The notes beneath the pieces were generated by a model. The model had not been told where the DNA came from, did not search any database, and saw only the letters and a list, made by a program, of their open reading frames with translations. From positions 1-42,212 of the forward strand of contig PFDV01000009.1 of the NCBI GenBank assembly GCA_002772745.1: 42,212 nucleotides of DNA. Reading direction: 5' to 3'. Below are positions 1 to 42,212 of this stretch, piece by piece. The DNA is from Candidatus Peregrinibacteria bacterium CG10_big_fil_rev_8_21_14_0_10_55_24 (GTDB taxonomy: Bacteria > Patescibacteriota > Gracilibacteria > Peribacterales > Peribacteraceae). The position numbers were made by a program, and so were the translations under genes. How positions within the stretch are numbered: position 1 is the stretch's first letter; every line of letters starts with the position of its first letter.

Positions 1-54
1 GCCACCACCTCCATCCGTACTCCACGTGAGAACGCCGTTCCCATCGGTCTTGAG
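1..54. repeat. 54-bp direct repeat, copy 1 (partner 1063-1116)
   Basis: Exact match to 1063-1116. It encodes the GTVLKTDGNGVLTWSTDGGG module of the surface protein. It may extend left beyond the window. Identity at nucleotide level points to recent duplication or gene conversion inside the gene. Confidence 0.9.
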
Positions 55-2439
55 TACGGTTCCCGACGATCCGTCCACTGCGGGGAACGTGTACTCCACC
101 GTATTGAGCGTAATCGTATTCCCCGCCCCGCCCACAATCAGGTTGTCATCGGTCTTGAGGTAATCGGCCGCACTCCGGTACAGGTTCACATCGAATATTC
201 CGTTGTACCCAAAGAGCAGGTGCGGATTCAACGCCTTGCCGTTGCCGTACGTGATCACCGGCATATCGATGGCCTCACCGGGGTGTGCCAGGGACTCGGA
301 ATCCAGGAGCATGCCGGTGCCGGTGCCGTTCTGGTCAAGCAGGATTGCAATCTTCGCCGCTGCGTCGTTCTCTACCTCGAACACGTAGTCGCTGTCCGTG
401 CCGTTGCTTGAGGGATTATCAATGCGCACGGAGTCATCCGTAGAGTTCGTGGCGATGGTGGCATCACCGCCGTTGGCATCATTGTCGTAGGCCTGCTGGA
501 GCGTAGTGGTGGATTCCCCGGCGCTCGTCTGATCCGTGACGCAGCTGAACCGCTTCGTCGAGGAGTTCCACACGAGCTTGCTTGTGACCGGGTCACAGTT
601 CGTAAGCCCTGCACCCTCGAAGGTCGAGGAAGCGTTCACGTACGCTCCGGACAACGTCTGACGTACATAGAAGGAGTCATCCGTGTAGAGCAGATGCGCG
701 CTCTTCCTGTACAGGTTCACATCAAACGTCCCGTTGTACCCGAAGAGCAGGTGGGGGTTCAACGCACGGTTTCCTCCATCGTACTGCATTTCGACCATAT
801 CGATGGCCTCACCGGGGTGTGCCAGGGACTCGGAATCCAGGAGGATGCCGGTTCCGGCTCCATCGTTGTTAATGTAGACCGCTCCTGTTCCAACGACTTC
901 CGATGTCGTCACACTCAGTCGACCTCCGGACATCGTTCCTTTCACTTCGAGCGTCGTCTCTGGTGCCCAGGTATCCTCTCCTCCTTCGGTGATGAGCAGT
1001 GCCCCTGTCATGGTATCACCCGCAACCCGGACGTAGCGGTCGTCTGCACTCTCCTCGGTTAAGCCACCACCTCCATCCGTACTCCACGTGAGAACGCCGT
1101 TCCCATCGGTCTTGAGCACAGTGCCCGAAGCACCCTCCACGTAGGGGTAGAGGTAGTCGATGCCGTTGAACCATGTTTTCTTTCCTTCCTCAACAATGAG
1201 TGCACCTGATGTTGTCAGGAGATCCTGTGCGTGCAGCACGCGGCCGGAAGCAGCTCCGTGTACTTCCAGGAGCAGGCCAGCATCTGCGGTTTTTGAGCCA
1301 ACATTCTCGCCGATGACCACCGATCCGGAAACAGAGAGAGGACTGCCGGGGGAAGCTGTGGCGATGCCGAGCTTGCCACGGAGGTACGATTGTTCATCAC
1401 CGTACGTACCTGCGACACCCAAGCTGGATACGCCGAAAACAGTTTCCGCTTCAGAACGTTTGGCATTGGTGACCGTACCAAACTGAGAAGCATAGATAAC
1501 GGCGAAATCGCTGTAGTTTACTATGCCGTCTCCCGTAACGTCTGCCCTTGCATATTGTTCTTTGGTCAGCGTGGTTGATCCATTGATGTAATTTCTCAAA
1601 AGAAGAACATCATCAGTGAGTATATCTCCATCACCGTTCACGTCACCCGATCCCCCAGTGAAGTAAATGCTGCCGTCGACATCCAGTGTTGCGGCTATGC
1701 TCCCTGTGCCGATTCCTACGCGCTCGTTTGTCGTATCGATATTGAGGACAGGATCGCCTCCGTCTGCGTCAAGAACGAGCACGGCTGTCGTTGAATCTGC
1801 TGCAGGCTGAATCTTGACACTGCCTGATGCACTGAGCATGTCCTCGGAGTGAAGATGCGTTCCCGATGCGGTTCCCTGGATGTTCACGTCATCGTTGAAG
1901 TTGAATCGACCGGAAGTTCTCTCGTAGGTGATGGTTTTCTGTAGCGTTTCACCGAACTGGATGTACACATCGGATGCCGTGTCGGCATCGTCGATCACCT
2001 GGAACGCTTCGGTATTCACCAGGAGTGTGGGGTTCCATGAACTTGCCGCAGACGCGGGGAGAATTGCCAGGAAGACTCCTGCATTGATCAGGAAGACCAC
2101 AATCAGGAAGAAGCGCAGCTTGCGTAACCACACGGGTGTTCGATGTTCTGTGAGTGGAGGCAGGAGGAAGAGCGTTTTGTTCTGTGCGGCTTCCTGCGCT
2201 CTCTCTGTTGTAGGCAGATCCATGAGTGTACTGAGATTCTGTGGGTCGTAGCGCTTCCACCAACGGTAGAACGTCGTCCGCGCAATGCCGAAGTGCCGGC
2301 ACGTCGCGCTCACGGAGCCGTGCTGGAGGAAGTGCAGGAACCACTGGAGTCTCTCAACCACCTCGGGCGGGTACTCCTGAGCGATTGCCTTCTGGAGTTC
2401 CATGAGGAGCACTTCGGTGGTGACGTTACGGTCGGTCAT
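1..2439 (-). CDS. HTH-transmembrane-dockerin-like/tail-fibre-like surface protein, partial (C-terminus beyond the left edge)
   Basis: The frame is open from ATG at 2439 to base 1 without a stop, giving 813 visible residues. Residues ~35-60 form a helix-turn-helix of the IS481/transposase type (SVSATCRHFGIARTTFYRWW). Residues ~108-134 are one hydrophobic segment ending in a small-residue stretch (ILPASAA). Residues ~264-322 contain two DxNxDGxxxxxD-type loops (DVNGDGDILTDD; DVTGDGIVNYSD) arranged as in type I dockerin. The remainder resembles phage-tail-fibre/adhesin modules: ERVGIGTGS, DDRYVRVAGDTMTGALLI, and two copies each of GTVLKTDGNGVLTWSTDGGG and a GILLDSESLAHPGEAIDM-type block. Topology by inference: HTH in the cytoplasm, the rest outside. 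The hydrophobic segment could instead be a cleaved signal, but the ~108 residues before it are far longer than any signal peptide. No transposase catalytic domain is visible. No Shine-Dalgarno precedes the ATG; a strong extended -10 lies ~48 nt upstream. Confidence 0.85.
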   Translation of the reverse strand, partial: MTDRNVTTEVLLMELQKAIAQEYPPEVVERLQWFLHFLQHGSVSATCRHFGIARTTFYRWWKRYDPQNLSTLMDLPTTERAQEAAQNKTLFLLPPLTEHRTPVWLRKLRFFLIVVFLINAGVFLAILPASAASSWNPTLLVNTEAFQVIDDADTASDVYIQFGETLQKTITYERTSGRFNFNDDVNIQGTASGTHLHSEDMLSASGSVKIQPAADSTTAVLVLDADGGDPVLNIDTTNERVGIGTGSIAATLDVDGSIYFTGGSGDVNGDGDILTDDVLLLRNYINGSTTLTKEQYARADVTGDGIVNYSDFAVIYASQFGTVTNAKRSEAETVFGVSSLGVAGTYGDEQSYLRGKLGIATASPGSPLSVSGSVVIGENVGSKTADAGLLLEVHGAASGRVLHAQDLLTTSGALIVEEGKKTWFNGIDYLYPYVEGASGTVLKTDGNGVLTWSTDGGGGLTEESADDRYVRVAGDTMTGALLITEGGEDTWAPETTLEVKGTMSGGRLSVTTSEVVGTGAVYINNDGAGTGILLDSESLAHPGEAIDMVEMQYDGGNRALNPHLLFGYNGTFDVNLYRKSAHLLYTDDSFYVRQTLSGAYVNASSTFEGAGLTNCDPVTSKLVWNSSTKRFSCVTDQTSAGESTTTLQQAYDNDANGGDATIATNSTDDSVRIDNPSSNGTDSDYVFEVENDAAAKIAILLDQNGTGTGMLLDSESLAHPGEAIDMPVITYGNGKALNPHLLFGYNGIFDVNLYRSAADYLKTDDNLIVGGAGNTITLNTVEYTFPAVDGSSGTVLKTDGNGVLTWSTDGGGG
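262..309. repeat. 48-bp direct repeat, copy 1 (partner 796-843)
   Basis: Exact match to 796-843; encodes the LLDSESLAHPGEAIDM block. The similarity continues less exactly into the flanking ALNPHLLFGYNG-type coding sequence, so the duplicated protein module is larger (~50 residues). Confidence 0.9.
796..843. repeat. 48-bp direct repeat, copy 2 (partner 262-309)
   Basis: Exact match to 262-309 inside the same coding sequence. Confidence 0.9.
1063..1116. repeat. 54-bp direct repeat, copy 2 (partner 1-54)
   Basis: Exact match to 1-54, inside the same coding sequence. Confidence 0.9.
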
Positions 2440-2487
2440 GGGTGTTGCGGTTGGTGTCGCGCACTATGTCCAGAACGAAATCTCTCC

Positions 2488-2496
2488 ATTATAGCA
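2488..2496 (-). promoter_or_regulatory. Extended -10 (TGCTATAAT) of the HTH surface protein
   Basis: Perfect extended -10 on the minus strand with the TATAAT hexamer at 2488-2493. The predicted transcript start is near 2480, leaving a ~40-nt leader before ATG 2439. No convincing -35 is seen. This gene is one of the few in the window with a leader. Confidence 0.65.
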
Positions 2497-2526
2497 AAAA
2501 ACCACGATTTTTGGAAGCCCCATTGG

Positions 2527-2592
2527 GCTACAGCGCAATCGGTGGTTCTGAGAAATCTGTAGCGCTACATCGTCAATGGGGTGTAGCGCTGC
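2527..2592. promoter_or_regulatory. Three TGTAGCGC-type motifs upstream of the HTH surface protein (candidate operator)
   Basis: TGTAGCGCTACA at 2558-2569 is a perfect 12-bp palindrome. CTACAGCGC at 2528-2536 and GTGTAGCGCTGC at 2581-2592 are partial copies. All lie just upstream of the predicted promoter at 2488-2496. Binding by the gene's own HTH is inference only. Confidence 0.4.
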
Positions 2593-2743
2593 TCAAATAC
2601 GCTTGAAAGTGAGGTCCAATATCGAAATTGGGGCCCACCTATGCCCGTGGTTGGCTTGCCAGCCGAAGTCGCAGCGGATTCAATTCCATTGAAGATTTCG
2701 AATTCCACGGGGCTACGATGGGCAGCCTACGCTGCGCGTAGGC

Positions 2744-2759
2744 TGGCGGAGGGAGTGGG
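2744..2759 (-). repeat. Partial copy of the tRNA-Ser(UGA) 3' end
   Basis: Sixteen bases identical to 2832-2847, that is the encoded CCA, discriminator, acceptor strand and first T-arm bases of tRNA-Ser(UGA), repeated 88 bp downstream of the real gene in the same orientation. It abuts a perfect-stem palindrome. It looks like a duplicated target or an att-like remnant. Confidence 0.7.
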
Positions 2760-2801
2760 CCGTCTTAGCCCTTTGGGCTACGCCGAGCCCAATATGTAGG
2801 A

Positions 2802-2835
2802 GCCATTACGGCGTAGCGCAGCGGAGCCGAATGGC
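2802..2835. repeat. Hairpin whose arm contains the tRNA-Ser(UGA) CCA end
   Basis: Left arm 2802-2812 (GCCATTACGGC) pairs with 2826-2835 (GCCGAATGGC) with one bulged A. The right arm includes the tRNA CCA complement at 2832-2834. Confidence 0.6.
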
Positions 2836-2922
2836 GGAGGGAGTGGGATTCGAACCCACGAGACCCTATGAGGGCCTAACGGTTTTCAAGACCGTCGCCA
2901 TCGACCACTCGGCCATCCCTCC
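2832..2922 (-). tRNA. tRNA-Ser(UGA)
   Basis: Cloverleaf on the minus strand: acceptor GGAGGGA/TCCCTCC, anticodon stem ACGGT/ACCGT with loop CTTGAAA (anticodon TGA), a long variable arm as in class II serine tRNAs, and T-arm GGTTCGAATCCC. CCA is genomically encoded at 2832-2834. The 5' end lies only 4 bp after the nnrE stop, so it is probably transcribed with tkt-nnrE and released by processing. Confidence 0.95.
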
Positions 2923-2926
2923 GGCG

Positions 2927-3580
2927 CTATTGTACAGGATCGAGAAGATCCTTGGGAAATGTCTTTGGTAAGCCAATATCGACCATTTTGACTATTCCTA
3001 TGTACGGCAGGGCTTCCTTGGAGAGTAGTCCCTGCTTCATGAGGCTAAAGACCACGGTTCTTGTAGCTCGTACGCAGGGGGTAGAGATCTTTCCGGTCGA
3101 GGCATCGAGTCCCGAGGGGATATCAAGTGATAATACAAATGTTTTCTGTGAGTTTGTCCACTCTATGAGTTCTGCAGCCTTGCCTCGGGGTGCTCCCTCA
3201 AGAGAGAACCCGATGAGGCCGTCGACGATCGCATTCGTCTTGCGTGGGGGAGTCAGCGTCACGTCACCTCCAAGGTGTTCCCACACAGAGAGTTGGTGAC
3301 GCGTCACGGGCTTGAGGTGACTCCTCCCGCTCGCGAGGATGACGATCGGATGGTACCCCCAGAGGTGTAACCACTTCGCACATACCAGTGCGTCACCTCC
3401 GTTGCCTCCCGACCCGGCAAGTACGGTGATGTTCGCACTCGATTGCACATGATCACGCATGACTTCTGCACTGCGAAAGCCGGCAACTTCCATCAGTTGG
3501 AGCACGTCAATTTTAAGCTCTTCGATGGCGTACTCTTCTATGCGAGCGACTTCAGGAGCGGTGTAGGAGCGCTCTTTCAT
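2927..3580 (-). CDS. nnrE: NAD(P)H-hydrate epimerase (YjeF N-terminal domain)
   Basis: 217 residues from ATG 3580. The protein interconverts R- and S-forms of hydrated NAD(P)H so that a dehydratase can repair them. Visible family motifs are GSGGNGGD at 56-63 (nucleotide-binding loop), DGLIGFSLEG at 120-129 and DIPSGLDA at 153-160. Only the epimerase domain is present; the ADP/ATP-dependent dehydratase domain that is fused in many bacteria is absent and not encoded nearby. An upstream in-frame extension (to 3667) overlaps transketolase and lacks family similarity. ATG 3580 sits 1 nt after the transketolase stop and has AGGAA ~5 nt upstream, so translation is probably coupled to tkt. It is followed at once by tRNA-Ser(UGA). 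Confidence 0.88.
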   Translation of the reverse strand: MKERSYTAPEVARIEEYAIEELKIDVLQLMEVAGFRSAEVMRDHVQSSANITVLAGSGGNGGDALVCAKWLHLWGYHPIVILASGRSHLKPVTRHQLSVWEHLGGDVTLTPPRKTNAIVDGLIGFSLEGAPRGKAAELIEWTNSQKTFVLSLDIPSGLDASTGKISTPCVRATRTVVFSLMKQGLLSKEALPYIGIVKMVDIGLPKTFPKDLLDPVQ

Positions 3581-3581
3581 G

Positions 3582-5882
3582 CTATTCCTGAAATGTGGCT
3601 TCCTCAAGCCTTTTAAGCAGTATCTCATTGGTCGGTAACACCGTGGGTGAGGACGATCGTACACCATGTGTTTTGCGTAGCAAATCCATGTAGCCCTGCT
3701 CAGTGCGCAACTTCTCTACGAAGGGGTGAGCCTGTACACAAAAACGACTGTGTTTCATGTTGGTGATGAGTTCGTAGATTGCGGTGACGAAGGCTTCCTC
3801 GCTCGAGCGAACTTCCACTCTCACTTCATCAAGGATCGTATTCTCAATACTCTCCGGATCGAGTCCCGCAAAGAGGTAGAGATCCTCTGCAGTCGCGGAA
3901 GGAAAGTAGTGACTCAGCCCCAGACGACGCAACGTGCAGGGCAGTGCGAAATCGGCGATGATGTCGGCCACCTGGCTGGCGAGACCTCCTTCGCTGTTGT
4001 GATCCTCGACGACAATCAGGTGCTTTGTTTCCATTGCGGCTTGCATGACTGCAGCGGCATCAATCGGTCGTAAACATCCGATGTTAAGCACGCGCACGGA
4101 AATCGCTTGCTCGGCGTTGGCGAGCGCATCGGCCGCGGCGATGGCGTTATGCAGACAGATACCCGAGGCAATCACCGTCACCTGGTCGGTGGTGTCGCCC
4201 TTACCGCGCACCAGATCTGCAGAGCCATCGAACACGTACTTTGGGCCAAAGAAGAGCTTGCCGTCTTTGTTCTGCAATTGCGCATGCCCGCTGCGTGGCG
4301 AGAAGAGGTAAACACACTGATGCCCCTCGGTGATGAGAGCGAAGGCCCGCTCCACCATGGCGCCGGCCTGATTGCTGTCCGCGGGCATCCACACCTGCGT
4401 GTGGAAGAAGGGAATGTTCATGTAGTTGAGCTCCTGGTGCGTCTCGCCATCCTCGCCCACAGAGAGTCCGGTGTGCGTGCAATCGTTGAGGATGCCGCAG
4501 CGCGTGTGACCGCAGTTGATGTCGATGAGGCGCGCGTTGGCCCGCGCCTCATTCGTTCCAAAAGCGGCGAAGGTGTAGGTAACGGGGAGGAGCCCCGTCT
4601 GGCGCATGCCCGCCGCCATCATGTACATGTTGGCCTCCGCAACGCCCACATTGATGACGCGCTGCGGGAACTCCTTTTCCACCGCATCGAACCCTCCGGA
4701 ACCGGCGAGGTCCGCATGGAGGACGACGATGCGCTCATCGACCTTCATCAAGTTCTTGATATGCAGCGCGCCGATCTCCTTGCGCGCGGCGCCCTTCTCC
4801 TCCATCACCGTGCGCTCGTACTTCTTGGGTGCCCACGCGAGCTCCAGATCGGTTGCGACACGAGGAGCCTTGGCAATGCGCGCAGTTTCCTCTTTCCTGA
4901 ACGGTGCGTACTCCTCCACGAGCTTCTCGAGCGGAGGAATCGTTTTGAGCGCACGCTCTGCCTCTTCCTTGGAGAGCGGAGCGCCGTGGTAGTTCTTGTT
5001 GCCCGTATTGGATCCCTCTTCCATGAAGTCGATGCCGTACCCCATGGTGGTGTAGTAGCAGACGAAGATCGGTTTGCCTTTGCCAAGAAGCGCATCCGCG
5101 CGATCAAGGGCCGCCTTCACTTGTGCAGGATCGTTCCCGTTCTCCACTTCGATCACGTGCCATCCTGCTGCGTGGACAATAGAGGCGAAGTCTGCGGCAA
5201 CCGTGCGGGAGGGGAGATCGGAGAGTTGCACGTCATTAAAGTCTCCGTGGACGATCAGGTTATCGAGTTTGAGGTGCGAAGCTAAACGCACGGCCTCCAT
5301 CACTTGGCCCTCCTGCGAGTCTCCATCGGCAAGGAGAACATCCACGATGCCTTGTTGTCTCAAATACTGAAGGCCGAAGGCCGTTCCCAGTGCGTGGCTC
5401 ACACCCTTGCCCAGCGGGCCAGTGCCGAAGGGAATATCGCCGATGCCGGCTTCGATATGTCCGGGAAGCCCCTTGGGAGTGCGGAAATTCTCAATGATTG
5501 CCTGTGGGCTTGTAAGACGCGGATCGTTATCCGCGCGACCAAAAAGCCATTGGAGTCCGTATGCGAGGAGTGTGAGATGTCCCGCGCTCATCCTGAGCGG
5601 TTGGTCACGAGCGGGATTGCGGCGCTTCAGGATCCAGTAGCACGCGGTGAACGCGGAGAGCGGCCCACCCGGGTGCCCCGACTTGTGTCGGAGCGGGGCC
5701 TCAATGATGAGGTGTTTGAGGATGTTGTGGGCGAGCGCATAGGCTTTCGCCTCCTCTTTCCTTAGGGGTACACCGTCATCTGCGTCAATCCAGAGAAATT
5801 CCCCCTCCTCAACGGAGGAAAGCACTCGTTGGCACGAGTGGGGGGCTTGTGAGAGGGCGGAGACCGCAGGACGGTGCTTCAT
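3582..5882 (-). CDS. tkt: Transketolase, full length
   Basis: 766 residues from ATG 5882. Thiamine-diphosphate enzyme that moves two-carbon ketol units in the non-oxidative pentose-phosphate pathway. N-terminal half: HKSGHPGGPLSA (66-77) and the cofactor motif GDSQEG at 187-192 followed by an LDNLIVHGDFN segment. C-terminal half: VAEANM (414-419, with the catalytic-type Glu416) and GEDGETHQ (476-483). Both halves are in one chain, unlike split archaeal-type transketolases; length is ~100 residues above the usual ~660. The open frame extends to 6047, but a TACACT hexamer at 5891-5896 lies 8 nt before ATG 5882, matching the leaderless pattern of the neighbours, and the upstream residues look non-homologous. 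ATG 5936 is an alternative. First gene of tkt-nnrE-tRNA-Ser. Confidence 0.92.
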   Translation of the reverse strand: MKHRPAVSALSQAPHSCQRVLSSVEEGEFLWIDADDGVPLRKEEAKAYALAHNILKHLIIEAPLRHKSGHPGGPLSAFTACYWILKRRNPARDQPLRMSAGHLTLLAYGLQWLFGRADNDPRLTSPQAIIENFRTPKGLPGHIEAGIGDIPFGTGPLGKGVSHALGTAFGLQYLRQQGIVDVLLADGDSQEGQVMEAVRLASHLKLDNLIVHGDFNDVQLSDLPSRTVAADFASIVHAAGWHVIEVENGNDPAQVKAALDRADALLGKGKPIFVCYYTTMGYGIDFMEEGSNTGNKNYHGAPLSKEEAERALKTIPPLEKLVEEYAPFRKEETARIAKAPRVATDLELAWAPKKYERTVMEEKGAARKEIGALHIKNLMKVDERIVVLHADLAGSGGFDAVEKEFPQRVINVGVAEANMYMMAAGMRQTGLLPVTYTFAAFGTNEARANARLIDINCGHTRCGILNDCTHTGLSVGEDGETHQELNYMNIPFFHTQVWMPADSNQAGAMVERAFALITEGHQCVYLFSPRSGHAQLQNKDGKLFFGPKYVFDGSADLVRGKGDTTDQVTVIASGICLHNAIAAADALANAEQAISVRVLNIGCLRPIDAAAVMQAAMETKHLIVVEDHNSEGGLASQVADIIADFALPCTLRRLGLSHYFPSATAEDLYLFAGLDPESIENTILDEVRVEVRSSEEAFVTAIYELITNMKHSRFCVQAHPFVEKLRTEQGYMDLLRKTHGVRSSSPTVLPTNEILLKRLEEATFQE

Positions 5883-5890
5883 TGATGGTG

Positions 5891-5896
5891 AGTGTA
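5891..5896 (-). promoter_or_regulatory. -10 hexamer TACACT for tkt (leaderless)
   Basis: Ends 8 nt before ATG 5882; supports that start. No clear -35. Confidence 0.45.
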
Positions 5897-6168
5897 AGGC
5901 GCCAGACCCGGTCGGGTAAAGGAGTTGTTCTTGCATTGGCGCATGGCCTGGCGCTTTGCAGGGGGTGACGGAACAACGATGGTGGAATTTTGAGCTTGTG
6001 CAAGCACAGATCGTTGACCCTATCGTGGGGTCTTGCGTAGGGTGCACCGGTTCACCGAATTCTTGCCTATGCGAACAACGAGTAAATCCTCGAAGGTATC
6101 ACTTGTCAGTCTCAACATATCGGCGATTGTGCTCTTGAGCCTGATCATGCTCTCGTTCCGGTAGAACC

Positions 6169-6834
6169 TCACCGGACCACCAGAGCGGCAGAGGCACCCT
6201 GAGCAATGTCCTCCTTTACTCCCGTCCAATCGTGGACGGCATTGAGGAGTGTCGTGTGCGTGTACGTGTACCCTTCGCCCCTCCGGGTGCCCGGGTCGTT
6301 TGTTACGAAGCGCTTGGAGTCATACCCTGTGAGAACGAGCATGTGGTACCAGGGTCCTTCCCCCGAAAAGTAGGGGTTTTTGAGCATTCTCCCGGCAGCA
6401 GGCACGATGACGGGGTTCCCCGCCGCCAGTTCCACCATGAGTTCCTCAGCGGTTGGGTGAGGGAGGATGCGGGCTCCTTGGTATCCATAGTATTCCCGTG
6501 CAATCTCCATAAGCTCGCGCAGTGTGACATCCTGGGGGTAGCCGTGCTCCTGTTCCCAGGCTATGAGCGCAAGGAGCTCGCTTTCCGCATTTTCCCGCGA
6601 GAGGGGAGTGCCCATGCGATAATGGTGCACCATAATCAGGCTCATCTCCTCGCAGGCTTCCTGGTAGGGATCATCCCAGTTGGCGAAGGGTGCCTGGGGA
6701 GAGAAGGGTACGGAAATCTCCACGCTTGGGGGGAGAATGACTCCTTCCGTCGTCACGATGTCATCCTGCAGGGAGGAAGCGCACCCGCTGAGCAGTGGGA
6801 CGAGAATACCGAGAGTGAGAGTACGAAAGCGCAT
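6169..6834 (-). CDS. Lipoprotein with a C39-like cysteine peptidase domain
   Basis: 221 residues from ATG 6834. Residues 1-18 are a lipoprotein signal with lipobox LLSGC (Cys18). The rest fits the peptidase C39-like_2 family: VPFSPQAPFANWDDPYQEACEEMS with candidate nucleophile Cys61, then GPWYHMLVLTGYD with His164 and TNDPG with Asp180. These three positions make a plausible papain-like triad outside the membrane. Substrate unknown. The frame also has ATGs at 6846 and 6843, but TATGAT at 6842-6847 leaves only 7 nt before ATG 6834, so that start is preferred. Divergent from transaldolase, with a short shared promoter region. It is not next to an ABC transporter, so bacteriocin-leader processing is unlikely. 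Confidence 0.8.
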   Translation of the reverse strand: MRFRTLTLGILVPLLSGCASSLQDDIVTTEGVILPPSVEISVPFSPQAPFANWDDPYQEACEEMSLIMVHHYRMGTPLSRENAESELLALIAWEQEHGYPQDVTLRELMEIAREYYGYQGARILPHPTAEELMVELAAGNPVIVPAAGRMLKNPYFSGEGPWYHMLVLTGYDSKRFVTNDPGTRRGEGYTYTHTTLLNAVHDWTGVKEDIAQGASAALVVR

Positions 6835-6841
6835 GATGATC

Positions 6842-6847
6842 ATCATA
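6842..6847 (-). promoter_or_regulatory. -10 hexamer TATGAT for the C39 lipoprotein (leaderless)
   Basis: Ends 7 nt before ATG 6834. It overlaps a 14-bp perfect palindrome ATGATGATCATCAT at 6833-6846 that includes the start codon. Confidence 0.45.
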
Positions 6848-6868
6848 CTTTACGTACGCCGTTTTGTT

Positions 6869-6898
6869 TTGGAAATTTGCAGAAAATCATGCCATACT
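6869..6898 (+). promoter_or_regulatory. Putative promoter of transaldolase
   Basis: TTGGAA at 6869-6874, 18-bp spacer, CATACT at 6893-6898; ATG 6923 follows after 24 nt. This is one of the few genes here with a recognisable -35-like box and a short leader. Confidence 0.4.
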
Positions 6899-6922
6899 TT
6901 CCTCGTACTCCATTGTTTTCTT

Positions 6923-7564
6923 ATGAAGCTCTTCCTCGATACCGCTAACGTTGATCAGGTCGCAGAGATCGCCGCGTGGGGCGTGCTCGATGGAGTCACG
7001 ACGAACCCTTCGCTCGTTGCCAAGGAGGGGAAGGACTTCAAAGAGACGGTCATGAAGATGTGCGAACTCGTCCCCTGCGTGAGTGCGCAGGTAACTGCCA
7101 CGGAATTCGAGGGGATGAAGAAGCAGGCCGAGGAATACCACGGCTGGCACAAGCACGTGGTGGTGAAAGTCCCGATGACCATCGAGGGCCTCAAGACCCT
7201 GCACTACTGCAGGGAGAAGAAAATCCGCACCAACTGCACGCTGGTGTTCTCCGCAAACCAAGCGCTCCTCGCCGCCAAGGCGGGTGCCTCCATCATCAGC
7301 CCCTTCATCGGACGCTTGGATGATGCGGGTCAGGACGGCATGGCGCTCATCGCAGAGATCATGCAGATTTGGAGTTACTACGACTTTGATACCGAAGTGC
7401 TGGTTGCCTCCACGCGGCATCCGCGCCACATCGTGGAAGCTGCGGAGCTGGGTGCGCACATCTCGACGATTCCCTACGAGGTATTTAAAAGGCTCCCGCA
7501 TCACCCGCTCACGGATTCGGGGCTCAAGAAGTTCATGGAGGACTGGGAGAACGTGAAGAAGTAG
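6923..7564 (+). CDS. tal: Transaldolase, small TalC/fructose-6-phosphate-aldolase type
   Basis: 213 residues, the usual length of the TalC/MipB subfamily. It transfers dihydroxyacetone units between sugar phosphates, pairing with transketolase in the non-oxidative pentose-phosphate pathway. Visible: MKLFLDTANVDQV (Asp6), GVTTNPSLVAKEG (TNPS 27-30), VVVKVPMT with Schiff-base Lys82, TLVFSANQALLAAKAGASIISPFIGRLDD and the conserved ASTRHPRHIVEAAELGAH segment. The frame is open further upstream to 6680, but that overlaps the divergent lipoprotein gene and the family begins exactly at MKLFLDTA. Whether it acts as transaldolase or as fructose-6-phosphate aldolase cannot be settled by eye; the pathway context favours transaldolase. 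Confidence 0.92.
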   Translation: MKLFLDTANVDQVAEIAAWGVLDGVTTNPSLVAKEGKDFKETVMKMCELVPCVSAQVTATEFEGMKKQAEEYHGWHKHVVVKVPMTIEGLKTLHYCREKKIRTNCTLVFSANQALLAAKAGASIISPFIGRLDDAGQDGMALIAEIMQIWSYYDFDTEVLVASTRHPRHIVEAAELGAHISTIPYEVFKRLPHHPLTDSGLKKFMEDWENVKK

Positions 7565-7696
7565 TTGCACGGTACCTGTACCTGCGAAGGGGTGTTGTTC
7601 CATGCAACATATTTCCAGGTAGCGGCCCTTTTTATGGTGAGCTTTGGTCGAACCACGTGGCCGCGGTGTTTAGGCATCGCTGATGCACGTATTCTT

Positions 7697-7728
7697 AAGC
7701 ATCGCAGCCGCGAAGGGCTGCGCTGCTT
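7697..7728. repeat. Strong hairpin between tal and gnd
   Basis: Arms 7697-7709 and 7716-7728 pair at 12 of 13 positions around a 6-nt loop. No T-run follows, so it is not a standard terminator. It lies in a 239-bp gap (7565-7803) with no gene. It resembles the palindromes found beside the tRNA genes. Confidence 0.6.
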
Positions 7729-7791
7729 GTGTGATCGGTTTGTACCACATTGGCGCGTGACGAACGAAGCAGACAAACCGTCCTCTTCCTG

Positions 7792-7797
7792 TATACT
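7792..7797 (+). promoter_or_regulatory. -10 hexamer TATACT for gnd (leaderless)
   Basis: Ends 6 nt before ATG 7804, so the mRNA probably begins at or next to the start codon. Confidence 0.55.
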
Positions 7798-7803
7798 CCT
7801 CGC

Positions 7804-9225
7804 ATGCAACTGGGTGTTATAGGACTGGGCACGATGGGGGCGAATCTTGTCCGCAATGCTCTTGCGCATGGTGCAGAGGTTTCCGTCTTCAACCGCACGC
7901 AAAAAACCACTGATGAATTTTTGCAGTCATTTCCGAAAGAGGCCAAGATACAGGGCTCAAAGTCGTACAAAGAATTTGTTCAACTGATCCGGCCACCCCG
8001 GGCGATTCTTCTCATGGTCAAAGCGGGAGAGGCAGTCGATGCAGTCATTGAGGAACTCGTACCTCTCCTCCAAAAAGGAGATCTCCTCATCGATGGAGGC
8101 AATAGTCATTACAGGGATACAGAGCGACGTACAGCAGCGCTCAAGGAACACGGCATTGCCACCTTGGGTCTTGGTGTGAGTGGAGGTGAGGAGGGAGCGC
8201 TCAAAGGGCCGAGTCTCATGCCTGGCGGCGACGAGCGCGCGTATCGGATGGTCGAGCCGCTTCTTACAGCGATGGCGGCTCAGGATGGGGTGGGAGGAAA
8301 ATGCGTTGCGTATCTTGGCCCTGAGGGCAGCGGGCACTTTGTGAAAATGGTGCACAATGGGATCGAGTATGGATTGATGCAGCTCATTGCAGAGAGCTAT
8401 GACATCTTCCGCCGCGTAGGGGGCTGGACGAATGCGCAGCTCGCCGAGACATATCGCACGTGGAGTACCGCTGAGGATGTCGGAGGATTCCTCATGGAGA
8501 TCACGGCGGAGATCTTCACTCAGAAGGACGAGAAGTCCGGCGGCGATCTCATCGATACGATCGTCGACCGAGCGGGACAGAAGGGGACGGGTAAGTGGAC
8601 GACACAGGCCGCGCACGACTACGGCGTGGCGATCCCGACGATCAATGCCGCCGTTGATGCTCGTATCCTCTCTGGATCGCAGGAAGAACGGGCGAGTGGT
8701 AAGTATTTCCCTGCGGCGCTCGATGAGCAGGACCCCGTGCCGCCACCGGAGAAACTGCGCTCCATCGTGCGTCATGCACTCGGGCTCTCTCAGCTTGTGA
8801 CATACATACAGGGATTTCGTCTCCTCGCACGTGCAAGTGAGGAGGAGCAATGGAACCTGGCTATGGGGCAGGTTGCCCGTATCTGGTGTGGAGGGTGCAT
8901 CATCCGTTCGCCGCTCCTGGAGCTCTTCCAGGCAGCGCTTGGCGAAGACCAACGCTCTGCGAAGGCGGCCAAGGAATCGATCCTCGCCAAGTTGAGTGGC
9001 ACGGCGCAGCTTGATTGGCGCCGCGCGGTGACGCATGCACAGAGCAGGGGAGTCCCTGTCCCGGCGTTGAGTGCCTCCCTTGCGTACGTCGACGCTCTAC
9101 GGGCAGATCGTCTACCGCAGAACCTGATCCAGGCGCAGAGAGATTTCTTTGGAGCGCACGGGTACGAGCGCAGAGGTACGGAAGGACAATTCCACACACA
9201 GTGGGGGGACGTCACTCCTGCGTAA
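7804..9225 (+). CDS. gnd: 6-phosphogluconate dehydrogenase, decarboxylating
   Basis: 473 residues, the normal length for the long (dimeric) family. It oxidises 6-phosphogluconate to ribulose-5-phosphate and CO2, making NAD(P)H. Visible: Rossmann motif GLGTMG (7-12), DGGNSHYRDTERR, the signature GVSGGEEGALKGPSLMPGG, KMVHNGIEYGLMQLIAE and GTGKWT. The C-terminal all-helical domain is complete (ARIWCGGCIIRSPLLE). ATG 7804 directly follows a -10 hexamer and gives the family N-terminus; the open frame to 7750 has no support. Neither glucose-6-phosphate dehydrogenase nor 6-phosphogluconolactonase is in the window. The gene is convergent with the ROK kinase and their 3' ends overlap by 14 bp (9212-9225). 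Confidence 0.95.
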   Translation: MQLGVIGLGTMGANLVRNALAHGAEVSVFNRTQKTTDEFLQSFPKEAKIQGSKSYKEFVQLIRPPRAILLMVKAGEAVDAVIEELVPLLQKGDLLIDGGNSHYRDTERRTAALKEHGIATLGLGVSGGEEGALKGPSLMPGGDERAYRMVEPLLTAMAAQDGVGGKCVAYLGPEGSGHFVKMVHNGIEYGLMQLIAESYDIFRRVGGWTNAQLAETYRTWSTAEDVGGFLMEITAEIFTQKDEKSGGDLIDTIVDRAGQKGTGKWTTQAAHDYGVAIPTINAAVDARILSGSQEERASGKYFPAALDEQDPVPPPEKLRSIVRHALGLSQLVTYIQGFRLLARASEEEQWNLAMGQVARIWCGGCIIRSPLLELFQAALGEDQRSAKAAKESILAKLSGTAQLDWRRAVTHAQSRGVPVPALSASLAYVDALRADRLPQNLIQAQRDFFGAHGYERRGTEGQFHTQWGDVTPA

Positions 9226-10075
9226 GGAGCGCAGCCCCCAGTGTCGCTGCATTCGTGAGTTGAGCAATTGCGAGATCCGGCGGGGGGATTCCCGGCAACA
9301 TCCATTGGGGCAGTTCTTTTTGAATGGCAGAGAGGTGTGGTGCGAGAGCGCGACCAGTGCTGCCGCCGAAGATGATCATCGAAGGGTCGATCAGGTGTGC
9401 AAGCGACGCGCACATCCATGCGGTTTCGCGCAGCACTTCCGGTTGCAGGAAGGCGCAAACTTCCCCTTTGAGGTAGTCCTCCGGCCTCTTTGCGGCTTCG
9501 CAACGTTTACCCATGGCGGTTCCCGAAAGAAATTGCTCCACGTCTCCGCGCTTGTCCTCAGTCGGGTACGGCGGCTCTCCGGGCTTGAGCAGCATGTGGC
9601 CGATCTCGTTTGCAAAGCCATGGCTCCCCTGGAGGAGCTTGCCGTTCACCACGATGCCGCCGCCCACGCCGGTGCCCATAGTGATTCCCACGACGATGTC
9701 GCGCCCTTTTCCCACACCGTGGAGTGCCTCTGCCAGCGCGAAGCAATTTGCATCATTCCCAACGGACACAGCAAGCTTCAGCGCAGATGCGAGTTTTTCC
9801 CGTAGCGAGAATCCTTCCGCCCGGGGAATATTAGGGAGCGTGACAATGCTCCCCTCCGGTTGACGGATGAGGCCGGGAACACCGACGCCAACCGCTTCCG
9901 TATCCTCTGTGCGGAGTGCCATGATCGCATCGACAATCGCCTGGAACACTGCAATAAATTCCTTCCCCTTTGGCGTGTCGTATCGCGCATCAGCTTGTAC
10001 GTTCCATGTCTTGGCATCGTAGCGTGCAGCAGCAATCTTGGTTCCGCCGAGGTCGATCCCGATGACCGAGGACAT
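9212..10075 (-). CDS. ROK-family sugar kinase (glucokinase-like) lacking the zinc motif
   Basis: 287 residues. It likely phosphorylates glucose or a related hexose with ATP. Visible: phosphate-1 loop DLGGTK (8-13), catalytic Asp108 in GNDAN, glycine-rich ITMGTGVGGGIVVNG, EIGH (157-160), and the C-terminal adenosine segment DPSMIIFGGSTG. The CxCGxxGCxE zinc motif that normally follows EIGH is replaced by PPYPTEDKRGDVEQFLSG with no cysteines, so the usual structural zinc site is gone; the following Glu-x-x-x-Ser-Gly is kept. ATG 10075 has TAGAGT at 10084-10089, 8 nt upstream. Divergent from the P-type ATPase and convergent with gnd. Sugar specificity is not readable from sequence. Confidence 0.88.
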   Translation of the reverse strand: MSSVIGIDLGGTKIAAARYDAKTWNVQADARYDTPKGKEFIAVFQAIVDAIMALRTEDTEAVGVGVPGLIRQPEGSIVTLPNIPRAEGFSLREKLASALKLAVSVGNDANCFALAEALHGVGKGRDIVVGITMGTGVGGGIVVNGKLLQGSHGFANEIGHMLLKPGEPPYPTEDKRGDVEQFLSGTAMGKRCEAAKRPEDYLKGEVCAFLQPEVLRETAWMCASLAHLIDPSMIIFGGSTGRALAPHLSAIQKELPQWMLPGIPPPDLAIAQLTNAATLGAALLTQE

Positions 10076-10083
10076 ACGCGGTT

Positions 10084-10089
10084 ACTCTA
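10084..10089 (-). promoter_or_regulatory. -10 hexamer TAGAGT for the ROK kinase (leaderless)
   Basis: Ends 8 nt before ATG 10075, with TG directly upstream of the hexamer. Confidence 0.4.
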
Positions 10090-10120
10090 CAGTGGTCTCT
10101 GCGCCAGGTCACCAGCCTTC

Positions 10121-10155
10121 GCCACACTTTCGCGTGGCTACCTGCCGGAAGGCAG
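10121..10155. repeat. Two tandem hairpins in the ROK kinase / ATPase divergent region
   Basis: GCCAC/GTGGC arms at 10121-10125 and 10134-10138, then CTGCC-GGAA-GGCAG at 10142-10155. They sit between the two divergent promoters in a 186-bp gap with no gene. Role unknown. Confidence 0.45.
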
Positions 10156-10245
10156 ATACGCGGCAAATCAGGCTTATGTTCAGTTACCGAAACAGCGTAA
10201 TCATTTTTCCTCGGGGCACCTGCGCGAGGATCTTTGGCCAAGAAT

Positions 10246-10254
10246 TGGTATGAT
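10246..10254 (+). promoter_or_regulatory. Extended -10 (TGGTATGAT) for the P-type ATPase (leaderless)
   Basis: Hexamer at 10249-10254 ends 7 nt before ATG 10262. Confidence 0.5.
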
Positions 10255-10261
10255 GGCAGAC

Positions 10262-12763
10262 ATGTACCAGAGTGCAGTCGCAGACGAAGTTCTTTCACGC
10301 CTTGCCAGCAGGCGTCAGGGAATGACGAATAATGAAATTTTGGAACGTCGACGGGAAACAGGCTTCAATGAATTGCCGCAGACCAAGCGCTCGCTCTGGG
10401 TGCTCTTCTTCCGGCAGTTCAACAGCGTGCTCGTGTGGATCTTGCTCGTGGCGCTCGTGCTCTCGCTGCTCCTTCCTTTTTTGGAAAACGGAGGAGGGAT
10501 CGGCTTGGAGAAGTATCTCGACGCGCTGGTGATCGGCGCGATCTTGCTCCTCAATGCGCTCCTTGGATTCCTCCAGGAATTCAAGGCGGAGCGGGCCGTT
10601 GCCGAGCTAGAAAAGCTCACATCTCCTCACTCACTCGTGCGGCGCTTTGGACAGGAGAGGATGATTCCTTCCCGCGACCTTGTTCCGGGTGACATCGTCC
10701 TCTTAGAAGCAGGCGACCGGATTGCGGCTGACGGCCGTATACTCCTCTGTTCTTTTCTTGAGGTGAATGAGTCGAGCCTGACAGGCGAATCTGCAATGGT
10801 GCATAAAATTGAGGAGCCCATAGAGGAGACGACAGTTCTTGCTGATATGCACAATATGGTGTTCGCCGGGACACTGGTCACGCGCGGTTCCGCGGAGTAC
10901 GTCGTGACCGATACAGGGGTACGGACACAGATCGGGAAGATCGCAAAACTCGTCGCGGAGACAGAGTTGCCCTCTACTCCGTTGCAGCGGCGCATGGCAC
11001 AATTGGCACGTGCTATTGGCGGGACCGTTGTGGGCCTGTGCGCGATCATCGTTGTGGCAGGCATCATGAGTGGGCGTCCCCTGTGGGATGTTGTTCTCAT
11101 TGGTGTGAGCTTGGCGGTCTCCGCGGTTCCTGAGGGTCTTCCTGCAGTGGTCACCGTTTGCTTGGCGATGGGGGTCAAGCGCATGGTGGGTAAACACGCT
11201 CTGGTACGACGACTGGATGCTCTGGAGACCCTGGGTAGCGTCACGGTCATCTGCGCGGACAAAACAGGGACGATCACGGAGAACCGCATGGCAGTCGAGG
11301 AGACTTGGACGCCGGAAGGGACCGACGTTTCCCTGAATCTCCTCGCGCAGATTGCAGCTGCATGCAATCGTGCGAAGTTGCCGAACATTGGCGACCCGAC
11401 CGAAATCGCCCTCTTGCGCTTTGCACAGGATCGCAAGGTGAAACGTTTGGAGATGCTTGAGGAAGAAGTGCCCTTCAGTTCCGAGGAGAAGTACATGCGA
11501 ACGCGCCATGAGCGCGAGGGGAGACAGGTTTCCTTCCTCAAGGGTGCTCCGGAGAAGATCGTGCAGTTATGCTCATCTGTTGACCGTGAAGATGTTCTCA
11601 AGAAGACCGCGGAGTTCGCTCTGCGTGGATTGAGAGTGATTGCATGTGCCGAACATGGAGGAGAGACGACGCGTTTTGTGGGGCTCGTAGGGCTTCAGGA
11701 TCCACCGCGTCGGGGCGTGGAACAGGCTATATGCACAGCACGCACCGCAGGTATCCGCACGATTATGATCACGGGGGATAATCCCGATACAGCCTTGGCA
11801 ATCGCAAAGCAGGTTGGCATTCATGGAGACGTTTTGCGCGGCGAAGATATCGATACCCTGACCAAGCAGCAACTCATGGAGGCACTGCGCAATGTTTCGG
11901 TGTTCGCGCGCGTCGCTCCGGTACACAAGGTGATGATTCTTGTTGCACTGCAGGACATGGGAGAGATTGTTGCGATGTCTGGTGATGGAGTAAACGATGC
12001 CCCTGCGCTCAAGGGGGCGAACGTGGGAGTGGCAATGGGGAAAGTTGGTACCGATGTTGCGCGGGAAGCGGCGAGTGTTGTACTTGCCGATGATCACTTT
12101 GCGACGATTGTTGCTGCAGTGCGGGAAGGGAGGAGAATCTATGACAATATTCGCAAATTCGTTCTGTACTTGCTGCGGGCAAACTTCGATGAAATGCTCC
12201 TCATTCTCGTAACGTTGCTTTTGGGGTTACCCCTTCCGTACCTCCCGCTCCATATCCTCTGGATCAATCTGATGACGGACGGCTTACCTGCGCTTGCTCT
12301 GGGTCTGGAGCCGGCGGAGCGTGACATTATGGAACGCCCACCGCGCCCACCCAAGGAACACATCCTCTCGGGTCAATGGGTGAGATTGGTACTGGTTGCG
12401 CTCCTTGCATTTGCGATGGCCTTCGCACTTTTCACGTTCCTTTTGGATCGAGGAGTGGCTTTGGAAAAAGCTCGTACACTCACTCTGACCTTTGCGGTGT
12501 GTTTCGAGTTGCTCCTTGCCCTCAACGCGCGTTCGGGGAAACCGTTCTGGTCCGTTTCTCTATCGGCAAATCCCTGGATGCTCGGAGCGATCGCGTTCCC
12601 GTTCCTCCTTCACGTTCTCCTTCTCTCCTCGCCACTCGCCGGGTTGTTCCACCTGACCGCGTTAGGAGTACAGGAGTGGATGGGCATTCTCTTGTTTGCC
12701 TGTGGAGGCTTCCTGTGCTTGGAGCTTCTCAAATTAGTGCCGCAGCGCATCTGTAGACATTAA
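10262..12763 (+). CDS. P-type cation-transporting ATPase, P2A (calcium-type)
   Basis: 833 residues. Membrane pump with an N-terminal cation-ATPase domain (YQSAVADEVLSRLASRRQGMTNNE), actuator motif TGES (from Thr174), PEGLP in M4 (from Pro290), phosphorylated Asp333 in DKTGTITENRM, MITGDNPDTA, and hinge GDGVNDAP (from Gly574). The C-terminal membrane block (ILWINLMTDGLPALALGLEPAERDIMERPPR) is typical of P2A/P2B-like bacterial Ca2+ (or Mn2+) exporters. PEGLP with the NLMTDGLPALALG segment argues against heavy-metal P1B; no metal-binding CXXC domain is present. The frame is open to 9860 but overlaps the ROK gene; ATG 10262 follows an extended -10 and gives the family N-terminus (10250 and 10253 are alternatives). 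Ion specificity is inferred. Confidence 0.9.
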   Translation: MYQSAVADEVLSRLASRRQGMTNNEILERRRETGFNELPQTKRSLWVLFFRQFNSVLVWILLVALVLSLLLPFLENGGGIGLEKYLDALVIGAILLLNALLGFLQEFKAERAVAELEKLTSPHSLVRRFGQERMIPSRDLVPGDIVLLEAGDRIAADGRILLCSFLEVNESSLTGESAMVHKIEEPIEETTVLADMHNMVFAGTLVTRGSAEYVVTDTGVRTQIGKIAKLVAETELPSTPLQRRMAQLARAIGGTVVGLCAIIVVAGIMSGRPLWDVVLIGVSLAVSAVPEGLPAVVTVCLAMGVKRMVGKHALVRRLDALETLGSVTVICADKTGTITENRMAVEETWTPEGTDVSLNLLAQIAAACNRAKLPNIGDPTEIALLRFAQDRKVKRLEMLEEEVPFSSEEKYMRTRHEREGRQVSFLKGAPEKIVQLCSSVDREDVLKKTAEFALRGLRVIACAEHGGETTRFVGLVGLQDPPRRGVEQAICTARTAGIRTIMITGDNPDTALAIAKQVGIHGDVLRGEDIDTLTKQQLMEALRNVSVFARVAPVHKVMILVALQDMGEIVAMSGDGVNDAPALKGANVGVAMGKVGTDVAREAASVVLADDHFATIVAAVREGRRIYDNIRKFVLYLLRANFDEMLLILVTLLLGLPLPYLPLHILWINLMTDGLPALALGLEPAERDIMERPPRPPKEHILSGQWVRLVLVALLAFAMAFALFTFLLDRGVALEKARTLTLTFAVCFELLLALNARSGKPFWSVSLSANPWMLGAIAFPFLLHVLLLSSPLAGLFHLTALGVQEWMGILLFACGGFLCLELLKLVPQRICRH

Positions 12764-12795
12764 GTTTGTTGCGAGATATTGAACCTGCAAAGAAT

Positions 12796-13197
12796 TTAAC
12801 CCCATTTCTCAATCTTTTTCCTGACTTCAGTTTGCCAATTACTGGCCTCTTTCTCTTTCAGAGCCCCACATTTTTTTATTTCGTTTACAGCTCCTTCAAA
12901 GGCCCGCAGAATACTTATACCATTCAAATTGAGGGTCCCACGATAGATGTGGTAATAGCCGCTTGTTACAAAAAACTCTGCCGTAGTTGCAATCTCGTTG
13001 TAGACCATTGCTCTAATTTCAGTTGGGCTTTCTGCTTTCATAAATTCTATTGAGAGATTAAATATCTGTTCATTTACTGATAGAAGAATTTCGGAGGAAT
13101 CTGATCCGAGCAGCATTTCGGCTTCATCTAAATAAGCAAGAGCAACTTTTAACTCTATTGGAAGAAAAGGCCTTCTCAGAGTCCGTAATAAACTCAT
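12796..13197 (-). CDS. Orphan protein, AT-rich gene
   Basis: 133 residues that I do not recognise. Mostly helical, no signal peptide or membrane segment, mixed charge, with EVRKKIEKWG at the C-terminus. The coding DNA is clearly more AT-rich than the surrounding genes, suggesting later acquisition. TATAAT at 13207-13212 lies 9 nt before ATG 13197, so it fits the local leaderless promoter type and is probably expressed. It is convergent with the P-type ATPase (32-bp gap) and lies between that gene and the tRNA-Ser(GCU) with its degenerate 3' copy, a typical place for inserted cargo. Confidence 0.6.
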   Translation of the reverse strand: MSLLRTLRRPFLPIELKVALAYLDEAEMLLGSDSSEILLSVNEQIFNLSIEFMKAESPTEIRAMVYNEIATTAEFFVTSGYYHIYRGTLNLNGISILRAFEGAVNEIKKCGALKEKEASNWQTEVRKKIEKWG

Positions 13198-13206
13198 GAT
13201 AACTTA

Positions 13207-13212
13207 ATTATA
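13207..13212 (-). promoter_or_regulatory. -10 hexamer TATAAT for the orphan gene (leaderless)
   Basis: Ends 9 nt before ATG 13197; perfect consensus with TG directly upstream. Confidence 0.5.
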
Positions 13213-13325
13213 CACTTCAAATTTCATGACCGAGTCCAATTATTTATCCGAAATTTTACATAGAAGATTTGCCCAGAATTCCATCAATTGCTTCATCCGT
13301 GCTGATTTTACTCAAGGATGATATC

Positions 13326-13350
13326 TGGAAGAGAAGACGGGATTCGAATC
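13326..13350 (-). repeat. Degenerate copy of the tRNA-Ser(GCU) 3' end
   Basis: Aligned with 13433-13457, most positions match, including the CCA complement (TGG) and the uninterrupted T-loop segment GGGATTCGAA. It lies 107 bp downstream of the real gene in the same orientation. No cloverleaf can be formed, so it is a fragment. The 13198-13432 interval holds no gene. Confidence 0.6.
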
Positions 13351-13410
13351 TTTTCGACAATTTCGGGGCAGGAGAGTCATGTATCAACCATGAGCTTGCC
13401 GAATGGCGAA

Positions 13411-13436
13411 GCCACGTCGTTCGCGAACGACGTGGC
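13411..13436. repeat. 26-bp perfect palindrome overlapping the tRNA-Ser(GCU) CCA end
   Basis: Both 13-bp arms are exact reverse complements. The right arm covers the encoded CCA and discriminator of the tRNA (13433-13436). Confidence 0.9.
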
Positions 13437-13526
13437 GGAGAGGGCGGGATTCGAACCCGCGATACGGATTGAGGCCCGTATACCGCATTAGCAGTGCGGC
13501 GCTTTCGACCACTCAGCCACCTCTCC
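13433..13526 (-). tRNA. tRNA-Ser(GCU)
   Basis: Minus-strand class II tRNA: acceptor GGAGAGG, anticodon stem CCGCA/TGCGG with loop CTGCTAA (anticodon GCT), long variable arm, T-arm GGTTCGAATCCC, CCA encoded at 13433-13435. A TATACT hexamer lies 12 nt upstream (13539-13544). Confidence 0.95.
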
Positions 13527-13538
13527 GTGGCAAAGGAG

Positions 13539-13544
13539 AGTATA
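13539..13544 (-). promoter_or_regulatory. -10 hexamer TATACT for tRNA-Ser(GCU)
   Basis: 12 nt before the mature tRNA 5' end, which suits a short 5' leader. Confidence 0.45.
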
Positions 13545-13592
13545 GGAAAGTCGCACTGCAGTAGCTAGGACATTCCTCTAGAACCTCGTGCC

Positions 13593-14189
13593 TTACGGAT
13601 TGGGTTGGGCAATTTCCTGCAATGCAAAGAGCATTGAGTCGACACCGTGCTGCGTGAGTACAGGCAGTGCCCCCTCATTCAGGTCGAAGGTGCGTTCCAT
13701 CAAATCCATGATCGGTTTGCGTACAATTATGCATCCCATGGAACCAAAGCGATTGTTCTCGCTAAAGATTTTGTCCTCGTACTTGTACTCATGGATGCCG
13801 TAGGCAGTGTGCTCGCTTCCGTCCTTGAAAAGACGGAGGAACCTTCCGCTGGGTCCGAAGGTGATGCGATCACCCTTGACCTCTTTTGAGAGCGCTTCCC
13901 AACTCCAGTTCGGTGTTGCTGCGTTGTAGCAACGCCCGATGTAGCAAACAAACTTGCGCTGCCCCGTAACGACAGGGAAGCGGAAGTAGCGTCCATCAGT
14001 GTGGACTAAGTACCCCATATTATTCTGGGTATCCACTAGGAGCTTGTCACCTACGGATGCCTGCCATTCTCGAAAGCCGACGCGCTCAGCGAGCGGTGGT
14101 ACGCTTGCTGCCGTGCCAGCAGGCACGAGCCAGAATGCCGGAATCCACAGGAAACCTGTGAGGATTGCGCTGGTGATTCGGTATCGCAA
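13593..14189 (-). CDS. L,D-transpeptidase (YkuD)-like secreted protein
   Basis: 198 residues. Residues 1-28 are a signal peptide. The domain core AYGIHEY...RFGSMGCIIV matches the YkuD pattern with candidate His133 and nucleophile Cys153, so it may cross-link peptidoglycan stem peptides or attach proteins to the wall. Two family positions differ: the His of SHGC is Met, and the Arg that normally follows (GCIR) is Ile-Val. Two further cysteines (82, 87) lie close together. The start is a TTG at 14189, chosen because TATAAT at 14198-14203 ends 8 nt upstream and no other start is available. Divergent from rsmH; tRNA-Ser(GCU) lies 66 bp downstream on the same strand. Confidence 0.78.
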   Translation of the reverse strand: MRYRITSAILTGFLWIPAFWLVPAGTAASVPPLAERVGFREWQASVGDKLLVDTQNNMGYLVHTDGRYFRFPVVTGQRKFVCYIGRCYNAATPNWSWEALSKEVKGDRITFGPSGRFLRLFKDGSEHTAYGIHEYKYEDKIFSENNRFGSMGCIIVRKPIMDLMERTFDLNEGALPVLTQHGVDSMLFALQEIAQPNP

Positions 14190-14197
14190 AGTTGGTC

Positions 14198-14203
14198 ATT
14201 ATA
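14198..14203 (-). promoter_or_regulatory. -10 hexamer TATAAT for the L,D-transpeptidase (leaderless, TTG start)
   Basis: Perfect consensus ending 8 nt before TTG 14189. Confidence 0.55.
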
Positions 14204-14295
14204 GAATGAAATTTATTAATGTCAATTCTTGAGACGGGCTTTCCCTCAGAGAATTCATTGAATAAAATTTGTATACAGGACGAAAGTGACCAATT

Positions 14296-14319
14296 GCAGC
14301 AAGCCCTTCTGCTTGCTGC
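14296..14319. repeat. Perfect 9-bp-stem hairpin upstream of rsmH
   Basis: GCAGCAAGC and GCTTGCTGC around a CCTTCT loop, 28 nt before ATG 14348 and 16 nt before the proposed -10. No T-run. It could be an operator, or part of a longer leader if transcription starts further upstream. Confidence 0.6.
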
Positions 14320-14334
14320 AGAGGTATCGCAGGG

Positions 14335-14340
14335 TACGCT
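14335..14340 (+). promoter_or_regulatory. -10-like hexamer TACGCT for rsmH
   Basis: Fits TAnnnT and ends 7 nt before ATG 14348, the start expected from the family. Weak by sequence alone. Confidence 0.35.
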
Positions 14341-14347
14341 TCATCCT

Positions 14348-15265
14348 ATGAAGCATGTGCCGGTGCTCTTCAACGAGGTTCTTCATGTTCTTGACCCACA
14401 CGCGGGAGAGACGGTGTTCGATGCGACACTCGGGCTCGCTGGACATGCAAGGGGGCTGCTCGACGCCGTCGGTCTCAAGGGGAAACTGGTTGCTTTGGAT
14501 GCTGACGGTGAGAATCTCTCTGCTGCGCGTGATCTTCTGTCTGCCTATGAGAATGTGCAGTTCCATCACGGAAATTTTCGCGACATCGCGCAGTTTTGCC
14601 CGAAACAGGTCAACATCATCTTTGCCGACTTAGGTTTAAGTTCACCACATGTGGACGACCCTTCCCGTGGTTTCAGTCACCGCCTGGATGGACCTTTGGA
14701 TCTGCGCTTTGATCGCAGCGCGGGGATTTCTGCAGAACAGCTCATCGCCATGTCTACTCCGCAGGAACTCACCGATATTCTGCGTACCTTTGGAGAGGTG
14801 AAACAGGCGCAAACCATCGCAAAGTGTGTCAAAGATGCGCCGGATATGCGTACGACCGGTGCACTCAAGACATGTATCGGTCATGTGTGCGGCTTCCGTG
14901 CGCCTGCAGTGATTGCGCAGGTGTTCCAGGCATTACGCATCGCAGTGAACAGTGAACTGGATGCTCTGGAGGTTTTGCTTGCCGTTGGGCCGACTTTGCT
15001 TGCTCCCGGTGGGAGGATGGCGGTCATCAGTTATCATTCCCTGGAAGATCGCATGGTGAAACAGACGTTCCGAGCTCTTGCAACTGCGTGTAAAGATGTG
15101 CAAACGGGTGCCCCTGTCGAGGAAGCTGCATACGAACTTCTTACCAAGAAACCCATCGTTCCCACAGCCCGTGAGATTGCACGTAATCCCAGGGCACGTA
15201 GTGCAAAACTCCGTGCCGTTCGCCGTCGCCCCCTGGATGCGCTGCACATGAGTTCTCCCATCTGA
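14348..15265 (+). CDS. rsmH: 16S rRNA (cytosine1402-N4)-methyltransferase
   Basis: 305 residues, normal for RsmH (MraW). It methylates C1402 of 16S rRNA in the decoding centre using S-adenosylmethionine. Visible: MKHVPVLFNEVLHVL (typical N-terminus), FDATLGLAGHARGLLDAVG (the GGxxGH-type SAM loop altered to GLAGHA), LVALDADGENL, FADLGLSSPHVDDPSRGFSHRLDGPLDLRFD and VISYHSLEDRMVKQ. A longer frame starting at 14219 adds 43 residues without family similarity; ATG 14348 is preferred. As in many bacteria it is followed by an FtsL-like gene, here with its own promoter at the rsmH stop. No mraZ is present upstream. Confidence 0.94.
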   Translation: MKHVPVLFNEVLHVLDPHAGETVFDATLGLAGHARGLLDAVGLKGKLVALDADGENLSAARDLLSAYENVQFHHGNFRDIAQFCPKQVNIIFADLGLSSPHVDDPSRGFSHRLDGPLDLRFDRSAGISAEQLIAMSTPQELTDILRTFGEVKQAQTIAKCVKDAPDMRTTGALKTCIGHVCGFRAPAVIAQVFQALRIAVNSELDALEVLLAVGPTLLAPGGRMAVISYHSLEDRMVKQTFRALATACKDVQTGAPVEEAAYELLTKKPIVPTAREIARNPRARSAKLRAVRRRPLDALHMSSPI

Positions 15266-15271
15266 TACACT
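15263..15271 (+). promoter_or_regulatory. Extended -10 (TGATACACT) for the FtsL-like gene
   Basis: It begins in the rsmH stop codon; TACACT at 15266-15271 ends 5 nt before TTG 15277. Confidence 0.45.
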
Positions 15272-15276
15272 TCCCT

Positions 15277-15639
15277 TTGATTGTGCGTCAAACGCCTACC
15301 TCATTACCGGCACTCGCTCAGAGGACGACACTCGGCCATATGGTAAACCAGAGCACGGTGCTCCTCATGTTCTCCATCGGTGCCATTATCCTCACACTCG
15401 CGCTTCTGATTCTTTTCCATCAGAACTCCAATGCAACCAAGGGATATTTGCTGAGAAACCTGGAACGGGAGCGTTCACAATTGCTCCTAGAGGAAGAGGT
15501 GCTCAAGATGCAGGTGGCGGGAGCTCAGGCGCTCAAGAGCCTGGAAGAGGAATCGCAAATCCAAACGATGATGCCGCTCAAGGATCCGCGCTACACGCAG
15601 GGCGATGCAACCGTGGCAGACAGCGGGGACGACTCGTAG
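15277..15639 (+). CDS. FtsL/FtsB-like single-span division protein (putative)
   Basis: 120 residues from TTG 15277 (GTG 15283 is an alternative, 11 nt from the -10). A short cytoplasmic N-terminus, one membrane segment at ~28-47 (VLLMFSIGAIILTLALLILF) and a charged coiled coil at ~55-95 (LLRNLERERSQLLLEEEVLKMQ) give the FtsL/FtsB layout. These proteins are short and diverge quickly, so the call rests on topology plus position directly after rsmH, as in the dcw cluster. No ftsI or mur genes follow, so the cluster is broken here. The C-terminal tail (MMPLKDPRYTQGDATVADSG) is not typical of the family. Confidence 0.55.
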   Translation: MIVRQTPTSLPALAQRTTLGHMVNQSTVLLMFSIGAIILTLALLILFHQNSNATKGYLLRNLERERSQLLLEEEVLKMQVAGAQALKSLEEESQIQTMMPLKDPRYTQGDATVADSGDDS

Positions 15640-15701
15640 AATATTGCAAAATACTATAAATATTTAAGCAAGTGTAACCCAGGGCGGGGAAGAGCGTATT
15701 G

Positions 15702-15710
15702 TGCTATACT
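15702..15710 (+). promoter_or_regulatory. Extended -10 (TGCTATACT) for Cys-rich surface protein A (leaderless)
   Basis: Hexamer 15705-15710 ends 8 nt before ATG 15719. Confidence 0.6.
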
Positions 15711-15718
15711 TTTGGGAA

Positions 15719-17740
15719 ATGCATACCAAATCCGCAAAGCGCTTGGTGGGCGTAATCGGAACACTGTGCGTCTTGGCATGGGTCATTGCGGTTATTCCAA
15801 ATGCCGTGCCTCAGTGGCATGCACAGCTGAGCTGCGTTGGCAAACCCTATGGTTCTCCAGGCTGCCCGCTCAAGATGTCGAGCACGACATCGAGTGCTGC
15901 AACCGCGCTCATTCCGGCGCACTGTGGAGACGGCGTCATCAACGAAGACGAGGAATGCGATCAAGGGAGGTTTAACGGTGTCAGTAACTGCACCACGATG
16001 TGTACGCTCCTTTACTGCGGGGATGGCAGAGTGACGGCATTTATCGGCGAGGAATGCGAACCGGAAACTCAGGAAATCTATGTGATTGATCCTTCCACAG
16101 GCCAGTTGACCACGGAGGTGCAGTTCATTGTGCGGGAGTGTGGAACAATTTGCGAAGCACCTTTGTGCAATGATGACGGAGAATGTATTGGGGGCTGCAA
16201 GATTGCGTTCCTTCCTGCATGTCCAGTTGTCACGGGCGATACCGTTGCCGCTTTGCCATCCGTACAGGAAGCGGTTATCAATGACAACGCGTCCTCACAG
16301 GGAGCCATTCCGGGTATTTCTTTTGAGGATGGCGCATCTCAATCGAGTGTGCTCGCGCCAACGACTACGCAGGATTCTCAACATGCAGCTGCCCAAACAC
16401 TCACACAACAGACGACAACATCCGGTGTGTGCGGAAACGGCATTCGTGAACTCGGTGAGGAATGTGATGATGGGAACGCCGTGAATACGGATTCTTGCTC
16501 GAACCAATGTAAGAGGCCGGAATGCGGAAACAGTGTTCGCGAAGAAAAAGAGGAATGTGACGATGGTAATCAGAACAACTTCGACGAATGCCCCAACGAT
16601 TGTCGATTGGCTGTCTGCGGCGATGGCGTTCGCGAAGGGACAGAACAGTGTGATGATGGGAATCGCATCAACACCGATGAATGTCCAAATTCTTGCAAGC
16701 TCACATTCTGCGGAGACGGTGTGCGTGAAGGGAGAGAAGAATGCGATGATGGGAACAAGAACAATTTTGACTCGTGTCCAAACGATTGCTCGTTTGCGAT
16801 TTGCGGAGACGGAATTCGTGAAGGACAAGAGGAGTGTGATGACGGGAACGCCGTTGACACGGACGGTTGTACGAATGATTGTCGAGTCGTTCGTTGCGGG
16901 GACGGCATTATCCAAGTAGGTGAGGAATGCGATGATGGAAACAAGATCAACAATGACTCTTGCACGAATGAGTGCTTGCGTTCGCAATGCGGAGACGGAT
17001 TTGTTCAAACGGGAGAAGAGTGTGATGACGGTAATGCCATCAATACCGATGCATGTACCAACTTCTGCAGGAGGGCATCGTGCGGAGACCGCTATGTTCA
17101 AGTAGGCGAAGAATGCGATGATGGGAACAAGAATGCTTTCGACGAGTGTCCCGCAGATTGCTTACTCTCGGTCTGTGGCGACGGCGTCTGGGAAGGGAAG
17201 GAAGAATGTGACGACGGAAACAAGAGTAACTTTGACGAATGCCCCAATGATTGCGAACTCCCAGTGTGTGGTGATGGCGTACGTGAGGGGCGTGAGCAGT
17301 GTGACGATGGAAATCTCATCGATGATGATTCCTGTCCAAATTACTGCCGGTTACCGGTGTGCGGGAACAAGATTATGGAAGCAGGTGAGGAATGCGATGA
17401 CGGGAACACAGCAGATGGAGACGGTTGTTCCTCCGTATGCTTGAGCGAGTCTGTCTGTGGAAACGGAATCATCGAAGAAGGGGAAGAGTGCGACGGTGGA
17501 GAAGAGTGCACTCCCGAATGTACAATCATTGCTTTCCTCTCGACAGGGGCAGGAAAGACCACCGCGGCGGGAGGGATCGCAGGTGGGCTACTTTTCCTCA
17601 TTCTGGGTATACGGCTTTTCCTTTCCAGTGTCTTACCTGCGTTAAAAAAATCATTCGGCGGTTCTGTTGGAGCAGTTTCACTGGACGATATTCCTCTGGA
17701 TGAACTCGAAATGCCGTGGCACCGTTGGGATAAAACCTAA
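15719..17740 (+). CDS. Surface protein A: tandem Cys-rich DUF4215-type repeats
   Basis: 673 residues. Residues ~8-33 are a signal anchor. Residues ~65-125 hold a divergent Cys-rich module (CDQGRFNGVSNCTTMCTLLYCGDG), followed by a Thr/Gln/Ala-rich spacer. From residue 238 there are 11 near-regular repeats of 31 residues with the frame CGDGxxxxxEECDDGNxxxxDxCxxxC, plus a twelfth shortened one; each carries four Cys and an acidic cluster that could bind Ca2+. The C-terminus has STGAG, a hydrophobic span (GGIAGGLLFLILGIRLFL) and a ~50-residue acidic tail, so it is probably membrane-attached with the array outside. A GTG at 15701 is in frame, but the extended -10 overlaps it, so ATG 15719 is preferred. 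Function unknown; adhesion or envelope structure is a guess. Confidence 0.85.
   Translation: MHTKSAKRLVGVIGTLCVLAWVIAVIPNAVPQWHAQLSCVGKPYGSPGCPLKMSSTTSSAATALIPAHCGDGVINEDEECDQGRFNGVSNCTTMCTLLYCGDGRVTAFIGEECEPETQEIYVIDPSTGQLTTEVQFIVRECGTICEAPLCNDDGECIGGCKIAFLPACPVVTGDTVAALPSVQEAVINDNASSQGAIPGISFEDGASQSSVLAPTTTQDSQHAAAQTLTQQTTTSGVCGNGIRELGEECDDGNAVNTDSCSNQCKRPECGNSVREEKEECDDGNQNNFDECPNDCRLAVCGDGVREGTEQCDDGNRINTDECPNSCKLTFCGDGVREGREECDDGNKNNFDSCPNDCSFAICGDGIREGQEECDDGNAVDTDGCTNDCRVVRCGDGIIQVGEECDDGNKINNDSCTNECLRSQCGDGFVQTGEECDDGNAINTDACTNFCRRASCGDRYVQVGEECDDGNKNAFDECPADCLLSVCGDGVWEGKEECDDGNKSNFDECPNDCELPVCGDGVREGREQCDDGNLIDDDSCPNYCRLPVCGNKIMEAGEECDDGNTADGDGCSSVCLSESVCGNGIIEEGEECDGGEECTPECTIIAFLSTGAGKTTAAGGIAGGLLFLILGIRLFLSSVLPALKKSFGGSVGAVSLDDIPLDELEMPWHRWDKT
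16430..17521 (+). repeat. 93-bp tandem repeat array (12 units)
   Basis: Period 31 codons, eleven units of 31-32 residues and a shortened twelfth; starts at the Cys codon 16430. Units are conserved in the Cys/Asp/Gly codons and variable between them. Coding array, not CRISPR. Confidence 0.9.
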
Positions 17741-17751
17741 TCTGTAACAGA

Positions 17752-19152
17752 CTATAGCGTTCGCACCTGCACGCTGGGGGCGAATCCGGAATCGGAAATC
17801 GGGATGTCGGAGAGGATTACAACGCTGTCTCCATCATGGAGAAAGCCACGTTCCTTTGCGCAGGAAAAGCCATTCTGTACCGTTGTCTCGGGATCTGCGA
17901 AAGGAACGCAAAGCGGTAGGACGCCGTAAGCGAGTTGGAGTGATCGCTGACGCTCAGGAGTATTGGTACAGGCGATAATAGGCAGAGAGGGTCGGAACTT
18001 GCTGATCTCCAGAACCGTCCGGCCAGTTTTGGTGAATGCGACAATGGCAACTGCTTTCGATGCCTGTGCAAGGCTGACTGCTGCTTCGCTTCGGCCTTCC
18101 CGCTCGTCATGTACAGGTTCTGCACGTCGTGAGAAGCGTGCGATATGTTCCTCGGTTCTCTGCTGGATTCGCGCCATAGCCTCCACTGCTCGGATGGGGA
18201 ATTTTCCGCTTGCCGTTTCGCCGGAAAGCATGGTGGCGTCCGCTCCGGTCATGACGGCATAGGCGACATCCGTGACCTCCGCTCTCGTGGGCATGGGGTG
18301 TTCCGTCATGCTCTCGAGCATATGTGTGGCAACAATGACCGGTGTGCCGCGGTCACGGCACCGCAAAACGATATCATCTTGGATGATGGGGAGTTCCTCA
18401 AAGGGGAGATCTGCACCCAGGTCTCCGCGTGCGACCATGATGGCATCCGATACATCAATAATCTCTGCAATGTTCTCCACCGCCTGGCGTGTTTCCACCT
18501 TCGTAATGATTTGCATTGGAGAGCCGCGTTCCTCCAGAAAAGTGCGCACGCTCTGTACCTCACCTGCGTTACGGATGAATGAAAGCGCAACAAAATCTGC
18601 TTTTTGTTCGCAGGTAAAGGCAATGTCCTCCCAATCTTTTTCGGTGATGGACGGCAGATCAATGTCTGCGCCGGGCAAATTGATGTGACGACGACTCCCG
18701 ATAGAACCATCGTCTTGGGACCGCGCGACCACCGATCCGTCTGCGCGGATATCGACGATGTCGAGCGCCATTTCTCCATTGTCGATGAGGATGCGATCGG
18801 TTTCCGGAACATCCGCGTAAAAGCGATCATAGTTCACGGTGATGACGGTGCGCTCCTCGTTGTCGAGCGGGTGCGGGGAGAAAACGACCTCTTGCCCTTT
18901 GGTAATCTCTATTGGGTACTGGACGACTCCGGTGCGAATTTCCGCCCCTTTCGTATCGAACATGATGGCGACGGCATAGCCGTAATCCTGATTGATCTTG
19001 CGAATATCCTCGATGATTGTCTTGCAATCATCTTGCGTTCCATGTGAGAGGTTGAGCCTTGCGACCGTCATGCCAGCGTCACAGAGCGCTTTGAGGGTTT
19101 GTGCGCTTCTGCATGCAGGTCCGATGGTACACACGATTTTTGTGAGCCGCAT
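17752..19152 (-). CDS. pyk: Pyruvate kinase
   Basis: 466 residues, the standard bacterial length without a C-terminal PEP-utiliser domain. It converts phosphoenolpyruvate and ADP to pyruvate and ATP. Visible: MRLTKIVCTIGPACRS, MTVARLNLSHG, MFDTKGAEIRTG, IITKVETRQAVENI (catalytic Lys), MVARGDLGAD and DVAYAVMTGADATMLSGETASGKFPIRAVEAM. The frame is open to 19209, but TGCTACACT at 19162-19170 places transcription start next to ATG 19152, which is also the family N-terminus. It is the only minus-strand gene inside the surface-protein region and is convergent with protein A; the 11-bp gap is a tiny palindrome (TCTG-TAA-CAGA). Confidence 0.95.
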   Translation of the reverse strand: MRLTKIVCTIGPACRSAQTLKALCDAGMTVARLNLSHGTQDDCKTIIEDIRKINQDYGYAVAIMFDTKGAEIRTGVVQYPIEITKGQEVVFSPHPLDNEERTVITVNYDRFYADVPETDRILIDNGEMALDIVDIRADGSVVARSQDDGSIGSRRHINLPGADIDLPSITEKDWEDIAFTCEQKADFVALSFIRNAGEVQSVRTFLEERGSPMQIITKVETRQAVENIAEIIDVSDAIMVARGDLGADLPFEELPIIQDDIVLRCRDRGTPVIVATHMLESMTEHPMPTRAEVTDVAYAVMTGADATMLSGETASGKFPIRAVEAMARIQQRTEEHIARFSRRAEPVHDEREGRSEAAVSLAQASKAVAIVAFTKTGRTVLEISKFRPSLPIIACTNTPERQRSLQLAYGVLPLCVPFADPETTVQNGFSCAKERGFLHDGDSVVILSDIPISDSGFAPSVQVRTL

Positions 19153-19161
19153 CGCTAGGGG

Positions 19162-19170
19162 AGTGTAGCA
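19162..19170 (-). promoter_or_regulatory. Extended -10 (TGCTACACT) for pyk (leaderless)
   Basis: Hexamer 19162-19167 ends 9 nt before ATG 19152. Confidence 0.55.
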
Positions 19171-19183
19171 GGTTTTTGTCTTC

Positions 19184-19202
19184 ATAGAGCGGTCAGCTCT
19201 AT
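19184..19202. promoter_or_regulatory. Inverted repeat over the pyk -35 region (candidate operator)
   Basis: ATAGAGC and GCTCTAT (7-bp perfect arms) around GGTCA. At normal spacing the pyk -35 would fall at about 19185-19190, inside the left arm. It lies in the divergent region between pyk and surface protein B and could regulate either. Confidence 0.4.
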
Positions 19203-19267
19203 AGATCAATTATAACATATAACTGCATTTATGTAAAATTCAAGGAGGAGAGGGAAAAGGGAAAATA

Positions 19268-19276
19268 TGCTATAAT
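19268..19276 (+). promoter_or_regulatory. Extended -10 (TGCTATAAT) for surface protein B
   Basis: Hexamer 19271-19276 ends 12 nt before ATG 19289. No -35 is evident; the position holds a purine-rich run. Confidence 0.6.
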
Positions 19277-19288
19277 TTTGAGATTGAC

Positions 19289-22200
19289 ATGCTAAAAACA
19301 CACAATCCACTCCGACGGCTTCTATTGGGTTCACTCATCGTGGTGATCGGCGCAGGAACGGGGATATTCTTCCAGAACTGGCAGCTGCATTACCTTGAGA
19401 GGGCTCAGGCAAGCTGTGCCAGTCCGGCATGGACAAAGCATGTAATCTCTGGAACCTACGATACTGCACAGGGAATGTATGCAACGGATATCGATGGAGA
19501 CCTGGACATGGATATCGTGAGCACGGCATTTTCCCAAAATGATGTCACGTGGTGGGAGAACGACGGATCCGAGACATTCACTGAATATACGATTGCAGGT
19601 TCATTTTCCGGAGCACATGATGTTCATGCGATTGATGTCGATGCTGATGGTGATATTGATGTTATCGGGGCAGGATTCGTAGGCGATCAAATTGGCTGGT
19701 GGGAGAACGACGGTTCCGAGAACTTCAGTGAGCACATCATCGATTCCAACTTTGACGGGGCGCAGGGAGTTCATGCCATTGACGTCGATGGCGATGCCGA
19801 CATCGACATCCTCGGGGCGGCATTCGGGACCTTGTTTAGCGGCGAGATCACCTGGTGGGAGAACGATGGCTCGGAGAATTTCACCGAACACACCATCGAC
19901 ACTAGTTTCTACGGCGGAGAAGACGTTCATGCCATTGATGTTGATGGTGATTCGGACATTGATATTTTGGGAGCCACGTTCTTTGCCAGCGAAATCACTT
20001 GGTGGGAGAACGACGGCTTCGAGAATTTCACCAAACGCGTTATTCAGTCAGGGTACGATGGCACGGAAGATGTCGATGGAAGCGATGTGGATGGGGATGG
20101 CGATATCGACGTGTTGGGGACATCCACCAATCTCAGTGAAATTACCTGGTGGGAGAACGACGGCTCGGAGAACTTTACCGAGCACACCATTGATGCTGCA
20201 TTCAACGGTGCACGTGGAGTCCAGGCAACCGACGTTGATGGTGATGGGGATGTCGATGTCATAGGAGGCTCCGTCTACGACGGTGTTTCTTGGTGGGAGA
20301 ATGACGGTTCGGAAAACTTCGCAGGCAGCACGGTTGATGCGTCATTCAGCGCGGCAGACATCTTTACCATTGATATGGATGGCGATGGGGATGCAGACAT
20401 TCTGGGAACGGACGACGCCGCAGACGATCTTGTGTGGTGGGAGCAGACGTGCGCTGCCAATACCGACCAGCTCCACTTCCGCTGGCGCGACGACACGACC
20501 GCGCTCAACACGGATGGGGGTTGGCTTGCAGCAGAGGATGCACACATAGCCGATGGAGTGGAAGGTACGACGTACCGTCTGCGCTTTGATGTTGCGAACA
20601 CCGGTGATGCTGCTGAGGCGGGAGCACGTTCGTATCAGATTCAATTCGGCGAGAAATCGACGACGTGCGCGGCCATCGGTTCTTGGGCCGCTCTTAACGA
20701 GGTAGGCGATGCTTTCGAGCTGGTGGATTCTTCGAATTTCTCCAGTGGGCAGGCAACGACAGCTCTCTTCTCAAACTCAGAAGGATACACATTCACAGCG
20801 GGAGAAGGACTGGATACCAACGATGCATCTGGTCCCGTCGGACCGATGAACGCAAGTGTGTATACGGAGATGGAGTACAGCATTCAGGCGACGACAAGCG
20901 CCGTTGGAGGGATGACGTACTGTTTCCGGCTGTACGACTTCGTAGCCAGCACGCTGGATACGTACACGGTGTATCCGGAGATGACTATCCTTGAATCCGA
21001 TACCGACCAGCTCCACTTCCGCTGGCGCGACGACACGACCGCGCTCAATACCGACGGCGGCTGGCTCGCCGCACAGGATTCTGCAATCACAGATGCTGTG
21101 CAGGGGGATACGTACCGCATCCGCATGGAGGTGGCCAATGCGGGCGGTTCCGCGGAATCCGCCGCACGTACGTACAAGATCCAGTACGGAGAAAAATCCA
21201 CAACGTGCTCTGCAATCGGTTCCTGGACCGATGTGGATACGAGTAACGCATTCGAGATGAGCGATTCTGCCGAGATCACCAACGGTGCGGCAACAACGGC
21301 GCTCCTCACAAACTCAGAGAGCTATACCTTCATCGCAGGGAAAGGCCAGGACACGAGCAACACTACGGCTTCCATCGGTCCGATGAATGCGGATACCTAC
21401 ACCGAAATCGAGTACAGCGTTACACCTACAACTTCCACCTCTGCGAATACCTCCTATTGTTTCCGCCTCTACGATACGACGGCGGGAAGCGCACTAGACA
21501 CCTACACGCAGTATCCCAGTCTGATAATCGGCGCCCCGACCACCGACCAGCTCCACTTCCGCTGGCGTGACGACACGACCGCCCTCAACACCGACGGTGG
21601 GTGGTTGGCTGCGGAGGATACGGCAATCACCGATGCTGTGCAGGGAGATACCTACCGCATCCGCATGGAGGTGGCGAATACCGGGGAGGCCATCGAAGCT
21701 GCTGCGCGAACGTATAAAGTTCAGTATGGAGTGAAAGCCACGACCTGTGCGGCAATCGGATCATGGACAGACGTGGATACGGGGAATGCATTCACGATGA
21801 GTGACTCTGGGCAAATCACGAACGGTGGAGCGACAACTGCTCTCCTCACAAACTCGGAGAGCTACACCTTCACCGCAGGGAAAGGCCAGGACACGGGCAA
21901 CACCACCGCGGCGATCGGCCCCATGAATCCGAGCGCCTACACGGAGATCGAGTACGGCATCACGCCAACAACTTCGACAACAGCTAACACTGCTTACTGC
22001 TTCCGTCTCTATGACACGACTGATGGTGCTGTGCTGGATACGTACTCCCAGTACCCCAGCCTCACAATCGGCAATCCCGAAACGAATCAGCTCCACTACC
22101 GCTGGAGCAATGATAGTTATGTCTTGAACAGCACGGACGCGAATCGATGGCTCGCAGCGGCGGATACCGCAGTGAGTGATGTGATTCAGGGTGACACCTA

Positions 22201-25200
22201 CCGCATTCGCATGGAGGTGGCGAATACCGGAGAGGCACGTGAATCTTCAGCGAAAGCTTATCAACTTCAGTATGGTGTCCTCAGCACTACCTGTGCCGCC
22301 ATCGGATCTTGGACGAATGTCTCGGCATCATCGGATGCCATTGATATGGTTGAGACGTCTCAGTTCGTTAACCTCGATGCCACAACGGCCGTGCTCGCCA
22401 ATAGTGAAGGATACGGCTTCGTCGCTGGTCAGGGGCTTGAGCTCCAGGACCAGTCCGATGCCATCGGACCCCTCACGGTGCAGCAGTACACGGAGTTGGA
22501 ATTCAGCATCAAGCCGACAGCGAGTGCGCCTGCCTCTACGACGTACTGCCTTCGCCTCATAAACGTCATGGGTGGCGGGGCACTCGATGCGTACACGTCG
22601 TACCCCACATTCACCGTTGGGGCTCCCGACACCACGCAGCTGCATTTCCGCTTCCGCGACGACACGATTGCCCTCAACACCGATGGAGGGTGGTTAGCTG
22701 CAGCAGACACCGCAATTACTGATGTCACCCAGGGAGATACGTACCGTATCAGGGTGGAGGTGGCTAATACCGGGGAAGCAGCGGAAGCTGCTGTTCGTAC
22801 CTACAAGATCCAGTTCGGAGAGCGGTCCACGACCTGTGGTGCCATCGGCACCTGGACGGATGTGGATGCCGGGAATGCATTCACGATGAACGATTCCACA
22901 CAGATCACCAACGGTGCGGCAACGACGGCGCTCCTCGCGAACTCCGAGAGTTACACCTTCACCGCAGGTACAGGCCAAGACACAGGAAACACCACCGCTT
23001 CCATCGGACCGATGAATGCGAGCACGTACACGGAGATCGAGTACAGCATCAAGCCGACGGCGATGTCGTTCCCCAATACGACCTACTGTTTCCGCCTCTA
23101 CGATACGACGGCTGGAGCAACGCTGGATACCTACACGCAGTACCCCAGCCTGACGATCGGTGCTCCCACCAACGATCAGCTCCACTACCGTTGGCGCGAC
23201 GATACGGCTGCTCTCAACGTGAGTAGCGGATGGCTGGCGGCGGAGGACACGGCAATTGGTGAAGCTGTGACCACAAGCACCTATCGTCTGCGCGTAGAAG
23301 TGGCGAATAGAGGAGATGCAGTGGAGGAGGATTCGCGCACGTACAAACTCCAGTTCGGGGAAAAATCAACGACGTGCAGTGCCATCGGCTCGTGGACAGA
23401 CGTGGATGCGAGCAATGCCTTCGAACTCTCTGATTCTGCAAACTTTACACATGGCGATGCGACAACGGCGTTGCTTGCGAACTCGGAGAGCTACACCTTT
23501 ACAGCAGGTGAAGGTTTGGACACGAGTAACACATCCAGTGCCATCGGACCACTGGAGACATCTCAGTACACCGAGTTCGAGTATAGCATCTCTCCTTCGG
23601 ATAGCGTCGGTAGTAGCACCACGTACTGCTTCCGTCTCTACGACACCACGGCAGGGAGCGCGCTCGATGCGTATTCGCAGTACCCCGAACTCACGACGGA
23701 TAGCCCCGCCGTGCCGACGCCCGTCACCGTGCAACTCAGCTACCGGTGGCGTGATGATAGTACAGCGCTCAACACGGACGGAGGCTGGCTGGCTGCGGAG
23801 GACACGGCCATTGCCGACGTGCGCCAAGATGCCACGCGTCGCATCCGCATACGAGTGGCGAACACTGGTAATGGACAGGAGAGCGCGGCCCGCACGTACA
23901 AGATTCAGTACGGCCAGAGGGCAACGACGTGCGGTGCCATCGGCTCGTGGACGGATGTGAATACGGGGAATGCATTCATCATGACAGGATCCATGCTCAT
24001 CACGAACGGAGAGGCAACATCCGCTTTACTCAGCAATGCACAGGGATACACCTTCACCGTAGGTGCAGCGCAAGATACATCGAATACGAGCGGCTCTATC
24101 GGGCCACTGGGCTCCGAGTACACCACCGAGCTTGAGTACAGCATCGAACCCACAACGAATGCGAGTGCGGAGGCTACCTACTGTTTCCGTCTCTACGACA
24201 CAACAGCAGGCGCCGCACTCGATACGTACACAGAGTACCCCAGCCTGACGATCGGATCTGCGAACACCAACCAACTCCACTTCCGCTGGCGCGATGACAC
24301 CGCCGGACTCAACGATGATAATGGATGGCTTGCCGTGGAGGACACCGCAATCACCGGTGTCGTCCAGGGTGATACCTACCGTATCCGCATCGAGGTTGCG
24401 AATACCGGAGAAGCGGCGCAATCCGTGGGGAAGAACTACCAGATCCAGTACGGAGAAAAATCCACGACCTGCTCCGCCATTGGTACGTGGACAGCGCTCG
24501 AAGATGCTTCCGATGAGTTCGGCATGGTTGCATCAGCAATGTTTACGCATCTGGATACAACGACGCAGCTCTTTGCAAACAGCGAAGAGTACACCTTTGT
24601 AACAGGCTATGGTCTCTCTGAATCCGACCATCCGCCGGATGTTTTGACGGCTTTGAATGCTTCTTCGTTCATGGAGATTGAGTATAGCTTCACGCCTACA
24701 ACAGATACTGCGGCGGGGACGACGTACTGCCTGCGCCTCTACGATTTGAGCGGGGGGAGCGCTCTCGATACCTACACGCAGTACCCCGAGCTCACCATAG
24801 GCGATCCTCTCACGAAGCAACTCCACTTCCGCTGGCGCGACGATACGGCAGCTCTCAATGCCGACAGTGGTTGGCTGGCGGCACAGGACACCGCAATTGC
24901 CGATGTCACTCAGGGGGAAACGTACCGTGTCCGTCTCTCCATTGCCAATGCCGGAGGCGCTGTGGAAGACCCGCGCTCTTACCAGCTCCAGTTCGGTGAA
25001 AGGAGCACGACTTGCTCCGCAATTGGTTCATGGACGAACGTTGGGGAAGGAGGCGGAGCATTCGACATGTCCGATACCGCGCAGTTCGTCAATGGTGCGG
25101 CAACCACCGCTCTCATGGCCAATGGCGAGGGATACACGTTCGCAGCAGGACAAGGTGCGGATACGACCGATACCATGGGGCCATTTACCGCCCTCAGCCC

Positions 25201-28063
25201 CAATGCGTACAGAGAAATGGAATACAGCATCACGGCGAACACTTCTGCATCGGCGAGTACTTCGTACTGTTTCCGCATTTATGACTTCGTCAATTCGCAA
25301 GTCCTGGATTCCTACGACGCCTATCCGCAGTTGACAATCGGCAACCCTACAACTGACCAGCTCCACTTCCGTTGGCGTGACGATACCACCACGCTCAACA
25401 CCGACGGCGGATGGCTTGCTGTGGAGGATATTGCCATTGCCGATGCAGTCCAAAGTGATACGTATCGCCTGCGTGTTGCAGTGGCGAACACAGGGCAAGC
25501 GCAGGAATCTGCAGCGCGTACATACAAGCTCCAGTTCGGCGAGAAGTCGACGACCTGCTCCGCCATCGGTTCGTGGACGGACGTTGATGTGGGGAATGCA
25601 TTCACCGTGAGTGACTCGTCGTACATCACGAACGGTGAAAGTACGTCCGCTCTCCTCTCGAACTCCGAGAGCTACACTTTCACCGCAGGTACGGGTCAAG
25701 ACACAGGGAACACCACCGCTTCCATCGGACCAATGAGCAACAGTACCTACACAGAAATTGAGTACAGCATCACGCCGACAACCTCGGCATCGGCCAGTAC
25801 GACCTACTGCTTCCGTCTCTACGATACGACGGCAGGGGGAACGCTCGATACCTACTCGCAGTACCCCAGTTTGACTGTCGGTAGCCCAACCACGGATCAA
25901 CTCCACTACCGCTGGCGCGACGACACGAGCGCGCTCAACACCGACGGCGGGTGGCTGGCGGCAGAAGATACGGCGATTACTGACGCTCTTGAGGGTGATA
26001 CGTATCGTATCCGCATGGAGGTAGCGAACACGGGGGAAGCTCAGGAATCCGCAGCACGTACGTACAAGATCCAGTACGGTGAAAAGTCGACGACGTGCTC
26101 TGCCATTGGCTCATGGACGGACGTTGATGCAGGGAATGCATTTACGGTGAGCGACTCATCGTACATCACGAACGGTGAAGCTACCTCTGCACTCCTTACA
26201 AACGCCGAGAGCTATAGTTTCACTGCTGGCGAGGGTCATGATACAGGCAATACAACAGGTTCGATCGGTCCCATGGACGTGGGCACCTACACCGAACTTG
26301 AGTACAGCATCACACCGAGCACATCTGCTTCAACAAGTGTAACGTACTGCTTCCGCCTCTACGACACTGCGGCAACAGCAACGCTGGATACATACAGTGC
26401 CTATCCGCAGACGACTGTCGAGTTCTGCGGAAACGGTACAATCGAAGCTGCCTCAGGCGAAGAGTGTGACGATGGTAACGGTACCGGCAGCGATGGCTGC
26501 ACAAATTGCTTGGTGGATAGCGGGTATACCTGCTTGGGTGAACCCAGTACGTGCACCATCATTATTATCGATGAGATTCCGGAGGAAGAAGGCTATTGTG
26601 GTGACAGGATTGTGCAGGATGGAGAGGAGTGCGAGCCTCCGGGAACGGAAACCTGCGCCAATAATTGTTTGTACCGTACCAGTGGAGGAACGAAGGGTGG
26701 TGACGAAGGAGAGGATGTTCCCACTGGACCTACGGTGCCGAAGGTGAGTATCGACACGATCGTCTTCTGTGGTAACGGCAAAGTGGATGCAGGCGAAGAA
26801 TGCGATGCGGGATACAGAAACGGTCTGTCAACGAGCGATTGCACCAAACAGTGCAAAGCGCTGGCCTGCGGTGACGGGGTACTCTCCGTTCTCCGCGGCG
26901 AAGAATGCGAGCCTGATTTTGTCTTAACTTCGGAAGGAGAACGTATCTACGAGGAGATGGCAGAGTGTACAACAGATCCAACGGATCTCTACTGCACACC
27001 TCCTGATGATTCCGATGGTGGTTGTCTCCTCAGGGAGATTCCTCTCTGTATTGAGGAGGAAGTCCCGGTTGCTCCATTTGAAAAACAACCGTACTGTGGC
27101 GATGGTCGTGTAAACGGAGAGGAAGAATGTGACGCTGGCGGCATCTGTTTGAATGGAAAGTACCACAATGCCGTTTGGGAAGGGCGCATTGGCGCTATTC
27201 TCTGTAGAAATGGAGGAGGAGAGAGCGTTGCACGGTCCGGAGATGGGTGCAGCGATACGTGCTTGCTCGAGTATTGCGGGGATGGCGTACTCCAACCCGG
27301 CGAACAGTGTGATAACGCAAGTGTCTGTTCCAATGCAATCGATACAATATGCCGGTCCGATGCCGACTGTGGAGAAGATGCTACATGCACCTACAACTTC
27401 TGGAAGACTTCTGCGTGCACAGATGGATGCCAACTCTGTCGTGGGCTCTACGTTGCATCCATCCCCATGGAAGGATTACGAGATGGTGAACATACCTTGA
27501 AGCTCCTTGTACGCAATGACTGTGGAGCAGTAGATATTGCAGAAACACACTTCATCGTTTCTTCCACACTGGTACCGCGTGCCGAAACCCAGCCTATACA
27601 TGAGACTCCGGTACTACTCTCCGATGTCAATCCAGAGGAACGGATGGGCTTTGCTCCTCCGGTGGTATCGGTGATTACGGATAAGCGAACCTATTTACGG
27701 GGTTTTGATGAGAGCATCCGCGTGAGTGGCATTGTTGTCGATGGCTATGGAGCGTATTTGGGGGATTTGCCTGCAGAAGCATTTACAACCGCGATCGATG
27801 GCGGAATCATCGACGGTGTTGTGTTTACAGAGACATCCGCTCAAGGATGTGAAAGTCTTATTCAGAACATCAATCTTCTCTACCGTAACAAGTGCGGATC
27901 GAGCAGCGCTACACACTGGCTCACCGCTCGTGTCGTTGAGGATCATGGTCGCGCGGTCATCGCCGATGAACGAGATAGAGCTGCAGTCATTGCGCTTATT
28001 GCGCTGGCGTGTGCTTTATCGTTTGTCTCCATAAAGCATTTCCGCACTGATTTTGATGCGTAA
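19289..28063 (+). CDS. Giant surface protein B: seven-bladed propeller + 11 x ~180-residue repeats + Cys-rich modules
   Basis: 2924 residues. Residues ~12-32 are a signal peptide or anchor. Residues ~48-388 are seven FG-GAP/VCBS-type units of ~49 residues with DVDGDGDID-type Ca2+ loops and a WWENDG strand, enough for one closed seven-bladed propeller. Residues ~391-2377 are 11 tandem ~180-residue domains, each opening with QLHFRWRDDTTALN and carrying two invariant Cys (TTCxAIGSW and YCFRLYD). Residues ~2378-2720 hold DUF4215-like Cys-rich modules (CGNGTIEAASGEECDDGN and others). A final domain (PPVVSVITDKRTYLRGFDESIRVSGIVV) looks Ig-like, and a hydrophobic span near the C-terminus (RAAVIALIALACALSFVSI) suggests membrane anchoring. 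I cannot name the 180-residue domain. The 3' end overlaps the next start by 8 nt (ATGCGTAA), so the two are probably co-expressed. Confidence 0.88.
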   Translation: MLKTHNPLRRLLLGSLIVVIGAGTGIFFQNWQLHYLERAQASCASPAWTKHVISGTYDTAQGMYATDIDGDLDMDIVSTAFSQNDVTWWENDGSETFTEYTIAGSFSGAHDVHAIDVDADGDIDVIGAGFVGDQIGWWENDGSENFSEHIIDSNFDGAQGVHAIDVDGDADIDILGAAFGTLFSGEITWWENDGSENFTEHTIDTSFYGGEDVHAIDVDGDSDIDILGATFFASEITWWENDGFENFTKRVIQSGYDGTEDVDGSDVDGDGDIDVLGTSTNLSEITWWENDGSENFTEHTIDAAFNGARGVQATDVDGDGDVDVIGGSVYDGVSWWENDGSENFAGSTVDASFSAADIFTIDMDGDGDADILGTDDAADDLVWWEQTCAANTDQLHFRWRDDTTALNTDGGWLAAEDAHIADGVEGTTYRLRFDVANTGDAAEAGARSYQIQFGEKSTTCAAIGSWAALNEVGDAFELVDSSNFSSGQATTALFSNSEGYTFTAGEGLDTNDASGPVGPMNASVYTEMEYSIQATTSAVGGMTYCFRLYDFVASTLDTYTVYPEMTILESDTDQLHFRWRDDTTALNTDGGWLAAQDSAITDAVQGDTYRIRMEVANAGGSAESAARTYKIQYGEKSTTCSAIGSWTDVDTSNAFEMSDSAEITNGAATTALLTNSESYTFIAGKGQDTSNTTASIGPMNADTYTEIEYSVTPTTSTSANTSYCFRLYDTTAGSALDTYTQYPSLIIGAPTTDQLHFRWRDDTTALNTDGGWLAAEDTAITDAVQGDTYRIRMEVANTGEAIEAAARTYKVQYGVKATTCAAIGSWTDVDTGNAFTMSDSGQITNGGATTALLTNSESYTFTAGKGQDTGNTTAAIGPMNPSAYTEIEYGITPTTSTTANTAYCFRLYDTTDGAVLDTYSQYPSLTIGNPETNQLHYRWSNDSYVLNSTDANRWLAAADTAVSDVIQGDTYRIRMEVANTGEARESSAKAYQLQYGVLSTTCAAIGSWTNVSASSDAIDMVETSQFVNLDATTAVLANSEGYGFVAGQGLELQDQSDAIGPLTVQQYTELEFSIKPTASAPASTTYCLRLINVMGGGALDAYTSYPTFTVGAPDTTQLHFRFRDDTIALNTDGGWLAAADTAITDVTQGDTYRIRVEVANTGEAAEAAVRTYKIQFGERSTTCGAIGTWTDVDAGNAFTMNDSTQITNGAATTALLANSESYTFTAGTGQDTGNTTASIGPMNASTYTEIEYSIKPTAMSFPNTTYCFRLYDTTAGATLDTYTQYPSLTIGAPTNDQLHYRWRDDTAALNVSSGWLAAEDTAIGEAVTTSTYRLRVEVANRGDAVEEDSRTYKLQFGEKSTTCSAIGSWTDVDASNAFELSDSANFTHGDATTALLANSESYTFTAGEGLDTSNTSSAIGPLETSQYTEFEYSISPSDSVGSSTTYCFRLYDTTAGSALDAYSQYPELTTDSPAVPTPVTVQLSYRWRDDSTALNTDGGWLAAEDTAIADVRQDATRRIRIRVANTGNGQESAARTYKIQYGQRATTCGAIGSWTDVNTGNAFIMTGSMLITNGEATSALLSNAQGYTFTVGAAQDTSNTSGSIGPLGSEYTTELEYSIEPTTNASAEATYCFRLYDTTAGAALDTYTEYPSLTIGSANTNQLHFRWRDDTAGLNDDNGWLAVEDTAITGVVQGDTYRIRIEVANTGEAAQSVGKNYQIQYGEKSTTCSAIGTWTALEDASDEFGMVASAMFTHLDTTTQLFANSEEYTFVTGYGLSESDHPPDVLTALNASSFMEIEYSFTPTTDTAAGTTYCLRLYDLSGGSALDTYTQYPELTIGDPLTKQLHFRWRDDTAALNADSGWLAAQDTAIADVTQGETYRVRLSIANAGGAVEDPRSYQLQFGERSTTCSAIGSWTNVGEGGGAFDMSDTAQFVNGAATTALMANGEGYTFAAGQGADTTDTMGPFTALSPNAYREMEYSITANTSASASTSYCFRIYDFVNSQVLDSYDAYPQLTIGNPTTDQLHFRWRDDTTTLNTDGGWLAVEDIAIADAVQSDTYRLRVAVANTGQAQESAARTYKLQFGEKSTTCSAIGSWTDVDVGNAFTVSDSSYITNGESTSALLSNSESYTFTAGTGQDTGNTTASIGPMSNSTYTEIEYSITPTTSASASTTYCFRLYDTTAGGTLDTYSQYPSLTVGSPTTDQLHYRWRDDTSALNTDGGWLAAEDTAITDALEGDTYRIRMEVANTGEAQESAARTYKIQYGEKSTTCSAIGSWTDVDAGNAFTVSDSSYITNGEATSALLTNAESYSFTAGEGHDTGNTTGSIGPMDVGTYTELEYSITPSTSASTSVTYCFRLYDTAATATLDTYSAYPQTTVEFCGNGTIEAASGEECDDGNGTGSDGCTNCLVDSGYTCLGEPSTCTIIIIDEIPEEEGYCGDRIVQDGEECEPPGTETCANNCLYRTSGGTKGGDEGEDVPTGPTVPKVSIDTIVFCGNGKVDAGEECDAGYRNGLSTSDCTKQCKALACGDGVLSVLRGEECEPDFVLTSEGERIYEEMAECTTDPTDLYCTPPDDSDGGCLLREIPLCIEEEVPVAPFEKQPYCGDGRVNGEEECDAGGICLNGKYHNAVWEGRIGAILCRNGGGESVARSGDGCSDTCLLEYCGDGVLQPGEQCDNASVCSNAIDTICRSDADCGEDATCTYNFWKTSACTDGCQLCRGLYVASIPMEGLRDGEHTLKLLVRNDCGAVDIAETHFIVSSTLVPRAETQPIHETPVLLSDVNPEERMGFAPPVVSVITDKRTYLRGFDESIRVSGIVVDGYGAYLGDLPAEAFTTAIDGGIIDGVVFTETSAQGCESLIQNINLLYRNKCGSSSATHWLTARVVEDHGRAVIADERDRAAVIALIALACALSFVSIKHFRTDFDA
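19430..20455 (+). repeat. Seven ~147-bp FG-GAP/VCBS-type repeats
   Basis: Six WWENDG copies and a final WWEQTC mark seven units of ~49 codons. GGTGGGAGAACGACGG-type sequence recurs nearly unchanged between units. Confidence 0.85.
20461..26421 (+). repeat. 540-bp tandem repeat array, 11 units
   Basis: The Gln codon of the QLHFRW motif falls at about 20468, 21008, 21548, 22088, 22637, 23177, 23732, 24272, 24818, 25358 and 25898. Successive periods are 540, 540, 540, 549, 540, 555, 540, 546, 540 and 540 bp. The first ~40 bp of units 1, 2 and 3 are nearly identical. Confidence 0.95.
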
Positions 28064-31000
28064 AATTCCCGTTATTTCCGGCCAGTGGTTCCTGCTTACG
28101 CTCGCCATTTCTCTAACACACATCCTTGCGAGTGGCATGGTCGAAACGCATCTTTGGGGACAAGCAGTGCAGACAAATCTTTGCCAGATGCTGCCGAATC
28201 AAGCGGCATGTGAAGCAGAGGGATGCACGTGGAGTGAGACCAGGCAATGTCTTGGCGAACTCTACCCGGGGTGTGCAACGAATGAGAGAGAATGTCGCAA
28301 AATTTGCGGTGGTACCGTTTGGCTGGAGGATGGTGTGTGCTCAGGATTTTCGACGAGGTCTACGGAAGAAAACATGCAATCGCCAGTGCATGGAAAAGAC
28401 GATACCGATGTGCAAGTGTCCACAGGTGCTTTGGAGGAGCTCAAGTCAGAAGTATCAGAGGAGCAAGAATTGAAAATTGTTCTCTCGGGAACGCTCGTCG
28501 ACGAAGAAGATAAGCCTGTTGCCGGTGCTACGGTGCGGCAAATGTATGGGGCAGGGCAGGAAAGTTTCGCATTGACCGATGCGCAGGGAGCATTTGAGGT
28601 CTCCGTTCATTCCTCGGAGAGCGGGATAGGTGTACTTCTCGCAGAGAGCAATGGCAAACACGCGCTTGGCATCGTGCGATTTGGGAGCGAGGACATTGGC
28701 GCAGTAATCCTTCGTTTGAATGAAATCGGACTTCATGCGCCAGAGTCGTCCGCGGAGTATTTTGCTTCAGAGCTCCGTCAGATTGTAAGTGCGCCATCTG
28801 CACATCAGACAACCGGAACCGGCGCTCCGTTACTCAAGGACACAAAGGGTGTCTTTACGATGGATGCTTCGCTGTCTCTGCGTGTCCCCGAAAATGCAAC
28901 ATTCTCCATTGATGTGCCAATGGACTTGGGAGGATTTGTTGTAGAAGGCACTGTGCTTCAGGATGAAGATACCGTTATTCGCGGAGAGTATGCTCAGGTC
29001 GGAGGGAGATTTGAAGCGCGGGAAGGCACCGTGCAATTCACAGGGAACTTTACCCTTGAAGATGGGCTCTTCGTTGGTGGGCAGGCAACCATGGAGATTG
29101 CGAACGACCTTGTGGGGACGTTCAATCTTCTGGGTGGGACGTTTCAAGCTCCCAAGATGTTGCATATGCAAGGGGATTGGAAGCAGACAAACGGCACGTT
29201 TGATCCTGGTGAAGGAACAGTGGTGTTTCGGGGAACAACCCATGCAGTGGACGTACCTCAGGCGGTTCTCCTGTACGATGTAGTGATTGAGAAGGAGAAC
29301 GGAACCGATCTGGATATTTCCGAGGATGACGTTCTCATCATCCAGCATATGCTCAAGCTGGAGGACGGAGAGGTCGATGGGGGAACGCTCGTTCCTCAGG
29401 GGGACATGGAAATCAGTCCGTCGTTTGACGGCGGTACGGCACTCCTGCTCATTGGAGAAGATATGTCGGGAGACATCTGGATTCCCGGTGGCGCCAGCTT
29501 GCCGCGGGTTGCACTCGATGCACCGAATGTTACTCTGCACGGTCCTTCTCAAGCAGGGGAAATCGTATACGTGGAAGGAGCGATGCGCATTGATGGAGGT
29601 ACGCTGACTGTTGAGGGTGGCGATCTTCTCTTCACTGCACAAGCACCAGTCTCACTCTCTGCGGGTTCCATTCGCACCAGTGCCGGCCACCTGACCATTG
29701 AATCGCCTGTCTCTTTGGATGGAGGGGACATGGTCATCTTGAATGGCACCGTTCTGCTTGGGTCCACGGTGACCATGAATGGCGGAACCGTATTCCTCAA
29801 CAATGGACAACTCTCAGTGAACGGCGCATGGAATGTTCATGGAGGAGAGATCCGCGCACAAGCTGGCTCGCTTGAGCTCAACTCTCTTTTTGTCCTGCAT
29901 GATGGAGATGTTTTTGTAGACGCTGCGAAGGTCACGGCAAATTCCTTCTTCACGCTGAATGGAGGCACATTCACTGGAGGAACTGCCGATATGGCCGTTT
30001 TCAATACGCTAACGCTTGGAGGAGGATCGTTCACCGCGCCGAGCGGCACACTCATCATCTCCGGCGATATTTCCCAGAGTGATGGCGTGTTCCTCCACAA
30101 TGGAGGCACCGTACGCTTGACGGGGCTCAAACGGACGATTGCTGCCGACAGATTGCACTTCTTCAATTTAATTTTTGAGAAACAGAATAAGGAGAGCGCA
30201 GTCCTCGAGCAACGCTCCATTGTCGTAGAGGGGAATGCCATGTTTGTGGATGGATTCATAGACGGAGGGATTGTCGAATGCAGGGGAGATGTCACTGTCA
30301 GCAAGACGTATGACGGAGAAAGCGCACTCATCCTTATGAATGGTGCTGGGCTTCAGCATCTCTCATTGGAATCTCCGGATAGTTTGGGTGACGACATCAT
30401 TGTGCATACGAGCAGTGAAGTGGTCCTCGAGTCTGATCTCGATCTCAAGCGCTCAGGACAACATCTTACGATCGAAGAGGGGGTGTTCTCCTTTAACGGC
30501 AATAACCTTTCCGTTACAGAAAAGAAAGCGGCGTTCACCATTGGCGAGAAAGGCATACTGCACATTTCCGGAGACGAGCAATGGGATGCACCAACGATCG
30601 TTGAAGGCGGAACGATTTCCTTCTCTCGTTCACGGGGGGATCTTGTTCTTCCGGATCTTCCGTATCATACGATTATCCTCAGTGCAGGAGAGAAGGCTTC
30701 CTTCTCTGTACCGAAGGAAGGACTCAAACTGACTGGTGATGTAGTAATGCGTGCCGGAGAGTTCATTGCCGATGACGAGCAAGAAATATCATTGGCGGGT
30801 AACTGGATGAATGAAGGAGGAGAATTCGTTCCAGGACAGAGCACGGTGATTTTTACGGGAACGCAGCAATCCATTGCAGGAAACAATACCTTCTACAACG
30901 TGAAGAAGACCGTGACGAGTTCCGCAGGACTGTCCCCAGAATCTCTCGTTGTCGAAGGTCAAACAGCGCAGGTCATTCTAAACTCTCTGACGCTGATGGG

Positions 31001-34000
31001 GAGCGATTGCAACTTCCTGCGTGTTCGCTCAACAACGACGGATGCGGAGTGGTCTATCGATGTACGTGGGGAAGCGCAGATGCGCTCTCTGGATGTACGT
31101 GATGTCAATAATGTCGGTGGAGCACTGCTTATCTGTACGGAGGAATGCGTTGATCGTGGGAACAATACCAATTGGCAATTCGAGTTTCCCACGTGCTCAG
31201 TTTCCACTGTCGACTGTGGCAACGGGGTCGTTGAGACCGGCGAAGGATGTGATGATGGAAACATTTCATTTTCTTGGCAGCAGGATGGCTGCTCGGAGAC
31301 CTGTACGGTGGAACCCGGATATGTTTGCACGGGTGCGCCGAGTGTCTGTACCGCACGTTGCGGCGACGGTCTTCTTGCCGGAGGAGAGATCTGCGATGAC
31401 GCTAACACGGAACCCGGTGATGGATGTTCGCAACAGTGCATGGCAGAAGACGGCTATGTCTGCACGGGCACGCCGTCTCTGTGTCAGTCCGTATGCGGAG
31501 ACGGAGCAGTGCGTGGGCAGGAGGTGTGTGATGACGGAAATGTGCAGTCGGGCGACGGATGCACGGCACAGTGTCTGCCTGAAACAGGTTTTACCTGCAC
31601 AGGTCAACCAAGCGCATGTGCGCCGATTTGTGGCGACGGAAAACTTATGGGTTTGGAGATTTGCGATGACGGGAATGCAGAGAACGGGGATGGTTGTTCG
31701 GCACTGTGTACGCGTGAGGAAGGATTCACATGTATCGGTGAGCCGAGTGCGTGTGCTCCTGTTTGCGGCGATGGCATTTTGCGGGGTTCTGAGGTCTGTG
31801 ATGACGGCAATGCCCAGCATGACGACGGCTGCAGTGACACGTGCATACCGGAGTGGGGATTTGTCTGCCAGGGTGAACCCAGTATGTGCACTGCACTGTG
31901 TTCGACGTTCGCGAATGACCTCGACGAGTGTCCTCTTGCGTCAGATCTCTACCGAGTTGAGTTTGTCCAATGGGCTGGGCAATCCGTAAAAGGGTCGGGC
32001 ATTCTGCGTCTCACAGAAAACCGTACACTCGAGTACAGTTTTACCCTCGGACAAACTGTACCGAATGCAACCGCGAACCTAACAGGTGAAGGTCTTTCCA
32101 TACTTGAGTTTGAGGGAGGACCAAAAATTTGGTCAGGGATTACCCGTCAGCTTTCGGAAGAGGAAGTGGAACTCCTGAGCGGGGAAAAGTGTTCCATTAC
32201 CGTTCAGAAGGGTACTTCGCTTTCGAGTGCTTCCATCGGCATGATTGTACGACACACAACCAGATTGTCCGCCGATGATGACGATGATGATGACAACCCT
32301 CCGGGCAAGGAACGTAGGTGCGGAAACGGAAAAATCGACGCAGGAGAAGCATGTGACGATGGCAACACCATTAATACGGATGGATGCTTAACTACATGCG
32401 AAAAGGCTTGGTGCGGAGATGGGTATGTGAGCTTTGGCAAAGAGCAGTGCGAGCCGCCGCTCTCTCAGGTACCCGATCCTGTTCTTGCAGGAAAAACCGG
32501 CTTCTGTGACGACAAATGCCAATTTATCCCGTCATCCAGTGATGGAGAAACGGGTGGCGGATCAACGAAGAAGCCGACTAAGAGCAGCAGTTCGTCTTCC
32601 TCTTCGCAGCACATCAGCTCTGCAGCCCCGGCGAGAATCGTGGTAGGAACAGGAGGGCTCATCATTATTCCTGAGACCTGCGGAAACGGGTTCTTGGATT
32701 CCGGCGAGCAGTGTGATCACGGTGAGTTCAACGGAATGGGTTCCTGCACGTTGCAGTGTACGTTGCTCTACTGCGGTGACGGGATAGTATCTCCGCATAT
32801 CGGAGAGCAATGTGATGATGCCAATAGCGACGATACGGATTCCTGTTCACACCTGTGTTTCCGTACGGGATTGTCAACGCAAACAGGTAGCACGGCTGCA
32901 GTGTTCTCGACTCCGATTTCGAAGACCATAGCGGTCATGACCGAACACGGCTGCGGCAACGCACTCCTTGAGCCTGGTGAACAGTGTGATGACGGCAATA
33001 CGTCGGGTGGCGATGGGTGCAACGCGGTCTGCAAACTGGAGTTCTCATTCACTCCACCCTTAGAAGCGGAACCTGTGCTGGTGCAGGAGATTGCTGATCG
33101 AGAACAGATGATAATCCGTGGGTGTGGCGATGGTGTGCTGCAAGCAGGTGAGCAGTGCGACGACGCAAATGCTTTCGCTGGCGACGGTTGTTCATCTTCC
33201 TGTCGGTTGGAATTGGGATCGAGAGTTCCCACGTTGCCGGACCTTGTCATTTCCACTTCCTTCTGCGGGAACGGATTGCAGGAGGTCGCTGAGCAGTGTG
33301 ACGACGGAAATACATTCTCCCAAGATGGCTGTAGCAACGTGTGTCAGCGGGAAGTTCCGGGAGAACGCCAGGATGATGAATGGCGGGGAACACTGCCCAG
33401 CGCTCCTGAGCGACCCATCCTCCTCCAGGGTGCTCAGTGTGGTGACGGCATCCTCCAGACAGGGGAAGCCTGCGATGCAGGCACACAGAATTCGGACATC
33501 CTTCCAGATCGTTGCAGAGTACGCTGCACGCTTCCATACTGCGGGGACGGTGTGCGGGATTCATCTGAACAGTGCGATGACGGCAATCGCATGGATGGCG
33601 ACGGCTGCTCCTGGAGCTGTTACATGGAACTCGTACGTCCGCAGGCTGTGTGTGGTAATGCGCAGCGTGAAGCGAATGAGCAGTGTGATGACGGCAATAC
33701 ATTGAGCGGTGACGGATGCAGCAGCCGTTGCAGAATCGAGGAACCTCCGCGTCCGGTTTCTCCAGGGGAAGCGCAGATTGATCAGGTGATCCTCACGGCA
33801 CCAACGGTGATTCGCTTACAGTTCCGCAATCCCGTTGATCCTCAGAAAGCCGCGGATGTCCGCAATTACTCCGTGCACGGATCACCGCAAATTCCCATCG
33901 CGCACATTCGCGTCATTGATCAATACACTGTGGAGCTCGTCCTTGCAGAGTCGCTTTCCTACGATCACGAGTACACGCTTTCCGTGGACGTGGAAACGCA

Positions 34001-34325
34001 GGTTGGCGAAGATGTCTCCGAACTCACGCTCTTCACAATTTCTCCTGAGAGCGGAACGCAGGTAACGCAACGTTTTACCATTGTTGAGGAAGAGATGGGT
34101 GATCACGTTGGAACGACGCAGATGGAGCGTCCTGCAGCATCTGCTCAGGAGCCTGCGGTGCAAGAGGATCGAGTGCCTCTCGTTAGTGGAGAAATTCCAG
34201 TCTTTACCGCATCGAGCGGGACAGAGGATATGGCGCAAACCGGACCGGGTGCGCTTCTCCTTGTGACCATGGGTGCGGCCGCAGGTTTGGGTTGGATACG
34301 CAGGCGCAGAAAGGCCCTCTCATAG
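28056..34325 (+). CDS. Giant surface protein C: CarboxypepD_reg-like, beta-helix-like, Cys-rich, CHRD-like and Ig-like modules
   Basis: 2089 residues from ATG 28056, which overlaps the protein B stop. Signal peptide at ~8-30, then a small Cys-rich segment. Residues ~145-230 resemble a carboxypeptidase-regulatory-like fold (LSGTLVDEEDKPVAGATVRQ). Residues ~270-1040 are Gly/Thr-rich irregular repeats (MNGGTVFLNNGQLSVNG), probably a beta-helix. Residues ~1050-1280 hold five ~47-residue DUF4215 repeats (CGDGxxxGxExCDDGN...GYVCTGTPSxC). Residues ~1285-1410 resemble a CHRD domain, followed by a seven-Asp run. Then come about eight more Cys-rich modules with a Ser-rich linker. Residues ~1905-2020 look Ig-like (IDQVILTAPTVIRLQFRNPVD). 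The C-terminus is AQTGPG, a hydrophobic span and RRRRK, like a wall-sorting or rhombosortase-type signal. Function unknown; structural or adhesive roles are plausible. Confidence 0.87.
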   Translation: MRKIPVISGQWFLLTLAISLTHILASGMVETHLWGQAVQTNLCQMLPNQAACEAEGCTWSETRQCLGELYPGCATNERECRKICGGTVWLEDGVCSGFSTRSTEENMQSPVHGKDDTDVQVSTGALEELKSEVSEEQELKIVLSGTLVDEEDKPVAGATVRQMYGAGQESFALTDAQGAFEVSVHSSESGIGVLLAESNGKHALGIVRFGSEDIGAVILRLNEIGLHAPESSAEYFASELRQIVSAPSAHQTTGTGAPLLKDTKGVFTMDASLSLRVPENATFSIDVPMDLGGFVVEGTVLQDEDTVIRGEYAQVGGRFEAREGTVQFTGNFTLEDGLFVGGQATMEIANDLVGTFNLLGGTFQAPKMLHMQGDWKQTNGTFDPGEGTVVFRGTTHAVDVPQAVLLYDVVIEKENGTDLDISEDDVLIIQHMLKLEDGEVDGGTLVPQGDMEISPSFDGGTALLLIGEDMSGDIWIPGGASLPRVALDAPNVTLHGPSQAGEIVYVEGAMRIDGGTLTVEGGDLLFTAQAPVSLSAGSIRTSAGHLTIESPVSLDGGDMVILNGTVLLGSTVTMNGGTVFLNNGQLSVNGAWNVHGGEIRAQAGSLELNSLFVLHDGDVFVDAAKVTANSFFTLNGGTFTGGTADMAVFNTLTLGGGSFTAPSGTLIISGDISQSDGVFLHNGGTVRLTGLKRTIAADRLHFFNLIFEKQNKESAVLEQRSIVVEGNAMFVDGFIDGGIVECRGDVTVSKTYDGESALILMNGAGLQHLSLESPDSLGDDIIVHTSSEVVLESDLDLKRSGQHLTIEEGVFSFNGNNLSVTEKKAAFTIGEKGILHISGDEQWDAPTIVEGGTISFSRSRGDLVLPDLPYHTIILSAGEKASFSVPKEGLKLTGDVVMRAGEFIADDEQEISLAGNWMNEGGEFVPGQSTVIFTGTQQSIAGNNTFYNVKKTVTSSAGLSPESLVVEGQTAQVILNSLTLMGSDCNFLRVRSTTTDAEWSIDVRGEAQMRSLDVRDVNNVGGALLICTEECVDRGNNTNWQFEFPTCSVSTVDCGNGVVETGEGCDDGNISFSWQQDGCSETCTVEPGYVCTGAPSVCTARCGDGLLAGGEICDDANTEPGDGCSQQCMAEDGYVCTGTPSLCQSVCGDGAVRGQEVCDDGNVQSGDGCTAQCLPETGFTCTGQPSACAPICGDGKLMGLEICDDGNAENGDGCSALCTREEGFTCIGEPSACAPVCGDGILRGSEVCDDGNAQHDDGCSDTCIPEWGFVCQGEPSMCTALCSTFANDLDECPLASDLYRVEFVQWAGQSVKGSGILRLTENRTLEYSFTLGQTVPNATANLTGEGLSILEFEGGPKIWSGITRQLSEEEVELLSGEKCSITVQKGTSLSSASIGMIVRHTTRLSADDDDDDDNPPGKERRCGNGKIDAGEACDDGNTINTDGCLTTCEKAWCGDGYVSFGKEQCEPPLSQVPDPVLAGKTGFCDDKCQFIPSSSDGETGGGSTKKPTKSSSSSSSSQHISSAAPARIVVGTGGLIIIPETCGNGFLDSGEQCDHGEFNGMGSCTLQCTLLYCGDGIVSPHIGEQCDDANSDDTDSCSHLCFRTGLSTQTGSTAAVFSTPISKTIAVMTEHGCGNALLEPGEQCDDGNTSGGDGCNAVCKLEFSFTPPLEAEPVLVQEIADREQMIIRGCGDGVLQAGEQCDDANAFAGDGCSSSCRLELGSRVPTLPDLVISTSFCGNGLQEVAEQCDDGNTFSQDGCSNVCQREVPGERQDDEWRGTLPSAPERPILLQGAQCGDGILQTGEACDAGTQNSDILPDRCRVRCTLPYCGDGVRDSSEQCDDGNRMDGDGCSWSCYMELVRPQAVCGNAQREANEQCDDGNTLSGDGCSSRCRIEEPPRPVSPGEAQIDQVILTAPTVIRLQFRNPVDPQKAADVRNYSVHGSPQIPIAHIRVIDQYTVELVLAESLSYDHEYTLSVDVETQVGEDVSELTLFTISPESGTQVTQRFTIVEEEMGDHVGTTQMERPAASAQEPAVQEDRVPLVSGEIPVFTASSGTEDMAQTGPGALLLVTMGAAAGLGWIRRRRKALS

Positions 34326-34329
34326 TGAT

Positions 34330-34350
34330 ACTTCCTATGGAAGTTTATTT
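34330..34350 (+). terminator. Possible terminator after surface protein C
   Basis: ACTTCC-TAT-GGAAGT stem followed by TTATTT, 5 bp after the stop of protein C. The stem is short (6 bp). It lies in the 55-bp gap to the convergent kinase gene. Confidence 0.45.
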
Positions 34351-34380
34351 GCTCTACTTTTGTTGTATCAAGACCAAAAA

Positions 34381-35013
34381 TCATTCGTTTACTAAGTATT
34401 GTATCGCCTTTTCAAGAGAGGCATTAAAGTCAGAATCCATTTCAAATAGAGGCAAAGCATATTTCTTTGCCTCTTGTTCAATGTGATCTGAATAGACGGC
34501 AATCATATGGGCAATCTTAATGAAGGTGGTTCCATCTTTCGTTTTTCTAAGAATCCAATCATTCGGTGTGGTGGATTTATGGAAGTCCTTTAACAATTGT
34601 TCTTCGTTCTTCTTCAGAAGAAATACAGATTTAATGTGTTCATTACCGAATTTTTTTAGAATACGGCTGGCAATCTCCGGGGTAACTTGGTAGCCCTCCA
34701 CAATCAAATTATCATCGTCCGTGAAGTATGTTTCCGCCACCGCGTATATCGCATCATATGTCGTCTTTGATTGCTCTGCATACCTCTGGACAATTTCTTC
34801 AGTAGTATACTGTGAATAGAATTCATCATTACTTCCTCTGCGCAGGTGACTGTGTGGGAATAGAGCAGGGTGTTGTTCCTCAGGCGTGTAAGCCCGAGCA
34901 ATATTTTGCAGTGTGTCAGAGGAAATCCAAGGAGTTTGCAGCTTCTTGCTCAGTGTTTTTGCCAGTGTCGTTTTTCCGCATTTTGGTGGTCCTCCGATTA
35001 AGTAAACAGCCAT
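34381..35013 (-). CDS. P-loop nucleoside/small-molecule kinase-like protein
   Basis: 210 residues. MAVYLIGGPPKCGKTTLAKTLS is a canonical Walker A (GPPKCGKT). NLIVEGYQVTPE matches the Walker-B-like strand (hhhEG) of AAA_18/adenylate-kinase-like and 2-phosphoglycerate-kinase-like enzymes, followed by IKSVFLLKKNEEQLLKDF as in their lid region. It most likely phosphorylates a small substrate; which one is unknown. The gene is visibly more AT-rich than its neighbours and sits between the giant protein C and the tRNA-Arg with its palindromes, suggesting acquisition. TAGACT/TATAGA at 35020-35027 lies 6-8 nt before ATG 35013, the local leaderless pattern. Confidence 0.72.
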   Translation of the reverse strand: MAVYLIGGPPKCGKTTLAKTLSKKLQTPWISSDTLQNIARAYTPEEQHPALFPHSHLRRGSNDEFYSQYTTEEIVQRYAEQSKTTYDAIYAVAETYFTDDDNLIVEGYQVTPEIASRILKKFGNEHIKSVFLLKKNEEQLLKDFHKSTTPNDWILRKTKDGTTFIKIAHMIAVYSDHIEQEAKKYALPLFEMDSDFNASLEKAIQYLVNE

Positions 35014-35019
35014 GTCTGA

Positions 35020-35027
35020 AGTCTATA
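35020..35027 (-). promoter_or_regulatory. -10 region (TATAGACT) for the P-loop kinase (leaderless)
   Basis: TATAGA (35022-35027) or TAGACT (35020-35025), 8 or 6 nt before ATG 35013. Confidence 0.4.
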
Positions 35028-35133
35028 GGTAAATGATTGTGCAATCGAAATGTAAACACCAAAAATCGAACGCTAGCAATCGAAATACTCTGATGATGGG
35101 GCAGTTCGACTTCGCTGCGGCTTCGCTCACTGT

Positions 35134-35209
35134 CATTCGACTCGCCTAAAGTAAAAGGTGGCCCGAGGCCGCAGCCGAGGACTATGAGCGAGCGTAGCGA
35201 GCCGAATGG
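35134..35209. repeat. Long inverted repeat ending at the tRNA-Arg CCA
   Basis: 35134-35145 (CATTCGACTCGC) pairs with 35197-35209 with one mismatch, around a ~50-nt loop that contains further GC-rich self-complementary sequence. The right arm includes the tRNA CCA complement at 35207-35209. The 35014-35206 gap has no gene. Confidence 0.5.
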
Positions 35210-35283
35210 TACCCCGGACAGGAATCGAACCTGTGACCTAGAGCTTAGAAGGCTCTCGCTCTATCCAACTGAGCTACCGGGGC
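35207..35283 (-). tRNA. tRNA-Arg(UCU)
   Basis: Minus strand: acceptor GCCCCGG/CCGGGGT (one G-U), D-arm AGCTCAGTTGGATAGAGC, anticodon stem AGAGC/GCTCT with loop CTTCTAA (anticodon TCT), T-arm CAGGTTCGATTCCTG. CCA is encoded at 35207-35209. TATAAT at 35293-35298 lies ~9 nt upstream. Confidence 0.96.
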
Positions 35284-35292
35284 ATAGCGTTT

Positions 35293-35298
35293 ATTATA
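35293..35298 (-). promoter_or_regulatory. -10 hexamer TATAAT for tRNA-Arg
   Basis: Perfect consensus 9 nt before the mature 5' end. Confidence 0.5.
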
Positions 35299-35327
35299 CA
35301 TGAAATATGGCTTTAGCGTGAGCAGAA

Positions 35328-35336
35328 TGCTATACT
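35328..35336 (+). promoter_or_regulatory. Extended -10 (TGCTATACT) for pyrH (leaderless)
   Basis: Hexamer 35331-35336 ends 7 nt before ATG 35344. Confidence 0.6.
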
Positions 35337-35343
35337 GGTACAG

Positions 35344-36051
35344 ATGAAGTACCAGCGCATCATGCTCAAGCTCTCGGGTGAGGCACTTGCCAAGAGCGGG
35401 GGAGCGGGACTCAACCATGCCGTGCTCATGGATGTTGCCAAGAGCATCCAGGAAGTGGCAGACAAGGGAATTCAGGTTGTTGTTGTCGTTGGCGGTGGGA
35501 ACATTTGGCGCTACCGTGATACCACGGACAGCGGCATTGAGCGTTCTGCAAGCGATGCCATGGGCATGTTGGCAACGATCATGAACAGCGTCGCACTCCA
35601 GTCTGCGCTCGAGAAAATGGGAAAACACACGCGTGTATGCAGCGCCATCGACGTTCCGCAACTTGCAGAGCCGTACCTCAGGCGCAGGGTGCTTCGGCAC
35701 TTAGAGAAGGGGAGAGTGGTGATCTGTGCCGGCGGCACGGGCAACCCGTACTTCACCACCGATTCCGCAGCAGCTCTGCGAGCATTGGAGCTCGGTTGCG
35801 AAGTGCTCCTGAAGGCGACCAATGTTGACGGGGTGTACGACAAGGATCCCGATGAGCACAAAGATGCCAAACTCTACAAAGAACTTTCGTACCAGGAGGC
35901 GATCGAAAAGCACCTCAATATCATGGACCAGGCGGCCTTTAGCCTTTGCCAGGACCAGCATCTCCCCATCCGTGTCTTCAATTACACAGAGAGAGCTAAC
36001 CTGCTCAAAGCTGCCCTAGGGGAAGAGATCGGGACCCTGGTGCACGGGTGA
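35344..36051 (+). CDS. pyrH: Uridylate (UMP) kinase
   Basis: 235 residues, standard length. It phosphorylates UMP to UDP with ATP; an amino-acid-kinase-fold hexamer unrelated to adenylate kinases. Visible: MKYQRIMLKLSGEALAK, VVVVVGGGNIWRYRD (GGGN), ASDAMGMLATIMNSVALQSALE, VVICAGGTGNPYFTTDSAAALRALEL and LLKATNVDGVYDKDP, all characteristic. ATG 35344 is the family start and immediately follows an extended -10. The pyrH-frr order is common in bacteria; here frr follows after 61 bp with its own possible -10. It starts 60 bp from the divergent tRNA-Arg. Confidence 0.96.
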   Translation: MKYQRIMLKLSGEALAKSGGAGLNHAVLMDVAKSIQEVADKGIQVVVVVGGGNIWRYRDTTDSGIERSASDAMGMLATIMNSVALQSALEKMGKHTRVCSAIDVPQLAEPYLRRRVLRHLEKGRVVICAGGTGNPYFTTDSAAALRALELGCEVLLKATNVDGVYDKDPDEHKDAKLYKELSYQEAIEKHLNIMDQAAFSLCQDQHLPIRVFNYTERANLLKAALGEEIGTLVHG

Positions 36052-36076
36052 TTTGCTCGGGTGAGGCGTATCCACG

Positions 36077-36082
36077 TACAAT
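36077..36082 (+). promoter_or_regulatory. Possible -10 (TACAAT) for frr
   Basis: 30 nt before ATG 36113; frr may instead be read from the pyrH promoter. Confidence 0.3.
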
Positions 36083-36112
36083 GCAAGGGTCCTTTTCCCC
36101 ACTGCATTCGGT

Positions 36113-36658
36113 ATGGCAGATCCACGCCTTAGCGCATTCGATCAAGAGATGAGTAAAATCATTGAATTTCTTCACGGTGAGTACGGTAAGCTCCAGACAG
36201 GACGCGCCAGCGCATCACTCGTGGAGCATGTCGAAGTAGAGGCCTACGGGCAGAAACAGCCGCTCAAGACCATTGCGGGCATTACCATTGACGGTGCGCG
36301 CTCTATTGTGGTGCAGCCTTGGGATCGTTCCGTTCTTCAGAATGTGGAGAAGGCATTGCAGTCAGCAAATTTAGGGGTCAATCCGGTTAATGACGGTCAG
36401 GTATTGAGGATCAATCTTCCTCCCATGACCGAGGAGCGCCGCACGCAGATGGTGAAGACAGTAGGTCAGCTTGCCGAGGAAGCCCGTATTTCCGTGCGTC
36501 AGCAGCGCCAGAAAATCCATGATCTTATCAAGGAAGGAGAGTCCGATGAGGACGCGCGCTACACGGGACTCGACCAGCTCGAAAAGGCCGTTAAAGCGGC
36601 GAACGAGAAGATCGAGGAGATAAAGGAGAAGAAGGAGAAGGAGGTGATGACGGTGTAA
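36113..36658 (+). CDS. frr: Ribosome recycling factor
   Basis: 181 residues, close to the usual 185. With EF-G it splits post-termination ribosomes. Visible: EFLHGEYGKLQTGRASASLVEHVEVEAYG, the domain II region QPLKTIAGITIDGARSIVVQPWD, RINLPPMTEERRTQMVK and the long C-terminal helix with the KEKEVMTV end. Three-helix-bundle domain I and beta-rich domain II are both complete. Downstream of pyrH, as in many genomes. Confidence 0.96.
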   Translation: MADPRLSAFDQEMSKIIEFLHGEYGKLQTGRASASLVEHVEVEAYGQKQPLKTIAGITIDGARSIVVQPWDRSVLQNVEKALQSANLGVNPVNDGQVLRINLPPMTEERRTQMVKTVGQLAEEARISVRQQRQKIHDLIKEGESDEDARYTGLDQLEKAVKAANEKIEEIKEKKEKEVMTV

Positions 36659-36687
36659 AAGATTTGGGGCTTGGGTTCGGGTTCGGG

Positions 36688-36693
36688 TAGCAT
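36688..36693 (+). promoter_or_regulatory. -10-like hexamer TAGCAT for purQ (leaderless)
   Basis: Ends 6 nt before ATG 36700, after a short GGGTTC direct repeat. Confidence 0.35.
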
Positions 36694-36699
36694 TGTGCC

Positions 36700-37929
36700 A
36701 TGGAGAAGCCGCGTATCGCCGTCGTATCTTTCCCCGGTAATAACTGCGAGGTCGAATCGATCCGTGCTGTGAAGCAGAGTGGTATGGAGGTCGTGTTCGT
36801 CAAATGGAACGATCCCGTTGATTCCCTGGAATCCGTCGACGGGTTCTTCCTCCCCGGGGGATTTAGTTACGAAGATCGCGGGAGAGCGGGCATGGTCCCT
36901 GCACGCGATCCCATGATGGCCCACATCATCGAGCAAGCCGCGCAGGGGAAAGTGGTGATTGGTAACTGCAATGGTGCGCAGGTTTTAGTCGAGAGCGGGC
37001 TCATCCCACTCGACCGGGGGCTTGCAATGAGCTTGGCGCGCAATGCTGTCGACGGAGAAGCGGTGGGGTTCCTCAACGAGTGGGTGTGGATTACACGGAC
37101 CTGCGCGCGCGATCGTTGTGCCACGTCTGATTGGGAAGGGGTGATGCATCTCCCCATCGCGCACGGGGAGGGGCGTTTTGTGACCAAGGATACGGATCTC
37201 ATTGAGGAGCTTAAAAAGAACGACCAATTGGCGTTTTCGTACTGTGATGCATCTCGTCGGGTGTCGGATAAGCCGCCGCTGTGTCCCAATGGTTCGCTCC
37301 TGGGAATTGCAGGAATCTGCAATCCTGCTGGGAATGTCGTTGCGCTCATGCCTCATCCAGAACGGACACAAGAAGGATTGCGCTATTTCCTTTCCATAAG
37401 GAAATGGATTGAGCGCAGGAAGAAGCTCCTTCCCCCTGTTCCTCGTACTCTTTCCGAGGAATACCCCGTAGCGGTTGCACCGAAGCGTTCGTGCGAAATC
37501 TTCATTGACACCATCATCACGAACAATGAGGAGCGCACCGTGGAGCAGGCAGCGCGACGCATCGCCTCCACGATTTCCTTAAAACAGCTCAAGTACTTTG
37601 CACCGGGGAAAGATGCAGTGGACAGTGTTCTTACGCACCTTTCCCTCTTCAATCCTAATAAAGAAATCGCCTACATCCGCAGAGAAGGAAAACTCCTGCG
37701 ATGGAATCCTGATGTAAAACGCGAGGAATCCTATACGGGGAACCTGCTTGAGGGGTCGGTGCTCCTGCGTATCGATGAGCCGGATACCGGTGCTCGGCAA
37801 CTGGGGGAGGGGAGTGTGACAGGTGTCTGCTATGTGTGCAGCAACATAGATGAACAAAAATTGTATACAAGAGAAGTACTCGAAGTCTTTGCGAATCCGC
37901 ACGCGAGCCAACTCCTCAAGATGCCATAA
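36700..37929 (+). CDS. purQ: FGAM synthase glutaminase subunit (PurQ) with a C-terminal extra domain
   Basis: 409 residues, against ~225-270 for ordinary PurQ. Residues 1-~250 are a class I glutaminase: PGNNCEVES, GFFLPGGFSYEDRGRAG, nucleophile Cys90 in GNCNGAQ, and His219/Glu221 in MPHPER. It supplies ammonia for converting FGAR to FGAM in purine synthesis. Residues ~255-409 are an extension I do not recognise, beginning VAVAPKRSCEIFIDTIITNNEERTVE and ending FANPHASQLLKMP. It is not the PurL synthase domain (far too short) and shows no obvious PurS pattern. No purL or purS lies in the window. The trmH-like gene follows after 3 bp and is probably co-transcribed. Confidence 0.85.
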   Translation: MEKPRIAVVSFPGNNCEVESIRAVKQSGMEVVFVKWNDPVDSLESVDGFFLPGGFSYEDRGRAGMVPARDPMMAHIIEQAAQGKVVIGNCNGAQVLVESGLIPLDRGLAMSLARNAVDGEAVGFLNEWVWITRTCARDRCATSDWEGVMHLPIAHGEGRFVTKDTDLIEELKKNDQLAFSYCDASRRVSDKPPLCPNGSLLGIAGICNPAGNVVALMPHPERTQEGLRYFLSIRKWIERRKKLLPPVPRTLSEEYPVAVAPKRSCEIFIDTIITNNEERTVEQAARRIASTISLKQLKYFAPGKDAVDSVLTHLSLFNPNKEIAYIRREGKLLRWNPDVKREESYTGNLLEGSVLLRIDEPDTGARQLGEGSVTGVCYVCSNIDEQKLYTREVLEVFANPHASQLLKMP

Positions 37930-37932
37930 GCC

Positions 37933-38388
37933 ATGGAACGGCATATCGTCCTTCTTGCCTACAACATCCGTTCCCTCTGGAACGTGGGATCGCTCTTCCG
38001 AACAAGTGATGCTTTTGGAGTGGAGAAGCTCTTACTCAGCGGCTACACGGCTCTTCCTCCGCGTCGTGAGATCAGTAAAACCGCGCTGGGAGCGGAGAAA
38101 ACAGTTCCTTGGGAGCACATGACAGATCCCATCGAAGCAATGAATCGTCTACGAAAGGAAGGCTACGGCATCGTTGCTCTGGAACAGACGCAGAGGTCCG
38201 TTGCGTTGGAGGAGTTCCATCCGCCAGAGCGTCTCTGCCTGATCGTCGGGCACGAGGTGACCGGCGTTGATCGAAAGATTCTCGCACTCTGCGATGCGTG
38301 CGTGGAGATACGGATGCTCGGAGCGAAGGAATCACTCAATGTCGCGGTTGCCGCCGGCATAGCGCTCTATCACCTGCGCACGGCGTAG
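37933..38388 (+). CDS. SpoU/TrmH-family RNA 2'-O-methyltransferase
   Basis: 151 residues: a bare SPOUT knot domain without the N-terminal substrate-binding extension of RlmB or TrmH. Visible are the three SpoU motifs: NIRSLWNVGSLFRTSDAFGV, LCLIVGHEVTGVDRKIL and MLGAKESLNVAVAAGIALYHL. It methylates ribose in tRNA or rRNA; the target is not readable. Although short like TrmL, it matches the general SpoU motifs better, so I leave the symbol open. It starts 3 bp after the purQ stop, and its 3' end is 3 bp from the convergent membrane-protein gene. Confidence 0.88.
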   Translation: MERHIVLLAYNIRSLWNVGSLFRTSDAFGVEKLLLSGYTALPPRREISKTALGAEKTVPWEHMTDPIEAMNRLRKEGYGIVALEQTQRSVALEEFHPPERLCLIVGHEVTGVDRKILALCDACVEIRMLGAKESLNVAVAAGIALYHLRTA

Positions 38389-38391
38389 GCA

Positions 38392-39603
38392 TTACGCGAA
38401 CTTCTTCCACAGTTGTGCTTTGGTCCTTAAGAGCGCACCGAACGTGAGGAAGATCGCAAGTGCTATGGCGATCCATCCGATAACGGGCACAAAACAGAAG
38501 AGTTTGAGGACCACATACACGGCAAGTGCGACGAAGAAGAGGCCAATCTTGCCCCAGGGTTTCTTCCAGTGCAGGAGCAACCACTGGGCCAGCACAATCG
38601 CGGCGATAGGCTTGGCGAAGAACAGGGAGAGACCGAATGCGAAGAAGAGCGCCATCGCGATGGGGATGCCGATGATGCTGATCAGGAAGAGCAGGCCCAC
38701 GGCAGGCACGACGACAAAGTAGAGCAACCCTGTGAGCATGCAGCCCCACGGAGACCTGGTGAGTTTTTTCACCGCAGTGGGAAAGAAGGTCTTTGTCGAA
38801 AGCACCAGAATGAGGATGACGAGTGCAGCGGAGAGGAGCGAGTATCCAAAGAACGCGATCGCCGCAAGGGTTAGAGCGCCGAAAACTGTCGCCTCGATGA
38901 CCTCGCCCTTGGGTCCTCCTGCGAGGTCGGCATTGAACACGCTCTCGCCTCCGACAATGCCTTCAAAAGGATTGGTTTGATCGCTGAGCCAGTACTGGAG
39001 ATTTCCTTCAATCGAGGCGCCCTCCAGAACGTTGGCTTCCTTACAGACGATCACGGCATCACCCTTGATGGTTCCCGAGAGTTGCAGGCTGTCGCCACGC
39101 ACGTCAGCGTTCTGACGAACAAGTCCCGAAAGAATGATGCTTCCTCCTGCGCTGCGCAGGGTTTCCACCGCTCCGTCGACGACAAGCAAACCGCCGTAGA
39201 CGATGGCATCGCCCATCACTTGCGCCGTAGGCGCGAGGCGTACGGTTCCACCAAACACGATCAAATCGCCTTCAATCCTTCCTCGGATGGATACTTCCCC
39301 GCCTGCAATACGCGCATCGTCGCCAATGTTTCCCTCAACGATCACCGTGCCTCCTGCAACGATCAAATCCTGCTCAATTTCATCGGAGATCGTCAGATCT
39401 CCGCCCGCGGCAACCAGATCCCCCGCAATGCGCTCCTTGATTTGTATAACACCACCGGCGATGTAGAGATCATCTTGGACGGGGATGTTGATGGAAAAGA
39501 GCTCGTTATCGTCCTTCGCTACGCGAAACATTGCAGCCTGCGATGCAAGTGGAAGAACAGTGAGGAGCGTGCTGAGGAGGATCACGGAAGGAAAGCGCTT
39601 CAT
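38392..39603 (-). CDS. Bactofilin/polymer-like beta-helix protein with C-terminal membrane segments
   Basis: 403 residues from ATG 39603. Signal peptide 1-24. Residues ~40-220 are short regular repeats such as IAGDLVAAGGDLTISDEIEQDLIVAGGTVIVEGNI, a bactofilin-type right-handed beta-helix, here exported instead of cytoplasmic. Residues ~235-400 contain about four hydrophobic segments (LTLAAIAFFGYSLLSAALVILILVLS; LLYFVVVPAVGLLFLISIIGIPIAMALFF; IGLFFVALAVYVVLKLFCFVPVIGWIAIALAIFL). The layout matches polymer-forming membrane proteins seen in several bacterial genomes, with no assigned function. The frame extends to 39657, but TGCTATACT at 39631-39639 lies inside that extension, so ATG 39603 with a ~20-nt leader is preferred. 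Confidence 0.75.
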   Translation of the reverse strand: MKRFPSVILLSTLLTVLPLASQAAMFRVAKDDNELFSINIPVQDDLYIAGGVIQIKERIAGDLVAAGGDLTISDEIEQDLIVAGGTVIVEGNIGDDARIAGGEVSIRGRIEGDLIVFGGTVRLAPTAQVMGDAIVYGGLLVVDGAVETLRSAGGSIILSGLVRQNADVRGDSLQLSGTIKGDAVIVCKEANVLEGASIEGNLQYWLSDQTNPFEGIVGGESVFNADLAGGPKGEVIEATVFGALTLAAIAFFGYSLLSAALVILILVLSTKTFFPTAVKKLTRSPWGCMLTGLLYFVVVPAVGLLFLISIIGIPIAMALFFAFGLSLFFAKPIAAIVLAQWLLLHWKKPWGKIGLFFVALAVYVVLKLFCFVPVIGWIAIALAIFLTFGALLRTKAQLWKKFA

Positions 39604-39630
39604 ACAGAAAGGGGAAGAAGGTCGCGAACG

Positions 39631-39639
39631 AGTATAGCA
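39631..39639 (-). promoter_or_regulatory. Extended -10 (TGCTATACT) for the bactofilin-like gene
   Basis: Hexamer 39631-39636, 27 nt before ATG 39603, so this gene has a short leader. It lies 34 bp after the priA stop side of the 66-bp gap. Confidence 0.55.
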
Positions 39640-39669
39640 CAAGTGTGATACATCCAATGCAGTGCTACG

Positions 39670-41805
39670 CTATATGCACTCCATAGGATCGACATCGACG
39701 ACAACATCGCTGAGATCAAGATAGGGGAGGAGTGCAGAAGGATTGTCACCCTTGAGAAGCACATGCCATGCGACGCCGGCGCTGGCGAGCACGGGTGCCG
39801 AAGTGACGCTCACTGTTTGTCTATGTTCGTGTGCTGCGGTCTCTGCTTGCACATGCAGGATACGGGCGCGGTGCAGCGCATCCCTTCGCAGGATCAATCG
39901 AATCATTTGTGTCGATGGCGGATACCCGAATTGCATGCGCAGCTTGAGTTCCTCGTTAAGGAATTCCTCCGTGCGGTGCTGTGCTGCATAGCGGACCTCC
40001 GGTGCCTGCGGACGGAAGGTTTGGATGATGACGTCTCCGGGTTTGGCGCGGCCGCTCCTCCCCGTGAGTTGGGTGAGGAGATCGAAGATGCGCTCACCAG
40101 CGCGGAAGTGCGGTAGTGATAACCCGATGTCTGCAATAAGCACGGCTGCGAGCGTGACCTGAGGAAGGTCCAGTCCTTTGACCACCGATTGCGTACCCAA
40201 GAGAATATCTGCTCTCCTTTCGCGCATGGTCTTGAGGAGAAGGCGCATTTGTTCGGGGTGTGTCAGCGTATCGCTGTCGGCGCGCAGCAGCCGTGCCATG
40301 GGGAATCGTCGTGCGAGGATCTCTTCGATGCGCTGCGTTCCCGCGCCCACGGCATGGAGCCGCACAGAGCCGCACGCCGGGCACTGCGCAGGGACATCCG
40401 CCTGCATGCCCGAGGTGTGGTCCAGTAGGTACGGTGTACCACCTGCGCCGCGGTGGAGGGTAAAGGGAAGATTTGAAGAAGGCGATACGACTCTCCGGCG
40501 ACAATCCAAACACAAGAGCGCGCTCGCTATTCCGCGACGGTTGAGGAAGAGCACGGATTGCTCCTCCCGCTTCAGTCGCTCCTCAATGGCTTCGAGCAGG
40601 GGAGGGGAAAAGGGGTAGAGGGAACCAAACTTCACTTGAGCCAAATCTACTATTTGTACGTGTGGGAGCGGATGGCTTCCGTAACGTTCCTCAAGGCGAA
40701 CGAGGTGGTACTCTGCGCTTTTTGCTCGTGCCCAGGATTCCAGCGATGGCGTTGCGGTACCCAGCACCAGCTTTGCACCAGTCTGACGGCAGAGCTCCTG
40801 AGCGGTTTCACGCGCATGGTAGTGCGGGGTCTGTTCATTCTTGTACGTCCACTCGTGTTCCTCATCAATGATGAGGAGCCCCAGGTGTTTCAGCGGGGAG
40901 AAGAGAGCGCTCCTGGAACCGATGACGAGTGCGATTCCGCCGCGATGGATGCGCACCCACGTCGCGCGCCGCTCCTTGGGAGTCAGTCTGCTGTGGACGA
41001 TGGCGATACGTTCAGGAGGCAAGAGCGAACGAAAACGCTCGATGCAGTGTTCGGTGAGCAGGATCTCCGGGACCAGAAGCATGGCCTGCTTTCCGGAACC
41101 GACGCACTGTGCAATCAGCTGCGCATACACCTCCGTTTTGCCACTCGAAGTGATGCCGAAGAGGAGCGAAGGGCGCTTGTCCTTGTGCATCGCCTGAGTA
41201 ACTTGTTGCTGTGTGGGCGTTAATTTCGGGGCTTCAATGTCGATGTGCAAAAGAGGTTGTCTCTCCCCTTCGGCTTCTTCCTGCATGACGGAAAGTATCC
41301 CGCGTTCGGCAAGTGCCTTGATCGTTGCGCTGCTTGCACCGGTTGCCTCCCGAATCTCTTCTCGTGTCAGATCACCTCTGTGTGCAAGTTCTTCGACAAT
41401 GGCTTGTTGTTTACTGCCGCGTAAGGGTGCATTCGATTCTTGCAGTCGGTAGACCGTGCGTATATCGGGCACGAGCGCGCTCCACGGGGGGGAGGGGAGC
41501 CAGACCTTGAGTGCCTGCCGCAGCGAGCACGCGTAGTGCTTGGCCATCCACCGAAGGGTGGAGATTTGCGCCTGAGTGAGGAGTGGAGCGTCACCCAGGA
41601 GTTTCTCTACTGCTTTGAGCTCGTACGCTTTGGCCTTGTGAGCCTCTTCGATTTCTACAACGATCCCTTCCACCGTGCGATTTCTCAAAGGAACGTGCAC
41701 GTGGCTTCCCAAAGCCAGGTTGAGTGCTCCTGTGTCGTAGGTCAGCCCCTCGGCAATGCCTGGGGAGCGCGACGCGGTGAGAACCGTACAGTGCGTTTTG
41801 GCCAT
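39670..41805 (-). CDS. priA: Primosomal protein N' (PriA helicase), with one zinc site lost
   Basis: 711 residues. A 3'-5' superfamily 2 helicase that restarts stalled replication forks. N-terminal 3'-DNA-binding domain 1-~105 (GSHVHVPLRNRTVEGIVVEI). Walker A GITSSGKTEVY (217-227), DEEH box (314-317), LGTATPSLES, SVLFLNRRGIAS, LLGTQSVVKGLDLPQVTLAAVLIAD and QLTGRSGRAKPGDVIIQTF are intact. In the Cys-rich insertion the outer pairs remain (CLDC 432-435; CPAC 475-478), but the four inner positions are Ser441, Ser444, Asp462 and Ser465, so one of the two usual zinc ions cannot be held. Helicase motifs are complete, so the protein is probably active. ATG 41805 gives the family N-terminus; a weak CATCAT lies 8 nt upstream. 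Confidence 0.94.
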   Translation of the reverse strand: MAKTHCTVLTASRSPGIAEGLTYDTGALNLALGSHVHVPLRNRTVEGIVVEIEEAHKAKAYELKAVEKLLGDAPLLTQAQISTLRWMAKHYACSLRQALKVWLPSPPWSALVPDIRTVYRLQESNAPLRGSKQQAIVEELAHRGDLTREEIREATGASSATIKALAERGILSVMQEEAEGERQPLLHIDIEAPKLTPTQQQVTQAMHKDKRPSLLFGITSSGKTEVYAQLIAQCVGSGKQAMLLVPEILLTEHCIERFRSLLPPERIAIVHSRLTPKERRATWVRIHRGGIALVIGSRSALFSPLKHLGLLIIDEEHEWTYKNEQTPHYHARETAQELCRQTGAKLVLGTATPSLESWARAKSAEYHLVRLEERYGSHPLPHVQIVDLAQVKFGSLYPFSPPLLEAIEERLKREEQSVLFLNRRGIASALLCLDCRRRVVSPSSNLPFTLHRGAGGTPYLLDHTSGMQADVPAQCPACGSVRLHAVGAGTQRIEEILARRFPMARLLRADSDTLTHPEQMRLLLKTMRERRADILLGTQSVVKGLDLPQVTLAAVLIADIGLSLPHFRAGERIFDLLTQLTGRSGRAKPGDVIIQTFRPQAPEVRYAAQHRTEEFLNEELKLRMQFGYPPSTQMIRLILRRDALHRARILHVQAETAAHEHRQTVSVTSAPVLASAGVAWHVLLKGDNPSALLPYLDLSDVVVDVDPMECI

Positions 41806-42099
41806 GGATGCCTATGATGCGCTTCAAAGGAAAAAGGGGCAACGCAGCGAGAGGTGGAGGCGCTCAAACACAAAAAGTCATCCTCACTCCTGTGGCTTTT
41901 CACTGGCATTCACTAGTTGATGCGGCTTGCCATGAGCGAGCGGCAACTCTTAGGCCTTTCGAGCTTCGCTCTATGGGCTCACTTTGAATAGCCAACCTCC
42001 GCTCCTGGTGGGCTTGCTATCCGTAGCGCAGCGCTTTCGAAAGCAGTGTTGTGATCACAGTCCAGGAGCTACGGTCGGCATCCTTCGCTGTGCGAAGGA
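41806..42099. other. Intergenic region with nested inverted repeats
   Basis: No gene seen. It holds GCTTTCGAAAGC (42033-42044, perfect palindrome) enclosed by an 8-bp inverted repeat GCTCCTGG (42001-42008) / CCAGGAGC (42062-42069), GTGATCAC (42051-42058), and finally the hairpin that ends at the tRNA-Pro CCA. Confidence 0.55.
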
Positions 42100-42101
42100 T
42101 G
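42082..42101. repeat. Hairpin ending in the tRNA-Pro CCA
   Basis: CATCCTTCGC pairs perfectly with GCGAAGGATG around a TGT-type loop. The right arm ends within the CCA complement of the tRNA (42100-42102). Arm ends are accurate to within 2-3 bases. Confidence 0.7.
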
Positions 42102-42176
42102 GTCGGGGCGGCGCGACTCGAACGCGCGACCTCCTGCTCCCAAAGCAGGCACTCTAGCCAACTGAGCTACGCCCCG
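42100..42176 (-). tRNA. tRNA-Pro(UGG)
   Basis: Minus strand: acceptor CGGGGCG/CGCCCCG, D-arm AGCTCAGTTGGCTAGAGT, anticodon stem CCTGC/GCAGG with loop TTTGGGA (anticodon TGG), T-arm CGCGTTCGAGTCGCG, discriminator A, CCA encoded at 42100-42102. TATGCT at 42187-42192 lies 10 nt upstream. Confidence 0.95.
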
Positions 42177-42186
42177 TCTCTTGGGT

Positions 42187-42192
42187 AGCATA
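42187..42192 (-). promoter_or_regulatory. -10 hexamer TATGCT for tRNA-Pro
   Basis: 10 nt before the mature 5' end, near the right edge of the window. Confidence 0.4.
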
Positions 42193-42212
42193 GAGAAAAG
42201 ATAGCTATGTGC

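Follow-up and report, generated by a model that had tools for sequence, protein, structure and literature searches.

Comparison of related genomes suggests that the 12-bp palindrome upstream of an HTH-bearing surface protein gene is very probably the operator of the N-terminal HTH of this same gene, and that the protein would thereby limit its own expression, most likely by repression. The window (the whole analysed stretch of 42,212 nucleotides) stems from a member of Ca. Peribacteraceae, and the named relatives of the protein belong to Ca. Peribacteria and Peregrinibacteria MAGs, several of them labelled Peribacteraceae. The following elements of the window are referred to below.

2558 to 2569, minus strand: putative distal operator 1, perfect dyad TGTAGCGCTACA; seen in the letters, maximum of the weight matrix (PWM) from other genomes, conserved upstream of orthologues
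2582 to 2593, minus strand: putative distal operator 2, AGCAGCGCTACA; PWM score 9.1, 24 bp from operator 1
2455 to 2466, minus strand: putative proximal operator TAGTGCGCGACA, a degenerate site of the 5' leader; PWM score 9.6, matches the proximal site of orthologues
2527 to 2538, minus strand: half-site (TGTAGC), the third copy of the first-pass annotation; PWM score under threshold, without counterpart in genome G060
2488 to 2496, minus strand: extended -10 TGCTATAAT, from the sequence, aligned in orthologues
2511 to 2516, minus strand: weak -35-like TTCCAA with a 17-bp spacer, from the sequence
1 to 2439, minus strand: HTH-signal/TM-surface protein gene of at least 813 aa, truncated at the end of the contig
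2245 to 2355, minus strand: HTH domain, aa 29-65 (HTH_28/HTH_23, Pfam), like the N-terminus of IS481/IS3/IS630 transposases
2047 to 2109, minus strand: hydrophobic segment aa 111-127 and, after it, the signal-peptidase-I-like site PASA|ASS, from the sequence
1495 to 1647, minus strand: dockerin type I domain of the surface part, from the domain search

The perfect palindrome and the extended -10 downstream of it had been described in the first-pass annotation, and both are present as described. From the two partial copies said to flank the palindrome, the one at 2582-2593 stands (TGTAGCGCTGCT, two mismatches), while the other, reading GCGCTGTAGC on the minus strand at about 2527-2538, is a half-site that is not conserved and probably represents an accessory element or a chance match. 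A more credible third site, missed at that time, lies in the leader at 2455-2466, between the -10 and the ATG, and has three mismatches. If the weight matrix is built without the window gene, position 2558 reaches a score of 20.9, which is the maximum possible, and the next best place in the 42 kb scores 10.1. Three of the nine best PWM places of the window (2558, 2455 and 2582) are located at most 155 nt upstream of the start codon of the gene. The excess of the motif over the whole window is weak, with 19 matches at up to three mismatches compared to 11.5 expected. The window also contains an intergenic repeat at 2633-2759 with a palindrome of 10-bp stem (2723-2745) and a 16-nt copy (2744-2759) of the 3' end of tRNA-Ser (2832-2847); pieces 70-80% similar to this repeat are present in several other genomes of the family.

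In the source genome of 1.29 Mb the exact 12-mer occurs once, and one further place with one mismatch lies just beyond the 3' end of an adenosylhomocysteinase-like ORF, so that a function is not provable from this one genome alone. A relaxed pattern, TGTNNCGCNACA, matches eight places compared to six for the pattern in reverse, and none of the eight obviously lies at a second promoter. As the genome holds a single exact site and a single HTH-TM gene, without an HTH paralogue, a regulon within the same genome was rejected. The enrichment at paralogous HTH-TM genes proposed as a check in the first-pass annotation is therefore seen across species and not within the source genome. In front of a DNA ligase-like gene of this genome (L203, G000:C4:17071), at a distance of approximately 160 bp, a pair of operator-like sequences was observed, TGTATTGCGCTCC and TGTTGCGAGACA; it may be a second target or a chance occurrence.

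Of 74 family genomes, 16 contain HTH-TM relatives, the gene being patchy in its distribution. The 350-nt upstream regions of these 16 genes were searched, and as several genomes belong to the same genus the 16 loci are only partly independent. TGTMGCGCKACA occurs exactly in 11 copies in 10 of the 16 regions, and within one mismatch at 25 sites in 15 of the 16, the orthologue without a site being L013 in G059. Dinucleotide shuffles of these regions gave 0.00 exact sites and 0.04 within one mismatch, and the reversed pattern gave 0. An unbiased k-mer count leads to the same word: TGTAGCG/CGCTACA is the top 7-mer with 28 copies in 14 of the 16 sequences (0.5 sequences expected), and in shuffled sequences no 7-mer was found in more than six.

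We then counted TGTMGCGCKACA in all 74 genomes, which resulted in 25 places. The total is not enriched, as the reversed control gives a similar count, but the location is: 11 of the 25 places, from 10 genomes and 7 genera, precede an HTH-TM gene by no more than about 300 nt. Regions upstream of HTH-TM genes account for approximately 6e-5 of the DNA, and from the sizes about 0.002 of the 25 places would be expected there. Thirteen places fall within ORFs, and the remaining one is intergenic, beside a terminator-like hairpin (G039). Neither a random scatter of the motif nor poor conservation upstream of orthologues was thus observed, and the autoregulatory operator proposed in the first-pass annotation gains support at the level of sequence.

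In principle, the protein that binds the sites could be a different, unlinked transcription factor in control of surface protein genes. The distribution of the sites makes this explanation very improbable. None of 17 paralogous surface genes that share the same SSWNPTLLVNTE module and lack the HTH carries a site within one mismatch, which indicates that the sites go with the HTH and not with the surface protein. Outside the neighborhood of HTH-TM genes, 13 of the 14 places lie within ORFs. The site is also missing from most relatives with a different HTH: in 14 related genes with a second winged HTH we found no exact site and one within one mismatch, and they share the word AAAG[AT]TCA instead (9 of 14, compared to 0 of the 16 HTH-TM genes).

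The position weights describe a 12-bp dyad, T-G-T-A/C-G-C-G-C-T/G-A-C-A. At its edges the information drops from 1.6 bits to about 0.1 on the 5' side or 0.4 on the 3' side, and conservation that ends at the edges is an argument for a constraint on a site rather than for general sequence similarity. In 15 of the 16 HTH-TM genes a site is located between the -10 and the start codon. In eight of the 16 genes the distance from the start of the -10 to the start of this proximal site is 21-22 nt, which places the site just within the expected transcript. Distal sites are found 75-260 bp upstream of the proximal site with very variable spacing. The three-site layout of the window genome (-100/-76/+27, counted from the -10 hexamer) is shared by G060 (-98/-74/+26), including the 24-bp spacing between the two distal sites, although much of the intervening sequence differs. 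The -10 points toward the gene in all 16 loci and is near-consensus, extended in several of them, and many orthologues possess TTGAAx/TTCxxx at the place of the -35-like element.

An operator that covers the first transcribed bases behind a near-consensus, often extended -10 is the arrangement typical of steric repression, and for this reason autorepression is favored over activation. In the proposed mechanism two HTH heads would bind the 12-bp dyad TGTnGCGCnACA, presumably as a dimer, and their presence on the site right after the transcription start would block initiation from the strong, often extended -10 promoter. Assistance may come from one or two further sites that precede the proximal site by approximately 75-130 bp, in some cases by up to 260 bp. 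Proximal and distal sites showed no helical phasing (R 0.1-0.3, n=21), and DNA looping is therefore not supported and only a possibility.

Alternatively, the HTH might act as an activator or dual regulator, with upstream sites recruiting RNA polymerase and the leader site tuning the output. The weak -35 of most orthologues and the strong distal sites upstream would fit this idea, as would the fact that the only perfect site of the window is one of its two upstream sites. We nevertheless regard it as unlikely, given that the most constant site falls into the initially transcribed region, that the -10 is near-consensus and in several genes extended, and that the distal spacing varies so much. 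Palindromes on both sides of the promoter, one of them in the leader, might also be read as leader RNA structure or as recombination sites of an invertible promoter. This seems hardly credible. The distal copies lie upstream of the promoter and hence outside the transcript, and a gapless dyad makes a poor hairpin; an inversion is contradicted by the uniform orientation of the -10, and the domain search found no recombinase domain in the protein.

The HTH is matched in Pfam by HTH_28, HTH_23, HTH_29 and transposase/resolvase HTHs, and AlphaFold assigns a pLDDT above 90 over its helices. Relatives of solved structure were not significant by sequence, and the best Foldseek hit of the fold search has an E value of 0.85. 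After the first hydrophobic segment, no further one with a mean hydropathy above 1.6 was found in the protein parts read. Between PASA|ASS and the dockerin domain the window protein contains the module SSWNPTLLVNTEAFQ. About half of the HTH-TM proteins (L005, L006, L007, L008, L010, L011, L012, L015) possess a CxxC-type cysteine pair, often HxCPxC, between the HTH and the membrane segment. Two HTH-TM genes, L007 (G052) and L010 (G048), show no ATG, GTG or TTG at the homologous place, where ATT (ATT CAC ACx) fits the alignment; an ATT start is known for infC.

In G005, G032 and G048 the HTH-TM part and the surface protein are encoded by separate overlapping genes, which indicates that the head is able to stand as a protein of its own beside the surface gene; the HTH head of G048 is of the TGTCGCGCGACA type. 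The HTH-less paralogues have ordinary signal peptides that end with AxA| right before the common ASSWNPTLLVNTE module, and in most fused proteins the membrane segment ends likewise (ASA|ASS, ATA|SSW, ALA|ASS and so on). Based on this match the HTH may front a cleavable signal peptide. We tentatively put forward, as a possible but less likely reading, that a signal peptide has the HTH as its cytoplasmic head and that transcription is matched to secretion capacity. A precursor awaiting export would then keep its head on the operator and the gene shut, and export with cleavage at PASA|ASS would free the head from the surface protein, so that the head would be lost or sequestered at the membrane. 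In G005 and G032, where short forms of the protein stand alone and have no AxA site, tethering by itself may suffice.

Genes with the second winged HTH form a group of their own (L019-L032, L086-L099; IS481 N-terminus, profile about 1-107), and some are fused to hydrophobic segments and surface domains. Upstream of them the word AAAGATCA/AAAGTTCA is found, AAAGATCA in 10 of 28 sequences with 0.7 expected, and neither word occurs in the 16 HTH-TM genes. The word is possibly a second operator family, and a different upstream motif common to related HTH genes suggests a larger family of self-controlling surface proteins. Candidate terminal repeats with TTCAA/GTTCA (e.g. GTTCAGGAGCTTGGCAACAC), faintly resembling AAAGTTCA, were noticed at the IS481-like elements L191 and L196.

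The results provide a concrete candidate operator-regulator pair for bacteria of the Candidate Phyla Radiation, in which gene regulation is little explored, and tests of this pair in E. coli do not require a culture of the source organism. The architecture is unusual in that the surface protein is fused to a transposase-like DNA-binding head that seems to control it, and an earlier account of HTH-bearing surface proteins in Peribacteria did not turn up in the library that we searched.

The HTH is encoded in the gene or operon it would control, and the conserved dyad stands at its own promoter and hardly elsewhere between genes, as is expected of an autoregulator. KorA of plasmids is an autorepressing HTH protein with a palindromic operator. 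The same is described for the Aca proteins of acr-aca operons (PMC9410906). In common with both, short inverted repeats are found at the own promoter and the HTH is part of the controlled unit; unlike in both, the HTH of the window resembles a transposase N-terminus and is fused via a signal-peptide-like segment to its presumed target protein.

Membrane-bound one-component regulators of the ToxR/CadC type carry an OmpR-type winged HTH. The window protein shares with them the N-terminal DNA-binding domain, the single membrane segment and a large part beyond the membrane. It differs from them in that its HTH is not of the OmpR-type winged kind, in the AxA-like cleavage site after the membrane segment, and in its outer part, which is a large surface protein and not a small sensor.

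A third comparison concerns transposases. Identity with an IS481 transposase was rejected (30 bits compared to a cut-off of 224 bits, profile positions 2-55 of 284, no catalytic domain), as was an origin of the operator from the terminal repeat of a resident IS481, because a crude scan around eight IS481-like family genes revealed no TGTAGCG-bearing ends. The likeness is confined to the head: the HTH of the window aligns with the start of the IS481 transposase model (approximately its first 55 positions) and with comparable stretches of those for IS3 and IS630, that is, with the N-terminal DNA-binding part of these enzymes.
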